A stretch of 64,000 bases of DNA from Haloplanus rubicundus (lineage in GTDB: Archaea > Halobacteriota > Halobacteria > Halobacteriales > Haloferacaceae), in contig NZ_CP031147.1 of the NCBI RefSeq assembly GCF_003342675.1, forward strand, positions 62,001-126,000. Direction: 5' to 3'. Numbering within the stretch: the stretch's first letter is position 1; each line of letters starts with the position of its first letter. Shown here piece by piece: positions 1 to 64,000 of this stretch. The notes beneath the pieces were generated by a model that had not been told where the DNA came from, did no database searches, and worked only from the letters and a program-made list of their open reading frames with translations. Position numbers and translations under genes: made by a program.

Positions 1-286
1 AAATCGCCCGAGCCGGGTGGCCCAGTTGAACCTCGGTCGTGATCTCGACATCGTACTCGGCGGCGAGGTTCCGGGCGCCATTGAATACGTCCTCCGCACG
101 CTCTTCGGCAGCCTCTTCGAGATCTTCCTCGAGAGCGAGTGACGTGGCTGTTCCCCCCCACGGTGACGGTTCGCCCACGACGTGCATGACAGTAATCTCC
201 GCGTCGGGGTGGTTCTCGAGGGCGTACTCAAGCGCTCGCTGGGCCATTTCCGAGTCGTCCATCGGAACGAGAATTCGTGAGAGCAT
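1..286 (-). CDS. Universal stress protein (UspA), 3' end cut by window edge
   Basis: This is a partial single-domain UspA protein; only the first 95 or so residues lie inside the window. It starts at ATG 286 with MLSRILVPMDDSEMAQRALE, the usual first strand and Asp of the UspA fold. A VMHVV strand and an acidic helix (about residues 55-72) follow. UspA proteins are small cytoplasmic nucleotide-binding dimers linked to stress survival. The ATP-binding glycine motif, if present, would lie beyond the edge. It is the first of several UspA genes in the next 11 kb, all on the minus strand. The family call is firm; the specific role is unknown. Confidence 0.85.
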   Translation of the reverse strand, partial: MLSRILVPMDDSEMAQRALEYALENHPDAEITVMHVVGEPSPWGGTATSLALEEDLEEAAEERAEDVFNGARNLAAEYDVEITTEVQLGHPARAI

Positions 287-361
287 GAGATAGCTACGGA
301 CGCGGAGTGATTAAAACGGTGGGGCGCTCGCTCGAATATGCACTCGGCCGCAGTGAACGTG

Positions 362-1228
362 TTAGGTCTCGCGAGCGACGGTAATGGCGGGGACGGGCGC
401 AGTTCGCACGGTTTGTTCGGCGACGCTCCCGAGGAGAATCCGATCAATGCCGCTGCGACCCGTCGTCCCCATGACGATAGCGTGGATCTCGTTTGGCTGG
501 ATGCTATCGAGGATGATATCCGCAGGTGATCCCCGTTCGACGTGTCCGATAGCGTCAAGCCCGCGAGCAGTGGCGTCAGCCACGATGTCATCAACTGCTG
601 CAGTGGCTGCCTCTTCGAGTTCATCTCCCGACATCGCAGAACGAACGTCGAGGCGGAGTGACGACTCCTCTACGACCGACAGGGCATGGACAGTCGCGTC
701 GAGCGACTCCGCCAGCGCAAGCCCCTGCTGGGCGGCGTACGTTGCCCCGGCACTCCCGTCCGTGGGAATGAGAATATTCTCGTAGGGGAACACCAACTGC
801 TCGTCGGGTTGCATCCGTGCCGTAAGGACCGGCACGGACGATAGGCGGACGACCTTCTCACTCACACTTCCACGGAGATATCGCGATAGCCCCTCCCGAC
901 CGTGGGTGGACATCACGACCAGATCGTGATCGTATCGCTTCGCGTACTCGACGATCGTCGGGGCTGGAGACCCTTGAACGACATCAGTCTCATACTCCGC
1001 ACCGAGTGTGGCCAGCGTTTCCCCGGCGTCGGCGACGATATCCTCGCCCTCTTGAACGAGTGCGTCAACCACCGTGTTTTCGACGACGGTGACGCTATCA
1101 CGGGTGGTGTCAGCCACGAAGAGAACGTGGATAGTAGCGTCCATCTGGCGTGCGATTTCGCTCGTATGATGGAGGATATCAGAACTTTCTTCGCTCCCAT
1201 CGACCGGGAGAAGGATATTCTTGTACAT
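362..1228 (-). CDS. Tandem-domain universal stress protein
   Basis: This 288-residue protein contains two UspA domains in tandem. The first begins at the start codon (MYKNILLPVDGSEES) and ends with a G-x2-G-x9-G-S type ATP-binding motif (HGREGLSRYLRGSVSEK). The second begins near residue 145 (YENILIPTDGS) and carries the same motif (TGRSGIDRILLGSVAEQ). The ATG at 1228 is chosen because it places the first strand at the N-terminus, as in other UspA proteins; an upstream in-frame ATG at 1297 would add 23 unconserved residues. The protein is probably a cytoplasmic nucleotide-binding stress protein that forms an internal pseudo-dimer. It is transcribed alone, and its target is not known. Confidence 0.9.
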   Translation of the reverse strand: MYKNILLPVDGSEESSDILHHTSEIARQMDATIHVLFVADTTRDSVTVVENTVVDALVQEGEDIVADAGETLATLGAEYETDVVQGSPAPTIVEYAKRYDHDLVVMSTHGREGLSRYLRGSVSEKVVRLSSVPVLTARMQPDEQLVFPYENILIPTDGSAGATYAAQQGLALAESLDATVHALSVVEESSLRLDVRSAMSGDELEEAATAAVDDIVADATARGLDAIGHVERGSPADIILDSIQPNEIHAIVMGTTGRSGIDRILLGSVAEQTVRTAPVPAITVARET

Positions 1229-1430
1229 ACCTGATACGACGTGCCCCGGGGAATAGTTTCTATGGTGATCCATTGAGACTGCTACCGGTGTTGCCACTCG
1301 ACAAAGCAGTGGTCACCCAGACTGAGCGGCCTACTATCCAATTTCCGTCTCCTTCTTCGCACCCGAATGGGACTTGCCGGTTTCGTCGTCGCCCTGCTCA
1401 ACGTTGTCCTTCCCGGTGACTTCGGGTATC

Positions 1431-4067
1431 TCAGTCAGCCGTCGTCCTCTGATTCGCGTCGCCTCGGCCGGGGTCGAATCGCCTGACGAACGCCGCGACT
1501 GCGAGGTAGAGCGGCAGACAGATGGCGACGACGCCGGCGAGCACGCCCCAATCCACCAGCGAGAGCGGGACCGTCTCGAAGTACTGGTTGAGCGGCGTGT
1601 AGATAACCGCCAGTTGCAGGGCGAGTGACGTCCCGACCGCCAGCCCGAGCCAGCGGTTCGAGAACGTGGGCGTCTCTCGCAGCCAGCGGATGACGTAGAG
1701 TTTCACGAATTCGAGCAGGACGAACCCGGTGAACACCATGGTCATCACGTACGGCGTGACACTCGCCGCGCCCGCGAGCGTGAAAAACATCAGGCCGAGC
1801 ATCACGGCTGTCGTCACGGCACCAGTACCCCCCATCACGCCGAGCATTTCCCTGTCGATGATGCCCTGGTCTGGATCGCGTGGTGGCCTGTCGAGGATGT
1901 CCTCACTTGTGGGGTCGGTTCCCAGCGCTAGCGCCGGGAGGCCGTCGGTCAGCAGGTTGATCCACAGAAGCTGGACGGCCGGCAAGACGAGGTAGCCAAA
2001 GAGGGAGGCCAGAAAGACGATGGCCACCTCCGCGACGTTGGCTGACAGCAGGTAGGCGACGAACTTCCAGATGTTATCGAAGATAGCCCGTCCGCGTTCG
2101 ACCGCCCGCTCGATGGTGGCGTAGTTGTCGTCGAGCAGGATGACGTCGCTGGCCTGTTTCGCGACATCGGTCCCGCGGATCCCCATCGCGATGCCCACGT
2201 CCGCGTTCTTGAGTGCAGGTGCGTCGTTGACGCCGTCGCCGGTCATCGCGACGATGTGGCCTCTGGCCTGAAGTGCCCGCAGGATGCGTACCTTGTGTTC
2301 CGGGGAGGTCCGCGCGAAAACGTCGACAGTCTCGACCACGTTGGTGAGTTCGTCGTCGCTCATCGACTCGACCTCCCGACCCTCCATGACCTCGCTGCCC
2401 ATGCCGAGCGACTCGGCGATTGCCGCCGCAGTGCGGACGTTGTCGCCAGTGATCATCTTCACATTGATGCCAGCTCGCCGGGTTGCGGCGATGGCGTCCG
2501 CGACCTCCTCGCGGGCCGGGTCGATCATCCCGACCAGCCCGAGAAACGTCAGGTCGTCACCGTTCATCGCGTCGGCATCCTCGGCTTCCGCGATTGCGAG
2601 CACGCGGAGCGCGTCGTCGGCGAAGGCCGTCGTCTGCTTGCTGATGCGGCCTGCGAGTTCGTCGGTGAGTTCGACTATGCCGTCTTCGGTGCGCACCCGT
2701 GAGGACTTCTCGAGGACGACCTGCGGTGCACCCTTGACGTACGCCCCCTCGTCGTGGACGGTCCCCATCCACTTGCGTTCCGAGGAGAACGGAACCTCGT
2801 CGGTTCGGGGACAGTCCGCACGGAGTTGGTCGACATCGAACCCGTATTCGGTGGCCGCGGCGACGAGTGCCTGCTCGGTCGGGTCACCGGAGTCGACCGT
2901 CGCGTCGTTGCAGAGCGCGCCCGCACGGAGGAGGGTCGCGACCCGGGCCGGCGGTGACTCGCCCACGTCGTCGATATCGATGACGTTGTCGGGCAGCCAC
3001 AGGCGACTGACCGTCATCTGCCCTCTGGTGAGCGTACCGGTCTTGTCCGTACAGATGGTGTCGACAGAGCCGAGGGCTTCGACCGCCGGGAGTCGGCGGA
3101 CGAGCGCGTTCTCGTCTGCCATCCGTCGCACGCCGAGCGCGAGCGTCAGGGTCACCACAGCGGGCAGCCCTTCGGGCACTGCGGCGACTGCCAGTGACAC
3201 GGCCGTCAGTCCCGTCTGAACCAGTGGCGTGTCTCGCAGGAGCAAGAGGGGGATGACGAGGGCGGCCAACCCCACCACACCAATCCCGAGATTCCGCCCG
3301 ACTGTGTTCAGTTCCGCCTGTAGTGGCGTGTCGGTCTCCTCGGTCGCCGCGAGTTCGCTGGCGATCGTCCCCATCTCCGTGTCGTCACCGGTCGCTGTCA
3401 CGACTACCACACCGCGGCCTCGCGTGACGTTTGTCCCCTTGTACACCATGCTCTCGCGTTCGGCCAGCGGCGTGTCCGTGTCGACCGGGTCGGGTGATTT
3501 CGAGACGGGCATGCTCTCACCAGTCAGGGACGCCTCGTCGACCTCCAGACTCGTCGCCTCGAGGGTTCGGGCGTCGGCAGGAACGACGTCACCGGCCTCG
3601 ATCTCGACGACGTCGCCGGGAACGATCTCGGTGGCCTCGATCTCCATCACCTCGCCATCCCGACGAACGGTTGCGGTCGGCGCGGTGAGTTCCCTGAGCG
3701 ATTCGAGGCTCTGCTCGGCCCGGTAGTCTTGGACGAAGCCGAACACGCCGTTGGCGACGACGATGACGACGATGAGGACGGCGTCTACGGTGTGGCCCGC
3801 CCACACCGAGAGGATGGCTGCTCCGATTAGCACCCAGATGAGCGCGCTGTCGAACTGTGCGAGGAATATCCGGAGCGTGGACCGCCCCGCACTGCGCGTG
3901 AATTCGTTTGGTCCGAACTCCTCGCGTCTGCGGGCTGCCTCGTCGCTTGCCAGTCCTGCCGGATCGCTCTCGTGGGCGTCGAGGACACGGTCGATCGACT
4001 GGCTGTGGACCGGGCCGGTCCCTGGTTCGTGGTCATCGGCCACGGTGGCTGACTGCGGATCGGTCAT
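1431..4067 (-). CDS. P2-type cation-transporting ATPase (Ca2+/PMR1-like)
   Basis: This is a membrane ATPase of about 878 residues that couples ATP hydrolysis to cation transport across the cytoplasmic membrane. Visible in order are an N-terminal cation-ATPase domain, the actuator TGES motif (near residue 180), the M4 PEGLPAV ion-binding motif (near 298), the phosphorylation site DKTGTLT (near 337), the hinge TGDGVNDAPALK (near 606) and a C-terminal group of hydrophobic segments. PEGLP in M4 and the length fit the P2 group (SERCA/PMR1, Na+ or K+/H+ pumps) rather than heavy-metal P1B pumps, and no CPC motif is present. The start is taken at ATG 4067; an ATG at 4148 would add 27 Pro/Ser-rich residues. 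Ca2+ is the likeliest substrate, but Na+ or Mn2+ cannot be excluded. Confidence 0.9.
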   Translation of the reverse strand: MTDPQSATVADDHEPGTGPVHSQSIDRVLDAHESDPAGLASDEAARRREEFGPNEFTRSAGRSTLRIFLAQFDSALIWVLIGAAILSVWAGHTVDAVLIVVIVVANGVFGFVQDYRAEQSLESLRELTAPTATVRRDGEVMEIEATEIVPGDVVEIEAGDVVPADARTLEATSLEVDEASLTGESMPVSKSPDPVDTDTPLAERESMVYKGTNVTRGRGVVVVTATGDDTEMGTIASELAATEETDTPLQAELNTVGRNLGIGVVGLAALVIPLLLLRDTPLVQTGLTAVSLAVAAVPEGLPAVVTLTLALGVRRMADENALVRRLPAVEALGSVDTICTDKTGTLTRGQMTVSRLWLPDNVIDIDDVGESPPARVATLLRAGALCNDATVDSGDPTEQALVAAATEYGFDVDQLRADCPRTDEVPFSSERKWMGTVHDEGAYVKGAPQVVLEKSSRVRTEDGIVELTDELAGRISKQTTAFADDALRVLAIAEAEDADAMNGDDLTFLGLVGMIDPAREEVADAIAATRRAGINVKMITGDNVRTAAAIAESLGMGSEVMEGREVESMSDDELTNVVETVDVFARTSPEHKVRILRALQARGHIVAMTGDGVNDAPALKNADVGIAMGIRGTDVAKQASDVILLDDNYATIERAVERGRAIFDNIWKFVAYLLSANVAEVAIVFLASLFGYLVLPAVQLLWINLLTDGLPALALGTDPTSEDILDRPPRDPDQGIIDREMLGVMGGTGAVTTAVMLGLMFFTLAGAASVTPYVMTMVFTGFVLLEFVKLYVIRWLRETPTFSNRWLGLAVGTSLALQLAVIYTPLNQYFETVPLSLVDWGVLAGVVAICLPLYLAVAAFVRRFDPGRGDANQRTTAD

Positions 4068-4325
4068 GAGTCGTTGACCCGTCGACTCGGCTCCGGACGG
4101 GCCCTCCGATCGGTCGGGGGGCCGGTTCGTCGCTGTTGATCCACCCACCCCCTCACGTTATAGTCAGACGAGACTAGCGTCGACTGGCACATAGAGCAGG
4201 GTTGTAGGAGCATAGGGAAAAACCGGGCTGGTAGTTCTTGCCCGGACGAGAGGGACGAGTCAGATGGGGACGATGATCACAGTACGTGTGACGGCAGCCA
4301 GGCCGAGTACCGTCGTGCAGCTTCC

Positions 4326-4412
4326 TCAACTGTCGAGTTCTCGGACGACAGTAACCGGATCTGATGCACGCTGGACGACCGCTTGGGCGACGTTCCCGAG
4401 CAGTCGAGATGG
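4326..4412 (-). pseudogene. UspA C-terminal remnant
   Basis: About 28 codons in one frame read SRLLGNVAQAVVQRASDPVT, then VVREL and a stop. This is the last helix and strand of a UspA domain. A TAG lies directly upstream in the same frame, and no UspA N-terminus is present, so this is debris of a deleted stress-protein gene in the 424-base gap between the ATPase and the AI-2E permease. I see nothing else recognisable in that gap. Confidence 0.6.
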
Positions 4413-4491
4413 CTACTGACGGCCGCCTCTCTGTTCGCGACTCTGTCAGAAATCTCGGAGATATATTGTTCGACTGATTAGGAACCGTCGG

Positions 4492-5535
4492 TCAGCCGAT
4501 GTCTCTCTCGTCGAGCCGGGACCAGTTTTCCAAGCCGACTCGGAGAGCGGCTTTGAGTGCCCCGAGGACGACGGGACCGAAGAACAGTCCCATAATCCCG
4601 AATGCGTACGCCCCGCCGAGGATACCGAGGAGGATGACGGCAGGATTGAGCTTCGCGTACCTGTCGACGGCGAATGGACGGAGATAGTCGTCGGTGAGCC
4701 CAACTACGATGACGCTGTAGACGAATAATCCGACGGCGAGTAGCGGTTCGTTCGTGAGATACAGGTAGACCACCGCCCCACCCCAGACGGGGATCGCACC
4801 GACGATCGGAACCATCGCGAGAACGATCATAACGGCCGTCCAGAACACCGCATTGGGAACGCCAGTAACGACGAGCCCGGCTCCAGCGACGACCCCCTGG
4901 ACGATGGCGACGAAGACGTGTCCGAAGAGAACGCCCCACATCACGTCGTTAATCTCGGTGTAGAGCGCGCGCTGGCTGTCCATTGGGAGGGGGACCGTTC
5001 GGTGGAGCCAGTTAACCAAGTCGTCGCGGTCTTTGAGAAGGTAGTAGACGAGAAAGAGTGCTAACGCGATCCCGATGAGGTGGAAGGTGATCGTCCCGAA
5101 CGCTTGGGTCGACCGTTCGAATACGATCGTCCCGATTTCCCGCCCTGAGCTGACGAGTTCGCCTGTGATATCGACCTCTTGTCCGGTGAGTTCCTCGAGC
5201 CGGGATTCGATCACCTCGATCTGCACTGGGTCAGTGTCGAAGTTCTGGAGGATCCGGTCGGCACTATCCACGACAGTCGCGAGGACGACTACGAACGGTG
5301 CGACGAATCCGGCAACTGCCAGGACCACGAGCGAGAGGGCGGCTACCATCGGCGATACGTACGCTTCGAGACGGATCTGCAGTGGATAGAGCACGTAGGC
5401 GAGGAGGACGGCACCGAGAACGTACTGGAGAAACGGCTGGATCAGCATGGTCGATAGAACGAGGAGGGTGGCGACGAGGGCGAGGAGAAACCCCTTGCTG
5501 AGGTTCACAACTGTGAGTTCGTCAAGCGATGACAA
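4492..5535 (-). CDS. AI-2E family (DUF20/PerM-like) permease
   Basis: This is an integral membrane protein of 347 residues. It has paired hydrophobic segments near the N-terminus, a soluble loop around residues 90-140 rich in Asp/Glu, and a C-terminal bundle with the conserved Gly/Pro-rich stretch LAMVPIVGAIPVWGGA followed by LNPAVILLGILGGA and GLFFGPVVLG. These features define the AI-2E transporter family. Members export small molecules or act as Na+/H+ antiporters; the substrate here cannot be read from sequence. The protein starts MSSLDELTVVNLSKGF. It overlaps the extreme upstream part of the next reading frame on the opposite strand but is divergent from the true amphi-Trp start at 5664. 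Confidence 0.88.
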   Translation of the reverse strand: MSSLDELTVVNLSKGFLLALVATLLVLSTMLIQPFLQYVLGAVLLAYVLYPLQIRLEAYVSPMVAALSLVVLAVAGFVAPFVVVLATVVDSADRILQNFDTDPVQIEVIESRLEELTGQEVDITGELVSSGREIGTIVFERSTQAFGTITFHLIGIALALFLVYYLLKDRDDLVNWLHRTVPLPMDSQRALYTEINDVMWGVLFGHVFVAIVQGVVAGAGLVVTGVPNAVFWTAVMIVLAMVPIVGAIPVWGGAVVYLYLTNEPLLAVGLFVYSVIVVGLTDDYLRPFAVDRYAKLNPAVILLGILGGAYAFGIMGLFFGPVVLGALKAALRVGLENWSRLDERDIG

Positions 5536-5630
5536 AAAGATTCGAGATCATCACAGCTGTAGACCACTTTGACTGCCATCGACTGTCAGGGATATCCGGA
5601 CCCGGGCCGAAGCCAGTCGGCCACAGCCCC

Positions 5631-5639
5631 ACTTATCCG
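5631..5639 (+). promoter_or_regulatory. TATA-like box of the amphi-Trp gene
   Basis: The sequence CACTTATCC lies about 27 bases before ATG 5664. This is the spacing expected for a haloarchaeal leaderless transcript, and it supports choosing that ATG over the earlier in-frame one at 5529. Confidence 0.4.
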
Positions 5640-5663
5640 TCTGTGTGTCCAACCAGATACCGT

Positions 5664-5954
5664 ATGCCTGAAGAAGTCCTCTTTCAGTCAGAGGGATCCC
5701 AAAGTCGATCGGAGATCGCGTCGTATCTTCGTCGAGTCGCAAACAAACTCGATGCCGGTGACGATATCACCCTGACCGCTGGCGAACAGTCAGTGACAAT
5801 GACACCCCCTGCCCAACCGACGTTCGAGGTGAAAGCCGAGCGCGAGGGACCGACCGATAGTCCTGGTGAGCTGAGTATCGAGTTCGAGATCGAGTGGGCT
5901 GAAGATGGAGAAGACGGGAACGCCGAAAGCGGTGGCGAGTTAGAAATCGAGTGA
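5664..5954 (+). CDS. amphi-Trp domain-containing protein
   Basis: This is a 96-residue acidic protein. It shows the SRSEIASYLRRVANKLDAG helix, the ITLTAGEQSVTM strand pair and the ending IEFEIEWAED, a pattern known from the amphi-Trp domain (small haloarchaeal and bacterial proteins with an alternating hydrophobic C-terminal strand and a conserved Trp). The function of the family is not established. The start is the ATG at 5664, preceded by a TATA-like box. The C-terminal tail is Glu/Asp/Gly-rich and probably flexible. It stands alone between two genes on the other strand. Confidence 0.8.
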   Translation: MPEEVLFQSEGSQSRSEIASYLRRVANKLDAGDDITLTAGEQSVTMTPPAQPTFEVKAEREGPTDSPGELSIEFEIEWAEDGEDGNAESGGELEIE

Positions 5955-6159
5955 AGGCGGTCCTCTATAGCGAATCAGTACTTTGTGGAGGCACCCGGCG
6001 AGATTAGAGATGTCCTGTCTTGTATGTAGCATTGTCCTGTTTCCGATTCCGAGGTAGCATCTCCGCTTGGTGGTATTTCTGTGCGATCTCAACCCGGCAG
6101 AAATGTTCTGACTGGATCTCCCAGTCGGCTTCAACAACCACGACTGACGAAGCACCCGA

Positions 6160-6429
6160 TCACGACTCGATCTCTCTGATAATTTCGTCGGCTTGTTCAC
6201 GGGCTTTTTCTTCACCCACGTGCTTCTTGATCAACACGGACTGGACAACCCACTCATCGGCGTCTTTCCGCTTTCCCATCCGCACCTCACTCCCCTCCGA
6301 GACTGAATCAGAGGTACGGTCAGCCCAGTCTGGAGTCCGAATTTGATCGAACTGGTCAGGGTCCCGATACCGAACGTGGATGTACTCGTCCTCTGTTGTA
6401 ATCGACTTGGCCTCTGGAATTCGTGCCAT
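6160..6429 (-). CDS. Small conserved-type haloarchaeal protein, function unknown
   Basis: This gene encodes 89 residues starting MARIPEAKSITTEDEYIHVRY. It is rich in charged residues, with a predicted beta N-terminal half and a helical C-terminus (KAREQADEIIREIES). No motif suggests an enzyme. The protein composition is clearly haloarchaeal (acidic, with few hydrophobics), which supports it as real. An upstream in-frame ATG (6456) would add nine residues that do not fit the composition. After its TGA the same frame stays open for about 55 further codons without a clear start, probably by chance. The 205 bases between it and the amphi-Trp gene show nothing else. Confidence 0.6.
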   Translation of the reverse strand: MARIPEAKSITTEDEYIHVRYRDPDQFDQIRTPDWADRTSDSVSEGSEVRMGKRKDADEWVVQSVLIKKHVGEEKAREQADEIIREIES

Positions 6430-6576
6430 GGCTGTTCGTAGGACAAGGAAATGCAAAAATCAGCGGGTCAATTCGAAACTGAAGGGTTATGAGAAGTACT
6501 CGGCAGCTATCCAGATCGAGAGCGTTTTCCTCTGTGGTTCACCGTTTCAGGGCGAATCTGGAGGCACAGTTTGCGG

Positions 6577-7005
6577 TCACCTGACGACAGTCACAGGCAC
6601 TGATGCACGCTTCATCACCGTTTCAGCGACCGAACCCATGAGCATTCGAGCAATACCCGAGCGTCCGTGGCTTCCGATGACGATCACGTCGATGCCGTGT
6701 GTGTCCGCGTACTCGAGGATCTCGTCTGCGGACTTGCCAATCTCGCTTTCCGTCTTAACTACCCGGTCGTGCTCGTCTGCCTTCGCCTCGGCCTCGGCGA
6801 GCAGTTCTGCCGATCGTTCCTGGGCCCGTTTCCGGAGCGTTTCGTCCCCGACCAGTGCTTTCGCGGTGTAGCTCTCTTCGATGTAGTCGATAACGTGGAG
6901 GACAGTGATCGACGCATCCGAGTACACGTCGAGCGCGTGCGCCAGCGCCTTCTCCGAGAGCGGGGTCCCATCGTACGCAACGAGCACCTCGTCGACGGAG
7001 GCCAT
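6577..7005 (-). CDS. Universal stress protein (UspA), single domain
   Basis: This single UspA domain of 142 residues starts MASVDEVLVAYDGTPLSEKA and ends RASVPVTVVR. The ATP-binding motif GSHGRSGIARMLMGSVAET is intact, so it probably belongs to the nucleotide-binding type. A variable acidic helical region (about residues 50-90) precedes the core strand IDVIVIGS. The ATG at 7005 is chosen because upstream residues in the open frame do not resemble the family. It lies convergent with nothing and just downstream of the Na/Pi-like transporter, all on the minus strand. A regulatory pairing with that transporter is possible but not shown. Confidence 0.9.
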   Translation of the reverse strand: MASVDEVLVAYDGTPLSEKALAHALDVYSDASITVLHVIDYIEESYTAKALVGDETLRKRAQERSAELLAEAEAKADEHDRVVKTESEIGKSADEILEYADTHGIDVIVIGSHGRSGIARMLMGSVAETVMKRASVPVTVVR

Positions 7006-7123
7006 ACTCAAGAGATGCGTGTCAAAGCTACATATAGGCGCGGGAGCACACGAGTCTGGAGAAAGGGGCGCCACCTGTATTGGCAGATCTCTCTCGATAG
7101 AACAGACTGTCCCGGCCGCAGAA

Positions 7124-8209
7124 CTAGATCGGAAGCAGGAGCAGAAGTATCGGGAGGACAACCAAGGAGATGAGAAACCCAGTCAGGTACCGACGGTTGG
7201 TAACGAGTCGGTTTTGGATTGTCTCGATAGCTAGGAAGTACGTCGAGAATCGAACCAGTGTTCCGACCGTTATGATCGTTCCGACGGCCACGAGTGAGAG
7301 CACGATAGCCACGCCCTGTGGGGATTCCAGCAGTACGGCGATCGCAACCGTGTCGAAGAAGGTGCCGATATTCGCCCCCAGAACGTAGGGAACGATCTCC
7401 TGCCGTTTGATGTAGTTACGATTGTAGAGGGGGACGACCACCCCCAGCGAGAACGCAACGCTGGTCGTCACACCGGTAATGAGGACACCGAGTCCGAACG
7501 AGGTCCACTTGTGCTGAAATCGACGAAAGAACCGCTTTCGGAGCCATTCGGTGTCGATCCGTTTGAGCACCCGGTCGAAGAGCGTGAGGCTGCCGAACAG
7601 CACGAGAACGGCCACCACGAGTGCCAGACCCACGCCGACGGTATCGACAACGGCTCCCGTCACCGGATTGAATACCTCCAGTGGATCAAACGAGAGTTCG
7701 ATCCGGTCACTGACGCCCCCGAATCCCGTCTGGAGTCTCGGCAACAGGAGATACCCGAAGACGGTCGCCGGCACATAAATCGAGTGGGACAGGAGGAACG
7801 TCAGTATCCCCAACTCAGTCGCCTCGCTGAACGAATAGCGCCGCTTCTGGAAGTAGTCCAGAGCCCCTATCAGGAGTACGATAGCCGCGCCCCCGAGGCG
7901 TGAGCCAGCGAGCATCAGGAACAACTGTGAGGCCGTGAGGATCCCGGTCTTGAACAGCGAGACGGACAGGGCCGCTACTACTGATCCGTTGGTGAGCACG
8001 TACGTGGCGAGCCAGCTTGCACCCAGAGCTTGGCCACCCCCGGCGACGTATCGCCTGAAGAACCGTTCGAGCGGAGCGGCCGCGGCCGCTGTGGACGCAC
8101 CAAGCAACTGAACCGCGAACAGGAACAGGAGCAAAGAGACGAAAGCGCCAACGACTAACGGGCCGGATTCACGCCCTCGTGTCAGTATCTCGTCGACGTT
8201 CGAATCCAC
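7124..8209 (-). CDS. Na/Pi-cotransporter-like membrane protein
   Basis: This is a membrane protein of 361 residues with about eight hydrophobic segments. A diagnostic GANIGTFFDT motif near residue 280 matches the GANIGT signature of Na+/phosphate cotransporter-like (NptA/PNaS) proteins; the first repeat instead reads YVLTNGSVVAALSVSL. The loop LFDRVLKRIDTEWLRKRFFRRF between the two halves is strongly basic and cytoplasmic. The likely role is Na+-coupled uptake or efflux of phosphate or another anion; the substrate is inferred from family only. There is no PhoU-like C-terminal domain. It starts MDSNVDEILTRGRESGP at 8209 and sits 118 bases upstream of the UspA gene on the same strand. Confidence 0.78.
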   Translation of the reverse strand: MDSNVDEILTRGRESGPLVVGAFVSLLLFLFAVQLLGASTAAAAAPLERFFRRYVAGGGQALGASWLATYVLTNGSVVAALSVSLFKTGILTASQLFLMLAGSRLGGAAIVLLIGALDYFQKRRYSFSEATELGILTFLLSHSIYVPATVFGYLLLPRLQTGFGGVSDRIELSFDPLEVFNPVTGAVVDTVGVGLALVVAVLVLFGSLTLFDRVLKRIDTEWLRKRFFRRFQHKWTSFGLGVLITGVTTSVAFSLGVVVPLYNRNYIKRQEIVPYVLGANIGTFFDTVAIAVLLESPQGVAIVLSLVAVGTIITVGTLVRFSTYFLAIETIQNRLVTNRRYLTGFLISLVVLPILLLLLPI

Positions 8210-8405
8210 AGTATTCTATCTCGACAGCCTCATCGCAGGCGCACAAAGGTTACGCCGTGAGAGGGAGATTTCCCGTCATGAAGGGGTATTCGATCCTGTT
8301 ATACAGCTCCAGATTCGGCTCAGAACAGCTACCACCCTTCGATATTGGAGGGAGGTACCACCGGACGGGAGACCATTTATCCGGTACGGGTGAGTTGTAG
8401 CACCC

Positions 8406-8498
8406 ATGGCTCGGCTCGTCTTTGTGACGGTCCCAGCAGGGAAGCGGGACGCTGTTCTCGACGTTTTGGACGGCGAAGGAATCAAGGCGACTCTGTAG
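8406..8498 (+). pseudogene. N-terminal remnant of a DUF389 (TIGR00341-like) protein
   Basis: Thirty codons read MARLVFVTVPAGKRDAVLDV followed by LDGEGIKATL and a TAG. This is the start of the DUF389 membrane-protein family found in haloarchaea (MRLVQVTVP-GKR--VL--LDEEGI). The membrane part is absent; the next 190 bases to the APC permease hold nothing recognisable. It is probably a deletion remnant rather than a micro-protein. Confidence 0.5.
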
Positions 8499-8686
8499 CA
8501 GCTATTGCCCAGTACTGGACCGCGTCTACTGTTGAAGATGCGTTTATGGTCGCGGGGTAATCTACCCCTGTGACTCGGCCGATTCGCGGGTTGATGGGGA
8601 GCGCGTCATGCATTCGTGACCATCAAGCACTACTGTACTTCCCGTAGACGGGGTCTCCGGAGAGGCCGTTTGAATCAAGAGTCACG

Positions 8687-9901
8687 TTACCACGTGAGTA
8701 CGTAGAACGCGATCAGCCCGAGAGACGAAAGAAGCCCTGCAACCGCCGTGATCGACAGTTGGCCGACGTTAAGCGGCGTTCGAAACCCCCGTTCCAGATC
8801 TGGCCGTGAATACCGGAGTTTCAGCAACGCGGCATTCACCAGCACGAAGACGATCAATAGCATGAGGTTGGCCAATCCTGCCACGAGTCCGATATCGCCG
8901 AGGAAAATGAATGGAATCGTGAGGAGTCCGATTACCACCACTGCATAGTGGGGTGTTTGACGGGACGAGTGCACGCGAGAGAACATCTCCGGGAACACGT
9001 GGTACTCCGATTTCGACACGCCGTAGAACAGACGCGAGGTCGAGATCTGGAGGATGAGTACAGTGTTTGTCGTCGAGAAGAGAGCGATTGCGCCGAGCAC
9101 TGTTGACCCGAGTGGTCCCCAGCCGACCCGGGCAACCTCTGCCAGCGGCGACGCCGAACGGCCCAAGACGCGCCAGTCAACCAGCGCGACCGCCGATAAC
9201 CCAACGAGTACGTACAGGAGTGTCGTGATACCGATAGAGAAGATAATCGCACGTGGGATCGTCACAGTCGCATCCTCGGTCTCTTCGGACAGGTTTACGA
9301 TCGATCCGAAGCCGAGATAGGCGAAGAAAATCAGAAACCCCGCGTGGATGACGCCGAATGCGCCGTTCGGAGCGTGGAGGATCTCGGCGTTCCCCCATGA
9401 ACCACTCGCAATCCAGATGATTATCACCAGTCCGGCGACCTCGATCCCGGTGAAGAGGACGTTTATTTTGGTGGAGAGGTCGATGCCCCAGAAGTTGATA
9501 CCAGTCATAACGACGACGAGGAGAATGGCGATTGGGATCGATGGAACATCAACGAAGGCAGAGAGATAGCCCGAGAAGGCCAATGCCACCGCTGCGGACG
9601 AGATGACGCCCATGAACAGGCGGCCGAGCGCTGTCATGTCTGAAATGAGTTTGCGGTCGAACGCCTCGTGAACGTAGATATAATCACCTTCCGCTTTCGG
9701 GAACAGCGAGGCGAGCTCGGCATAGCTCAGTCCCGTTAATGACGCGATCAGGGCGGCCAGCAGAAACGAAATCACGATCGAGCCGCCGGTCACGCCAGTT
9801 GCCTCGCCGAGAATCGCGTAAATGCCAGCCCCGAGAATCAGGCCAACGCCGTAGACGACGGCTTCGAGGAGTCCGAGTTCGCGACGTAATTCTGACATCA
9901 T
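8687..9901 (-). CDS. APC-superfamily amino acid permease
   Basis: This is a membrane transporter of 404 residues with about 11-12 hydrophobic segments. The N-terminus LGLLEAVVYGVGLILGAGIY carries the G-x-G-I-Y unwound helix 1 motif typical of APC amino acid/polyamine permeases, followed by SYAELASLFPKAEGDY. FLIFFAYLGFGSIVNLSEETEDA (helix 6 region) is also classic. It probably takes up or exchanges an amino acid across the cytoplasmic membrane, with the substrate unknown. It is slightly short for the family because the C-terminus ends just after helix 12, and unlike many haloarchaeal relatives it has no UspA domain fused to it. Two adjacent ATGs (9901, 9898) are equally possible starts. Confidence 0.88.
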   Translation of the reverse strand: MMSELRRELGLLEAVVYGVGLILGAGIYAILGEATGVTGGSIVISFLLAALIASLTGLSYAELASLFPKAEGDYIYVHEAFDRKLISDMTALGRLFMGVISSAAVALAFSGYLSAFVDVPSIPIAILLVVVMTGINFWGIDLSTKINVLFTGIEVAGLVIIIWIASGSWGNAEILHAPNGAFGVIHAGFLIFFAYLGFGSIVNLSEETEDATVTIPRAIIFSIGITTLLYVLVGLSAVALVDWRVLGRSASPLAEVARVGWGPLGSTVLGAIALFSTTNTVLILQISTSRLFYGVSKSEYHVFPEMFSRVHSSRQTPHYAVVVIGLLTIPFIFLGDIGLVAGLANLMLLIVFVLVNAALLKLRYSRPDLERGFRTPLNVGQLSITAVAGLLSSLGLIAFYVLTW

Positions 9902-9973
9902 CCACCCTATCTCGTAGTTGACATAAAAATACGATGTTCGAGCACGACATAGATTTGTAGCCCCGTCTTCGGT

Positions 9974-10401
9974 TCAAGGCTGAATGTAGTATGCGGGCCG
10001 TTGCGCTCGGATGACCGACGCCGGCTGCTGGTTTTCGTCGGCGAGTAGTCCGGTCAGGTCGTCGGCGGTGATTATCCCGACAAGTTCGTCGCTTTCGTCG
10101 CAGACGGGTAGGCGACGTACGCCATTCTCGCTCATCACCTGTGCCGCCTCGTAAAAGCCAACCTCGGGACCAAGCACACAGGTCCATCGACATGCGTCGT
10201 CGGCAGTCTGGTCGGTTGAAGAAGTCTCTTCGGCGAGTACGCGTGTCGTCAGGTAGCGATCCGTGACGACCCAGTCGGATATTGTCGTTCGTGACGACAA
10301 CGCTCCCCACGTTTTCGTCTCGTATTTGTTGGGCAAGTTCTGGAATCGAGGTTTCTGGGTAGCACGGACGAGGTCTTTCGGGCAAGATCTTCGATTGGCA
10401 C
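9974..10401 (-). pseudogene. Frameshifted CBS-domain protein
   Basis: The pieces of a two-CBS-domain protein lie in three frames. VPIEDLARK is in one frame at the start, TSIPELAQQIRDENVGSVVV in a second, and the long C-terminal CBS half (GFYEAAQVMSENGVRRLPV, then ELVGIITADDLTGLLADE) in a third. At least two indels therefore separate a GTG near 10401 from the stop. CBS proteins of this size bind adenosyl ligands and are common beside haloarchaeal stress genes. Remaining in-frame segments are too short to form a functional Bateman module, so it is called a pseudogene; sequencing error at two places is the alternative. Confidence 0.7.
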
Positions 10402-10552
10402 TGCTGTTGCCTCCGTGTAATTCCTCGACGAGTGATCACACACCGGGAGAAAACTTCCTAATCGTCTGGAATCTCCCGGACACCGTCGATAAGACGAGTT
10501 GTCAGTTGCTGGATTCGGGATTCTACTGGGAGATTCTTCCGATCAAGTAGTC

Positions 10553-10574
10553 GGGGGATCTCTGAAAATCCCCC
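10553..10574. terminator. GC-rich hairpin after the small coiled-coil gene
   Basis: GGGGGAT and ATCCCCC form a perfect 7-bp stem with an 8-base loop. It lies 18 bases past the stop of the minus-strand gene that ends at 10592. No long T tract follows, so it may stabilise a 3' end rather than act as a true terminator. Confidence 0.4.
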
Positions 10575-10591
10575 GCCCATTAAGCGATCGA

Positions 10592-10756
10592 TTACTCCTC
10601 ACTACGGAGGGATTCGATCCGCTGTTCGAGGTCGTCAATCGCATCCTCAACGCTCTCGCGCGCCTGGTCGCTCAGTTCCTCGGCCTCGTTCACTGCCTCG
10701 TCAAAACTGTCACGTACTCGCTGGACAGCAGTATCGATGTCGTCGGATTCGCTCAT
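10592..10756 (-). CDS. Small acidic coiled-coil protein
   Basis: This is a 54-residue protein (MSESDDIDTAVQRVRDSFDE and onward) that is almost wholly helical, with heptad-like spacing and an excess of Asp/Glu. Small helical proteins of this type are common in haloarchaea and have no assigned role. The ATG at 10756 gives a compact acidic protein; an earlier ATG (10834) would add 26 residues of unlike composition. It is followed by a hairpin and lies between a CBS pseudogene and a UspA gene. Confidence 0.6.
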   Translation of the reverse strand: MSESDDIDTAVQRVRDSFDEAVNEAEELSDQARESVEDAIDDLEQRIESLRSEE

Positions 10757-10849
10757 GCCTGTCGTTTCTACTCTCGTTGACCGGTTAGACGTGACGACTG
10801 TTCCTAAGCACTGAGAATGATCGTCAATTTTCATTTTTCCTCTATCTGA

Positions 10850-11296
10850 TTACGAAGAATCATCAGCGGATTCAGCGGGCATACGAACCGTCAATACCGG
10901 AGCATCGGAGAGCCGGACGACCTTTTCCGTGACGCTACCGAGGAGATATCGATCCAGACCCGTGCGGCCATGCGTCCCCATCACGACGAGATCGATGTCG
11001 TGTTCGTCGACGTAATCGAGAATGGCTTGGTGGGGCGCTCCCTGTGCCACCACACCTTCGATCGTGTCCACACCAGCTGCCTCTGCTTGCTGGATCACCT
11101 CATCAATCGCGTTCTCACCCGCCTCTTCGAGAGCGTCAAACGTTCCGGGAATCGAGGCATCAGTACCGACGGTCGTGTCGACGACATAGATCGTATGGAG
11201 TGCGGCGTCATAGGTAGTTGCAAGATCAATTGCGTGCTCAACTGCGCCACGCGTCCCGTCACTTCCATCCGTCGGGACCAATATCTGGTCATACAT
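10850..11296 (-). CDS. Universal stress protein (UspA), single domain
   Basis: This UspA domain of 148 residues starts MYDQILVPTDGSDGTRGAVE and ends APVLTVRMPAESADDSS. The ATP-binding motif GTHGRTGLDRYLLGSVTEK is intact. The ATG at 11296 places the first strand at the N-terminus; 35 upstream in-frame residues do not fit the family. This is the last UspA gene of the left region and borders the first block of insertion-sequence debris. Confidence 0.9.
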   Translation of the reverse strand: MYDQILVPTDGSDGTRGAVEHAIDLATTYDAALHTIYVVDTTVGTDASIPGTFDALEEAGENAIDEVIQQAEAAGVDTIEGVVAQGAPHQAILDYVDEHDIDLVVMGTHGRTGLDRYLLGSVTEKVVRLSDAPVLTVRMPAESADDSS

Positions 11297-11429
11297 ACTG
11301 AAGCTTCGGTGCTGGAGGGACAAAGAAGGAACCATTGAGATGAGAGATTGGGAAGTCCTCAGCCATCTTTCAGGTATCGTATTGAATAGCTTCTGAGTCA
11401 TGGTTAAAGCGTCTCACTGAGTGTTTCTA

Positions 11430-12180
11430 TGTTAGCAATGGTGAACATGAGAACAATCTCACGGAACTGTCGGTCCCAGCCAAGTGCTCACACGGCAGCG
11501 CCGAGCGTGCGCTTTGTTGTCGAGTACGATGTTTCGGCCATCCAGCGCTGAGAGTAGCCTTTTGCTCAGATGAGCGTGGTGTGTCCCACGGTGAGTGGCT
11601 TCGATGCACGTTGTAGGATGATGGATCGACACCGAGTGCGTAGAACTCGAACTTGGTTGCTAGTTGTGGAACGTTTTGTCAGCTACCATGGACTGTAGGT
11701 TGTCCGCCGGAACGCGGACGACCTGCGGTCCTCTCTTCGTACCGTGTTTCTACTGTGCTGAGATGTGAACGTCAAGAACAGCGAGAGCCTCTACATCGGT
11801 TAGTGTCGTCACTTTCAGTGTCTGGACACTGCTTCCCGATCGTTGGCGGGAATAGCATGAGACTGAGCGGCAGCACAGACCCGTGCAGCAACGCCCGCTA
11901 CATCCACATCTTGAATCGGTCGAACGACTTGTAGACCTACTGTATTCGGGGAAATGGTACCGATCGAGGCCGAGTACATCACGAATCACGGCATGTACTC
12001 CAGCCGATTCACCGTCTCTCGGTGGCGATGGTCCTCTTCAAACGAAACAGTACAGGACGACGTGGATCCAGCGGACGAACCCGCCGCTGGCGGACTCGCC
12101 TGCGTGCTTTTCCAACGCTCGCTCTTGTGTAGAACATTGTTGGTAGAGAGCCATCTAGCGATTTTACTGTAGTCAGACTC
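11430..12180 (-). mobile_element. Decayed IS5-type transposase gene
   Basis: Fragments of one transposase lie in several minus-strand frames. The C-terminal part (11440-11560) reads GYSQRWMAETSYSTTKRTLG and, past an internal stop, FREIVLM; this is the RWMAETSYSTTKR-type end of haloarchaeal IS5-family transposases. TLKVTTLTDVEALAVLDVH (about 11760-11815) matches the central catalytic-core region. Stops and frame changes occur throughout, and no terminal inverted repeats could be identified with confidence. It is an inactive remnant marking past insertion at the left edge of the accessory region. Confidence 0.6.
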
Positions 12181-12310
12181 CGTAACATGACGCTCCAGAA
12201 CGGGAGAAAAGTCAGCCGAACGAGGGAGTCTATCGATCCGACGCAAACTACAGGAGCGGCACCAACAGTCTACTTCACAAGAGCGCGCATAAAACTGATC
12301 AGTCCGACGT

Positions 12311-13135
12311 TTACGGGACTCTGTCCGATGAAGTGTTGGAACTGATCGCTGAGGTCGGTGAACGGACAGACGCCACGACGGCGTTGACAACCGCTCCGAC
12401 GAGCAGAAGGAAACTGCCGAGATACAACCATAAGAGCAGGAGCAGAATCGCCCCAAGGAGGCTTGCAGTATCGAGTCGGCCGACAAACACGACATACGTC
12501 TCGAAAACCGCCTGAAGGATGGCCCACCCGACCGCGGCGACGAACACTCCGGGAACTGTCTCCCCTATCGATATGTCTGTATTCGGGAACCGCCAGTACA
12601 TCGGAAAGAACGCGATTAGCAACCCTGCAAAAAGCAGGAGCGGCGTTACGACACCGATATACGGAACGTTCAGTGCCACAAATATCGTCGTGGCGAGCGT
12701 CATGGCGAACAGCGCACCGATGAGGGAAATTAACGCGACAGCTCCGTCCAGAATCTGACTAATCAACGTGGTCTCTTGTTGGGTACCATAGATTTCCGAA
12801 AACGCCATATCGAGTCCGCGAAACACACGGAACGATCCCCACAGCAGGGTGATCATGCCAACAATAGAGGTGCCGGCGGTCGGATTTAACTGAAATGCCG
12901 CCGAGACGATCGGCGCCACATTCGGAGCAAGTGCCGCATCAAGGGTGGTAGTGAGCCGAGCAGCGAACTGCTCTTTCCCGACCACCGAGAGGACGAAAAG
13001 AGTGAGAACCAGTAACGGAACGAGCGAAATGAACGCTTGGTAGGCGATACTACCAGCCATGAACGTCACGTTCTCTTCACGTATCCGCCGCCAGACAACT
13101 CGAACAAACATGATAGATTCTCGAAAACGGTCCAT
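12311..13135 (-). CDS. YihY/BrkB family membrane protein
   Basis: This integral membrane protein of 274 residues has about six hydrophobic segments. The N-terminus (FMAGSIAYQAFISLVPLLVL) carries the AGSIAYYAFLSLFPLL-type signature of the YihY/virulence factor BrkB family, and the end LLGAILLLLLWLYLGSFLLLVGAVVNA matches the family's W-x-Y-x-S/A-x-x-x-L-x-G-A motif. The function is unsettled; transport or envelope roles have been proposed for bacterial members. It starts MDRFRESIMFVRVVWRRIRE at ATG 13135. The gene is intact although it lies between two blocks of transposase remnants. Confidence 0.85.
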   Translation of the reverse strand: MDRFRESIMFVRVVWRRIREENVTFMAGSIAYQAFISLVPLLVLTLFVLSVVGKEQFAARLTTTLDAALAPNVAPIVSAAFQLNPTAGTSIVGMITLLWGSFRVFRGLDMAFSEIYGTQQETTLISQILDGAVALISLIGALFAMTLATTIFVALNVPYIGVVTPLLLFAGLLIAFFPMYWRFPNTDISIGETVPGVFVAAVGWAILQAVFETYVVFVGRLDTASLLGAILLLLLWLYLGSFLLLVGAVVNAVVASVRSPTSAISSNTSSDRVP

Positions 13136-13169
13136 TACGGCCAGTTACGGTCTGGAAATCGTTAGGAAT

Positions 13170-13343
13170 TTGGATCGCGTTGGACCACGGTACCGCCAAC
13201 GAGCATATGCGAAACCGTTTTTGTTCATGATCAAGCGCATGCTCGGCACTGCCGTGCGTGTACGGATCTGGTGGCTGGAGTTCCGTGAAATGATCCTCAA
13301 GGCCACCGTCCACAACCTCTGCCGGAGCGTCCGGGACCGGTGA
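13170..13343 (+). mobile_element. C-terminal remnant of an IS5-type transposase
   Basis: The plus strand reads GPRYRQRAYAKPFLFMIKRM, then LGTAVRVRIWWLEFREMILK, then ATVHNLCRSVRDR and a stop. This is the conserved C-terminus of haloarchaeal IS5-family transposases (RYRQRAYAETVFSMIKRMLG...). Everything upstream of it is missing. It occupies the place where a PIN-type toxin would be expected after the UPF0175 gene. Confidence 0.65.
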
Positions 13344-13398
13344 AATCCAGCGTCGTATACCGAAACTACAGAGCCGCCCGTTGGAATTTCGTCAGTCG

Positions 13399-13767
13399 TC
13401 ATTGCGAGCGCGACGCCTCGTCACCAGCAGACTCGACATCAAAATCGAATTCCGTCGCCGCCTCCGCCTCGTAATCCGCATCTTCCTCATCTGCGACCCC
13501 GAGCTGGAGTTCGACACCGTGCTCACGGAGGATATCACGCATCGTCCAACGGTCGGCATCAGCGAGTCTCGCAGCATCACCGAGCGTGATCCGCTCGCGT
13601 TCGTAGAGGGCGACCGCAGCTGCAATGGACTCGTTTTCGTGTTCCTCGAAGTATTCACGCACGAACTCCCGCAACGCATCGCTCTTGCCCCCGAACACAC
13701 AAGCCTCGACAGCATCCTCGATGAGGAGGTCAAGGTCGTCTGGATACGATCCAGTGATTCGTGCCAT
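13399..13767 (-). CDS. UPF0175 family antitoxin-like protein
   Basis: This 122-residue protein has an N-terminal segment (MARITGSYPDDLDLLIEDAV) resembling ribbon-helix-helix openings. The UPF0175 core, EDAARLADADRW-type (here ITLGDAARLADADRWTMRDI LREHGVEL), lies at residues 60-90 and is followed by an acidic tail. UPF0175 proteins are usually DNA-binding antitoxins paired with a downstream PIN-like (DUF3368) toxin. No such partner is present here: downstream lies only transposase debris, so the antitoxin appears orphaned. A 19-base inverted repeat about 61-79 bases upstream of its start is a candidate operator. Confidence 0.75.
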   Translation of the reverse strand: MARITGSYPDDLDLLIEDAVEACVFGGKSDALREFVREYFEEHENESIAAAVALYERERITLGDAARLADADRWTMRDILREHGVELQLGVADEEDADYEAEAATEFDFDVESAGDEASRSQ

Positions 13768-13827
13768 CGTTCTATGGCCGACTACGCCTCCATACTATTC
13801 ATGAACTACGCCAGAATACCATATGCA

Positions 13828-13846
13828 TTGAGAAGACGAGTCTCAA
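13828..13846. promoter_or_regulatory. Inverted repeat TTGAGA-n7-TCTCAA, copy 1
   Basis: TTGAGAAGACGAGTCTCAA forms a 6-bp inverted repeat within a longer conserved stretch (TATGCATTGAGA...GTCTCAACT). It lies upstream of the minus-strand UPF0175 gene. A near-identical copy occurs at 14744-14762 upstream of the HTH/MazF-like pair, which suggests one regulator binds both. Confidence 0.5.
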
Positions 13847-13920
13847 CTATTGCGGATTCTGAGAGTTGAGACTTTGTTCAGAAGAAGATGTAACGCGCAG
13901 AGACGTGAGTGCTCGAAAGG

Positions 13921-14271
13921 CTACCGGAATTCTTTGACGAAAGCAGTAGTCGCGTTATCGACGATATCATCCGCCAGACGACCCTGCCAGAAATCGATGT
14001 CCTCGTGGCCGATCGATTGCACACCCCATGGAACGATCCGGCTCTAGTCTGGCGTACCGCCACGAAGCCAACTTTCCTCGGGAATGTCGATGAGTCCATC
14101 CATCCATGATTTCGACGTCAGCGTGAGCGCGATATACTGCTCGCCGTGGAACGGACGACCTTCGTGGTTCGAGAGAATGAGCCAAGGCCGAGCGTCCTCG
14201 TCACCTTTGAACGGATCATCGCCGTAGACGACATCGCCACGTTCGAAAATCGGTGTCTCTTCGTTGGTCAC
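13921..14271 (-). pseudogene. PemK/MazF-like toxin with in-frame TAG
   Basis: The gene starts with GTG at 14271 (MTNEETPIFERGDVVYGDDP) and resembles short MazF/PemK-type endoribonucleases of haloarchaea (GDVVYGDDPF, ARPWLILSN, WLRGGTPD). A TAG at 14044-14046 stops it after 75 residues. The same frame then continues as SRIVPWGVQSIGHEDIDFWQ and beyond to a stop at 13921-13923, for a natural length of 116 codons. The continuation fits the family's C-terminal part, so this looks like a recent nonsense mutation inactivating a toxin. The start overlaps the stop of the upstream HTH gene by one base, as in coupled toxin-antitoxin operons. Confidence 0.65.
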
Positions 14272-14639
14272 TATTCATCCTCAACACTCGGATGTGACTC
14301 GCTGGGCGCGTGTTCGCGCCAAGACTCCTTGTCTTCGGTGCCGAGTTGCTTGTTGAACAGAGCAGTCGCCCGTTCGTAGCCGCTGTATCCTTCGAGTCGC
14401 TCGGTGTCGTCGGTGATCGCCCAGTACGTTGCCTTGTGTTCGACGAGATCACGATCCTTCAATCGCGAGAGAGCAGTGCTGACCGCGCCCTCGTCAATGC
14501 CAATCTGAGAGGCGATTTCGCGGGCCTTGAACGCCCGATTCTCATTGGCGACGAGAAATCCAAGGACTTGATCAGGCACGGAGAGCTCTTCAAGTTCCTC
14601 CTCGCTCGTGTTCTCGAACGTGTCTCGGTCGATAGACAT
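14271..14639 (-). CDS. Winged-helix (MarR-like) regulator, partner of MazF-like gene
   Basis: This 122-residue protein starts MSIDRDTFENTSEEELEELS. A winged helix-turn-helix core (DQVLGFLVANENRAFKAREI, SQIGIDEGAVSTALSRLKDR, DLVEHKATYWAI) runs from about residue 23 to 85, with a C-terminal helix and acidic tail. It matches MarR-type HTH proteins that precede MazF-like toxins in haloarchaea and act as antitoxin or autorepressor. Its stop codon overlaps the GTG of the toxin gene by one base. The inverted repeat at 14744-14762, about 105 bases upstream, is a candidate operator. With the toxin interrupted, it may now act only as a regulator. Confidence 0.7.
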   Translation of the reverse strand: MSIDRDTFENTSEEELEELSVPDQVLGFLVANENRAFKAREIASQIGIDEGAVSTALSRLKDRDLVEHKATYWAITDDTERLEGYSGYERATALFNKQLGTEDKESWREHAPSESHPSVEDE

Positions 14640-14743
14640 CGTTGAATGGAGGTACGTCATCCGCTGTAAAGAGAGTTAAGAGTGAAAGCGACGAAAATAC
14701 CGAAATCACTGTGGACCACGGAGCGAGTTGCGGACCGTATGCA

Positions 14744-14762
14744 TTGAGACGATTAGTCTCAA
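14744..14762. promoter_or_regulatory. Inverted repeat TTGAGAC-n5-GTCTCAA, copy 2
   Basis: TTGAGACGATTAGTCTCAA is a 7-bp perfect inverted repeat with a 5-base spacer. The surrounding TATGCA...AACT is shared with the copy at 13828-13846. It is upstream of the minus-strand HTH/MazF-like operon and also about 120 bases before the plus-strand zinc-ribbon gene. Confidence 0.5.
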
Positions 14763-14848
14763 CTTCAGGCGCACAAAATCAGAGTTCGAAGGGAGAGAGT
14801 CAATCACACGGAACCGTGCTGGGATGCGACAGATCGAACCACCCCCCA

Positions 14849-14857
14849 ATTTAAAAA
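14849..14857 (+). promoter_or_regulatory. TATA-like box of the zinc-ribbon gene
   Basis: ATTTAAAAA lies 24-30 bases before the two possible starts (GTG 14877, ATG 14883), consistent with a leaderless haloarchaeal transcript. Confidence 0.5.
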
Positions 14858-14876
14858 TCCGGACGCAGAGAACCCC

Positions 14877-15368
14877 GTGAGCATGAAGTTTTGCGACGAA
14901 TGTGGTGCCCTCCTGCCAGCTAACGAGGCCAGTGGCGAGTGTGATCAGTGTGGAGCATCGTTCGAGCGGGCGAACAGGGAATTAGAAAAACCGGAAGAGA
15001 ACACAGAGCAGTCACCGAACACAGAACTCGAACAGTTGCCTACGACGGGGTCTGGTAGTGTGAAGAAAGCCGACGCGATGGAATGGCTCGAGGATCTCGA
15101 TCGCCCATCTGCAAGCGAACTCAGACGAGCGACGATCGAAAAACCGAGTGACTTCACGGGAAGTACGTTCCCCACCGATATCTCGACGATTCGTCTCACG
15201 GGTCATGCAGAATTTATTGAAACAGTCGCCGGACTCTTCAGTTGGATCGTGGAGATGGAAGACTACAGTCGGCGTGTGGAAATCAATCTGAAGGAAACTG
15301 AGGATAAGGAGACGGGAGAGCAGACCGGAAACTACGCACTCTATTTGAGTGTTGCCGAGAGAGGGTAA
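14877..15368 (+). CDS. Zinc-ribbon protein, function unknown
   Basis: This is a 163-residue protein (161 if ATG 14883 is used). The first 30 residues form a zinc ribbon with two CxxC knuckles (FCDECGALLP...GECDQCGASF). A flexible acidic linker (about residues 35-65) is followed by a C-terminal domain of mixed helix and strand (residues 70-163) ending in beta-rich EINLKETEDK and YALYLSVAER. I do not recognise the C-terminal domain. Zinc ribbons of this kind often mediate protein or nucleic-acid contacts. The gene has its own promoter and lies convergent with the partition operon. Confidence 0.65.
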   Translation: MSMKFCDECGALLPANEASGECDQCGASFERANRELEKPEENTEQSPNTELEQLPTTGSGSVKKADAMEWLEDLDRPSASELRRATIEKPSDFTGSTFPTDISTIRLTGHAEFIETVAGLFSWIVEMEDYSRRVEINLKETEDKETGEQTGNYALYLSVAERG

Positions 15369-15425
15369 GAGGTCGCTTTACAAGGCCGAGTTAGGGCTTG
15401 ACGCCCAGCGTCCGAAGAGGATGCA

Positions 15426-15833
15426 TCACCGATTTTTCATCCCATAACCCCATCGCTGTAGCACGGCCTCGGGCGTCGTTCCTTCACCCCCGGCTACCAA
15501 CATCGCCTCGACGACATCGGTCTTGTAGATATTCTCGTCGAAGCGCTCCTCAATACGATCGATGGTCTCCTCGATCAGTTCTTCAGTCTCAGACTGTAGG
15601 AAGACCGGTTGCTGATTCCGCCCCTGTTTCACCGAATCGCGTCTGTATTTGTAAGGGAGAGACTGAGTTTGTGCCTGACCGCTTGGACCAGTGAGAGACG
15701 ACGAACTCGATCCCGAATCCGATTGCGTTTCCTCTGACACCACGTCGTCCTGGTCGGTATCTGCGTCCGGGGGCGTATCTTCTGCCTCCGAACTATCCTC
15801 AGCGAATGGATCGTCGCCAGCGCCGGATTTCAT
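15426..15833 (-). CDS. ParA partner protein (plasmid-type, putative centromere-binding)
   Basis: This is a 135-residue protein. The N-terminal half is acidic and Ser/Gln-rich (disordered), and the C-terminal half is helical (LQSETEELIEETIDRIEERF, then a VVEAMLVAGG segment). Its start overlaps the stop of parA by four bases (ATGA), so the two are translationally coupled. Small proteins directly after ParA usually bind the centromere and stimulate the ATPase, and the C-terminal part could be a ribbon-helix-helix or short helix-turn-helix of this kind. The role is inferred mainly from position; no ParB nuclease-like domain is present. Confidence 0.55.
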   Translation of the reverse strand: MKSGAGDDPFAEDSSEAEDTPPDADTDQDDVVSEETQSDSGSSSSSLTGPSGQAQTQSLPYKYRRDSVKQGRNQQPVFLQSETEELIEETIDRIEERFDENIYKTDVVEAMLVAGGEGTTPEAVLQRWGYGMKNR

Positions 15834-16669
15834 GCCGGAGCCTCCACGGTCTTCCGCAGGTGATCGGCGAGTTGTTCGATCCGTTCGAGGGTCTCTAGTT
15901 CGTAATCACGCTTCCGGGATCGATGTTCTTCGATGTATTTGAACGCCGAACACTGCTGTCGCCAGCAGCCCTCGAATAGTGATCCGCGTTCATTCAGCAC
16001 AACCGGAATGTCGTACTCCCGTTTCTTGATGTCGTCGAGCATATCCTGCTGGTCGTTCGTTCCCTTGAAGCGGTTAGGGACGATTGCGAGAACACCGACG
16101 CTGATATTGAGGTTCTCTTCGAGACCGGGGACGAGATCCTCAAGTCCGTCGACGGATTTCCGGCCCTTCCCTGATGGTTCGAACGGCACGAGGAGCGAGC
16201 GCGTGGCGTGGATGGCGTTGTATAATTTGACATCGGCCGTCGCCGGCGGATCGACGATGAGGGTGTCGTATTTCTCGTGGATGTCGTTCTCTCGGAGAAC
16301 GCGCAATAACTGGACGTTCCGATTCCAGTTCTCACCGAAGTCGTTCGCCTCCTCTTCTCGTCGACTCAAATGCCGGTCGAGCTGTTCAAGGCTATTGTGT
16401 GCCGGAATGACATCGACGCCTTCGCTGGTTTCAATGAGATCTTCGAACGGGCCTCGCTCGCGTTCGACCATGTGTCGAACGAGGGAATCGGCCTGCGCGT
16501 CGCTCCGGCGTTCGCCCACATCAAGGAGGTACGAAACTGACGCTTCTTGGGGATCCAAGTCGACGACCAGTACGTCTCGACCCGCGCGTGCGTCCACGAC
16601 AGCAAGGTTCGCCGCGAGTGTGGACTTACCGACGCCGCCCGCTTCCGAGTACGTCGTATAGGCCAGCAT
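15830..16669 (-). CDS. ParA/Soj-family partition ATPase
   Basis: This Walker-type ATPase of 279 residues starts MLAYTTYSEAGGVGKSTLAA. It has the deviant Walker A (GGVGKST), the A' motif LVVDLDPQ near residue 40 and Walker B-like YDTLIVDPPATADV near 130. It belongs to the ParA family that segregates plasmids and chromosomes by gradient formation on the nucleoid. The ATG at 16669 puts the deviant Walker A close to the N-terminus, as in other members without a DNA-binding N-domain. It forms an operon with the small gene downstream. The upstream 16.71-16.86 kb region is full of AGCTAT repeats that could serve as operator and centromere. Confidence 0.88.
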   Translation of the reverse strand: MLAYTTYSEAGGVGKSTLAANLAVVDARAGRDVLVVDLDPQEASVSYLLDVGERRSDAQADSLVRHMVERERGPFEDLIETSEGVDVIPAHNSLEQLDRHLSRREEEANDFGENWNRNVQLLRVLRENDIHEKYDTLIVDPPATADVKLYNAIHATRSLLVPFEPSGKGRKSVDGLEDLVPGLEENLNISVGVLAIVPNRFKGTNDQQDMLDDIKKREYDIPVVLNERGSLFEGCWRQQCSAFKYIEEHRSRKRDYELETLERIEQLADHLRKTVEAPA

Positions 16670-16711
16670 GGCTCTACAACGACAGGGAGTATCCATAAAA
16701 CTAAGTCAGAC

Positions 16712-16863
16712 GGTATAGCTGGATAGTATAGCTATACTTTCTAGCTATCCAATCTAGCTGAAATTGATAGCCATCCTAATGAGCTGAATAGATTGGATGA
16801 TCGAATTAGCTATACAGTCTAATGGGCAAATCCAGCGAGCTATTCTAACGAGACGAACTATTC
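16712..16863. repeat. AGCTAT iterons and palindrome upstream of parA (possible centromere/operator)
   Basis: This unusually AT-rich stretch contains a perfect 14-bp palindrome AGTATAGCTATACT at 16725-16738 and further copies or near copies of TAGCTA/AGCTAT (16714-16720, 16743-16748, 16754-16759, 16807-16815, 16837-16843, 16855-16860). It lies 45-195 bases upstream of parA. Iterated short palindromes at this position usually bind the partner protein, for autorepression and partition. The rest of the gap to 17155 shows no gene. Confidence 0.6.
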
Positions 16864-17155
16864 GCAACATAGTGAAGGCGCAAGAATCTGATTCAGAGAG
16901 TACTGCAATCCATCAGTTCTGAGGGGGACTTCCGCTCATAGGGGCTCAAGTTTGGAGTCAATCGGCGCAGGAGAGCTGAAGGAAATGTAACACGGGTGAT
17001 CCAGCTTAGGAAGTCACTGGGCGTGCCGAGAACACCACGCCGGCAGAGACCACGTGGATAAATCTCATGTCACTATATCTTTTTTAGAGCCGCAAGAGAA
17101 TGGTTTTCGAGTTAGTACGAATACTCAACTGTGATGCCATCCTACGAGACAGTTG

Positions 17156-17563
17156 ATGGATTCGTTCCATCGGGAAGGGGACGAACCAGTGAACGTCTTC
17201 GAGGTCGATGAGATGTATCTGTTCAAACACTATTTCGACGGTGAAGACGTGTTCGACCGATTGAAATCCTACTACAACAACCAACAATACCGGTTCGAAG
17301 TCCCACGAAACGACTTCGGGACGGTCCGATCCTTTCTATCCAATTATGGCTACGGTCTCACTGTCGTCGACGCCACAGAGGAATTCGCAGTTGTCGTAAA
17401 AAAGTACACGAGCCACCCGGAGAACATTTTCAAGGAATCGGTCATTCGGCGGAACGTGAACGGGTATAACTGCTTTCTTATGAAGGATCAGGACGCGGTC
17501 GAACAAGCAGTGAGCGAGGGAGCAATACCACTGACCAAGACGAAGTTCGAGAATCCGTTCTGA
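17156..17563 (+). CDS. Haloarchaeal hypothetical protein
   Basis: This protein of about 135 residues opens MDSFHREGDEPVNVFEVDEM. A mixed alpha/beta core follows, with YRFEVPRNDFGTVRSFLSNY and later KESVIRRNVNGYNCFLMKDQ, ending TKFENPF. The alternating charged helix-strand pattern and acidic composition support a real gene, but no catalytic motif is visible. A TTG at 17153 is an alternative start adding one residue. It is separated from the partition locus by the repeat region and from the next operon by 305 bases, so it is probably a single-gene unit. Confidence 0.6.
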   Translation: MDSFHREGDEPVNVFEVDEMYLFKHYFDGEDVFDRLKSYYNNQQYRFEVPRNDFGTVRSFLSNYGYGLTVVDATEEFAVVVKKYTSHPENIFKESVIRRNVNGYNCFLMKDQDAVEQAVSEGAIPLTKTKFENPF

Positions 17564-17868
17564 ATCATCGGAAGAGTGGACCAGTAGCCTGGACTAATCG
17601 ACCACGATGACCGGCTTATCAACATCGATATTCCAAACCGAGTATTGATGAACCGTAATATGGTGTTTCAAACGCATGGGTGAAACGGCTAGTATAGACG
17701 ATATTGTGATGAGTGCCGTGGGGAACTCGATCACACCGTCTCGACTGCAACAACGAACGAATCCAAGTGTAGTTCGGCGATTATTGGGTACTGAAGCGGT
17801 ATCGGAACCTCTTGCGGTGTGCAAGTCGACCACCGCGATCTTGTATCGACACGGCTGTCACGAGGCTC
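17564..17868. other. Intergenic region before the three-gene operon
   Basis: These 305 bases hold no convincing gene. A 67-codon plus-strand frame (ATG 17676 to TGA 17879) overlaps the start of the next gene by 11 bases but has a non-haloarchaeal composition (Cys- and His-containing, not acidic), and I do not call it. An AT-rich stretch around 17655-17665 (GTAATATGG) could be a promoter. Confidence 0.4.
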
Positions 17869-19044
17869 ATGACTACTGAACATCCGATTGAGGACGCGTT
17901 CTCGTCCGGGAATATCAAAGAGACAATTAAAGAGGTTCAACGACGAATCTGGGAAGATGAGGCCGGTGAGGCAACCGATCGGATCGGTCAACACATATCG
18001 GACCGATTCTGGGGAACCATCACCGGCGATGAAGATCCCAGTGAGGGAAGCGTCTCCTACAACTCACTCGCACCTGGAGCAAAAGCACAGATCGGCTACG
18101 TCGAGGGGGAAGAGGACGGGGAAGAACTCCCGTGGTGGTTGGAACAATTTGAGTGGACGTTCGATGCCACTGGTGGTGGCCAGATCACGGGTCCGGCTGA
18201 CGACCTCGACAGACTGGAGTCGTTCGATCCGAGCACAACCAACGTAAGCAAACCCCAGTTCAGCGGTGGCTCCAATCGACACGATCTCTTCGCACTGGTT
18301 GAGGGGCTCGTGACGGTTCGGGATAAACTGGTTGAGCATACCGACATCGACGACCCGAGCGAACTGATTACGGGCGATCAGAAGGTCGGCATCCCGGAGC
18401 AAACGTTCGACGACCTTGAGAGTGAACACGACAGAATCGAGACTACGGGGGAGTTCTCTACATGGCTTGAAGGACTCGTGAGCTTGTGCCCTCCGTTTGG
18501 CGAAACGACTACAGCACTCCTCCGGTACAACGTTGGCCTCCCCACTCATGCGGTGGAGGATCTGGGGATCGATACCGAGATACTCGATCGCGTCGGTCTT
18601 GTTGACGACGATCACGTGTACAGCAACGCATACCGCGACGCGCTTACCGATATCATGCGGTTCCAGGGGATTTTCGATCGGACAATCGATATCGGAACGA
18701 CTGATACGCCGATGGGTAGTGGACTCGAAGCGGCGTACATTCACGTGTGGGCACAGGGCGCCGAGCGCCTGAGCGATGAGGAGCAGGATACCATCCGGAG
18801 ATGTAGCGAAGACTACGGTAGTTCGATGACTGACGATGATCGATATAAACGCTCCGCGCACTGTCTGGAGCTCCCCATCTGGTATGAATCCCCGGAGGAT
18901 TACTATCCAACGTTCGATACGCAGGGCAGAATTTATAAATCATATTTGAGAAAATTCCATGAGACACAACCCGACAGAGCCGAAGCGATAGTTGCAGCAC
19001 TCGAATCAAACTACGGACTTCTTGATCCCGAAGACGATGAGTAG
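17869..19044 (+). CDS. Unknown acidic protein, first gene of AAA/nuclease-like operon
   Basis: This protein of 391 residues starts MTTEHPIEDAFSSGNIKETI. I do not recognise it. The N-terminus looks helical. Residues 80-150 are Gly/Trp/Asp-rich (LPWWLEQFEWTFDATGGGQI), and the C-terminal half is alpha-helical with HDLFALVEGLVTVRDKLVEH and the Tyr-rich tail PEDYYPTFDTQGRIYKSYLR. No transmembrane segment, signal or nucleotide-binding loop is visible, so it is probably a cytoplasmic sensor, adaptor or substrate-binding subunit. Its last 8 bases overlap the start of the next gene, which predicts translational coupling. The ATG at 17869 is chosen because the residues before it in the open frame are Cys/Arg-rich and unlike the rest. 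Confidence 0.75.
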   Translation: MTTEHPIEDAFSSGNIKETIKEVQRRIWEDEAGEATDRIGQHISDRFWGTITGDEDPSEGSVSYNSLAPGAKAQIGYVEGEEDGEELPWWLEQFEWTFDATGGGQITGPADDLDRLESFDPSTTNVSKPQFSGGSNRHDLFALVEGLVTVRDKLVEHTDIDDPSELITGDQKVGIPEQTFDDLESEHDRIETTGEFSTWLEGLVSLCPPFGETTTALLRYNVGLPTHAVEDLGIDTEILDRVGLVDDDHVYSNAYRDALTDIMRFQGIFDRTIDIGTTDTPMGSGLEAAYIHVWAQGAERLSDEEQDTIRRCSEDYGSSMTDDDRYKRSAHCLELPIWYESPEDYYPTFDTQGRIYKSYLRKFHETQPDRAEAIVAALESNYGLLDPEDDE

Positions 19045-20818
19045 AGAACAGGATCGAGGGCGTCTTGCAGACGTTGAGGAAGATTTGGAGCCCCCCCGTC
19101 AAACTGGTAGTTCCTCCTCGAATACGGGAAACGGCGATTCTTCCGATGAAGATAAAGAGCGAGAAGACGACGAAACTGAAGATGAAGGCCCAGAGCCGGA
19201 GGTACAAACCGAGACGGAGACTACCGAGCCTCCGAAGCCCGATTGGGGCCTCACCCCCCTCCCAGATACGGCGTTTCAGTTCCAGACGGGTTCCGTAGCG
19301 ATAACGCAAACGGACGGACACGAGATCGATACTCAACGGCCTTCGGGGCACCTTGCAGGTGTCGAACACACGGCCGTCAGGACGACTGCTGTGTCGCTTC
19401 AACAGAACCATACGGGGACGGTCTCCGACACCGTCCGTCCGTTAAACAGCATTCAAAACGAACGCCTTGACCGATTTCGGACCGAGACGGTCGAGTTGAC
19501 CCGCATGCCGACGGAGCTTTCACGAACGGTTCGTGCGGGGGAAGGAGAACTCGTGATAGAGGACCCCTTCTACTCGTGGGGGGGTGCTACTCCATACGAT
19601 AGCGGTCGGCCATCGGTGATCCTTCATATCGCCCCCGAGAACCGTCGCGGCGACTCACTTGCCTTTCTCGAACGCCGACTCCGAGACGAGTACACACAAC
19701 GTCAGGGTGGCGAACCTCTGGCAAAACGCGTTCGAATGGTTGCGGGGAAACCGAAGATACCGGACATCTCCGGTGCCGTTGCGACGTTCGATCTCACCGG
19801 GGACGAGTGGGAACTCGAATTCAGGGCGGATTCGGTTCGTGTCGAGCGGGATGGCAAGGACGCCCTCGAGTACGTGGAAGCGATTGTCGAGACAGGGTTC
19901 GCCGGCGATTTGGGGTATCTCGTCGTCAATATCCCAAGCGATTGGGCCGACCCCATCCGTGGTGATGTCTTCGAACGCATCCACGAGCGAATCGCCCCAA
20001 CTCCCGGCACGGATGCGTCTTCTACGATTGGGTCCGAAAACGCGACGACCGATCTCCCTCTCGTGACTCGATGCCACCCCGACGAGAACATCCAACTCCC
20101 GGCCGATGCATCGGTCTACTGGTTCGGACAGCGAATGGATCTCGACGACGAGTCAGTCTGGCCGGACACCATCGAAGGATGGGAAGATCGCTTCGACCGT
20201 TCTCTCCGCAACCTCGACTGGCTTCCGACCGTTCTGACCGAAGAACACGAGGGCAACGAGAGCACCGAACACTATCTCATCAAAGGCGCTACCGCCGGGT
20301 TACTCGTGCGAGCGGCCCACGACGATGCCGAGTCGGAGACTCTTGAGGAGTACGTCTTCGAGACTGTTTTACGAAACGATGAACTCGAGACGGAGAGTGG
20401 TGAAGACCCCTGTGTCGACGTTCATGCATCGTTTGACGATGCACTCGATTCATGCATCCCGTGGCCCGACGAAGTTGATGACTCAGCTGACCTAGTCATC
20501 GAAGTGGAGACTGGCCGGGGTGAGGGGAGCACGCAGTTCCGAAAATTCTGGCATACAATCGACCGACTTGCCGATGACGAGTACGCCGACGACTTCGTAT
20601 GTGTGGTCGTCCCTCCCCGCTTGCTCGCTAAAACGAAAAAACAGGCGGAGTACCTCTGTAAATTGGTGAAGTTGTGGAATCGGCGAGTCGACCTCACCGA
20701 GTCGGATATCGAGGGCCCGTATGCTCGTCTCGCAGTCCCCGTGTTCGATGAGAGCGGTTCGTGTCAGTCACTTCGGGAAGCCGAGGCGTTCGTTGAGGAG
20801 GTGTACGATCGTGAATGA
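19037..20818 (+). CDS. Protein with acidic linker and possible PD-(D/E)XK-like C-terminus
   Basis: This protein of 593 residues starts MSREQDRGRLADVEEDLEPP. Residues 1-80 are a disordered Ser/Asp/Glu-rich linker. Residues 85-390 form a large domain I cannot name, with repeated beta-rich segments. From about residue 405 a new domain begins: STEHYLIKGATAGLLVRAAH (helix 1), then an acidic loop and SADLVIEVETGRGEGSTQFR near 484-503, followed by FVCVVVPPRLLAKTKKQAEY. The order helix, D-x(n)-ExE, strand resembles a restriction-endonuclease fold of the VEVETG type seen in some archaeal mobile-element proteins. This assignment is inference, and the classic catalytic Lys is not evident. It overlaps both neighbours by 8 bases, so the three products probably form a complex. 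Confidence 0.7.
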   Translation: MSREQDRGRLADVEEDLEPPRQTGSSSSNTGNGDSSDEDKEREDDETEDEGPEPEVQTETETTEPPKPDWGLTPLPDTAFQFQTGSVAITQTDGHEIDTQRPSGHLAGVEHTAVRTTAVSLQQNHTGTVSDTVRPLNSIQNERLDRFRTETVELTRMPTELSRTVRAGEGELVIEDPFYSWGGATPYDSGRPSVILHIAPENRRGDSLAFLERRLRDEYTQRQGGEPLAKRVRMVAGKPKIPDISGAVATFDLTGDEWELEFRADSVRVERDGKDALEYVEAIVETGFAGDLGYLVVNIPSDWADPIRGDVFERIHERIAPTPGTDASSTIGSENATTDLPLVTRCHPDENIQLPADASVYWFGQRMDLDDESVWPDTIEGWEDRFDRSLRNLDWLPTVLTEEHEGNESTEHYLIKGATAGLLVRAAHDDAESETLEEYVFETVLRNDELETESGEDPCVDVHASFDDALDSCIPWPDEVDDSADLVIEVETGRGEGSTQFRKFWHTIDRLADDEYADDFVCVVVPPRLLAKTKKQAEYLCKLVKLWNRRVDLTESDIEGPYARLAVPVFDESGSCQSLREAEAFVEEVYDRE

Positions 20819-22568
20819 GGGGTCGACGCTGAACGAGTGGCTAACCGAGGTTGGTGGAGAGTTCTCGAAGCTCGACGTACGGATTGAGCTCCGTGATGAG
20901 AACGGCAACCGTCGACTCCACGATCTCTTGAATCGCATGGATGGAACAAATACGTACGAGGATAAAGACCCGGTACTGCGGTTCTCCCTCGGCGACCCTG
21001 ACCACGAAGTCCGGTATCGCTACAGCACGAAGCCGTCGGAGGTTGTCGGTGAGCGAGTCCGGCGGTACGATCGATACGTATTCGACGTAGTGTCGATCCG
21101 CGGCGAGAAGGCACTCAGAGGCCTTTCGTTCGAACTCGAATTCGAGGAGGCTACCAACGAGCCTACACTACCGTCTGGCGACCCGTCGACGGTCGGAGTA
21201 TCGCTCTCGACGGTATGCAACTACGACAAGACGAGGGAATTCCGGGTTGCGGGGCTCGACAGCGAGCGCAACGCGGTAATGGCATTTCTTGATGACGACG
21301 GCGACCGATGGGGACTCTCGTCGGAACATGGGATGTTACTCGAGGGACCACCGGGTACCGGGAAGACGGAAGTCGTCATGGAGGTCTGCCGCGAGCTGTT
21401 TGGCTCCGTGCCGGTCAAGATATCCGGACCAGAGATTCTGAGTCGATGGGTTGGAGAGTCCGAGCGTATCCTTCGAGAGAGGTTCGAGACTGCGCGGGAT
21501 GACCCTTCGAACGTGCTCTACATCGATGAGATTGATTCGATAGCGCGTTCCCGGGGGAAATCAACACAGGAATACAGCGCACAGATTGTGGCCCAGTTGT
21601 TGGTTCTACTCGATGGAATCGACACAAAACGCGACGAAGACCCGGTCAAGGTGGTGGCGTCGACGAATATGGCGGGGGTGGTTGATGAGGCTCTCCGCCG
21701 TCCCGGTCGACTTGGACGGACCCAATCTTTCGACACTCTTGACGAAACGGACGCGACCGCAGTGCTTCACCACTACCTCGATGAAATTCGACGCCACGCC
21801 GGGCAGGGAGGTGCCGGGGAACTCTCTGAACCACTCCGGAAATTCGTAGAGACAGGTATCTCCAAGGAACTCTCCGGTGAGGGCCGGCGAGAGGAACTCC
21901 CCTCGCTTCTCTCGGGAAAGACGGGAGCAGACATCGAACAGATCGTCCAGCAGGCGACTCGGATTGCCGACGAGAAGAGCCGATCGGTCAGTGAAGCCGA
22001 CGAATCAGGGACTGTTCGTCTCGGTGTCGAAGATCTCTACCAGGCAGCGACCGATTCAGTCCCGTCAAGTCGGATGGTGGATCCTGCAACACACACGACT
22101 GAAGGTGAAATTCCGACATTCGCTCCTACGGCGCCTGTGGTCCGTATTGATCCCGAAGAAGGGAAGGAGAAAGTGAGAGCTGCGTTCGCCCGGTTTCTCG
22201 ATACGTATGATCATGAACGGGGTGAATTCAGGGAATTCGTCCTCACCGAGGATGACGCACTGAGCGATCCGGCGGTCCTTCGGACCCGGCTCTGGGAGCA
22301 GTTCACCCCGGATGACCGATATCCAGTTTGTGTCTATATCCACGAGTTTCTGAAAATCGACAGAGCGGCGGCTCGCTCTCAGGTCGCGGAGACTGTGGTC
22401 GAAACGGTTTGTGACCGCCTCGTCGCACCACCTCCTCTCAACAATGACGCCGAACCAGTACTCTTCGGCTATAGAGCGAACTCCAATACCGAACTCCCAA
22501 GACTTGACCGCATCGCCGTCGATCCCCGAGGGTCTGAACGGCGAAGCAACGACGCGGTAGACAAGTAG
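20811..22568 (+). CDS. CDC48-like single-domain AAA+ ATPase
   Basis: This 585-residue protein starts at GTG 20811 (MNEGSTLNEWLTEVGGEFSK), which overlaps the preceding stop as GTGAATGA. Residues 1-150 are a separate N-terminal domain of mostly beta structure. The AAA core follows: Walker A GPPGTGKTEV near 180, the ISGPEILSRWVGESER pore-loop region near 203-220, Walker B NVLYIDEIDSIARSRG near 234-249, sensor 1 VVASTNMAGVVDEALRRPGR near 281-301, and the AAA lid. The C-terminal 120 residues form an unrecognised domain. The core matches CDC48/VAT/proteasomal ATPases, but there is only one AAA ring domain and no FtsH-type HEXXH protease motif. It probably acts as an unfoldase or DNA/protein remodeller for the two upstream products. 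Confidence 0.85.
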   Translation: MNEGSTLNEWLTEVGGEFSKLDVRIELRDENGNRRLHDLLNRMDGTNTYEDKDPVLRFSLGDPDHEVRYRYSTKPSEVVGERVRRYDRYVFDVVSIRGEKALRGLSFELEFEEATNEPTLPSGDPSTVGVSLSTVCNYDKTREFRVAGLDSERNAVMAFLDDDGDRWGLSSEHGMLLEGPPGTGKTEVVMEVCRELFGSVPVKISGPEILSRWVGESERILRERFETARDDPSNVLYIDEIDSIARSRGKSTQEYSAQIVAQLLVLLDGIDTKRDEDPVKVVASTNMAGVVDEALRRPGRLGRTQSFDTLDETDATAVLHHYLDEIRRHAGQGGAGELSEPLRKFVETGISKELSGEGRREELPSLLSGKTGADIEQIVQQATRIADEKSRSVSEADESGTVRLGVEDLYQAATDSVPSSRMVDPATHTTEGEIPTFAPTAPVVRIDPEEGKEKVRAAFARFLDTYDHERGEFREFVLTEDDALSDPAVLRTRLWEQFTPDDRYPVCVYIHEFLKIDRAAARSQVAETVVETVCDRLVAPPPLNNDAEPVLFGYRANSNTELPRLDRIAVDPRGSERRSNDAVDK

Positions 22569-22632
22569 CACACTTCTGCTTCCCAGGCTACTGGATCAAA
22601 TCGACCCGACCGTCTCCAATGCGTACCCCTCT

Positions 22633-22640
22633 CATATATA
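22633..22640 (+). promoter_or_regulatory. TATA box of the phosphoesterase gene
   Basis: CATATATA is centred 26 bases before ATG 22663, ideal for a leaderless transcript. It indicates that the phosphoesterase is a separate transcription unit from the three-gene operon. Confidence 0.6.
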
Positions 22641-22662
22641 CTGCAGACACGATTGAAACTGC

Positions 22663-23322
22663 ATGACCGACTCAGTACCAACCACTGTCGGTCTGATTGC
22701 TGATGTTCATGCGAATCTCCCGGCACTCGATGGGGTCCTGAATGACATGCCGGATCTCGATGCGCTCGTTCACGCGGGTGATATCATTGGCTATGGTCCG
22801 TGGCCCAACGCATGTGTCGAAAGACTCCGGAAACACGACGCCGTCAGCGTCCGTGGGAACCACGATCAGACGGTTATCGAGGGGCGCGCGTATGAATCGA
22901 GCGATCGATACGCACAAGACAACCTCACCGATGAAAACCTCTCGTGGATCGAAGCGTGTCCTGACAAGCGGGCACTCTTTGAGGACCGAGTCGTTGTCGT
23001 CCATGGCCACCCGGACGATCGGTTTCGATACACTGAAGCCTCCAATTTCTCGGCGGATCTTCTGGGCGAGGAAGACGTCCTTGTCCTCGGACATACACAT
23101 CAACAGGCGAAAGCGGAATACGACAACGGTATCGTCGTTAATCCTGGAAGCATCGGACAACCCCGAGATGGCGACGAAAGGGCTGCATACGCCGTTCTCG
23201 ACTTGACGGCTCGAACGGTCGAATTACGACGCGTCCCCTACGATATCGACAGACTCGTGGAAAAAATCGAGGAGAGTAGCATCTCCGCTTACCATACGGA
23301 GCGATACCGCCACGCAGAGTGA
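22663..23322 (+). CDS. YfcE/MJ0936-type metallophosphoesterase
   Basis: This calcineurin-like phosphoesterase of 219 residues carries the full metal-binding set: IADVHAN (residues 12-18), HAGDIIGYG (37-45), VRGNHDQ (63-69), VVHGHPDD (108-115) and VLGHTHQQ (143-150). This compact form belongs to the YfcE/MJ0936 group of Mn2+-dependent phosphodiesterases that hydrolyse phosphodiester bonds in nucleotides or model substrates; the natural substrate is unknown. It begins MTDSVPTTVGLIADVHANLP. A strong TATA box 26 bases upstream gives it its own leaderless transcript, although it lies only 94 bases after the AAA gene. It may be a housekeeping gene next to the operon, or an accessory of it. Confidence 0.9.
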   Translation: MTDSVPTTVGLIADVHANLPALDGVLNDMPDLDALVHAGDIIGYGPWPNACVERLRKHDAVSVRGNHDQTVIEGRAYESSDRYAQDNLTDENLSWIEACPDKRALFEDRVVVVHGHPDDRFRYTEASNFSADLLGEEDVLVLGHTHQQAKAEYDNGIVVNPGSIGQPRDGDERAAYAVLDLTARTVELRRVPYDIDRLVEKIEESSISAYHTERYRHAE

Positions 23323-23413
23323 AACAAATTGGCCGATTACCCGGGTGACCGTAACCAGCCAGATAGGGTTCTATTCGTAAGATAGTCAGGATGTTGAGCC
23401 CGGCAAACACACT

Positions 23414-23453
23414 TTAACCAACAAATGGAGCAAACGAACTGATTGTTGGTTAA
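23414..23453. repeat. Long inverted repeat TTAACCAACAA-n18-TTGTTGGTTAA
   Basis: The 11-bp arms are perfect. The 40-base element lies in the gap between the phosphoesterase and the next minus-strand gene. The inner 8-bp arm TTAACCAA recurs in the inverted repeat at 32168-32200. It could be an operator for a dimeric regulator or an attachment-type site; no gene start lies within 27 bases. Confidence 0.5.
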
Positions 23454-23526
23454 GAATGGCTTAGATCATCGCAACGGGGCGATCCCAACGAGCAAGCCTG
23501 CAAATTACGTACCACCCTGAATGGAA

Positions 23527-23985
23527 TCAGTAAGAATGGACATCTAACGAGTACACGAGGACTGTATCTGTGGAAACGTTTCCGGTGAATTCGCGTTCAG
23601 CGTGGAGAGAATGAACTCGTTGTGTCGTAATGCCGATCCGGCCACTGAACTCCCGTTCGACGTATTCCGTTCCCCTCAGTGCGTTCGTGATCTCTTCCCA
23701 GGTCGAGGCAAGAATCCTGTAGGCTACTGTCGTTTCATTCCGATAGAGCTCCGCGCATTCGGAACGCCCACATCTTTGATATTCACGAATTTCGCAGCGA
23801 ACCCAGTCCATGTGCTGATCGATAGTTGTCAACGCACGATGGATGTCCATCGGTGTATCTTCCCGCGGTTCATACGCATCCATGATCAGTTCGTGGTCGA
23901 ATGGGTGAGGCCAGTCAGTCCGCCACATATCGACCATGGATTCACCCATGCCGGTCCGAACTGATACTCTTCGATCCGGTTCCAA
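23527..23985 (-). CDS. Hypothetical protein
   Basis: This frame encodes up to 152 residues starting at TTG 23985; internal ATGs at residue 13 (MGESMVDMWRTDWPH) are alternatives. The sequence has a His/Asp-rich helical middle (PMDIHRALTTIDQHMDWVRC) and a Tyr/Arg-rich end. I do not recognise it, and its composition is less acidic than its neighbours, which lowers confidence. It follows a small frame on the same strand by 4 bases, so the two may form a unit. Confidence 0.4.
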   Translation of the reverse strand: MEPDRRVSVRTGMGESMVDMWRTDWPHPFDHELIMDAYEPREDTPMDIHRALTTIDQHMDWVRCEIREYQRCGRSECAELYRNETTVAYRILASTWEEITNALRGTEYVEREFSGRIGITTQRVHSLHAEREFTGNVSTDTVLVYSLDVHSY

Positions 23986-23989
23986 TCAT

Positions 23990-24157
23990 CTAACGACGTA
24001 GCTTGTGGTCATGGGCAACGTATTCGGCCAGCACGATTCGGCCCGGTGCTTCCTGAGAACGTACCTCGTTTTCATCAACGTCGAACCATTCCGCTCCGAG
24101 TTCGTCGTACGACATTCGTTTGTCTGACCGCGCGCGTTTCAATTCGATTTCCTCCAC
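23990..24157 (-). CDS. Small hypothetical protein
   Basis: A short frame of 55 codons (GTG 24157) or 41 codons (ATG 24115, MSYDELGAEWFDVDENEVRS) ends four bases before the next minus-strand frame. The acidic composition (EWFDVDENEV) is haloarchaeal in style. No homologue comes to mind. It is listed because of its composition and operon-like spacing. Confidence 0.35.
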   Translation of the reverse strand: MEEIELKRARSDKRMSYDELGAEWFDVDENEVRSQEAPGRIVLAEYVAHDHKLRR

Positions 24158-24249
24158 TCTGGAGCACGGCCACTCCTAGCGGGATAGACAGGTCGCTACA
24201 TCGCTCGCATCTGACAGGGGGTCGTCCGGATCTTGTGGGAATGTCGGCA

Positions 24250-25017
24250 TCATTCTCCACTCCCTCCCCTGCGTGGTCTCTCCTCGTCCGACCGCTGTCG
24301 GGTGTGAGTTTCGTCATCCAGTGCTTCCTCGAGGAGATACGCGAGGACAGTTTCGGTTCGTCGAGTGGTCTCGCCGCGTTCGGCGACTGGCGTGTCGCTG
24401 TGCTCTATAGCGACGAATCCACGCGGAGTTAGTTGGAGTGCTGACACACGCTCGCCAAGCAATTCTTCGGTATCCGCCTCGGCGAAGTATTCAGCCTGCT
24501 CTTCGGGGAGGTCATCCCCTCGAAAATAGTCCCAATATCTCACCAAAGAGCGGCGATGCCCGTTTACCCTCGAGACAGAGTTGTCCCCGTCGGTTAGACT
24601 CAGAATGACCTCGTGGGCCACACCGTTCGCATGATCGTCGATCATGGCTTTGCCCAAGGTGCGGCGTCGGTCATCGTCGGCGAGTAACTCCCACTTATCG
24701 CCACGTTCGATGGCCACGGGGCTCCCCGTTTCCACGAGTAGCTGCGACTCGCGTGGGTGGGCCTCGGGAAGAGCGAACACACGACTGGTCGTTTCGAAGA
24801 GAACGAGACCGTACTCACCGATCGACCCGACCGTTCGCTGGCGGGGTCTATGGTGCGTCCGTTCGTCTCCGTCGGGTAGGCTAGTGGAGAGACCCGGACT
24901 AGCATCCGTCGGTCTCAGAAAAGGATCAGTGGTCACCTTATCGGGGTCGAACTCCCCGAGCGAGGAGGCCGAGAGCAGCGTGCTCCCCACTACGCCAAGA
25001 TAGTCGCGTCGGTTCAT
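24250..25017 (-). CDS. Tat-signal-like hypothetical protein
   Basis: This 255-residue protein starts MNRRDYLGVVGSTLLSASSL. The RR-D-Y-L-G pattern followed by a hydrophobic stretch resembles a haloarchaeal twin-arginine signal, although the hydrophobic part is short. The mature protein is acidic and mixed alpha/beta, with no catalytic motif I can name. The ATG at 25017 is chosen because it exposes the twin-arginine motif at the N-terminus. It lies downstream of another Tat-like gene on the same strand, with a 127-base gap that could hold a promoter. Confidence 0.55.
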   Translation of the reverse strand: MNRRDYLGVVGSTLLSASSLGEFDPDKVTTDPFLRPTDASPGLSTSLPDGDERTHHRPRQRTVGSIGEYGLVLFETTSRVFALPEAHPRESQLLVETGSPVAIERGDKWELLADDDRRRTLGKAMIDDHANGVAHEVILSLTDGDNSVSRVNGHRRSLVRYWDYFRGDDLPEEQAEYFAEADTEELLGERVSALQLTPRGFVAIEHSDTPVAERGETTRRTETVLAYLLEEALDDETHTRQRSDEERPRRGGSGE

Positions 25018-25144
25018 CCGCTGAGCTTCCCCCTTGCCCCACCGTCGGCCCGAGGCGACAGTGTCCACCCACCAGATAGTCGGGCACGAGGGCCGCTGAT
25101 CCTCGTGAACGCTTCTGCCATCGCAGTCAGTCCGGTTCGCTGGC

Positions 25145-25840
25145 TCATCGATCAGTCCTCCGCAAGACATCTGTCCTCGCCCGATCAAGGAGTGTCCGGG
25201 GACTCCACGGCCCCTGTCGAGAGCCGAAAACGACCGTAAAGATCGCCCGCCGGTCGGTCGTATCCAGTACCCAGTGTTCACCACACTGTGTCGATGAGCT
25301 GGGGTAGAGCCACTCGATGTCAGCTGTTGCGGGCGCGTCAAAATGGATTGCAGCATGTCGATGAGCGTCCGCCTCATCATACCCACTCAGGTCGACTTGC
25401 GTCCATTCGACACCTGCCCGGCAGTAGAGTCGATCCATGTACTCGTCGAACATCTCAGATATCAGTGTACGAACGGCCGACGCGTCACTCGGATCATGTA
25501 GATCTACACTGGCGGTATTCACGACGTATCTTGGGCCGACATCATCCGTGATTTCGGCGAAACCACGAACCGAGAACTGATGCGCCGCGAACCGGCCGTC
25601 GCGGTTTATCAGTCTGCTGGCGAATGGGGTAGGTCGATTCGTCTCGATCGGCGTGAACGAATCCGGCAAGGCCGTTTCTGTGACGAGTGGCTTCTCCGTA
25701 GATGCGGTATCCTCTCCAGTTTCGGGAAGAGCCAGTGGGGCCGGAGCGACCGCTATCGACTGGAGATACGTTCGCCTCGATACCTTGGACAGACGAGTCT
25801 GCTGTTCGTCATCCTCTGAATGGGGGATGTCGTCAGTCAT
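25145..25840 (-). CDS. Tat-signal-like hypothetical protein
   Basis: This 231-residue protein starts MTDDIPHSEDDEQQTRLSKV. A twin-arginine motif SRRTYLQSIAVAPAPLALPE follows at residues 21-40, after an acidic pre-sequence, which is consistent with haloarchaeal Tat substrates. The mature part is rich in Asp and His (DEADAHRHAAIHFDAPA) and contains a WTQVDLSGYDEADAH segment. Function is unknown. Its start overlaps the stop of the upstream gene by four bases (ATGA), so the two are co-translated. Confidence 0.6.
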   Translation of the reverse strand: MTDDIPHSEDDEQQTRLSKVSRRTYLQSIAVAPAPLALPETGEDTASTEKPLVTETALPDSFTPIETNRPTPFASRLINRDGRFAAHQFSVRGFAEITDDVGPRYVVNTASVDLHDPSDASAVRTLISEMFDEYMDRLYCRAGVEWTQVDLSGYDEADAHRHAAIHFDAPATADIEWLYPSSSTQCGEHWVLDTTDRRAIFTVVFGSRQGPWSPRTLLDRARTDVLRRTDR

Positions 25841-26454
25841 CGGTTGAGGTGGTCCACGTTCACGATCGCTGTTTGTGGAAACCGTTCCAGAGAGGTACCT
25901 GTGCGGCCGTCTTGGACTTGATCGGGTGTGGCGTCGATCCCGAGGCTCTCGGCGGCGGTCGCCATTTGCTCGGCATCCGCCTCCGATCGGAACAAGAGTC
26001 GATCGAACAGCGCCAAGTTCTCAGGTGTCATCCCTTCTCTGTCAAAACGACCGAGACAGTATTCGACTGTTGGGAATGGGCCACGGCGAATGTCGATATC
26101 GACCGAGACATCTTCCCCGTAATCCAGTGTCGCATTTCGGATCGCTTCTGAGAGTCGCCATTCTAAGTGGTCGTCGTTGTAGAGCATCCCAAGGACGAAC
26201 AGAGCCAGTGCATCCTGAGTCGCAACGCGAATCTCTGCGGGGTCTTGATCGTCCGGTCCAGTGAATACCGACTCGATATCCGATTCTCGGAGAGTCGGGT
26301 AGAGTACTCGGATGTCTTCGAGTGTGGCTTCGAGCCGGTCGCGTACACGCTCTCGGACATCATTTCGCGTGGTCCGTGAGGTTTCGCTATCCTGCAACTG
26401 CTCGCGCTCGGTGTATGTCAGTAACCCCTCCGGCGTGGACGTATGATCTGTCAT
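25837..26454 (-). CDS. Haloarchaeal hypothetical protein
   Basis: This 205-residue protein has an N-terminal segment GLLTYTEREQLQDSETSRTT followed by RNDVRERVRDRLEATLEDI. That helical opening is frequent in haloarchaeal accessory-region proteins. A helical body with VATQDALALFVLGMLYNDD and an acidic C-terminal half follow. The protein is cytoplasmic (no signal) and precedes a Tat-like protein in an ATGA-coupled pair. Its role is unknown. A perfect 16-bp palindrome lies 123-138 bases upstream. Confidence 0.65.
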   Translation of the reverse strand: MTDHTSTPEGLLTYTEREQLQDSETSRTTRNDVRERVRDRLEATLEDIRVLYPTLRESDIESVFTGPDDQDPAEIRVATQDALALFVLGMLYNDDHLEWRLSEAIRNATLDYGEDVSVDIDIRRGPFPTVEYCLGRFDREGMTPENLALFDRLLFRSEADAEQMATAAESLGIDATPDQVQDGRTGTSLERFPQTAIVNVDHLNR

Positions 26455-26576
26455 TCACCGACTCCCGTCCACGCCTCTGCGGATACTGAATGGTCGGGGT
26501 TCCGTATCGGTCGACAGCCTTGATGATAAGAACGTCGACGAGGAAGTTCGTGATGACGGTCGTTGGACACCTTTCT

Positions 26577-26592
26577 TTCACTCATGAGTGAA
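26577..26592. promoter_or_regulatory. Perfect 16-bp palindrome TTCACTCATGAGTGAA
   Basis: This is a perfect palindrome without spacer in the gap between two divergent genes (minus-strand start 26454, plus-strand start 26792). It is a candidate operator for a homodimeric regulator. Confidence 0.45.
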
Positions 26593-26759
26593 CGAGCTGG
26601 GTGCAACGGTTGGTCAAAGACAACTTCGGTTTGACCCCCAGTAAAGAGGCCAACAGCCTTCCGAAGAGGTGATATCCATCCGATGAATTTGAAGTACTTT
26701 TGGATAATCATATGTACTTGTGTGCATTACTGAATGACAATAAACCTTGTGTACGGGAG

Positions 26760-26767
26760 TATTTTTA
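26760..26767 (+). promoter_or_regulatory. TATA-like box of the 26792 gene
   Basis: TATTTTTA lies 25-32 bases before ATG 26792, the spacing for a leaderless transcript, and supports that start over an earlier in-frame ATG. Confidence 0.5.
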
Positions 26768-26791
26768 TGCCCAGGGTGTGTTGAGAGAGGT

Positions 26792-27244
26792 ATGCCACGG
26801 CCATCTATCGATGAAAGTCTCGCAGAGGAAATCAGGCGGATTCATCGGGAGACACAGGAAGAATCCGCTGGAAGCTTTCAGGAAGCTCTGGACACCGTCG
26901 TCCAGTTGGCTCTGAAACAGGCGAAGTTAGAAGGGCGACCGACCAAGGATTCCCAGGGATGGTATCCGGGCAAATACGCTGGAAAGGTGGTTGGAAAACT
27001 CGTCGATGCAGCTGGCGCTGAGCAGTCGTCATCGGGCATGTCGATCGGTTCGGGGCATGATGCCGATTCGAGCATTCTTCCCAGTCGATCACCGGAGGAT
27101 ACCGCGATTTTCAAAGCACGACTGGAGGAGGAACGGATGATCGCATTCCCAGAAGCGGAAGCGGCTGTCCTTGGACTTGAGAAAGGCGATATTCTCCAGA
27201 TTTACGCGTATGGAATTGACAACGAAATCGACGAGGATCGATAA
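26792..27244 (+). CDS. Hypothetical protein with possible AbrB-like C-terminal strand pair
   Basis: This 150-residue protein starts MPRPSIDESLAEEIRRIHRE. It has a helical N-terminus, a basic middle (KDSQGWYPGKYAGKVVGKLV), a Ser-rich linker and a C-terminal piece FPEAEAAVLGLEKGDILQIY that resembles the swapped-hairpin strand (LGLEKGD-L-V) of AbrB/SpoVT proteins. The resemblance is short and may be chance. A TATA-like box sits 25-32 bases upstream, and a hairpin follows the stop. Confidence 0.55.
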   Translation: MPRPSIDESLAEEIRRIHRETQEESAGSFQEALDTVVQLALKQAKLEGRPTKDSQGWYPGKYAGKVVGKLVDAAGAEQSSSGMSIGSGHDADSSILPSRSPEDTAIFKARLEEERMIAFPEAEAAVLGLEKGDILQIYAYGIDNEIDEDR

Positions 27245-27249
27245 TCGAA

Positions 27250-27274
27250 GGGACAGTCACTCGCGGGCTGTCCC
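27250..27274 (+). terminator. Hairpin after the 26792 gene
   Basis: GGGACAG and CTGTCCC form a perfect 7-bp stem with an 11-base loop, six bases after the stop codon. No T tract follows, so terminator function is tentative. Confidence 0.4.
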
Positions 27275-27461
27275 ATCGTATGTAGTAAATTCTACTACTC
27301 AATCTTCGAATTGTCGGGGATTTCCAAAGACACCTCTAGCTCCATCAAGAAACTGCTGTCCGTGTAGTCGAAATGACCGACAGTGAGTGGGGAGACAAGG
27401 TACTCGCCGAATTCAGTTTTTATGCATTTCCATGATCGAGATGATGGGAACCGTCTTCAGA

Positions 27462-27908
27462 TTAGTCGTGACGAGGGAGATCAGTCACGACCGGGCCAAC
27501 AGCAGTATCCTTATCGACGGATCCATCACTTTCGTCATAGTCCGGATCCCTCTCCCGTTGCTCACGGTAAGGTTCATCGCCGTGGGCAAGCCCGACCACC
27601 TCGCCGATGAACATGAACCCGTCACCGGGACCGAACTCTGGAGCCTGGGCATCGTAGTCGTTGCGGAGCCACGCCATGTGCGTGTCGACATAGACATAGA
27701 CTCGCCATCCCGGCGGACCATATTTCTCGATAGTGCGCCCTTCTCAAGTCCCGGTACCGACGAACGGACCCGTGTAATCGAGTTCATCGTCAACGATAGA
27801 GATACTATCAGCCTCTGCTGGCGCTTTCGAGAATACCGTTTCATTCTCGATCCGAATAGAGACCGTCGTTATTGATCCGACTGAATCGGCCGACAGACGC
27901 TCGATCAC
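27462..27908 (-). pseudogene. Hypothetical gene interrupted by in-frame TGA
   Basis: A frame from GTG 27908 to a stop at 27462 is open except for a TGA at 27744-27746. Before the stop it reads VSIRIENETVFSKAPAEADS and DELDYTGPFVGTGT; after it, EGRTIEKYGPPGWRVYVYVD and GPGDGFMFIGEVVGLAHGDE, with an acidic end. Both halves have haloarchaeal composition, so this looks like one gene of about 148 codons split by a point mutation. The downstream part alone could start at ATG 27677. Family not recognised. Confidence 0.5.
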
Positions 27909-28440
27909 ACTTCAGTAATGCGTTTCATGAATCAAAAAATTGTCGAGCATAAGGATACATCCGCCCACACCACCCCCTCTGCAGACCGTCGTGGCCACTG
28001 ACGTGGTAACCCATTCGTCGTCCTGTACGTCTCGAAGTGGGAGAGCGAACCCCACGGGTCGAACAATTCAATGACTACGCGACCTTGGTGACCGCCTGCG
28101 ATTGCCGTTCGGGTTTCCTAACGGCGTCTGACAATTAAACGTCTCCTGAAGCCGTCCCCCGCTCTCCGACACCAACATCGTCGAACAGATCCTGCCACTC
28201 ATCTTCTCAGTACTCAATCAGATCAAAGTACGTTCGATAGCCAGTCAGCGTGAGCACCTCGAATACGACCCTCAATAAAGGTCTCACACATTAAACTACA
28301 AGCTGAAAGTTCTCTTCCCACCGAATTAAACGACAGCATGAGAGCAACCACACTCTGAAGATTGGGGTGTCTGCTGTTGTGAGTTGAGCGTTCCCTCACC
28401 GGGACAAGGTTATTTTGTCCGTTCTGTCAATACCGGAGGT
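27909..28440. other. Gene-poor region upstream of mcrB
   Basis: No intact gene is seen in these 532 bases. A short minus-strand stretch near 28190-28290 reads VVFEVLTLTGYRTYFDLIEY then, past a stop, EDEWQDLFDDVG; this looks like decayed coding DNA. The last part carries a TATA-like TTATTTT about 28 bases before the mcrB start at 28441. Confidence 0.4.
28409..28415 (+). promoter_or_regulatory. TATA-like box of mcrB
   Basis: TTATTTT lies 26-32 bases before ATG 28441. A GGAGGT directly abuts the ATG, too close to serve as a ribosome-binding site, so a leaderless transcript is likelier. Confidence 0.4.
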
Positions 28441-30780
28441 ATGGTTAATCTGGTTTCAGTAGGGGAATTCGATCTCGACGAAGGGGCCCTCCAAGCGGCT
28501 GTCGATACGTACCTCGATTTCAAATCGACTGATGAGGACCAGAGAAATTGGAACCGAGAGGTTCTGAATAGCGGCCATTCGTGGCTCAATCAACGGGACC
28601 TGACTGCGGACACGGTATCGGAATATATGTCGGAACTGAGAGAAGCAACGGGAGATGATCACCCAATTCTGTCCGAGGAAGACTTCGACGACCTGGAGGC
28701 GAAGGTAGCTGACGACGCTGGAAATTTCGTCAAGAACCTGGTAGCGCTATTCGAAGATGAGAGTTCACTCGAAGATCGCATTGAGCGATTCAGGACGAAT
28801 CAGGATATAGATCTCACGGTCATTAGTGCTCTCTTGACGACTTCCGACCCCGACCGATATGTACTGTACGACGAGGAAGGCTTTGAGACGCTTATTCGTT
28901 ACTTCACTGGGTTGCACAGTCCCGATCTCGGCGATCTCTCTGTCGGGAAAAGATACGAGCTCTATCGGGACTACTGTTCAACAATCCAGACGGACGTTTT
29001 GAGCGAGAAACTCGCTGACGCCACGCTGCAAGACGCTCAAGAGTTCGTAGGTACTGTAACGCACTCAGCAGAATGTAGATACAACTTCATTCTCAGATAC
29101 CTCTTCAGACACACTAGCCGGTTAGAGGAATTCGAGGATCAAACCTCTGTGTTCCTCGACGAAATTCGCACGCTACCACAGGCATTTCTCAGAGAACAGC
29201 TTGAGGCGTACGAAGGACGCCAGAAAATAGCCAAAATCCGGTACGATGTGCTCGATGCCATCCTTGACGGCGCATCCGTAGATATCGACGAAATCGCCGC
29301 ACGAGAGAATGCAAACCACGAGAAGAACATCATGAACTCGTGGGACGACTACAAGATCCTCGCTCAGATTTACTACAACTATGCCAAAGACCGTGTAGAG
29401 GCGTATATCGAGGATTTGCTCGATTATCTACGAAACGAGATAGACGCTGACCAACTGTCTACTCACTACGTCACCTACCAGGGCGCAACCAACATCCCGA
29501 GTACTCGCTCGTGGGCTGTTCTGTATCCGAGCGTTCTCGGAGATCACAAATCGGCATATCAACTGTACATCTATTTCTATCCCAACGAGATTGAATACGG
29601 GATCGATAACGGAAGCGACGTCCCTCGAAAGGAATACGATGACGAGTCGTTCGAGTCTGAAGACGAAATATCGATCCAGAACGTGGTCGAAGCGTACAGA
29701 GAACGGTTGGACACGTTCTGGAGGTGGAACGAAGAACTGATCGAAGAACCGGACTCCGCAGAGTACGACGAGTTACCGTGGTTCGAGACCGTCGAAAAAC
29801 ATCTCCAGCGCAAGAAACAGATCGTTTTCCACGGTCCGCCAGGAACCGGGAAGACCTATGGAGCACTCAACTTCGCCAAGTGGTGGATAGACAGGGGACT
29901 GGACGAGGAAGACCACTTCGACGACGCTGTCGAGGACCGCCTTCGGATGGTAACGTTCCATCCGACGTTTTCGTATGAAGACTTCATCGAGGGGATAACG
30001 GCGAAGACCCGTGACGGCGACCTCGTATACGAACCCAAGGCTGGCGTGTTCAAGGAGATGGCTGAGGACGCCGTCGAGGCCTACGAAGACGCCGACTCGA
30101 AAGCAGATGCCCCCAGATACATCCTTATCATCGACGAAGTGAACCGGGGAAACATCCCAAAGATCTTCGGTGAGACGATCACCCTCATCGAGAACGACAA
30201 GCGGCTCGGTGAGCCGAATGAGATGAGAGACGAGCTGCCACATTCAGAGGATCGGCTCGTAGTGCCCCCGAATCTCTACATCATCGGGACGATGAACACG
30301 GCCGATCGGTCAATCGCACTCGTCGATGCCGCGATACGTCGGCGATTCCGATTTCGACACTTCCCGCCGAACTACGAAGTTCTCTACGACCAACTTGGCT
30401 TCGATGGCGAGCAGGACGTCAAAACCAAGGCTTCAGTCGAAGAGGGAGAGGACCTCGGTGCCCTCTCCATTCTCGCACTCAGTGCTATCAACGAACGTAT
30501 TCGGGACAGTGGGAACCTCGGGAAAGGCAAACAGGTCGGTCACTCCTATCTCATCGGTGGGACCACGGACGAGCGTCTCGTAGAGTCCTGGAAGAACGAG
30601 ATACTCCCTCTGCTCGATGAGTACTACTTCGGAGACATGGAGCGGCTCAAAGAGCACATATTCGATGGAGGGGGTGAGAGCCTATTCAACTGGAAGGAAC
30701 AGCGGATCGCCGATTTCGATTCCGACGCTCTCCGTGCCGCGCTTTCCGAACTCGTTGGCGAGGATGGTGAAGTGGAGTGA
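28441..30780 (+). CDS. mcrB: McrB-like AAA+ GTPase/ATPase of type IV restriction
   Basis: This 779-residue protein is the motor and recognition subunit of a McrBC-type system that cuts modified DNA. Residues 1-440 are the recognition part; within them SWAVLYPSVLGDHKSAYQLY (about residues 357-376) resembles the MrcB-like N-terminal domain. The AAA core has Walker A FHGPPGTGKTYGALNFAKWW near 463, FHPTFSYEDFIEG near 508, Walker B/sensor region LIIDEVNRGNIPKIFGE near 560-576, and GTMNTADRSIALVDAAIRRR near 616-635. These are diagnostic of McrB. The ATG at 28441 follows a TATA-like box. The stop overlaps the GTG of mcrC by four bases. Modified cytosine is the usual target of the family; the exact specificity depends on the unusual N-terminal part. 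Confidence 0.9.
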   Translation: MVNLVSVGEFDLDEGALQAAVDTYLDFKSTDEDQRNWNREVLNSGHSWLNQRDLTADTVSEYMSELREATGDDHPILSEEDFDDLEAKVADDAGNFVKNLVALFEDESSLEDRIERFRTNQDIDLTVISALLTTSDPDRYVLYDEEGFETLIRYFTGLHSPDLGDLSVGKRYELYRDYCSTIQTDVLSEKLADATLQDAQEFVGTVTHSAECRYNFILRYLFRHTSRLEEFEDQTSVFLDEIRTLPQAFLREQLEAYEGRQKIAKIRYDVLDAILDGASVDIDEIAARENANHEKNIMNSWDDYKILAQIYYNYAKDRVEAYIEDLLDYLRNEIDADQLSTHYVTYQGATNIPSTRSWAVLYPSVLGDHKSAYQLYIYFYPNEIEYGIDNGSDVPRKEYDDESFESEDEISIQNVVEAYRERLDTFWRWNEELIEEPDSAEYDELPWFETVEKHLQRKKQIVFHGPPGTGKTYGALNFAKWWIDRGLDEEDHFDDAVEDRLRMVTFHPTFSYEDFIEGITAKTRDGDLVYEPKAGVFKEMAEDAVEAYEDADSKADAPRYILIIDEVNRGNIPKIFGETITLIENDKRLGEPNEMRDELPHSEDRLVVPPNLYIIGTMNTADRSIALVDAAIRRRFRFRHFPPNYEVLYDQLGFDGEQDVKTKASVEEGEDLGALSILALSAINERIRDSGNLGKGKQVGHSYLIGGTTDERLVESWKNEILPLLDEYYFGDMERLKEHIFDGGGESLFNWKEQRIADFDSDALRAALSELVGEDGEVE

Positions 30781-31979
30781 CAACTGCTGACCTGATAGAA
30801 CTGTCCGAGTACGACGAATCAGACCCAATCGACCTGTCCGATGACGATATCGAGATGATCGAATCACAGGTCGATGGATTGCGAGTGGAGTACAGACGAG
30901 GCAAACAGGTCGTACTGCACACGGATCATCGAGTCGGAGTCGTTGCCCTCCCCGATGGACCCACTATTGAGATACAACCGAAAATCGGGGAGCCAAACCT
31001 AGTCACACTGCTACGATACGCAAACGGGACAGAACCAACCTATCTCTCACACGAAACGGAACTCGAAAGCGGGACGAATTTTGTGGACACGGTAGCAGCC
31101 CTGTTTCTCGAAGAACTGGAAGCAGTTCTGTCTCAGGGCCTTAGGAGAGAGTACGTCGATGTAGAAGGAACAGAAGAGTATCTCCGGGGCAGATTGAACG
31201 TCCAGAGACAGCTCGCAGGAGGTCCCGGTAAGACGGATTTCGAGTGCGATTACGACGAATTCACCTACGATACCACGCTAAACCAGACGATTCTCTGCGT
31301 TGCGAACACGCTGTCGTCGCTGGTAGATAGCTCCGAGATCGCTGGCGAACTACGCGAATACGAATCGCGGCTCAGACGACGAGTGACGCTCCGAGAAGTT
31401 TCGATCGAGGAAGCCGAACGGATCGAACTGACTCGCCTTACTGATTACTATGAGAAGGTTCTGGCCTTGTCTCGCCTCGTGCTGAAACACATCTACATCG
31501 AAGACATCGTCGCCGGTGAGGGTGCATCGTACTCCCTGTTGATCGGAATGAACGACGTGTTCGAAAAGGTAGTCGAGAGAACAGCACGAGAAACCGTGGA
31601 CGAACGAGATGGCTGGAGCGTGGAAGGACAGGCTCGAACCGACAATCTACTCAGAGGAAATCCGTCGATTCGTATGCGACCTGACTTCGTAGTCAAACGC
31701 CACGGTGAGCCAGTACTGGTCGGGGACGCCAAGTGGAAGACCAAAGTCAAGAATAACGACGTCTATCAGGTCGTAGCGTACCAGACAGCCTATGATGCGC
31801 CAGGTGTGCTGGTCTATCCAGACAACGATGGTGCTGTCGAGAATGACTACTCCGTGAAGAACGGGTATAGTTTAGCGATGTTGGAGCTACCGACAGGGGT
31901 GAATACTGCAGACGTTGGTAAATTTGGTCGAAAAAACGTTGAGCGATTTTTCGATTTTCTTTCTGGGACTGTAGGTTGA
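30777..31979 (+). CDS. mcrC: McrC-like nuclease subunit
   Basis: This 400-residue protein starts at GTG 30777, overlapping the mcrB stop. The N-terminal half (GKQVVLHTDHRVGVVALPDG, then TIEIQPKIG) and the central LRGRLNVQRQLAGGP are typical of the McrC family. The C-terminal PD-(D/E)XK nuclease is intact: IRMRPDFVVKRHGEPVLVGD with D near 302 and DAKWKTKVKN near 316-325, then VYQVVAYQTAY. It associates with McrB hexamers and provides the endonuclease for cleavage of modified DNA. The gene pair is complete and appears functional. Confidence 0.9.
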   Translation: MTTADLIELSEYDESDPIDLSDDDIEMIESQVDGLRVEYRRGKQVVLHTDHRVGVVALPDGPTIEIQPKIGEPNLVTLLRYANGTEPTYLSHETELESGTNFVDTVAALFLEELEAVLSQGLRREYVDVEGTEEYLRGRLNVQRQLAGGPGKTDFECDYDEFTYDTTLNQTILCVANTLSSLVDSSEIAGELREYESRLRRRVTLREVSIEEAERIELTRLTDYYEKVLALSRLVLKHIYIEDIVAGEGASYSLLIGMNDVFEKVVERTARETVDERDGWSVEGQARTDNLLRGNPSIRMRPDFVVKRHGEPVLVGDAKWKTKVKNNDVYQVVAYQTAYDAPGVLVYPDNDGAVENDYSVKNGYSLAMLELPTGVNTADVGKFGRKNVERFFDFLSGTVG

Positions 31980-32331
31980 CAACACGGAGGAAGGGAATCA
32001 TGAGCTCTCGAACCGGATCCCTCTCAGTATTTCTTTATTTTCAGCTTTGTTCTGCGGTTTGTGGTAGAACATTCTCTGCATAATGCTTAATCGTCCGTTC
32101 AGAAGTGTAGCTATCATTATGGGATTTTGGCGAAGATTCGGCACACTCAGTTTTCACAGGGTACTAGTTAACCAACTACTGTCTCGCTAGAATTGGTTAA
32201 TAATGTGGGTGTCTCCTATGTATCCCCCACTGGTTGTGGTACGTCTGCAGCCCGGGCTATTCCACATCCGAGACTCGAATGGAGCTATAACGTGAATATC
32301 GTGCTAACCCAGATTAGAACACCCTCAGACA
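31980..32331. other. Intergenic region between mcrBC and BREX helicase
   Basis: These 352 bases separate two convergent units (mcrC and the minus-strand helicase). Apart from the inverted repeat at 32168-32200 I see no gene or recognisable element; base composition drops in GC around 32020-32210. Confidence 0.5.
32168..32200. repeat. Inverted repeat TTAACCAA-n17-TTGGTTAA
   Basis: The perfect 8-bp arms match the inner arms of the repeat at 23414-23453. The element lies between mcrC and the BREX cluster. It could be a shared regulator site or a boundary element. Confidence 0.45.
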
Positions 32332-35235
32332 TCACTGAATCGGCAGCGCCAGACAGTACCCCTCTACCTCCGGTGCAAGTGAGATTACTTGCCGGCGGCG
32401 TTCGAGCTCAGCCTTCCGTTCATCCACCCGCTCATCCAACCGGTCCAATCGACGTCGCTGTCCTCGGATCGAAATCTCCATATCTTCTCCAGCGGCAGCC
32501 TGCTGCTGGTACTCCGAAATAAAAGCCTGAATCCGCTCACGCTCTGCCTCGGCATACGCTTCCAAATTCGCCCGTTCCTGCTCAACCTCAGTGGCTCGGT
32601 CGGCGGAAATGTCGCTCTGGACTGTCCCCAAGACGTTCGCGACGTACTCCTCGGCAGCGGCTTCGAGCTCGTCGCGATTGACCAGCAGCTCCCGAACGGC
32701 TCCCGAATCGGGGCTAGCTCGAATCGTCTCAGCCTCAAGTACCTGCTCGCCGACCGGCCGCCGCGGACTCTTTGTCTCCAGATCGACGAAGACCGGAACC
32801 AACTCCTCCTGAATCATCTCGCCAGTTCCGTCCTCGAAGCCGACCCTGTAGACGAACGTAATCCCGGGGTTCTCAATGAATGGCAAGAGCTTCAACCCGA
32901 CAACTCCATCGTCACCGGCCAACAACTGCTCGCGCAGCCCCAACACGAGCGAATCGTCAGGGGAGAGATACTCGATTCCCTGATGATCCATCGCGAACTC
33001 TCGGGAGAAGGTTACGGGCCCACGCTGGGTTTCGGCACCAGTCTCTGAGAGCGACGCTGGCAAGAAGACATCATACAGCTGGTTGCCACGCTTCTCAAGG
33101 CGTCCACCGAAAGCTTCCAATCCCCGATCGACAAAGGCCCGGATATCGGCTTCCGTCCCAAACACGTCGGCCGATTCATCGATTACGGCCTCAATTCGCT
33201 CCCGACTCTCAGCGTCGAACGTGCTTGGGTCGATCAGACTGCGGTCGTACCACTCAAGCAGGGTTTGCTCACGCTCCTCCATGAGCTCCTCTAACTCCGC
33301 CGCGGTCGCTTCGGGGGGCTCCTCGCTCTGGACCGACCGCATAATCAGGTCGTCGATGTTGATATCGTCAAGCATCCCCAGCACGTCCGCGGTCGACCCA
33401 ACTTGGGAGCGAATATTTTCGACCTTTTCCTGCAACAACTCGAAAATCTCGCCCTCCCGTGTCCCCTCGAACTGGAAGTTCCAGACCTTGACTTCCTTGT
33501 CCTGTCCATAGCGGTGAATCCGACCGATCCGCTGTTCAAGGCGGTTGGGGTTCCAGGGGAGTTCGTAGTTCACCATGATGTGGCAGCTGTGCTGGAGGTC
33601 GATCCCCTCACTGGCTGCATCAGTCGCAAACAAAAGCCGAGGCTCGCCGTGGTTGAACTGATCCTCGATCTGCTGTCGGTCGTCCTTATCGACGTCGCCG
33701 TGGATCACCAGAATCTCCTCCGCCCAGGGCTGGTCCGATACTTCCTCCAACAGATAATCGAGCGTATCCCGGTATTCTGTGAACAGTAACAGCTTCTCGT
33801 TGGGGCTTTCTTCCAACAGCTGCTGGATGTAGCGCTTGACCTGCTGAGCTTTCGTGTCGACCGGAATCGATTCAGCCTGATTCACCAGGTCCTGGAGCAT
33901 CTGGATTTCTGTCTGCAGGGCGTCATCGCCGTTGACCACCGTCAGGGTCTCCAGTTCCTGCTCGGCGGCCTCCCGATCGTTCTCCTCTAAGTCCTCGCCG
34001 TCGAGATACGCTTCGGCATCCTCGGATAGCTCCCGATTGGCGCCGCCCTCCTCCAACAACCCCTGCAGTCGTCGACGCAGCGTCTCCCGAATCGCACCCA
34101 CGCTGGAGACCAGGCGCTTCTGCATCAGCGCCATCGCAAAGCCCACAGCGGGCTCGTTGAGCTGCTCCGAGCGGTTGTACACCTCCTGCACATAGGTCGT
34201 CACACCCTCGTACAGTTGCTCCTCAGCGGGCGTCATCGACACCGTCATCGTCCGGACCTCTCGGTTGGGGAAGATCCGCTCGCCGTTGTCGTCGTAGATG
34301 GTCTGTTTCCCCCGCCGAATCATCATCTGCTCGACGGTCTCCCGACTCAACTCTTGGTCCTCTGCGACAAGCAATGGGTCGAGATAGCTGATCAGCGACC
34401 GGAACCCTTGTCCCTTCCCGTCATGGGGCGTTGCACTCAACAGCAACAGCGATTCGGAATTATGTGCCACTCGTTCGGCCATCTGTGAGGTAACTGAGGG
34501 GCTGTCCCCACGCTGGGCGGCCTTGTGGGCTTCATCAATGACGACGGCGTCCCAGAACGCCTCCTCTAAGGCGGGCTGGAACTCGTCCTGCCGGAGGAAG
34601 GCCATGCTCGTGATCAGCTGGACGCCGTCCTGGTCCCAGATGTTGGCCGCGTCGCCCAGCCGTCGCCGCTCGCCCTCGACCCACGCTCGGTCGGCGACGG
34701 TCAGATCGATGTCGAAAAACCGGTCCATGTCCCGGACCCACTTCTTCTGGAGGTGGGCCGGAACGACGAACAGCACGCTGTCGGCACGATTCCGTGCTTG
34801 CAGCTCTTTCAAGATGAGCCCTGCCTCAATGGTCTTGCCCAGCCCGACGTCATCAGCGATGAGCGCCCGCTGTCGAAGCGACTCCATGACCTGGTTCACA
34901 CACGCCAGTTGGTAGGGCTCCAGTCGCACCAGCGAGTTCGAAATCGAGAGCAGTTGGCCCTGTTCGTGGGCGATGGTCAGATTGAGTGCCTCCATCCGGA
35001 GGTCAAATCGCTCGGCGTCGACGGCCTCATGGGCCGGGTGGAACTGCTCAAAGTTCTCCGGGAGGTCGTCCAGTTGGCTCCCAATCGGCTTGATCTCGAC
35101 GTCTGCGACGGAGATCGTCTTCGCGCCGACACCCTCGATGTAGGCCCGGAGATACTCGATATCGCCGACGCTGTCGGTGCGAATGACTTCCGCCGGTTGG
35201 TCGTTGATCCGAACGCGGTCTCCTGGCTCGTACAT
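32332..35235 (-). CDS. brxHII: BREX SNF2-family helicase (BrxHII-like)
   Basis: This 967-residue SF2 helicase/translocase has the SNF2/RapA layout: Q-like YQLACVNQVMESL, Walker A ADDVGLGKTIEAGLILKE near 126-143, DEAH near 232-236, motif III LLSATPHDGKG, the second RecA domain with LLFTEYRDTLDYLLEEV, LFATDAASEGIDLQHS and motif VI RLEQRIGRIHRYGQ near 563-576. The C-terminal 300 residues are helical and coiled-coil rich (AYAEAERERIQAFISEYQQQ). In BREX types 3 and 5 this helicase (BrxHII) accompanies PglX and PglZ. It starts three bases after the PglX stop on the same strand, so both come from one transcript opposite to brxA-pglZ. Confidence 0.85.
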   Translation of the reverse strand: MYEPGDRVRINDQPAEVIRTDSVGDIEYLRAYIEGVGAKTISVADVEIKPIGSQLDDLPENFEQFHPAHEAVDAERFDLRMEALNLTIAHEQGQLLSISNSLVRLEPYQLACVNQVMESLRQRALIADDVGLGKTIEAGLILKELQARNRADSVLFVVPAHLQKKWVRDMDRFFDIDLTVADRAWVEGERRRLGDAANIWDQDGVQLITSMAFLRQDEFQPALEEAFWDAVVIDEAHKAAQRGDSPSVTSQMAERVAHNSESLLLLSATPHDGKGQGFRSLISYLDPLLVAEDQELSRETVEQMMIRRGKQTIYDDNGERIFPNREVRTMTVSMTPAEEQLYEGVTTYVQEVYNRSEQLNEPAVGFAMALMQKRLVSSVGAIRETLRRRLQGLLEEGGANRELSEDAEAYLDGEDLEENDREAAEQELETLTVVNGDDALQTEIQMLQDLVNQAESIPVDTKAQQVKRYIQQLLEESPNEKLLLFTEYRDTLDYLLEEVSDQPWAEEILVIHGDVDKDDRQQIEDQFNHGEPRLLFATDAASEGIDLQHSCHIMVNYELPWNPNRLEQRIGRIHRYGQDKEVKVWNFQFEGTREGEIFELLQEKVENIRSQVGSTADVLGMLDDINIDDLIMRSVQSEEPPEATAAELEELMEEREQTLLEWYDRSLIDPSTFDAESRERIEAVIDESADVFGTEADIRAFVDRGLEAFGGRLEKRGNQLYDVFLPASLSETGAETQRGPVTFSREFAMDHQGIEYLSPDDSLVLGLREQLLAGDDGVVGLKLLPFIENPGITFVYRVGFEDGTGEMIQEELVPVFVDLETKSPRRPVGEQVLEAETIRASPDSGAVRELLVNRDELEAAAEEYVANVLGTVQSDISADRATEVEQERANLEAYAEAERERIQAFISEYQQQAAAGEDMEISIRGQRRRLDRLDERVDERKAELERRRQVISLAPEVEGYCLALPIQ

Positions 35236-35238
35236 CAG

Positions 35239-38200
35239 TTAGAGGACATCGTCCTCGACAGTACGCGGGACGATATTTTGTTCGGCAAGCGGCGTGATGT
35301 TGATGGCGACGCCGTGTTTGTGGTTGGGTCTGTAGCCGGCAGTCGTGATCTCTGAGAGGGCCCGGTCGGACCACTCATCGGAGATCTCGCTGGAGAGAGC
35401 GCCACAGGAGTGAGCGATGTTCTCCCCGAGACCGATGTACTCATCCACGTCGTTCGCCAGTTGAGAGATCAGCCGTTGTTCCTCAGAGACGCCCTTCTCA
35501 TCGAGACTGGTCTGATCAACGTCCTCCAGCTTGTCGAAGTAGTACGTCATGTAGAGAATCCCGTTGCTCGCGAAGTGCGAGCTACCGAGTAGGTCATCAG
35601 CGAAGTAGTTGAACAGGTCATACAGATGGGCTTCGACAGGCTCACTTGTATCTCCAGCGTAAGCCTCGAAGGCCGTTTCGAGGTCCGCCAGCGCGTCAAG
35701 CCACTCCTCGCGGTGCTCGTTGACCTTCTCGTAGAAGTTCCCTGTGAACAACTCGGCGAGATCGACGTCCTCCATCTCGGTGAGCTCGTCGACGATGGCG
35801 AGCCGCTGTTCGGTTCGTTCCCGGAATTCGGCGACGCGTTCAGCAGCTTCAGCGGCCGTCTCCCGGTTGGTCTCTGAGAACTGACGGGGCGTAGGCTGTG
35901 CCAAATCGGCTACGGCGTCTTCGAACTCCTGGATTTGGGTGAGCTCGTTGTCGTAGCGAGCGTACTCCTGTGCAGCTTCCGACTGTTCGGTGGTGGAGAG
36001 TGAATCGTTATTCCGCCGGCGGTTTGCGGCTCGGCGGCGATCACGGAGCCGGTCTTTCCGTGGGTCGAGGTAGTTGTTCTGCAACCGGTCGAATACTCCT
36101 GCGTCCAGCTGGTGATAGTCAATCAGGCAGCCGAACCCTTCACTCTCGACGTCGGAGACGAGCCGCTCGGTGGTGAAGCGCCACAGGATTGGCGTTCGGT
36201 CGAACTTCTGGATGTGGTAATTGAACAGTTCCTCCTGAAGCCAGGTGCGAAGGTTGGGGTAGGCTTCTTCGGCAGCGCTTTCGGTCCCGAGCATGGCATC
36301 GACCTCCGCGAGGCGCTCGTCCGCGTGCTCGCCCCACACGCGCTCAAACTCGCCCTCGATATGGGTTAGCAAGTCATCCTTCCCCTCGATATTGGAGAGC
36401 TGTATAATGCCGTCGGAGGCGTCGCTGGTGGCTTTGACCGCGAAGTGAAGGAGGAGATCCTTGACCTGCTGTGTGAAGTCCTCCGAGGGTTCGGTGATAG
36501 TGTCTGGATTGTACTCCTCCTGTTCGCGCGGGTCCTCAATTGTACGGAGTGCAATTTCTTGGAGGATGGTTTCGCGTTGTCCATCGGTGAGGTCGAAGCA
36601 GTCGAAGACAGCTTCATCAATCCCGTTGGCGCAGGACTGGAGGTTCTGTTCGACGCGTTCAAGATGTTTCGCAGCTGAAACACCGACTTCGCGGAGTGGG
36701 TCGGATGAGGTTGCTGTCTCATGGGGTGCGTCGAGATCGAGTTTCCCCCGGAGTTCGCGGTGTGGATGGTCGTACTGTTCCAGCGGGTCGTCGACGCCGA
36801 GTGTGTCTAGGAGGACAGGGCCATTGTAGTGCGGCGAGACGAAATCGTACTGTCGTTTGGAAACAAGGTGACCAACGGCCTCTTTTGAGAGCCTCTTAAG
36901 TGCCTCTATTCGTCCAATCTCCTCACGCCAGGGGACTTTCGAGATTAACCCCACCTCCCAATTGCGCTCAGAAGTTTGAGCGAGCATAAGATAAGTGAAT
37001 ATATGGCTATTAGTGTAGGAAAGAACAGACCAGATATCTGAATCAGGAATATAGACCGACCCCATATGAGCGAAGATCGAGGAGTCATGCAGATATCCAA
37101 ATCTTCTCCCACTTCTTTTCGACATTGTATAGGTGAGGGCCTCGTTAAAGTACCAATCCTCATTACGGGGATAAGAACCTGGGTATCGTTTTACTTCTTG
37201 TCCGTTTTCTTCCCACAGTAATTCCCGTGTAACTCTGGGGAGTATCCAAGCATCTTCCCCGCCTTTAGAGAAGGGTTTCCAATTATTGTTCGGAGTCTCC
37301 CAGAACCGTCGAATGAACCGTCCGTCGTTACCTGTCTGCAGACCGACTTTAGCCCCCCCGAGGCTCTCTCGATCAACTCGGCCGTTCTCGGCGTCAAGAA
37401 CCACCTCTGCAGAATAGAGCGAGCGCAAGTCCTTTGGGACCCAATAGGAGAGCGGAGCACCCGGAATTATCCCAAACTCCGACAGCTCCCTCACGTAATA
37501 ACGCTGGATGTCTGATTGCTGTTTCCGAGTGAACGAAGCGTCAAGAAACTTACTTTCTTTATTGGATTTATCCACATCGGGGAGTCGGATGAAACTCCCC
37601 AACTGATTACTTTTTGTTGAGGAACGGACCACTGTTCCAACGGTGCCAACTGTTGCGTTGTCCAAAATATCGTATCCGAACTCCGTGAAGAAGTCGAACG
37701 CTCCCTTGTCGCCGACAAAATCCTGACGGAAAGCCTCGAAGGATCTACTGAACATGAACGACCAGGGGACCAACATCCCCGTCCGGCCATCTGCTTTCGC
37801 AAGCCGGTCACACACCTCAAAGAAATTGATGTAGTACTCCGTCGTGTACTCGTAGTGCTCTTCCACGTACTCCTGTACAGCATCAGGCATCCGCCCACCC
37901 GAACCATACGGCGGGTTCATCAACGCCGTATCGTACTCCTGTGTAAGCACAACAAGCAGATTCAGGAAACTTCGGAGATTCTGCTCACCGAATGAATCAC
38001 TGGTCCGCTCCTCCACGGCCCGCCGAAGCGCCTTGAGGAACGAATTGAGTGACTGGTGATCGCCTTGGTGGAAGTCTCCCAGCTCACTCTGGGTTTTCGT
38101 CGAATCGAACACCTCCTCCAGGGTCCCACTCACGTCAAGCAGACTCCCTAGGGCCTCCGTATGGCGGAACGTCTCGATAATCTCGTTCAGCGCTTCTCGC

Positions 38201-39456
38201 AGATCGCTCCCCTCGCCAGTGATCTCGTCAAGCACCGATGCTCCCTCTTCGATCTCTGCCACCCGAGCATCAGCACAGACAATCCCAACGTTAGGCATGT
38301 CGAACTCGCCGTCTTTCTCCTCAGCACGCGTTCGAGCCTTCAGATAGAGGTTGAACGCTGAGAGCTGGCAGGACCGCAGGTCGATGTCGACGCCATACAG
38401 ATTATGCTCCAGTACCTTTGCCGGGATCTCTGCGCGATCCAAATCCGTCTCCTCCCACCAAATGCGCTCCAGGATATCGAAGGCATAGAGGAGGAAATGT
38501 CCGCTTCCACAGGCAGGGTCGATGACGCGCAGCTCCCGCGGGTGGTCGAACTCGGGAGCCTCCCCAGCCTCCTCGTCAGGAATGAGGTACGTACAGAGTT
38601 CCGGAACACTGGGTGAGTCCTCCGGCGTCACTAACCGCTCTTTGCGCTCCTCGGGCGACAACGACTCCGGCGCCGGAATCGCGTCCTCCTGCCCCGTCGA
38701 TTCGAGATAGAGTTTCCCCAGGGAATTGTCGGTAAGCATCCGAACGACCCAGTGGGGCGTGTAGAACTGGTTCGCCGGCCCGACATCCTCTGGGTCAAGC
38801 GAGTTCTTGGCGTCGAGCGATTCGACGACCGGGCGGTTGTAGTATTCATACACCCAGCCCAGCACGTCATCAGCGCGCCACACTTCCGCGGGAATCTCGT
38901 CTAACTGCTCGACTGCATCCTCGAACAGCCCGGCGTCGACATCCAGCACCGAATAGGGCGAGTTCGTATCGAAGAGAATCTCGATCTCGTCGTCAAACCG
39001 CTCACATGCTTGCTCATACGCCGTAATAACCGCCTCGTCGGGTCTCAAATCAATTCGATTGGCAACCACCTGCTCGGCCGCAGGCGTCATCCCTGATTCC
39101 CCGATCTGGGTTACAGGCTGGTCGATGAAGCCCCGTACCTCCAAACAGCGCAGCGCCGCGAGCCGATTGACGAACGTATAGCCAACGCCACTCAGATACT
39201 GCTCGTAGGCCCACTCCCAGGATTTGTCGCCGGGATTCTCCTGTTCCACAGCGGCAACCAGGTCCTCGCGCACCGCCTGCTCCTCATCGGAAAGCTCCCC
39301 TCCACTCTCTCGCTCATCCAGATCGTACTGCTGTTCGAGTTCGTACTCTACCTCACGCTCGACCAACGCGCGCAATTCCTCGACAACGTCCTCAAGATGT
39401 TCACGTTCTGCCTTGTCGAGTTGAGCTTTCCGGGGAGATGAATCGGACCCAGACAC
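35239..39456 (-). CDS. pglX: BREX DNA methyltransferase PglX
   Basis: This 1405-residue N6-adenine-type methyltransferase carries out host-DNA marking in BREX. Motif I VIDPACGSGHFLLYAF is near residue 310, the catalytic motif IV NPPYGSGG near 513, and the N-terminal approach NQFYTPHWVVRMLTDNSLGK near 235. The rest is target-recognition and helical region (residues 650-1400) with coiled-coil DRLRDRRRAANRRRNNDSLS. Length and motif order match PglX of BREX rather than type IIG enzymes, since no PD-(D/E)XK nuclease domain precedes the methylase. The start is GTG 39456. Only 124 bases separate it from the divergent brxA start. Confidence 0.88.
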   Translation of the reverse strand: MSGSDSSPRKAQLDKAEREHLEDVVEELRALVEREVEYELEQQYDLDERESGGELSDEEQAVREDLVAAVEQENPGDKSWEWAYEQYLSGVGYTFVNRLAALRCLEVRGFIDQPVTQIGESGMTPAAEQVVANRIDLRPDEAVITAYEQACERFDDEIEILFDTNSPYSVLDVDAGLFEDAVEQLDEIPAEVWRADDVLGWVYEYYNRPVVESLDAKNSLDPEDVGPANQFYTPHWVVRMLTDNSLGKLYLESTGQEDAIPAPESLSPEERKERLVTPEDSPSVPELCTYLIPDEEAGEAPEFDHPRELRVIDPACGSGHFLLYAFDILERIWWEETDLDRAEIPAKVLEHNLYGVDIDLRSCQLSAFNLYLKARTRAEEKDGEFDMPNVGIVCADARVAEIEEGASVLDEITGEGSDLREALNEIIETFRHTEALGSLLDVSGTLEEVFDSTKTQSELGDFHQGDHQSLNSFLKALRRAVEERTSDSFGEQNLRSFLNLLVVLTQEYDTALMNPPYGSGGRMPDAVQEYVEEHYEYTTEYYINFFEVCDRLAKADGRTGMLVPWSFMFSRSFEAFRQDFVGDKGAFDFFTEFGYDILDNATVGTVGTVVRSSTKSNQLGSFIRLPDVDKSNKESKFLDASFTRKQQSDIQRYYVRELSEFGIIPGAPLSYWVPKDLRSLYSAEVVLDAENGRVDRESLGGAKVGLQTGNDGRFIRRFWETPNNNWKPFSKGGEDAWILPRVTRELLWEENGQEVKRYPGSYPRNEDWYFNEALTYTMSKRSGRRFGYLHDSSIFAHMGSVYIPDSDIWSVLSYTNSHIFTYLMLAQTSERNWEVGLISKVPWREEIGRIEALKRLSKEAVGHLVSKRQYDFVSPHYNGPVLLDTLGVDDPLEQYDHPHRELRGKLDLDAPHETATSSDPLREVGVSAAKHLERVEQNLQSCANGIDEAVFDCFDLTDGQRETILQEIALRTIEDPREQEEYNPDTITEPSEDFTQQVKDLLLHFAVKATSDASDGIIQLSNIEGKDDLLTHIEGEFERVWGEHADERLAEVDAMLGTESAAEEAYPNLRTWLQEELFNYHIQKFDRTPILWRFTTERLVSDVESEGFGCLIDYHQLDAGVFDRLQNNYLDPRKDRLRDRRRAANRRRNNDSLSTTEQSEAAQEYARYDNELTQIQEFEDAVADLAQPTPRQFSETNRETAAEAAERVAEFRERTEQRLAIVDELTEMEDVDLAELFTGNFYEKVNEHREEWLDALADLETAFEAYAGDTSEPVEAHLYDLFNYFADDLLGSSHFASNGILYMTYYFDKLEDVDQTSLDEKGVSEEQRLISQLANDVDEYIGLGENIAHSCGALSSEISDEWSDRALSEITTAGYRPNHKHGVAINITPLAEQNIVPRTVEDDVL

Positions 39457-39580
39457 AATTGTATTCCAACCTTTCCCGAATCTACATCAACCTTGGCATG
39501 GCAAGACGGTAGCCGACTGTCGATTGTCAAAATGATTCAGGACAAGAACATCTAAGTGGGAACCTATCCCCTTACAGCGT
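39457..39580. promoter_or_regulatory. Divergent BREX promoter region
   Basis: This 124-base gap separates the pglX GTG and brxA ATG, which face away from each other. It must carry both promoters. No strong TATA box is visible at -27 of either start, so expression may need an activator or have longer leaders. Confidence 0.5.
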
Positions 39581-40414
39581 ATGCCAGACGGCCGGCCATC
39601 GGGAAATTTCGAGATCAACTCCCTGAACGGCCAGTTCGGTCCGGACGAGACACATATCGGGCTCGTCGCCGCGAGCCTGGATTTAGAACAGACCCGGGCC
39701 ATCGTCGAACTGTATAACGAATGTGGAGACTGGGAGACGACCAACGACGAGTGGCTCGAACAGCGGAAGGCAGGCCGACTCACTGTCGAGGGCTCCCGCC
39801 GCGCATATAATGCGATCAAACCACGACTGCAGGAAGCCGGCGGAGGTCTCCCACCACTCAGTCAGCTCCCTACAGTGCTGGATGCGTGCCGAAAAGAACG
39901 GGACAAACACCAGGTCCTGTTCTGTTACCTCGTCGCCGAGGACGCCGTCGTCCGCTATGTCCTGCATGAATACATCCAGCAGCTCCAGCGAAAGAGCGTC
40001 AGCAGCCTTGACTTCTCCAACGAGCAAATCATCGCGTTCCTGGACCAGTTCCGCCATACCGACGACTCGCCACTGGATTTCTCCGACTCAACGAAAGACC
40101 GGTGGGGGACGAACTTCCGGAGCGCCCTGCGTTCAATCGGCGTAATCCAGTCCAAGCAGGGAACCGACGGCGATGTCCCAAACATTGGCGACACCCCCCT
40201 GGAGACAGCGGCCTACTGGTCGTGGCAACAGCTGGACGATGAGTGGTTACAGAACCCGCTTGGATGGCGATATCTCTTCCAGCCCGAGCCGTTCTGGAGC
40301 CCCCAGAGCGACCGGCTCGCCAAATCGACCCGATGGAGCACCCATGAGTCCCACGGCCGCCTCTGGTACGAACCGGTCGAGGACTTCTACGCGAACTTCG
40401 GGAAAACAGCATGA
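39581..40414 (+). CDS. brxA: BrxA-like protein (DUF1819)
   Basis: This 277-residue small BREX protein starts MPDGRPSGNFEINSLNGQFG. The N-terminal segment with EQTRAIVELYNECGDWETTN and the helical core (VLFCYLVAEDAVVRYVLHEY, later DRWGTNFRSALRSIGVIQSK) fit the BrxA/DUF1819 family, whose members are small DNA-binding, winged-helix proteins. The call rests on this pattern and on its position as the first gene of a BREX operon. The stop overlaps the brxC ATG by four bases. Confidence 0.72.
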   Translation: MPDGRPSGNFEINSLNGQFGPDETHIGLVAASLDLEQTRAIVELYNECGDWETTNDEWLEQRKAGRLTVEGSRRAYNAIKPRLQEAGGGLPPLSQLPTVLDACRKERDKHQVLFCYLVAEDAVVRYVLHEYIQQLQRKSVSSLDFSNEQIIAFLDQFRHTDDSPLDFSDSTKDRWGTNFRSALRSIGVIQSKQGTDGDVPNIGDTPLETAAYWSWQQLDDEWLQNPLGWRYLFQPEPFWSPQSDRLAKSTRWSTHESHGRLWYEPVEDFYANFGKTA

Positions 40415-43400
40415 TCGACGACGAACAGCTGTTTGACAACCCTGACCCACAGTTCGAGGAATCGATCCGAATCGATCGGGACCTGGAAGTCGAGGACGAC
40501 GCCGAGGAGCGTGAACTCCTCTACCAACGCTACCTCGACGACTATCACCTCACGGACGCAACTGTAGACTTCCTAAAGGACCTGTTCACCCACTTCGAGG
40601 AGGACACCCCCGATGCCGACGAGCGAAACCACTGGTTGTATGGCTACTACGGCAGCGGGAAGAGCCACCTGCTTACTGCCCTAGACCTCCTGCTTGATAC
40701 GTCACAGGTTGAAGCCCACGACGGCCAATCTGCCTGGGAGCGCTTCGACGACAAGCACGCCGAGCCCGAGCTCGGCGAGCAATGGCGCGGCCTCCATGAC
40801 GACACGATCATCGTCCCTCTGTCGATCAACCTACTCCAGTACCAGGGCGTTCGCGAACAGAGCTTCAGCGAGATCGTCCTCCAAGAGGTCTACAACCAAC
40901 GCGGGCTCGGCGAGCGCCTCGATGTCTCCTTCTTTGAGGAGGAGTTCAAGCGCACGGGCGGACTGTTCGACACCCGCGAGGTCTGGGAAAAACGCGAGCA
41001 ACTCCTCAACGACATCCTCGCTGGAGAGGGCGTTCACAATCCCGACTATAGCTGGACGGACGTTCGACAGTATCAACTCCTCTCGGACATCGTCCTGCCA
41101 GACCTGACCAAGCGAGCCACCGGGATGGTCGACAACCTCGCCGACATTCAGAACAAGAAAATCGGCCAGGAACTCGCCGTCCGAAAAATTGAGTCCTACC
41201 GCCAAGAGCTCGAAGAGCAGTATGATCGACCGGTGAAAATCGCCCTCCTGATGGACGAAGTCACCCTATTCATCGGTGGGAACTACCAGCGCCTCTCCGA
41301 ACTCAATGCCCTCGCGGAGGGAATCAAGGACGTCGGAGATGGCAACATCATCTCGGTTGTCACCGCCCAATCCGAAATTGAGGACGTCCAACCCGGGCTT
41401 GCCGTCAAGCAGCTCAACTTCGGGATTCTCAAAGACCGGTTCCCACAGCAGTACGAACTCCCGAGTCGCCATGCCGGAGAAATCGTCCAACAACGCCTCC
41501 TCGCCAAATCCGACCAAGGCACCCAATGGATCGAAAATAACGCCCTTACAGCAAAAGTCGATCCGAAGGTCATGTTCAGTTATCGGGACGTCAAGCAGAA
41601 CACGGCGCCGCCGCTCAACGATATCGACGAAGAGCAGTTCATCCAGTATTACCCGCTGCTCCCCTACCAGCCGGCGCTGTTCATGGAGATTCTCTCGAAC
41701 CTGAGAGAACTACTTCCCGATGCAACCAAATCGATTTTCTCGGGGACCGCCCGCGCCGTCCTCGCGCTCGTCGCCGGGCTGCGGGCCGAATGGGCGAAAA
41801 AAGACGGCGAGATTCCGATCATCAGCCTAGTTGATTTCTACAACCTCGTCCAGTACGAGCTCCAAGACATCATTCAGGAAAAGACGGAGGTCATCAAGGA
41901 CATCGAAAACGACCCAGAAACCAATGCATTCGACCTGAAAGTCGCAAAGGTGGTCCTCTTGCTGTCGTACGTTCCCGAGATGATTCCCCAGACGGAACCG
42001 AATTACTCCAATATCGCGACTGCTGTCATGGACGATCTCGAAGGTGAGATCCGCTCGAACGTCCAGACCAGAGTTCGAAACTCCCTAGAGGGGAGTCTCG
42101 AGAAGTACATCCGCCCAGACACCAGTACGGACGGCGCGGATCTTCGATTGACCGATCGCGAAGAACAGCGTCTCATCTCCGACGCCCGGGAGTACGAGAC
42201 GGAGCCGGAGTGGGACGAGATCATCGAATCGCTGGACGATCACCTCTGGGAGGATATCGTCGCCGATCTGAGCCTCCCGACGGGCTACGAATGGGAGGCT
42301 GATGACGACGACACGGCCTACCCGGTCGGCTATTCGTTCCATATCGACGGATCGGCGCTCGAAACAGGCTACAGCGATAGTGAGTCAGCCGTCTTCGACG
42401 TGGACGTCGTTATCCGCGGGCTGCGGCCGGACGTCGACAACGACAAAATCGCTCAAGACAAGCTCTACTGGACGCTCGAATCGGAAGGAATGGATGAGCT
42501 CCGCTCACAACTCACTGAGTGGTGGGCGCTGGAAAAGGCGACGAATAAAACGAACCCACCGGAATCGGTTGTTCGGGATCGGAGTGACGCAGCAAACCGC
42601 GTCAGGGAGAAACTCCAAGCAGCGCTTTCGAATGGCGACTTCACCGTCCAAGCTGACGACTTTACGACCATCGATAATGCGCTATCGGAGTACGTCAACG
42701 AGACGTATCCGGACTACTTCCACCCCGAACTCGCCCGGATTAGCGACTCACACTTAGATGAGCTCCGCCAGCTCGACGACGAGGACCCGCTCCCGAGTTG
42801 GGCCGATACCATCGGTGTTCCAGCACAATCAACCGGCGATATCGCAACGTTCAGCGATATCGCCTTTGAAGTGCGGAAGCTCATCGGGACCAAAATCCAA
42901 GATAGCGGTGACGGCGTCGACGTCGCCACCATCCTAAACCGGGCAATCGAAGAAGAGCCACTCTTCACCGTGGAGGCACCCACCGGGAAGGACCCATCGC
43001 CGGCGATGCTTGCGGTCCTGTGGGGCCTATGTCGAGCGGGCGTGTTCAGAGTTACCACCGTCGACGGCGAGCCAGTCGAACTCGACGCCCTCCTCACCCC
43101 GCGTCGACACACAACAATCACCCTCTCGACGGTCCCAGTAGGGCCACGAGCCAAGGACGTCTTCGTCGACCACGACATCATCGAACCGACCGAAAGCGAG
43201 AATCAGGGCTATATCAACTTCGTCGAGCAGCTCGAAAGCATCGAAACCCGGGCCAACGGTCTCAAAAACGACGCCAGCGTCAAAGCAGAGACCACCTTCG
43301 AGACGGCAGCGGTGAACACGCTAGTTCATCGGATTGCTACAACGGCTCGGGACATCGAAGATGCCGCCGCTGAGCGACAGGACGACGCCACCACCGTCGG

Positions 43401-44163
43401 AACGGACGAACTTCGAGAGATGGTCGAAGCAATGGAGACAGACAGGGAGATACTGACCATGGCCGAGACGCACTGGGAGGAACGCCTCCCGTTCCTCCTC
43501 CAGCTTGAAGCTCTCACCCGACCGGAACTTCGTGGAGTAGAGTGGCTCGGCGAGGACGTCCATGAGAACCTCCAAACACTCTCCGACCAGGTCGGCGCCG
43601 CCACGGACACGGACTGGTGGACTGCCGATGGCTGGAGTACCTTCGTCGGCGAGCTTGATGCACGAACTGACGCCATTGACAACCTCACCGACGCGTGGGC
43701 GGACCAGCAGGCAAAGACTGGAATTGAATCACTCCAGACTGATCTCGAGGACCACGCCTGGCTGATAGAGCCGATGGATCTCCCGCCAACAGTCAGAGAC
43801 GGCTTCAGAGTCACATACGTGGACCCACTTCGTACGTTCCGGAAAACTGTTGAGCGAATCACAACCACTCTTGAGGGCCTCACCGATCCGGAGCCAGGAA
43901 CCAGAGACACGAGCACCTTAACGAGCATCCTGGGCCGGCTCGATGGTTCTCTAGAGTGGGACTGTCTGACTACAGCGACCGTCGAGGATCGCCGAGAGAC
44001 ACTCACCACGCTTGATCGCGTTGTCGACGGCAAGGCACCCGAGGAGTTGACCGGAGTTGGCCTGCTACACGCTGACGATGACGCACTCAGAGCACACATC
44101 AAGTCCCTCGACACCGAGGGCTTGGAACTCATTGACGTCGATGGCGGGGTGATCGTTCGATGA
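40411..44163 (+). CDS. brxC: BrxC/PglY ATPase, first copy
   Basis: This 1250-residue P-loop protein has Walker A YGYYGSGKSHLLTALDLLL near residues 76-95 and Walker B VKIALLMDEVTLFIGGNYQR near 275-294. FHEP-like YPLLPYQPALFMEILSNLRE near 415 and a long, helical C-terminal half complete the BrxC/PglY layout. BrxC is a large AAA+-like ATPase essential for BREX defence. Starting ATGA overlaps link it to brxA and, at its end (ATGA at 44160-44163), to brxB. A second BrxC lies downstream, which is the mark of BREX type 5. Confidence 0.9.
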   Translation: MIDDEQLFDNPDPQFEESIRIDRDLEVEDDAEERELLYQRYLDDYHLTDATVDFLKDLFTHFEEDTPDADERNHWLYGYYGSGKSHLLTALDLLLDTSQVEAHDGQSAWERFDDKHAEPELGEQWRGLHDDTIIVPLSINLLQYQGVREQSFSEIVLQEVYNQRGLGERLDVSFFEEEFKRTGGLFDTREVWEKREQLLNDILAGEGVHNPDYSWTDVRQYQLLSDIVLPDLTKRATGMVDNLADIQNKKIGQELAVRKIESYRQELEEQYDRPVKIALLMDEVTLFIGGNYQRLSELNALAEGIKDVGDGNIISVVTAQSEIEDVQPGLAVKQLNFGILKDRFPQQYELPSRHAGEIVQQRLLAKSDQGTQWIENNALTAKVDPKVMFSYRDVKQNTAPPLNDIDEEQFIQYYPLLPYQPALFMEILSNLRELLPDATKSIFSGTARAVLALVAGLRAEWAKKDGEIPIISLVDFYNLVQYELQDIIQEKTEVIKDIENDPETNAFDLKVAKVVLLLSYVPEMIPQTEPNYSNIATAVMDDLEGEIRSNVQTRVRNSLEGSLEKYIRPDTSTDGADLRLTDREEQRLISDAREYETEPEWDEIIESLDDHLWEDIVADLSLPTGYEWEADDDDTAYPVGYSFHIDGSALETGYSDSESAVFDVDVVIRGLRPDVDNDKIAQDKLYWTLESEGMDELRSQLTEWWALEKATNKTNPPESVVRDRSDAANRVREKLQAALSNGDFTVQADDFTTIDNALSEYVNETYPDYFHPELARISDSHLDELRQLDDEDPLPSWADTIGVPAQSTGDIATFSDIAFEVRKLIGTKIQDSGDGVDVATILNRAIEEEPLFTVEAPTGKDPSPAMLAVLWGLCRAGVFRVTTVDGEPVELDALLTPRRHTTITLSTVPVGPRAKDVFVDHDIIEPTESENQGYINFVEQLESIETRANGLKNDASVKAETTFETAAVNTLVHRIATTARDIEDAAAERQDDATTVGTDELREMVEAMETDREILTMAETHWEERLPFLLQLEALTRPELRGVEWLGEDVHENLQTLSDQVGAATDTDWWTADGWSTFVGELDARTDAIDNLTDAWADQQAKTGIESLQTDLEDHAWLIEPMDLPPTVRDGFRVTYVDPLRTFRKTVERITTTLEGLTDPEPGTRDTSTLTSILGRLDGSLEWDCLTTATVEDRRETLTTLDRVVDGKAPEELTGVGLLHADDDALRAHIKSLDTEGLELIDVDGGVIVR

Positions 44164-44798
44164 GTCAGCAAAACACGAACCCGCTCGTCAAGTTCACCAC
44201 AGAACTCGTCGACTTCGCTCGCGGAGAGCGCCGAGGGATTCGCAATCCTTTCGTCATGGTGCCTGTCGAGCCAAAAATCGAACACCGGCTCACGAAACGC
44301 CTCGAAACGTGGGCAAGCGCCCCCGACGGGGATCTCAAAAACTGGGAGGATGTCAGCGACACCAGGGGCGCTGATGTGACGATCACAAGCGTCCGGCTCG
44401 ATGCACTCATGCCGGAGACGAGGGCCTTCGAGACCACCATCGATCTTGGCGCTCTCGATCGCGTCGAGACGGACGCCGTTGAGGACACCCTCGAACGGAA
44501 CCTCGCCGCCGAACTGGTCGACGCACTCATCGAGAAACACATCAAGAACGGCGCGGTCAAGAACGACCGCTCTTCGGTGTTGGTCCTGCTGAACTTGGGG
44601 AGTCTCTACCCCTTTACCCGAGCTTCGGAACTGCTAGATGAACTCGACCGGAAAAACGTCAACACGACCGTCGGCATTCCCTTCCCGGGTTCAGTCGTCG
44701 GCGGCCGACTCAGCTTCTTCAACGAACAGGCACGCCACTACTATCCGGCCCACCGAATCGGCAAGAAAGTGATTGCGGGGTACATGGAAGATGTCTGA
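44160..44798 (+). CDS. brxB: BrxB-like protein (DUF1788)
   Basis: This 212-residue protein has the DUF1788/BrxB character: central VLVLLNLGSLYPFTRASELL, then the signature IPFPGSVVGGRLSFFNEQAR followed by HYYPAHRIGKKVIAGY at the end. BrxB is a small conserved BREX component of unknown biochemical role that interacts with other BREX proteins. It overlaps brxC by four bases upstream and the second brxC by eight bases downstream, so the whole run is one operon. Confidence 0.8.
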   Translation: MSQQNTNPLVKFTTELVDFARGERRGIRNPFVMVPVEPKIEHRLTKRLETWASAPDGDLKNWEDVSDTRGADVTITSVRLDALMPETRAFETTIDLGALDRVETDAVEDTLERNLAAELVDALIEKHIKNGAVKNDRSSVLVLLNLGSLYPFTRASELLDELDRKNVNTTVGIPFPGSVVGGRLSFFNEQARHYYPAHRIGKKVIAGYMEDV

Positions 44799-47700
44799 AT
44801 ACGACACTCTCGCCGACCTGTTTCCGCCGGACCGCCAGCCAACTCGCGGACTCGAACCGATTCAGAAGGTCGACAAGACTGACCAAATCGAGACGGACAT
44901 CGACGAGTTCTACGAAACCGACAGCGCAAAGCGCGTTCTCAAAGAGACTGCTGCAATCGTCGAAAACCACGACATCGACCACCGATTCCGCTATGTCCAT
45001 GCGACCTTCGGTTCAGGGAAGTCACACCTGCTGAAACTCATCGGCGTCGCCACCGGCGAGTTGGAGGGCTTAGAATCATACGCTCATGAACTCGCAAACA
45101 CCACGTCGGGTTTCAAAGAGTTCCGCGAGGCGATCGCTGACTCCCACATCGATCACCTCCAGCCGCTGTTCCTCAATCTGCTCGACCGGGATCGGGACGA
45201 CACGAAACTCCCGCTGATCCTGTATGAAGAGCTCGGACGTCGTCGTGGCTATCACACCGACTTGCCATGGCTGCTTGAGTTTTGCTGGCAACTCGACATC
45301 GAACACGGCCTCTGGGAGCAACTCCAAACGCTCGAGCACGAGTCACTACAGCTTGCCGACGTCGTTGACCGGCCGGCGTCCCTACGCCCGTGGCTTCAGC
45401 AGGCTATCCCCGAGCTCGACGGCGCCGCTGCCGCCGGCCTAGACTCCCAAACAGCCGTTGACGCCCGAATCGAGGCCGCAGCCGCAGCGATCGATCCCGA
45501 CGCGTTCGGCCCTGACGACCTCGTGGAACGCCTCCACCGCACCAAGCGCCACCTCGAAGGAGACGGGGACACCTACGAATACCTCATTGGTCTAGACGAA
45601 ATCGCGATCTACGTCGGCGATCAGCAGCGACGGTACCAAGAGGTCGTCGACACCGTAACCGCCCTCATCGAAGGGCTCAATCCCCCCATTCTGGGCACCG
45701 GTCAATGGCCAATGCGGGACATGCAGCAGAACTTCCTCGGCGACGTCGACGGCGATGCGTGGTACGCCCAGGAGGTCAAACTCGAAGGCGCAGACACTGA
45801 GACCATCGTCCGGAAGCGCTGGCTACAGAAATCGAAAGAGGGCGCCGAACACATCGACTCACAACTCCTGACCGACGCTCCCAAGCTCGAACCGACACTC
45901 AGCGAGGACGCCGAACCGCCCACCCACAACGACCCAGTCGAAGCCTATCCGTTCCGCGATCTGGACCTCTGGCTCCTCAGAGACGCCATGCAGGGGCTCA
46001 TCGAGGGCGATCGGGACACCGACAGGGAGTACATCCAGGGGCGAGCACTCCTTGCCCGCGTTCGGTCGCTGTTCGTCAACCATGGCTGGGCAAGCGACCC
46101 GCCGGGCGTCATCGTCCCCTGGAACGAGCTCTTCGACATCATCGACGACGACACCGAGCTCATCTCGGCGTGGGCCACCGACCTGATCAGTCGCGTCGAG
46201 AGCACCTTGGATGAAGCGACCGCCGAAACCGCCAAGGCACTGTTCCTGTTGAGTCAGGTCGACACCGTCCCTCGAACCGCCGAAAACCTCACCCGGCTCT
46301 TGATTGACGACGTCGAGACCGACATCAGCACACTAACAGAGACCGTTGAGGGTCATCTCGAGGACTTAGTCAGGAAGAACCTGATTCGAGAGAGCACGGA
46401 GACGGAACCTTCGACCTACACTATCCTCTCCGAAGAAGAAATCCAGTTCTGGCAAGAAGTCCAGCAGGAGGCAACCGACCTCCCCGAACACCAAGTCCAG
46501 AACAACATTCAGGAGTTCATCCAAGAGGCCGACCAAACGCGTCTTCCAGCGCATGAAGGCACCCAAACGGGATCTTTCGGCGATCTTGAAGGAATCACAT
46601 ACACCGTCAGATATGCGATCGACCGGTCGATCCCTGGCTCAGTCACAGAGGAGTACGACAAACTCGTCTTCCGGGTGCTGGTCCACGATGAAGACACGAT
46701 TAGCGACGAACGAAAACAGTGGCAAGAAGCCCATAGTGGACCGGCCGGCCGTGAAGATGTCCTGATCACCATCAAAATCACCGAAACAACCCGCCGACAA
46801 GTTCGGGAGCTGATCGGGATGCAACAAGTCCTGCGGGGGATGGCCGACCCAAGCCCGGACCACCGACTCGACCAACAGTCGATGCAAGAAGAGGTCGAAG
46901 ACGATCTCCACGATCGGCTCAACGATGCCGCCGTTTACCGGCCCCAGCGGGAAGCGGCCTATGGGACATACCTCCAGAACCTCGATGACGCTGTCAAAAA
47001 TGCTGTCAAGGAGAAATTCCCGGATCGAAAGTACATCGATCACACGCTCCAGATGGAGGACCTAGAGGCGTTTGTCGACTTCTTCAAGAACGGTGGGCCA
47101 TGCCCGCTGAGCAGCGACGACGCTGACGAGCTTGGCGTCAATCCCGTTCCCAGGACAATCAGTAGTGGCTGGGCGATGGAGTTTCTCGAACTGGACCGAT
47201 TCGACACCGATGAACGCGTCAGCGGCGATCGGGTGTTAGAGACCATCAACGGCCGGGGTGGGGAGTTCCTCGGAACTCCCGTCGAAGCCCTGCAGACACT
47301 TCTCTTTGTCCTCGTCGCCGACGACCGGATCGCAATCCGAGCCGATGGCGAGCGACTAACTGATACGCGGGAAATCGCCCGCACCATCACCAGTACCACC
47401 CGTTTTGAAGACGCAATCGTCGTCTTCGATCCCTCGCCGCCACCGGAGGAGCTGAGCGACGTCTATGCAGCCCTCGTCGGCAAAGACCCAGACACCGACG
47501 ACACACAGGACCTGCTTTCAGGAATCGAAACCTGGGCAACCGACCACGCCCAAGAGTTCAACACCGTCGTCTCACGGACGGATTTGGAGTTCAACAGCCA
47601 CCTGACACTGGCAAGTCTGAACAACGCACTCAAGCCAGCCTTCGGCGACGCAGAGTTGGACCCAACGCTCCTCACCAACGAGGAGGTCGTTGAGCAAGCC

Positions 47701-48462
47701 GACCGCTACGCTTCGACCGCCCCACTGTTCATCGCCGATGACGGCGAAACCCCGCTGTGGGACCAACTCACCACGGTCAGTACGTGGCTCACCAAGCACT
47801 ATCCCACCGCCTCGGTCACTGGGTCGGTAAGCGCCGCCACGAGTGGATCACAGATTCCAAGCGCCGACAGAGTGGAGTCGCTGCTCGACGACGCCGCGGC
47901 GTTTAGAGTCGAGACCCTCCAAGAGCTGTCCCAAGACCTCACCGGTAGCCCTGCTACCGCCGAAGATGTCGACGCCCTCAGAGAATCACTCACAGAAACC
48001 CTGCGAAGTAAAACTCTCGCGGAGGATATCGAAGCTGTCACCGACGCGTATCCAACCGTCGAGCTCGACACGTTACAAGCGACCATTGACAACGCGAACG
48101 CAGTCGAGGAACCTCCTGCCGAGGAGGCCTTCGCCAAGAAAGCGCTCCGGACTGACGCCGAGACACTCGCAAACGGACGCGCCCTGCTCGAAATGAAAGA
48201 GGACGGCAAGTCCCTCCACGCACAGCTCCAAGAACTCTCTGACAAACTGCCCGACGACGCTACGGGATTCGTCCCCACGCAGATCCAGAACTCAGTGAGT
48301 GGGAAATCGATCCCGAACCCGGACCGCGCCCAGCAATTGCTCACACAAGGGCGGGCCATCATTGATGGGAGCAAGACAACGACAGATGATGACCTCTGGC
48401 AACGGCTCTCGAACTACGATGATGGCACTATCGTTGTCATCGACGGAGAGGACAACAAATGA
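44791..48462 (+). CDS. brxC2: BrxC/PglY ATPase, second copy
   Basis: This second BrxC/PglY-type ATPase of 1223 residues starts MSEYDTLADLFPPDRQPTRG at ATG 44791. The P-loop YVHATFGSGKSHLLKLIGVA is near residues 66-85, and the Walker B-like EYLIGLDEIAIYVGDQQRRY near 262-281. The rest is helical with acidic linkers. It is clearly diverged from the first copy rather than a recent duplication, and the two may form a hetero-oligomer. Doubling of brxC/pglY is a known feature of type 5 BREX. The start overlaps the brxB stop by 8 bases and its stop overlaps the pglZ start by four. Confidence 0.87.
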   Translation: MSEYDTLADLFPPDRQPTRGLEPIQKVDKTDQIETDIDEFYETDSAKRVLKETAAIVENHDIDHRFRYVHATFGSGKSHLLKLIGVATGELEGLESYAHELANTTSGFKEFREAIADSHIDHLQPLFLNLLDRDRDDTKLPLILYEELGRRRGYHTDLPWLLEFCWQLDIEHGLWEQLQTLEHESLQLADVVDRPASLRPWLQQAIPELDGAAAAGLDSQTAVDARIEAAAAAIDPDAFGPDDLVERLHRTKRHLEGDGDTYEYLIGLDEIAIYVGDQQRRYQEVVDTVTALIEGLNPPILGTGQWPMRDMQQNFLGDVDGDAWYAQEVKLEGADTETIVRKRWLQKSKEGAEHIDSQLLTDAPKLEPTLSEDAEPPTHNDPVEAYPFRDLDLWLLRDAMQGLIEGDRDTDREYIQGRALLARVRSLFVNHGWASDPPGVIVPWNELFDIIDDDTELISAWATDLISRVESTLDEATAETAKALFLLSQVDTVPRTAENLTRLLIDDVETDISTLTETVEGHLEDLVRKNLIRESTETEPSTYTILSEEEIQFWQEVQQEATDLPEHQVQNNIQEFIQEADQTRLPAHEGTQTGSFGDLEGITYTVRYAIDRSIPGSVTEEYDKLVFRVLVHDEDTISDERKQWQEAHSGPAGREDVLITIKITETTRRQVRELIGMQQVLRGMADPSPDHRLDQQSMQEEVEDDLHDRLNDAAVYRPQREAAYGTYLQNLDDAVKNAVKEKFPDRKYIDHTLQMEDLEAFVDFFKNGGPCPLSSDDADELGVNPVPRTISSGWAMEFLELDRFDTDERVSGDRVLETINGRGGEFLGTPVEALQTLLFVLVADDRIAIRADGERLTDTREIARTITSTTRFEDAIVVFDPSPPPEELSDVYAALVGKDPDTDDTQDLLSGIETWATDHAQEFNTVVSRTDLEFNSHLTLASLNNALKPAFGDAELDPTLLTNEEVVEQADRYASTAPLFIADDGETPLWDQLTTVSTWLTKHYPTASVTGSVSAATSGSQIPSADRVESLLDDAAAFRVETLQELSQDLTGSPATAEDVDALRESLTETLRSKTLAEDIEAVTDAYPTVELDTLQATIDNANAVEEPPAEEAFAKKALRTDAETLANGRALLEMKEDGKSLHAQLQELSDKLPDDATGFVPTQIQNSVSGKSIPNPDRAQQLLTQGRAIIDGSKTTTDDDLWQRLSNYDDGTIVVIDGEDNK

Positions 48463-50567
48463 ACCAGCCCCAACACACCCTGACCGACGAAGCAGAACAG
48501 CGCCTTCAGCAGGCCTTCCCGGACAGCCACACGACTGAGGTGCGAGTAGTCTGGTGGGACGACGGCGGCCACCTCGAAGAGATCGTCAAGGCAGCCGCCG
48601 AGCAGCTGGGCGTCGGCTTCCGCGCCGCGGAGGGGTTTCCCCTCAGCCTCCGAACGGACGCACTCAAAGAGGAACATGAGACCGACCGACCCATTGTGTG
48701 GTACGTCGGCGAGGGCAAACAGGGTCGGGACTGGTTCCGCGATATCCGTGAGACCGGCGGGGAAGTTACCAAGAGCATCGAAGAGCTCACCGGCGACCTC
48801 TATGGCGTAAATCCCTGGGACATCTTCGACGTTGAAATGAACGACGCCGCCACCAGAACACAAATAGCCGGGATCATCAAAGCCGAGTTCCAGACACCAG
48901 GAATCCCTACATACGGAAGTCTCAGAGAGGAGATCTACACCCGCGGCGATGGCAAGATCATCGATCACCTCCTGCGTGAGGGATGGCCCGATATCAGCAG
49001 AGATCCCGAAACCGTCGCCGAGATTCGGACCAAACTCGACGACGACATCCCCATCCCAGATGGCGCCGATCCCGAGGAGATCACCAACACCGTTCGGCGG
49101 TGGGCCGTCGCCCAGACACTCCACCGCAGCGGCGTCGACGGCTCACACTTCCCCGCAGGCTACGGTGAGTCCAGCCACAGCCCCCTGACAACCCTGCTCA
49201 ACATGGGTGGATCCAGAGCCCGCGCCGAAGAGTACCTAGGCGAAGAGTTCTGGGCGGAGGTGATTCGGAGCTTGGATGATGTCTGGGCATACGCTGATTG
49301 TCCGGTCGACCGAGCGCTCGATGACGCACTCTGGGAGTCCTGGTACGAGACCTTCGAGGCAGGAGACCTCTCCACCTGTATCGAGCAGGCACAGATCAGG
49401 CAGGATGCCCTGACGGTCTACCCTGACCACACGGGATGGCGCGATCTCTGGGCCCAGTGTGAGCACCTCGCCCGCCTCCAGCAGCAATTCATTGCCTGGG
49501 AGGACCGAGACGGACAGTCAGAGCCCTTCTCGGCCTATGCCGATATCGACGAAGGGAGCTGGCAGATCGACAATGAAGTCCTGCACCTCCAACTGACGGG
49601 CACCCCCGAAACGGACGTTCCAGCCGATCACCCAGCGACCGGGGCGCTCCCCCAGCTTCGCAACGAGCTGCTCACAAGCCGCTATCGCGAGTATCTTGGA
49701 ACGCTCGCCGATGAGGTCGAGGCGGCAATGCAGGTCGGCCAACCATTGCTCAACAAGGAGTCGGCACATGAGTGGTGGAGCGACCACGAAGAGGAGTTCG
49801 AGAAAGCTGGGACCGTCGCCGTCCTGCTCATAGACGCGCTCCGTTATGATCTCGCACAGCAGCTTGCAGCGGAGCTCAACGACTCTTTTGATGTCTCCCG
49901 TGAGACCAGGCTCTCGATACTCCCCTCCGAAACCAAATTCGGGATGGCCGCACTCACACCCGGCCGCTCATTCCGGTTCTCGCTCGAAATGTACAACGGG
50001 GCGCTCACTCCCTTCCAAGGCGACCGCTCACTCTCGAACAAGCAGCGCCGGAAAGATTTCCTTAGTGATGAAGGCTGGAGCGTCCCCGATGACCGGGAGG
50101 ACGGCTGGGGAGAGAATCGAATCGCCTACTACGACAAGGAAATCGACGAGGTCGGGGAAGGCGAAATCGGCGAGATGGTCCATCACTTCGACAACTACGT
50201 CACCGAGCTCGCGGCAATGATTCGCGATAAGCTCGACAACAAGAACTGGGACCGAATCTACGTCGTTACTGACCACGGGTTCGTGCTCCTCCCCGAGGGG
50301 ACGACCACGGAAGCCGTTCCCTCAAGCGCCCCAGATAGCGAAGTGAAGTATCGCCGAGTCGCAGGGGATGACCTGAGTGGACTGACCAACGGTGTGTCAG
50401 TCTCTGGAAGCACGCCTGGGCTCAACGACTATCTCAAAACGGATCTCCAGCTCCTCGTTGATCCGCGCCAACACTTCAGCAAGCAGGGCTATAGCGGCGA
50501 TCGCTACTACCACGGTGGATTGCTCCCGCAGGAGTGTATGCTGTCGTTCCTCGAGATTCAGAAGTGA
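48459..50567 (+). CDS. pglZ: PglZ, alkaline-phosphatase-superfamily protein
   Basis: This 702-residue protein is the hallmark gene of all BREX types. It opens MNQPQHTLTDEAEQRLQQAF; the N-terminal region with RVVWWDDGGHLEEIVKAAAE matches the PglZ start. The alkaline phosphatase-like domain is in the C-terminal third: VAVLLIDALRYDLAQQLAAE near 453-472 (metal-binding Asp, with DALRYD as signature) and IYVVTDHGFVLLPEGTTTEA near 600-619 (TDHG). PglZ acts with the other BREX components in phage exclusion; its catalytic role is still debated. It is the last gene of the plus-strand BREX operon and is followed by a convergent methyltransferase. Confidence 0.92.
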   Translation: MNQPQHTLTDEAEQRLQQAFPDSHTTEVRVVWWDDGGHLEEIVKAAAEQLGVGFRAAEGFPLSLRTDALKEEHETDRPIVWYVGEGKQGRDWFRDIRETGGEVTKSIEELTGDLYGVNPWDIFDVEMNDAATRTQIAGIIKAEFQTPGIPTYGSLREEIYTRGDGKIIDHLLREGWPDISRDPETVAEIRTKLDDDIPIPDGADPEEITNTVRRWAVAQTLHRSGVDGSHFPAGYGESSHSPLTTLLNMGGSRARAEEYLGEEFWAEVIRSLDDVWAYADCPVDRALDDALWESWYETFEAGDLSTCIEQAQIRQDALTVYPDHTGWRDLWAQCEHLARLQQQFIAWEDRDGQSEPFSAYADIDEGSWQIDNEVLHLQLTGTPETDVPADHPATGALPQLRNELLTSRYREYLGTLADEVEAAMQVGQPLLNKESAHEWWSDHEEEFEKAGTVAVLLIDALRYDLAQQLAAELNDSFDVSRETRLSILPSETKFGMAALTPGRSFRFSLEMYNGALTPFQGDRSLSNKQRRKDFLSDEGWSVPDDREDGWGENRIAYYDKEIDEVGEGEIGEMVHHFDNYVTELAAMIRDKLDNKNWDRIYVVTDHGFVLLPEGTTTEAVPSSAPDSEVKYRRVAGDDLSGLTNGVSVSGSTPGLNDYLKTDLQLLVDPRQHFSKQGYSGDRYYHGGLLPQECMLSFLEIQK

Positions 50568-50598
50568 GGGGATGCACCGAAGGTGATTGTCCAGGGGG

Positions 50599-51854
50599 TT
50601 AATCCGAATTCGCAACCGTCTCGGATGGCATTGTCGAAGAGATTTCTTCAGGTTCCTGGAACCGATATTTGGAGCCCTCAAGATAGCGTTCCTCAGCATC
50701 AAACGCGAGCCACTTCCGTCCGGTTTGTTGGGCCATCTGTCCGGTGGTGTTACTCCCAGCAAAGATATCCAACACAGTATCACCCGGTTCAGTCAGGAAC
50801 TGGATGAAGAATTTCGGGAGCTCACGTGGGAATCGCGCTGGATGAATATCGGTGTCCGTCTCTTTGCAGGCCTGGAGGTACGGCGTCTGTGAACGTGTGT
50901 TCGCAATCTCGAGGACGTTATCCTCGGTATAGGCAGCCCCGAGTGTTTGAACTAACTCCTCGGTCAACCCCTCTTCGAGAATGACCTCCAAGAGGTTCTC
51001 CGGCACATCGAGTTTTTCGAGCAGTTCCGACGGGTCCTCCTTGACCGTTTTATCGTCGATCGCGTTTCGGAAGTTGGGTCGGATCGCCCCATCTTCGGCC
51101 GGTTTGTCGAAGGTGTCGCTAATCTTGTGCTCGCTCGGCCGCGTTTTGGCGTCGTAGCCGTTCTCGATGAGCTGCTTCTGAGCGTCGCTGTACTCTTTGA
51201 GCACCCGCCGATTATCCGGTTTCTCACGAGCGTCACCCTTCGAGAGCCACCACACATGGTTCACCGCGTCCTTGACCCGAATCCGCTCGATAGTTACCCA
51301 CTGGGCGGGCGTTGGGAGCTTGGCCGGATTGTACCAGTAGAAGTCCTGAGCAAGATTGAAGCTCTCATCGATGCGGTCTGCGAGGTGCCCGTCGTCGTCG
51401 GTAAGCGCCGAGAGGAGTTTGAAGTGATAGTGTGACCGAAGCGGCTTTCCCTTCTGCCACCCGCCGCCGATGTCTATCACGAGCGAGCCATTCTCTGCAA
51501 GGGCGTCGTAGATCCCTTCCGCGAAGTCGAGGAACCATTCAACGTATTCCTCGGGGACTTGTTCCCGTATTCCTTCTTCCGTTGGAGCGCGAATGGTGGG
51601 GACGTAACGACGAGATCGATCGAGGCGTCCTCCACCGCGTCAATCAGATCTCTACTGTCGCCGGAGAATGCAGCTCCCTGGATTGGGTCTTCACCAACAG
51701 CCTCGGCAGACGGACGAACCTCGACAGTCTCGTTCCCGGCCGTTGTAACGTACTGTGGCCGCTCAGTACCCATGAGATCCGTTACTTGGCTCGGATCCGT
51801 CGTCTCCATCAGGTCAGTAGAGCAGGTCGGCCGGTCGCAATTATCTCGCTTCAT
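50599..51854 (-). pseudogene. Frameshifted beta-class DNA methyltransferase (M1)
   Basis: The N-terminal part (start ATG 51854) contains ASIDLVVTSPPFALQRKKEY (catalytic SPPF, motif IV) and stops after a frame change. The remainder lies in the next frame from about 51560 to 50599 and continues exactly where the paralogues do (EEYVEWFLDFAEGIYDALAE..., NPAKLPTPAQWV, DIFAGSNTTGQMAQQTGRKW as motif I). A single missing base near 51553-51562 (AACAAGTCCCC on the coding strand) restores one reading frame of about 419 codons. The order IV then I places it in the beta class, and SPPF suggests an N4-cytosine-type enzyme. It is probably inactive unless the frame is corrected or the base was missed in sequencing. 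Confidence 0.75.
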
Positions 51855-51997
51855 TGAGCTGTCCTACTTATTCAGCTCTTTGTATAAAAATGTCCGTAGC
51901 CTGAGCTGAAGCGCGCGCGTTCTCAGCAGCCTATCTTCGCTCCTACCCTCGACGATAGTACTAATATCTCGGTTATGAAACAATATGTAATTACAAC

Positions 51998-53524
51998 ATG
52001 GTGGGGAATGAGTCCGACCTCCCCTTCGGAGATGCGTTCAGCCCGGCGCAGCTCGATACTGATTCCGGGGAGTACACGAAGCTCGCTGCAGTCCTTGATC
52101 TGGTCGCAGAACACAAGGGCGAGGAAGCGGAGTTCAAGTCCGTCGTGGCTGAGCGCTTCTTCGAAGACTCCGGAACCCCCGATGAGCGAGCGCGACTCGT
52201 CGTGCTCGGACTCAAAGATCGAGGGTACCAGCTCGTTACGGATGACTTCTACTTCACCGAGCTCGGCGAGCGGCTGTACGACCTCAGGGACGACGAAGAC
52301 CAACTGTATCGCGAATTCGCCCGGCATATTCTGCTGAACCTCCACGGGCGGCAAGTGATCGACATAATTCGGGACCTCCAATCGGCCGGGCAAGATACGA
52401 CAGCAGACGAGATCAAGGACGCTCTCGGTCGCTATTACGACATCAAGATCGGAGAAACTTCGAACCACTGGAGCCAGATGCGTGGCTGGCTCGCTGAAGC
52501 GGAGATTCTCAACACTGGAAGTCCGTACTACGAGATCAACACAAGCAGACTCAACGAGATACTGGGACTCACCGCAGAGGAGCTCGACGCACTCGAAGGG
52601 CTCACCGACGAACAGCGGGCGTTTCTCCGTGCCTTCGCGATAATCGATCCCGACGAAGCGATCGAGAATACGGATGTCAGAACACTAGCAACGAATCACC
52701 ATGACCGAAACATCCCGCAAGGGAAGATCACGGAGAACATCCTTAACCCGCTCGCAGGGGCCGGATATCTCGAGATTACGTCCCAACGTGGCTCACCGAA
52801 CCTCATCGAGCCGACGGAAGCGTTCGATGCTGAGGTTCTTGAGCCGATACTAGAGCAGTACGCCGAACGAACAGGAATTCCTCGAGAGGCGCTTCGGCTC
52901 AGCTTCACCGAGCTCGAAAACGCACTCGATGGGGGAAGCTCATCCGAACGGGAAACCGGACTCATCGCGCTTGCTGTCCGGCTCGGGCGGCAGCTGGGAC
53001 TGGAGTATGTCGGGCGCCGAACCGACGATAGTGGTACGAGCGAAGCCACCACGGACGTCATCATGGACGATGCAAACCTGACGTTGACGCGGTGGTTGAT
53101 TCACTGCTCAGCCTCACGGTCGAAGGTCACGCCGACACAGATTGCAAGCGTCACGACAACCGCGCGACTCACGAACGCCAACACGATCCTCTATGTTGCC
53201 CGCTCCGGGTTCCGTGAGGACGCAACGCAGATGGCCGCCCGTATTATGCAAAACGAGCCCTACACGATTTTGACGCTCAACGAACAGCCAGATCCGGCAT
53301 ACGATGAGAACCCAGCAGCGCTCAGCGAGGCGTTGGAAGAGCAACTCCATTCAATTCGTCGAACCAAAGAGATACCCGATGACGGACCGTTCCGCGGTCG
53401 TTCGTTCGGAATCGAGGAGGACAGTGAAGGATCTCAAAGCATGATTCAAGGGTTTGAGGATGACTTCGAACGGTTTCAGGAATCAGAATCCGAAAAGCGG
53501 GATTTGACCGATTTTACCGGATAA
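51998..53524 (+). CDS. Winged-helix protein with possible Mrr-like nuclease C-terminus
   Basis: This 508-residue protein starts MVGNESDLPFGDAFSPAQLD. Residues 30-260 are helical with several winged-helix-like segments (LVAEHKGEEAEFKSVVAERF, ETSNHWSQMRGWLAEAEILN). From about residue 325 a different domain follows: LAVRLGRQLGLEYVGRRTDD, then TRWLIHCSASRSKVTPTQIA, then NANTILYVARSGFREDATQM. This order resembles the Mrr catalytic domain (QAKRW...VG...I..., GVFITTSGFS..A), but the Q-x-K is replaced by HCS, so activity is uncertain. Lying between methyltransferases, it is a plausible restriction subunit. TATA-like GGTTATGAAA precedes it by about 20-27 bases. An adaptor without catalytic function is the alternative. 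Confidence 0.6.
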   Translation: MVGNESDLPFGDAFSPAQLDTDSGEYTKLAAVLDLVAEHKGEEAEFKSVVAERFFEDSGTPDERARLVVLGLKDRGYQLVTDDFYFTELGERLYDLRDDEDQLYREFARHILLNLHGRQVIDIIRDLQSAGQDTTADEIKDALGRYYDIKIGETSNHWSQMRGWLAEAEILNTGSPYYEINTSRLNEILGLTAEELDALEGLTDEQRAFLRAFAIIDPDEAIENTDVRTLATNHHDRNIPQGKITENILNPLAGAGYLEITSQRGSPNLIEPTEAFDAEVLEPILEQYAERTGIPREALRLSFTELENALDGGSSSERETGLIALAVRLGRQLGLEYVGRRTDDSGTSEATTDVIMDDANLTLTRWLIHCSASRSKVTPTQIASVTTTARLTNANTILYVARSGFREDATQMAARIMQNEPYTILTLNEQPDPAYDENPAALSEALEEQLHSIRRTKEIPDDGPFRGRSFGIEEDSEGSQSMIQGFEDDFERFQESESEKRDLTDFTG

Positions 53525-53615
53525 CAAATCACGATAGAGGGCAGAAACAGTTCGTTCACAAACAAGAAATGACGAGAGTCGCTCCACTTACTACAGTCGA
53601 AAGAGACTTCTCAAT

Positions 53616-54692
53616 ATGACTTCGTCGTCGCCGGTAACGGATCTCCTCTCCCACTCCGCGGCATATTCGACTGACAACGGAGCGGCATACCTCGGGGACA
53701 GCCGTGATCTTCTCGATGATTTGCCGTCAAACTCGATTGACCTCGTCGTTACGTCGCCACCCTTCGAGCTGGCACACCAGAAAGAGTACGGCGACGATTG
53801 GGACGATGAGGACAAAAAGTATCAAGCGTGGTTCCTCGAATTCGCCGAGGAAGTCAAGCGCGTCCTCTGTGAGCACGGGAGTTTCGTCATCGAAATCGGC
53901 GGCGCCTTCAACTCAGGGACGCCATCGCGGTCGACCTACCAGTTCGAGCTCCTCACCAAACTCACGAGCGACCACGTCGGCTTCAAACTCGCACAGGATT
54001 TCTACTGGCATAACCCAGCAAAACTCCCCTCCCCCGCAGAATGGGTCAATCGACGGCGAATCAGGGTGAGTGATGCAGTAACACACATCTGGTGGCTCGC
54101 TCCGAACATCTCCGCCGATAGTGCGACGGAGCCGGACGAGCAACCGGTCCCAGAAGCGGATAATCGCCGGGTATTGACGGAATACAGTCAAAGCCAGCAG
54201 GACCTCATGGAGAAGGGGGAGTACAATGCTGGAGAGCGTCCGTCGGGCCACAACATTAGCGAAGAGGGCTTCTTTACCGATTCCGGGGGCGCGATCCCTG
54301 ATAACCTTATTTCCGCGACGAATACGGGTAGCCAGACCCACTACGACAAGATGTGCAGTCGAGCAGGGCTCGATAAGCATCCAGCACGCTTCCCTGATGA
54401 GATTCCGGAGTTCTTCGTGAAGTTCCTCACGCCAAATCCACCCTACGATGACTGGAACCGTGGGTATCTCGACCGACCGGTGGTGTTGGATATCTTCGGC
54501 GGATCGAACATCACGGGCAAGATTGCCGAAGAGCTGGGTCGGTATTGGCTGGCATTCGAGAAAGACGAAGAGTATCTCGAAGCCTCCGAGGTACGATTCC
54601 TCTCACCGATGCAAGTTGAGCGGAAATTCAACGACACTCAGCACGGGCTGGATGATTTCACCGATTGCGGGGAATCCGAACCAGAGCCGTAG
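53616..54692 (+). CDS. Beta-class DNA methyltransferase (M2)
   Basis: This 358-residue SAM-dependent DNA methyltransferase has the catalytic motif IDLVVTSPPFELAHQKEYGD near residues 42-61 and motif I VVLDIFGGSNITGKIAEELG near 288-307, preceded by HPARFPDEIPEFFVKFLTPN. Motif IV before motif I defines the beta class, and SPPF is typical of N4-cytosine enzymes, although N6-adenine activity cannot be excluded. Between the motifs lies a target-recognition insert. It starts at ATG 53616, 91 bases after the winged-helix gene on the same strand, and converges with the third methyltransferase only seven bases away. Confidence 0.88.
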   Translation: MTSSSPVTDLLSHSAAYSTDNGAAYLGDSRDLLDDLPSNSIDLVVTSPPFELAHQKEYGDDWDDEDKKYQAWFLEFAEEVKRVLCEHGSFVIEIGGAFNSGTPSRSTYQFELLTKLTSDHVGFKLAQDFYWHNPAKLPSPAEWVNRRRIRVSDAVTHIWWLAPNISADSATEPDEQPVPEADNRRVLTEYSQSQQDLMEKGEYNAGERPSGHNISEEGFFTDSGGAIPDNLISATNTGSQTHYDKMCSRAGLDKHPARFPDEIPEFFVKFLTPNPPYDDWNRGYLDRPVVLDIFGGSNITGKIAEELGRYWLAFEKDEEYLEASEVRFLSPMQVERKFNDTQHGLDDFTDCGESEPEP

Positions 54693-54698
54693 CGTTTC

Positions 54699-55907
54699 CT
54701 AATCGTTCCCGACTTCAGCGAACTCGCCGAAGTCACTCGTTTCATCGTTCAACGAGTCTCGAATCTCGTCTTCGTCCATAAACCGGAACTGCGAGGTCTG
54801 CACGTACTGTTCCTCTCGCTCAAAGCCGAGCCAATAGCGCCCCTTCGATTCTGCGACCTTCCCAGTCAAGTTACTCCCGGCGAAGATGTCTAGGACGATC
54901 GGCCGGTCCAACGTACCGCGGTCCCAGTCGTCATACGGCGGATCGGGCGTGAGGAAGCTGATGAAGAACTCCGGGATCTGTCGGGGAAACCGAGCTGGAT
55001 GATGGTCAAATCCGAACTCACGGCACATCCGAAGGTAATGCGTGTTGCTCGCAGTGTTTGAGGCCTCCACCAAATTATCGGGGTTTGGACCACCCATCCC
55101 CAAAGTCCGAAGCAGGTCCCCTGCCGACAGATCTTCTGGGCCTTCATCCGAAATCAGCTCAAGGAATTTAAGCGCGGAGATCTCGTCCCAGCGATCAAGA
55201 ACGCCCTGGGCTGAATGGCCCTCGATCAAGTTGTCTGGAATCGAGCCTTCATTCTTGTTGGCAAAGGATTCCGGGTCGATATCCCATCCTGAGCCTCGCT
55301 TGCCGTCATTGTACTCCGCAGTCTCTAACAGGTTCTTGTGGCTCTCACTGTACTCCTGTAACACCCGCTGGTTGCTCGCCTCCGGCTGCGGGTGTTCACC
55401 ATCCTTGACCGCAGAGTCCTTGTTGAGGTCCTTCGAGAGCCACCAGATGTGGGTGACAGCGTCGGTGACGCGGATCTTTCGAACATTCACCCACTCGATC
55501 GGGTTGGGAAGCTTAGCAGGATTGTACCAGTAGAAATCCTGTGCAAGGTCGAAATCCCCCTCCTCAACGAGACGGGTGAGGAGTTGGAACTGATAGATAG
55601 AGCGCTTGGGCCAGCCCTTTTCGAACGCACCGCCGATCTCGATGACGAAGCTTCCATGGGGAGCAAGAACGCGATGTACCTCCTCGGCAAACTCCATGAA
55701 CCAGTCGTTGTACCCTTCCTGGTCTTCGTTTCCATACTCCTTCTTGTGTTGGAGTGCAAAGGGAGGCGACGTAACGACTAGGTCGATACAGCCATCGGGG
55801 AGCTGTTTCAGGGACTCTCGACTATCTTCCTGAAACAGCCCACCGGACTCGGAGGAATAAGCGGGTTCTGAATCCATCAAGTCGAGAACCACCGGGTCAT
55901 CCGTCAT
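54699..55907 (-). CDS. Beta-class DNA methyltransferase (M3)
   Basis: This 402-residue paralogue of M1 and M2 starts MTDDPVVLDLMDSEPAYSSE. Motif IV IDLVVTSPPFALQHKKEYGN is near 40-59 and motif I IVLDIFAGSNLTGKVAESKG near 333-352. The shared stretches (LAQDFYWYNPAKLPNPIEWV, VTHIWWLSKDLN, HHPARFPRQIPEFFISFLTP) show that all three enzymes are close relatives, with the middle recognition region longest here. SPPF again suggests cytosine N4. It is intact. Three paralogues probably methylate different sites; alternatively they are relics of successive captures. Confidence 0.88.
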   Translation of the reverse strand: MTDDPVVLDLMDSEPAYSSESGGLFQEDSRESLKQLPDGCIDLVVTSPPFALQHKKEYGNEDQEGYNDWFMEFAEEVHRVLAPHGSFVIEIGGAFEKGWPKRSIYQFQLLTRLVEEGDFDLAQDFYWYNPAKLPNPIEWVNVRKIRVTDAVTHIWWLSKDLNKDSAVKDGEHPQPEASNQRVLQEYSESHKNLLETAEYNDGKRGSGWDIDPESFANKNEGSIPDNLIEGHSAQGVLDRWDEISALKFLELISDEGPEDLSAGDLLRTLGMGGPNPDNLVEASNTASNTHYLRMCREFGFDHHPARFPRQIPEFFISFLTPDPPYDDWDRGTLDRPIVLDIFAGSNLTGKVAESKGRYWLGFEREEQYVQTSQFRFMDEDEIRDSLNDETSDFGEFAEVGND

Positions 55908-56115
55908 TGCGTATCCAGAAGTCAACGAAAGAACTTGAATGTACAATACTTGGCCTCGGGTTAGAACCCTCGCTGAAGCGTAGCAGATCTACTCCTAGAC
56001 ACCTGTCCGACAATTGGGGCGACAATTGCTCGCCACCCCAAGCAGATAGACGAGAACCCGACACTGGGTGTTGATACAGGCGCCAAACAAGCGCTATGGA
56101 CATACATAGTTTGAT

Positions 56116-56628
56116 TTGAACTTCGTCCGAGAACATCTCAACGCCTCTGACTCAATCCCTATCGAAGCGCGACAACGCATCACTCGAAGCCTCTATCGCC
56201 ACCCCCAGCAGTCGCCGTCTACCAGTGACGTCAATGCGGCTGGGTTGGGTCTGACGCTCTCCGAACCAGAAACCGTCCCCGATGAGACCCGAACCGCCGC
56301 TCAAGATGTCCGGAGTCGGATATCGACAGGAACACCGACCGACGATATCGGCGTCGTCCTCGCGAGCCCAGTTCAGTATGCCGATCAAGTGCGGGAAGTC
56401 TTCGAAACGTACGATTTACCATACAGTCTACAAACCGAGATCCCTCTCTCCGAGACAGCATTGGGCGATGTGATCCAGACGATCTGCCAACTCGCACGGG
56501 AACCCCGTACTATCGAGACACTGCTTGACCTACTCACGAGTCCGTTGGGGCAGTCTACCACGGGAGCGATTACGTCACCAGTGCGGATGCAGCTGTGCGT
56601 AACTCACCAGATAGTCCCATTCGAATAA
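56116..56628 (+). pseudogene. Truncated AddB-like (inactive helicase-like) gene
   Basis: A 170-codon frame includes DIGVVLASPVQYADQVREVF, then ETYDLPYSLQTEIPLSETAL and GDVIQTICQLAREPRTIETL. This is the segment of AddB/RecC-type proteins in which helicase-like 2A elements recur (D-I-x-V-V-x...Y...V...F...I-P-Y...PL). The N- and C-terminal parts expected of such a protein (over 700 residues) are absent, so this is a fragment. It resembles, but is not identical to, the segment at about residues 320-375 of the protein encoded at 57840-59963. Confidence 0.5.
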
Positions 56629-56801
56629 CCCGAACGACTTCCAGAATCTGCCTGCGGCTGAATTAATGTCGTCTTTACTCGACCTTCCCCAGACTGAATA
56701 TATGAAAAAATTTTCGACACTAACATCATAGCGACAATCGTAGATCGGGATTCACTTCATGTATCGGACTGTCAAAAACCTACTCACCCCGTCGCTGGTG
56801 G

Positions 56802-57725
56802 CTACACATCCAATGAGATCTTTCGGTGAGATAATCCGTCGGCATCGGCGGTGAATACGCGAACGAATGGCTCGAACGATCGTTTGCTGATTCGCTCTGT
56901 TGCCCCGCCACAGAGGACCTTACAGCCCTGGACCACATCCCTTGCGTCCTTATGATGTTGTCCATCGATGATCGCATCGAACGCGAAGTTTCGCAGCCGG
57001 GCCCGTCTAAGGACCTCCCTAGCATCGCATTCAGCTTGATCTGGATTCACGAATTGGTAGAGCGACTGATGAAGGGCTAAAACGGCCGTTCGTTCCCGTG
57101 GCGGTGGTTCAGGATCGAAATGGCCGCTCGTCCACCATGAAATCGGCCGATGGTCTAAACCGTACAGCGCAAAATGGTCGTCCACTAATATCGGCGCCGT
57201 ATCGAGTGGCTGGGCCAATTCCAAGTCGACCAATTTATCGCGTGCCCGTTTCCCGTCCTCTCTCTCGTGGTCACCAAGGATGTAGAAAAAAGAAATATCC
57301 GATTCAAGTAATTTCGCCAGTTCGCGGATACAGATTCCGAGATGCTTGTTGGTTATTCCGGTCGTGGAATCGTTATGAAATAGATCACCTGTGTGAACGA
57401 CTGCATCCGCGTCGACCGAGATAGCGGCGTCGACAGCCTTTCTGAATCCAGTAGCGCAATCAATTTCCCACCCCTTTCCATGATGACCACCTTTCTCTCG
57501 ACCGATGTGGCTATCCGTCATATGGACAAGCACCGACTGCGAGGAACTCGGGGCGGTTCTCTGCTCTCGGATATATTGGTAATAAGTGTCGTATCCTAAC
57601 GCCTGCCAGTCGTGCTTGGAGTCTTTCTTACCGCTCACGTGTGCCGCTACCGATTCCACGGCGTCGGTGTAGCGGCAGCCGTCGACCGGGCACACGACGT
57701 TATCTTCGTTCCCGCTCGCCGGCAT
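56802..57725 (-). CDS. Mre11/SbcD-like metallophosphoesterase with N-terminal zinc finger
   Basis: This 307-residue protein begins with a C2H2-type finger (CPVDGCRYTDAVESVAAHVS, then a His at 38) followed by a calcineurin-like phosphoesterase: VLVHMTDSHIGREKGG (Asp71, His73), VVHTGDLFHNDS (Asp114), ILGDHEREDGKR (Asp152, His153, where most family members have GNHD) and IIDGQHHKDARD near 255. The pattern fits SbcD/Mre11 family DNA nucleases or repair phosphoesterases, but the C-terminal Mre11 cap is reduced. It diverges from the AddB-like gene across 114 bases. A TATA-like sequence (57747-57758) lies about 27 bases before its ATG. It probably works on DNA ends with the neighbouring helicase-nuclease. 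Confidence 0.8.
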   Translation of the reverse strand: MPASGNEDNVVCPVDGCRYTDAVESVAAHVSGKKDSKHDWQALGYDTYYQYIREQRTAPSSSQSVLVHMTDSHIGREKGGHHGKGWEIDCATGFRKAVDAAISVDADAVVHTGDLFHNDSTTGITNKHLGICIRELAKLLESDISFFYILGDHEREDGKRARDKLVDLELAQPLDTAPILVDDHFALYGLDHRPISWWTSGHFDPEPPPRERTAVLALHQSLYQFVNPDQAECDAREVLRRARLRNFAFDAIIDGQHHKDARDVVQGCKVLCGGATERISKRSFEPFVRVFTADADGLSHRKISLDV

Positions 57726-57746
57726 ATGGAGACGTTTTACTCAATG

Positions 57747-57758
57747 ATACTTATACTC
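57747..57758 (-). promoter_or_regulatory. TATA-like box of the phosphoesterase gene
   Basis: On the minus strand this reads GAGTATAAGTAT, centred about 27 bases before ATG 57725. The same 114-base gap carries GTATATTC (57778-57785) for the plus-strand gene. Confidence 0.45.
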
Positions 57759-57839
57759 TGACCAGTTCTGTAGTAGTGTATATTCAAACCACCGACGCCA
57801 CTAGCATTATGTCGGCGGCTTCTGACACTACGTATCATA

Positions 57840-59963
57840 ATGGGGACGGCTTCTGGAATATCGCTATCTGGCGATCTCCACGTATATCCATTCGGTTGCC
57901 CAGCACGATCCGATCTTGTCGCTCGGCGATACGAGCACCTACTCGACGAGAACAACCTCGAAGAGATCCTCTGTCTAACCCGCCTCTGTAGTGAACAGAC
58001 ACTCACAGAGGAGCTAGCGACGACACTCGATGTCGTCGGGCGTCCCACGGTAAAAACGCTCACGTCACTTGCCACCGAAATCCTGCGGACACTCATTCCC
58101 AGTATTGAAATCCTCTCGGATCACGAGCGGATCGAGCTACTTGCTGAACATCTCTCAGAGCATGAATGGGGAACGGACTATTTGGCGAATGCTGCTCAAC
58201 AGGGATCCTTTCAGCAAGACGTTGGTCGGTTGCTCATCGAGATGGAGTCTCGTGACGCGCTCTCACCGGAGATCTATGAGTCGACCGCATTGCAGGAGAT
58301 CGCCGCTGTGGGACAAGAATTCCAAACGCTTCTGGAGACGAACGAGTACGTTGATGAGCCGTCGCTAGTTCCACTCGCGACGGCCGCGCTCCGTACTGCG
58401 ATTGAGGAAGACGAGACACCGGATGCCATCGCAGAGCGAGAGGTACTAGTTATCGCCGACTTTGAGGAGTTCGCACAGACTGAACGACAGTTCCTGGAAA
58501 TGATAGCTGAGGCCGCTGACGCAACCGTCTGTGCGCTCGCTGAACGCCGGAGTCGCCTCCTCAGTAGCTGGCGGGAAGCGGGCTCCGTCGAAGAGATGGC
58601 GGATGGGCTGGAGATCATCCCGGAGGAAGACACCACTGAATCGCCGGCACTGCCACAGACCATCGGGCGGTATTTGGTGACTGGTGATCGCCCCGAAACG
58701 ACGACTGCGGATGGTGCCGTCCGAGTCATCGAGGCACCGACATTCAAACAACAGCTCACGCTCATCGCGGATGAAATCGAGCGGCTTTGCCGAACATCGG
58801 AATACACGTACTCGGATATCACCATCGGTTATCAGGATTCGAGCGCGCCGATAGAGCGAACGATACGGCTGCTCCGGCGACACGGGATTCCGACCACCGC
58901 GGTTACGCTCTCCCGATTAGGCGACGATCCGGCGGTTAGAGAACTCCACGACGTAATTACAGTCTGTGCAGAATCGACCGACGAGGAGACATCAAATGCA
59001 TGTCGCGAGCGGTTGCTCGAAATCGAGGGCGCAACCGAAGATATTCTTACAGACATCCGCGACGTGTCCTCGGCTATAGACGGCCTCTGGATGTGGATTG
59101 GGGCAACGGATCTCAAAGACCGAATCGGGACCAACTGGGAAGAAATCGAGACCAGAGATCAGTTTCGGCAGCTCCGTAAGGTTCTCGAGTTAGCCGAATT
59201 TCTGGAGTCGGAACCACGGCTTGATTCGACGTGGGATGCCTGTCATACGGCAGTGGAGCGCGCGTTCAAGTACTCCTCAACGCGTCTGGAAAATATCGAA
59301 ACCGACCGAGCCGATGGGGGTGTGCAGGTTCGGACGATCTACGGACTCAAGCACACCACCTCGAAGGCAGTCTTCCTCCCGAACGTCACTGATCAGGACT
59401 ATCCGTTCACCCCGGACCTCACAGCTCTGATCCCGACAAGCCGTCTTCGGACGGAGTCGGCTTTCCCGACACTCACGACACAATCCGTGAGGGATGTCGC
59501 CGAAACCTTCGAGACAGCGACCGAGACAGTTGACGACCCGTTCTACGCATACTTCACCCAGGTGAGTCGACGGCTACTCGGGATCGGTGCGTGTGCCGCC
59601 TCCGATCAGTTGTACTTCGGTGTGCCTCGCGAAAATGCTGATTCGCTGGGTACGTATCATCAACCCTCGAGATTTCTGACCGAGCTCGTGGATACGTTCG
59701 ATGCCATCGAACCACTCGCCAGCGACGGGGAGACACCAATAGCGAGTCACGGTGGGGCGAGTGAATTCGTCGTCGAGCACGTCGACGAGACACTCGAAGA
59801 GGTACGACGGGCAGCTGTCGGCGGCGACTCGGTCGATCTCGACGCATACGAACAGGAGTTGCGTGCCATTGAAACACTCCTAGAGAAGCCTGAGGCAGCG
59901 ACCGTTCGGGATGCGATCGAGGCTCGGATCGACTTCCGACATGGGAGGGTTCGACGTGACTGA
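57840..59963 (+). CDS. AddB/RecC-like inactive helicase protein
   Basis: This 707-residue protein starts MGTASGISLSGDLHVYPFGC. Where helicases carry Walker A (GxxGxGKT) it reads FGCPARSDLVARRY, so ATP binding at this site is lost. Later parts keep the helicase-like scaffold: EREVLVIADFEEFAQTERQF near 200-219, GAVRVIEAPTFKQQLTLIAD near 297-316, ITIGYQDSSAPIERTIRLLR near 327-346 and a TIYGLKHTTSKAVFLPNVTD segment near 500 that corresponds to motif V regions (HxxKGLE...). This matches AddB/RecC-type partners. No C-terminal nuclease is present; the nuclease is encoded by the next gene, which overlaps it by 8 bases. Confidence 0.75.
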   Translation: MGTASGISLSGDLHVYPFGCPARSDLVARRYEHLLDENNLEEILCLTRLCSEQTLTEELATTLDVVGRPTVKTLTSLATEILRTLIPSIEILSDHERIELLAEHLSEHEWGTDYLANAAQQGSFQQDVGRLLIEMESRDALSPEIYESTALQEIAAVGQEFQTLLETNEYVDEPSLVPLATAALRTAIEEDETPDAIAEREVLVIADFEEFAQTERQFLEMIAEAADATVCALAERRSRLLSSWREAGSVEEMADGLEIIPEEDTTESPALPQTIGRYLVTGDRPETTTADGAVRVIEAPTFKQQLTLIADEIERLCRTSEYTYSDITIGYQDSSAPIERTIRLLRRHGIPTTAVTLSRLGDDPAVRELHDVITVCAESTDEETSNACRERLLEIEGATEDILTDIRDVSSAIDGLWMWIGATDLKDRIGTNWEEIETRDQFRQLRKVLELAEFLESEPRLDSTWDACHTAVERAFKYSSTRLENIETDRADGGVQVRTIYGLKHTTSKAVFLPNVTDQDYPFTPDLTALIPTSRLRTESAFPTLTTQSVRDVAETFETATETVDDPFYAYFTQVSRRLLGIGACAASDQLYFGVPRENADSLGTYHQPSRFLTELVDTFDAIEPLASDGETPIASHGGASEFVVEHVDETLEEVRRAAVGGDSVDLDAYEQELRAIETLLEKPEAATVRDAIEARIDFRHGRVRRD

Positions 59964-60882
59964 CCGTATGTCCCCATCCCGGGTGGCGACGTATCTGACC
60001 TGCCCCCGGCAGTTCGAATTCAACTATGAACACCAACTGGAGACCGAGGATCGAACTGACATGGAGCGGTACTTCAATCGCGGGAATGTCCTCGATACGT
60101 CACTGCAGGAAACGGCAGATGCTGTCTCACCCGCTACAGACACGGAATCAGTTAGAGCCCTTGCTCGTGAAGAGTTCGATAAACAGTGGGCCGAAGAGAC
60201 GAGCGTCGACTGTTATCCCTCGGCGGCCTCCTACGAATACGACCGGCAGATTTCGAAGGCTGCGATCGAGGACTACCTCAATCCCGAAACCAGCGGGGAG
60301 GGTGTCGAGCATCTTCGGCGTTCAGTAGGGACCGAAGTTCATCTCGAATGGGTCGATCCGGAGTTAGGGCCGATGCACGGGTATGCCGACAACATCGTCG
60401 AAACCCGAGACGGCCTGCTCATCATCGATTACAAGGCGAGTTACAGCGGGCGACGATTCCCGAATAAGAGTGGGTCCGACCTTCAGAACCAGATAGAAGG
60501 GACGAAGCACTACCCAAAACGACTCAAAAAGTGGCTCCAGATCGAGATGTACTGTGCCGGCATTGAAGAACACGAGAGCTACTCTGCAGGCGATGAGATT
60601 CGATTCATGTTTTACGGACTGATCAGCTCCAAGACACGCGAAGCGACTGAAGAGGGGTACAGTATCAGCGTCTCCGGGAAGGAGTGGGACATGACGGACC
60701 TGTATCGGTCACACGAAGAGGAATTACAGTCCCTACTCAGCTGGGGTGTCGACGGCATTCGAGACGAGGTATTCGATCCGACCGAGCAATCGTGGTCGTT
60801 GATCCAAGAGGAGGCCTGTGAGGGTTGTGACTATCGCCGGGGCTGTGGCGATTATCTCGCCGAAGAGGTTCGGTTCTCATGA
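59956..60882 (+). CDS. Cas4/RecB-like PD-(D/E)XK nuclease with Fe-S cysteines
   Basis: This nuclease of about 308 residues starts at GTG 59956 (overlapping the previous stop as GTGACTGA); ATG 59968 is an alternative. MSPSRVATYLTCPRQFEFNY near the N-terminus is the RecB-nuclease opening with its first Cys. The catalytic core is MHGYADNIVETRDGLLIIDYKAS near 138-160 (D and E/D-x-K). A C-terminal CEGCDYRRGC near 287-296 supplies three more Cys, the arrangement that binds a 4Fe-4S cluster in Cas4 and AddB. There are no cas genes near. The protein probably replaces the nuclease domain missing from the AddB-like gene. Its stop overlaps the helicase ATG by four bases. Confidence 0.85.
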   Translation: MTDRMSPSRVATYLTCPRQFEFNYEHQLETEDRTDMERYFNRGNVLDTSLQETADAVSPATDTESVRALAREEFDKQWAEETSVDCYPSAASYEYDRQISKAAIEDYLNPETSGEGVEHLRRSVGTEVHLEWVDPELGPMHGYADNIVETRDGLLIIDYKASYSGRRFPNKSGSDLQNQIEGTKHYPKRLKKWLQIEMYCAGIEEHESYSAGDEIRFMFYGLISSKTREATEEGYSISVSGKEWDMTDLYRSHEEELQSLLSWGVDGIRDEVFDPTEQSWSLIQEEACEGCDYRRGCGDYLAEEVRFS

Positions 60883-63800
60883 GCGGTGTGTTCGAAGAGG
60901 ACGACGACGTCGATGAGGGACCAAAGGGCAATCAGGGAGAGATCATCGAGACGGATGACTTTCCGATGCGAGTGTTAGCCGGCGCCGGGACCGGAAAGAC
61001 GTTCACCATGGTCCGGAAGGTCGAGCACTTGCTGCGAACGGAGCAGACCTCACCACAGAACGTCCTCGCGCTCACGTTCACAAACAAAGCCGCGGATTCG
61101 ATGCGGAGGAAGCTCAACGCTCGACTTGACACCGCAGGCTACGATATTGACGCCTACACGTACCATTCCATCTGCCACTCGATTCTCAAGGAGTATCCGT
61201 ACTATGCAGACCTTCCATCCGGATTCACGGTCGCCAGCGACGCGGATAAATTCGAACTCGCGGAGAATGCGGTAGAGGAGATCGAGTATCAGTTCGTGAA
61301 TCCCGACGGCAGCTATCGGCACTCACCGCCGGAGGCCTTGTTGAATTTCATCTCTTCGATGAAACAGGAGGGTGTACGCCCCGCAGACCTCGAAACGTAT
61401 CTCCCCTCTGGGGAAGTTCTCGTCGAATTGAACGAGATGGCGGATCGAATCGAAACCGCCGCTCGAAATCACCTTCGGCGGCAATCGCTGCGAGACGGCG
61501 CCGACGCGTTCTGTGACGATCTTGAGACATTCGCACTCGAATTACAGCTCGAACAGAAGAGCCTGGGCACGTCACCGCTCGAAGAGGATATCGGGGCGTA
61601 TCTTCAGCAACTAATCGAAACCACAGAAACGATTCAGGCACGAATCCGGACCGATTCCGACGCGATCGATCACGGGGCGAAACAGGCGGCTGTTCGGATT
61701 CCAGCAGTTCTTTTCAGCGGCTACGGAAGCGAAGGGAATCGAATGACTCGAAAGAGTGATTTCCCCACCGGCATCCCGAAACTCCCCTTCACGCTTATCG
61801 ACCGGCTGCGAACGTACCTCGAGGACTGCCAGCGTGCCGCTGATTTCGTAACCGGATATCGGGCGTATGAGACCCAGCGCCTCGATTCGGAACTCGTCGA
61901 CTTTGACGACCTCATTCACAAAGCGGTCGAGCTCTTGCGGGATGACGACCTGGCAGCCGAAATCGCTGGCCAGTGGGACTACGTGTTCTGTGACGAATTC
62001 CAAGACACAGACTCGATTCAGTTCGAACTCGTCGAGGCGCTGGCCAAGCACAATCGCCTGTTTGTCGTCGGCGATGATGATCAGGCCATCTACGAGTGGC
62101 GTGGGGCAAACAGCGAAAACATCGGGTCGAAGCTGACTGCCACGTACCAACCGAATTTGATTGATAAGGAGTTGGACCTGAATTTCCGCTCGAAGCAGCC
62201 GATACTGAATCTGGCCAACGACGCGATCACAGCGCTGGAGGACCGCCGGAGTGACAAACAACTCACGGCGTTTGGCAAGAAACGCGACGCGACGGACGGA
62301 GTGGCCTATATCGATACCTCACCACCGGATGGGGAGGATGCGTTGGATGATGACGAGTATCAGGCGAATCAGATCACGACAGCTATCGCCGGCCTACTGC
62401 GTGGGGATTTCGACCCGGTCGAGGAATCGTATGACCTAGAAGATATTGCGATTCTGGTTCGGAAGAACAGGCATGCCGAACCGCTAATCCAGTCGTTCGG
62501 TGAAGCGGGGATTCCCTTCGAATTGGTCGGCGATCTCGCAACCGAATCCGTCGGCGTCGAAACCGTGCTCGCGTACTTGCGAGCAATCGCGGCACCGTCA
62601 GATGATGTCAGCGTCAGGCGCGTTCTTCTTATGCGATATCGCTTGAGTGAGGCGGATCTTCGACTGTTGGCCGACTCAGCTGATCGGCTTATTGATGCCG
62701 TCTTTTCGGCCAATCCGTCCGAGCTGTCGGAACCGGAGCGATTCGTCACGGCCCGTGATCACTTCCATCATTTGTTCTCGCGACGGCATCTGCTCTCGGT
62801 GCAGCAACTCTATCACGAACTGTTGCACACGACGGACATCGAGTGGTTCCTGACACACACTGAACGTCGTGAACTCAAAGGACTCGAGGAGTTGATCGCT
62901 GAGTACGGTGATGGCACCTCTCAACCCCCGCTTGATGCAGACTTTCTCGACTATCTCGATCACCACGACTCGATTACGGACGTGACGGATTCAGCGCCGA
63001 ACGAGCAAGGTGAGAGCGCGAGTGACGCCGTCTCTATTATGACGATCCACAAGGCGAAAGGGCTGGATTTTCCGGTGGTAGTGATGCCGGAATTGACGGC
63101 AGATCAGTGGGCACCCCGAGCACGTTCGTATGCGGATCTGGTCGAAGCAGTGAATGGGTGTGGCTTCTGGGAAGCTGATCAGATCAAACGCGACCAACAA
63201 GAAGCACGTCGACTACTCCACGTGGGGATCACGCGTGCCGAAGAACAACTGATCCTATGCGGCCATGGTGAGGCCCCTGAGACGCCTGATGAGGGCGTGA
63301 CATTGGACTATATCCAACGGTGGATTGGGGATGGCATTCGCTGGGACGTTTCAGCCAGTTCGTTTCCAGTGTGGGAGCAGATTCAAGAGAGCCTCCCCGC
63401 CTCTGCTCAAGACTGGACCGAACTCGTGAGCGAGGCCTCGCCACGCCAGACGGAGGCCGTCGCGACGTATGACGGGGGGGAGTTAACGTACCAAGCGGCG
63501 GTCGAGACGGTGCTTGATCAGGCTGATCGGCTTCTGAATGGGACGTTATCCGACGGGGAGCCTGCATCGATCAATATTCAATCGGATGCGTTCACGACGA
63601 TTGAGACCCCTTCGATCCGTCGCAGCCACAGTTACACCTCACTCGGCACCGTCGAGGACTGTGCTCGCAAGCATTATCTGGATCACGTGGTGTACGCGCC
63701 GGAGCTGCCGCGGCGGTTGCGACCGTCGGTGGACAGCGATGGCAGTGAGACTGATACCAACGATGCACCGTCTGTCACGGCGACGGATACCGGAGCATCG

Positions 63801-64000
63801 AACCGGGAGATTGGGGTACTCTTCCATGAGACGGCGGAAGCAGCGATCGACCGAAACCGAACCGAGCGTTCCGAGTGGCGGGAAATCTGCGAACAACTCG
63901 CCGTTGAGCGCGGGTTAGAGCAGGCACTCGAGGATGCACTCGACTGTGTCGATCGCTTCTTCCAGACGCCAGTTGCGGACTGGACCCTTCTCAGTGCCGA
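60879..64000 (+). CDS. UvrD/AddA-like SF1 helicase with C-terminal nuclease region, cut by window edge
   Basis: This partial protein of more than 1040 residues starts MSGVFEEDDDVDEGPKGNQG. All SF1A motifs are present: Q-motif GNQGEIIE, Walker A VLAGAGTGKTFTMV near 30-43, Ia LALTFTNKAADSMR, II WDYVFCDEFQDTDSIQFELV near 364-383, III VVGDDDQAIYEWRGANSENI near 395-414, IV LNFRSKQPILNLA, V IMTIHKAKGLDFPVVVMPEL near 718-737 and VI LLHVGITRAEEQLI near 777-790. After about residue 905 the sequence SHSYTSLGTVEDCARKHYLD resembles the start of a PD-(D/E)XK nuclease domain, as in AddA; its catalytic part lies beyond the edge. With the two upstream genes it forms an AddAB-like end-processing complex. Confidence 0.88.
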   Translation, partial: MSGVFEEDDDVDEGPKGNQGEIIETDDFPMRVLAGAGTGKTFTMVRKVEHLLRTEQTSPQNVLALTFTNKAADSMRRKLNARLDTAGYDIDAYTYHSICHSILKEYPYYADLPSGFTVASDADKFELAENAVEEIEYQFVNPDGSYRHSPPEALLNFISSMKQEGVRPADLETYLPSGEVLVELNEMADRIETAARNHLRRQSLRDGADAFCDDLETFALELQLEQKSLGTSPLEEDIGAYLQQLIETTETIQARIRTDSDAIDHGAKQAAVRIPAVLFSGYGSEGNRMTRKSDFPTGIPKLPFTLIDRLRTYLEDCQRAADFVTGYRAYETQRLDSELVDFDDLIHKAVELLRDDDLAAEIAGQWDYVFCDEFQDTDSIQFELVEALAKHNRLFVVGDDDQAIYEWRGANSENIGSKLTATYQPNLIDKELDLNFRSKQPILNLANDAITALEDRRSDKQLTAFGKKRDATDGVAYIDTSPPDGEDALDDDEYQANQITTAIAGLLRGDFDPVEESYDLEDIAILVRKNRHAEPLIQSFGEAGIPFELVGDLATESVGVETVLAYLRAIAAPSDDVSVRRVLLMRYRLSEADLRLLADSADRLIDAVFSANPSELSEPERFVTARDHFHHLFSRRHLLSVQQLYHELLHTTDIEWFLTHTERRELKGLEELIAEYGDGTSQPPLDADFLDYLDHHDSITDVTDSAPNEQGESASDAVSIMTIHKAKGLDFPVVVMPELTADQWAPRARSYADLVEAVNGCGFWEADQIKRDQQEARRLLHVGITRAEEQLILCGHGEAPETPDEGVTLDYIQRWIGDGIRWDVSASSFPVWEQIQESLPASAQDWTELVSEASPRQTEAVATYDGGELTYQAAVETVLDQADRLLNGTLSDGEPASINIQSDAFTTIETPSIRRSHSYTSLGTVEDCARKHYLDHVVYAPELPRRLRPSVDSDGSETDTNDAPSVTATDTGASNREIGVLFHETAEAAIDRNRTERSEWREICEQLAVERGLEQALEDALDCVDRFFQTPVADWTLLSA

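Follow-up and report, generated by a model that had tools for sequence, protein, structure and literature searches.

The window analysed here is a 64,000-nucleotide stretch of a haloarchaeal contig 225 kb in length (Haloplanus rubicundus, NZ_CP031147.1). It contains three forward-strand genes, here termed A, B and C, which overlap at both junctions:

17869-19044, + strand: gene A, 391 aa, fold not recognised, no family match
19037-20818, + strand: gene B, 593 aa, with a tail of low complexity at the N-terminus, a conserved domain in the middle and a PD-(D/E)XK-type C-terminus
20811-22568, + strand: gene C, 585 aa, a classical AAA ATPase that carries an N-domain of its own and a C-terminal domain
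19037-19044, + strand: end of A overlapping the start of B by 8 nt, ATGAGTAG; 12 of 15 loci retain an 8- or 4-nt overlap here
20811-20818, + strand: end of B overlapping the start of C by 8 nt, GTGAATGA; 12 of 15 loci retain an 8- or 4-nt overlap here

The initial annotation described three coupled genes on the same strand, and this description holds: all three open reading frames lie on the forward strand, and the trio is kept as one cassette across 15 loci. The two overlaps, said to be identical, are so in length alone, both being 8 nt but of different sequence (ATGAGTAG and GTGAATGA). Retention of an 8- or 4-nt overlap in 12/15 loci per junction, at about 25% protein identity, places this geometry beyond chance. 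The product of gene A had been singled out as acidic, and indeed has a pI of 4.19, but such a value is ordinary for a haloarchaeon (B, 4.33; C, 4.74; window median, 4.55).

The A-B-C trio recurs in the same order and on the same strand at 14 other archaeal loci, 13 of them haloarchaeal and one outside Halobacteria (genome G671), which bears out the co-occurrence in archaeal genomes that the initial annotation had suggested looking for. The 15 trio loci discussed here are the window and these 14, including a Haladaptatus plasmid record (L041). Among 147 relatives, a search with B gave a substantial match in nine further genomes and a weak 49-residue match in one more; the search with A returned exactly the nine genomes with a substantial B match, and all nine loci keep the A-B-C order and strand. 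A B profile applied more widely picked up 12 full-length B proteins among 391 Halobacteria genomes, and a further one beyond that class, in G671. The distribution is thus patchy, at about 3% of the sampled Halobacteria genomes, and identity in A and B among trio loci is mostly 22-30%. Distances for A, B and C are correlated (Mantel r 0.90, 0.82 and 0.84; p 0.0001; 15 loci), showing that the three genes travel together, although common descent alone also gives such a correlation.

Gene A was detected in trio genomes alone (11/371) and was never seen without B. Gene C, at E below 1e-60, is found in the trio genomes and in a single exception, G132, where it stands alone (L096:9315-10901) at the argG-gyr site at which sister species carry the trio. 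This lone C retains the C-terminal domain missing from the C of the sister species, and A and B are absent. In two sister species gene A is broken, by a split in one and by a disrupted frame in the other, at different points (L023:1488-2551 and L028:11239-12421), by real decay or assembly error. The lone C and the broken A genes suggest that not every part is always needed. Separate homologues, named beforehand as an argument against a single unit, therefore amount to this one C and to distant B-like proteins with other partners (see below); otherwise the trio is found together.

The closest copy of the cassette belongs to a different genus (L066; 53% identity in A, 57% in B, 60% in C), closer than the copies from the same genus as the window (L022, L026; 22-28% in A and B, 34-41% in C), which indicates that the cassette moves horizontally. 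It is carried on plasmids, as in Haloplanus sp. GDY1, a genome of the same genus (L040), and on chromosome-sized contigs of G003, G091, G157 and G671. Such a clearly mobile cassette might serve plasmid or mobile-element maintenance or competition, or act in a toxin-antitoxin-like manner, in which B would be the toxin, A the immunity protein and C the chaperone. The plasmid-borne copies, a ParA-like gene near the trio in the window and the association of CDC48-family AAA genes with plasmids and viruses in archaeal dark-matter islands (PMC4158269) would fit such a role. The copies on chromosome-sized contigs argue against it, as does the result that no relatives of A or B were found in viral contigs, phages or PHROG, and we regard this explanation as rather improbable.

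The features of gene C, assigned by motif comparison where a motif is named, are as follows:

about residues 1-145, + strand: N-domain, C's own
21345-21368, + strand: Walker A, GPPGTGKT (residues 179-186)
21441-21461, + strand: pore loop 1, SRWVGES (residues 211-217); W213, V214 and G215 invariant in the family
21519-21539, + strand: Walker B, YIDEIDS (residues 237-243)
21696-21710, + strand: RRPGR (residues 296-300), arginine-finger region
about residues 430-585, + strand: C-terminal domain, missing from several relatives

Gene C encodes one AAA module (PF00004, E 4.9e-31, above the cut-off) with the family score, Walker A and B motifs, sensor 1 and SRH arginine fingers of a classical AAA protein. 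The Walker A lysine, the Walker B DE, the sensor asparagine, RPGR and the W-V-G pore loop are invariant in C and ten relatives. Pore loop 1 is of the aromatic-hydrophobic kind found in peptide-threading members (W213-V214-G215), and such a loop marks AAA proteins that thread polypeptides (PMC7018516). The previous label was a single-ring, CDC48-like AAA+ ATPase. C is a single-module classical AAA protein, and it falls outside the CDC48 subfamily both by score, reaching 114.8 of the 802.65 bits required by TIGR01243, and by module count, with one AAA module instead of two. No A or B gene adjoins any of the other high-scoring AAA genes of the genome that were inspected, on C1, C2 and C3; those on C1 and C3 lie in loci resembling transfer modules, and the C2 gene is unrelated.

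Within gene B the following features were distinguished:

19037-19531, + strand: tail at the N-terminus, roughly residues 1-165, with very low pLDDT and probably disordered
19556-20071, + strand: middle domain, residues 174-345, common to distant B-like proteins and conserved along with the nuclease-type domain, likely alpha/beta (low-confidence model)
20222-20794, + strand: nuclease-type domain, residues 396-586, CoiA_nuc-like by alignment and profile comparison
20258-20284, + strand: ESTEHYLIK (E408, H412, Y413, K416), H and K invariant in 21/21
20417-20419, + strand: D461, predicted metal ligand, invariant in 21/21
20501-20512, + strand: EVET (E489, E491, T492), ExE motif, both E invariant in 21/21

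The alignment of the 15 trio B proteins with six distant B-like proteins (21 in total) displays the motif order ESxxHYxxK...E...D...ExE, in which H412, K416, D461, E489 and E491 are invariant (21/21), E453 is kept in 20/21, and E408 and S409 are nearly invariant. The D...ExE pattern (IEVETG) pointed out earlier is therefore real and invariant in relatives, and the conserved acidic catalytic set of the CoiA_nuc type of the PD-(D/E)XK superfamily is present in the right order. The CoiA family is itself accepted as belonging to PD-(D/E)XK and has a PD-ExQ site (PMC1189080). In a profile-to-profile comparison with CoiA_nuc (PF06054) proteins gathered from archaeal genomes, a score of 39.6 (81.7% probability) was obtained with the combined B profile, whereas none of 60 column-shuffled controls exceeded 16.0. 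The profile of distant B-like proteins alone scored 42.5 (best control, 17.8) and that of trio B proteins alone 23.4 (best control, 17.7); the direct link of the trio to CoiA_nuc is accordingly weaker, and the chain runs from trio B through the distant B-like profile (E 1.2e-14) to CoiA_nuc. The five CoiA_nuc sequences used were trimmed around the motif itself, which somewhat favours a match; with the first three as untrimmed whole proteins, E was 0.0035, compared to 0.37-0.73 for unrelated pairs. None of the 21 B members matches the Pfam CoiA_nuc model, and B is therefore named CoiA_nuc-like rather than filed under PF06054.

The five invariant residues and the profile match to CoiA_nuc support, but do not prove, the view that B ends in a CoiA_nuc-like nuclease of the PD-(D/E)XK type, in line with the nuclease-like C-terminus first proposed for the middle protein. 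The confident non-nuclease fold that could have spoken against this view did not appear in structure prediction or Foldseek. AlphaFold models of A and B from four-row alignments had a pLDDT of about 42; the order of elements in the B model fits, at a pLDDT that is too low, and Foldseek with this poor model gave no match below E 0.09. Nothing meaningful was obtained with PDB sequence profiles of B and its two domains, and B has no match in the family libraries Pfam, PADLOC, NCBIfam and PHROG; further members scanned against Pfam gave no match either. An analogy with proteins combining CARF and PD-(D/E)XK domains (Can2-like) was set aside as a mere idea, PADLOC giving no CARF match. Degenerate extended motifs, among them VAITQTDGHEIDTQRP and VSLQQNHTGTVSDTVRP, were picked up in the tail of B by a pattern scan and may be read as repeats; over residues 87-167 (19295-19537) they end in RP or RA, as they do in many relatives, and possibly form a multivalent binding tail.

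The nature of the nuclease-type domain and of its ATPase bears on two further explanations. CoiA_nuc is tied to DNA uptake and recombination (PMC1189080), and B's resemblance to it could indicate an accessory complex for DNA repair or recombination, like CoiA in competence; very patchy distribution and fast divergence are unlike housekeeping repair, however, and B relatives are embedded in BREX, making this very unlikely in our view. Alternatively, the trio could be a motor nuclease akin to McrBC, with C translocating DNA and B cutting it as a type IV restriction enzyme. The parts are broadly alike, an AAA ring accompanied by a nuclease that has an additional domain, and the island is restriction-rich, but C is a classical AAA protein with a peptide-gripping aromatic pore loop that does not match McrB-type AAA (GTPase) proteins (PF00004 best; AAA_5 at E 1.2e-5 only). 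At profile level the B nuclease domain does not match the McrC-like family of haloarchaea (hhalign E 0.73), i.e. a McrC-type nuclease partner is absent. Given this pore loop and the lack of a McrC relation, DNA pumping of the McrBC type is less likely, and we consider it unlikely overall.

Gene A is recognisable as a family by an LCPP stretch and one further hallmark:

about 18127-18156, + strand: PWW...F.W motif of A, LPWWLEQFEW in the window

It had been called unrecognised, and this still applies, with no match in Pfam, PADLOC, NCBIfam or PHROG. A single PDB-profile match (E 5e-4), to a designed helical binder, was judged a composition match. No relation could be detected between A and the partners encoded upstream of the distant B-like proteins.

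These distant B-like proteins occur in several settings, and neither A nor C adjoins any of them. In three BREX operons (L068, L069, L071), a pair of genes encoding 226 and 573 aa, of which the larger is the distant B relative and keeps the nuclease-type residues of B, is located between BrxC/BrxB and PglX (in L069, B-like gene at 9159-10880 and partner at 10873-11553; in L068 the smaller gene is interrupted). PADLOC names BrxC (twice), BrxB, PglX and PglZ in these operons and leaves the pair unnamed. A B-like pair with no visible BREX is present in L070, and a two-gene B-like module with a different upstream gene in L072 and L073. The fourth setting (L074:1363-10189) comprises proteins of 629 aa, 792 aa (PLD domain) and 1403 aa, the last ending in the B-like core; the first and third have no confident Pfam match.

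The window contains a BREX operon of its own, separate from the trio and matching the same PADLOC models (BrxHII, PglX, BrxA, BrxC, BrxB, BrxC, PglZ). The initial annotation had placed the trio in an island with McrBC and BREX; BREX is confirmed, but the first gene of the supposed McrBC pair (28384-31979) gave only weak type II REase matches in PADLOC, and the second none. Known defence genes flank about 6/15 trio loci. Recognised or candidate defence genes near trio loci are TmtA and pAgo with REase (L024), a homologue of the L024 TmtA-like gene (L064), PDC-S01 (L025), a type I methyltransferase (L067), PDC-S11 and a PbeA-like helicase (L041) and a weak defence-gene match (L026). As a raw count from a scan of chosen neighbours, this is suggestive of defence, and haloarchaeal plasmids may be rich in defence genes. 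Some loci, such as the argG-gyr sites of L023 and L028, have no recognised defence neighbour, and in a comparison of neighbours no BREX gene family recurs beside the trio at the 14 other loci.

Other genes were noted beside trio or B-like genes. Homologous genes for proteins of about 2140 aa, TmtA-like by PADLOC (L024), lie directly upstream of the trio at L024:12175-18585 and L064:12217-18678. Genes for a VWA-domain protein and an N-6 DNA methylase, together with a hypothetical gene, are divergent from the trio on the GDY1 plasmid (L040:11457-16206); the same genes, tested as L022, have no PADLOC match, and the group is possibly another unnamed module. A metallophosphoesterase-type gene (ISDVHAN...GNH) adjoins C or a B-like gene at five places (window 22663-23322, L023:6246-6953, L028:7513-8229, L072:7687-8358, L096:10914-11576). 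It was rejected as a trio member, its adjacency being probably due to chance and, in one genus, reflecting the argG-gyr/gyrase neighbourhood.

The mobility of the cassette, its patchy distribution, its defence-gene neighbours and the distant B relatives inside BREX operons all point to defence, and on such sequence evidence a role against viruses or plasmids is likely. We propose, with a probability of about 0.5, that the trio is one mobile anti-invader machine with B as effector nuclease, A as its partner and C as the AAA protein that switches or resets it. The effector B would cleave nucleic acid through its CoiA_nuc-kind PD-(D/E)XK-type domain, next to its own conserved middle domain. A would be a dedicated partner in complex with B, and is the best candidate for a sensor or brake. 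C, presumably a hexameric peptide-threading ATPase, would pull on A-B or on an attached viral protein, and control would run from C to B, pulling serving to switch, license or reset the nuclease. As a more tentative possibility, B may represent an archaeal effector core (middle domain and CoiA-like nuclease) mounted in several chassis, i.e. the A-B-C unit, the two-gene BREX insert, an independent module of two genes that extends beyond Halobacteria, and the giant fusion beside a PLD protein, with the nuclease in the trio licensed by a protein unfoldase and not by a nucleic-acid motor. If true, this arrangement would constitute a new type of immune design in archaea.

In archaea, immune systems other than CRISPR and restriction are poorly mapped (PMC12988326). 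The trio is a compact, conserved and mobile cassette that is unnamed in the profile libraries used and provides a link to an unannotated BREX gene pair. If it defends cells, an ATPase-gated nuclease would join the archaeal repertoire and BREX would gain a candidate accessory effector.

None of PADLOC 2023, Pfam, NCBIfam and PHROGs offers a fit for the trio, in agreement with the initial failure to match it to a named system. Its B protein shares with CoiA_nuc the motif order ES-x2-H-x3-K, E, D and ExQ/ExE in register, and differs in its large middle domain and tail, in having ExE rather than ExQ, and in its AAA and A partners. Like McrBC, the trio encodes an AAA ring with a nuclease bearing an extra domain, but the AAA clade and pore loop are different, there is no McrC profile relation, and gene A is additional. 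Type III CBASS combines HORMA, a TRIP13 AAA protein and the NucC nuclease with a CD-NTase. It resembles the trio in that a protein-remodelling AAA is encoded with a PD-(D/E)XK effector; however, searches of Pfam, PADLOC and NCBIfam with A and B gave no match to CD-NTase, HORMA or NucC, and the TRIP13 match of C (1.6e-8) is weaker than its matches to other AAA models. C also matches IetA models of IetAS (5.5e-15) as a generic AAA relative, but reaches 58.4 bits against the NF042959 cut-off of 510, and an IetS subtilase-type partner is missing, no protease match being found in A or B (Pfam, PADLOC, NCBIfam). The DndCDEA-PbeABCD system comprises the PbeA helicase, the 66-aa PbeB, the SMC-like PbeC and the 152-aa PbeD (PMC6459918); gene sizes and types differ, and identity of the trio with a Pbe system was rejected, A, B and C having no Pbe match. 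Haloarchaeal BREX with two BrxC is connected to the trio through the distant B relative and 226-aa partner embedded in three operons, and differs from it in that the trio has no BREX core gene and C is not BrxC. The searchable literature, a scope outside which lie all preprints and most subscription journals, yielded no description of the trio; the combination of an AAA protein with a nuclease is a known design, and within that scope the trio is a new variant of it.
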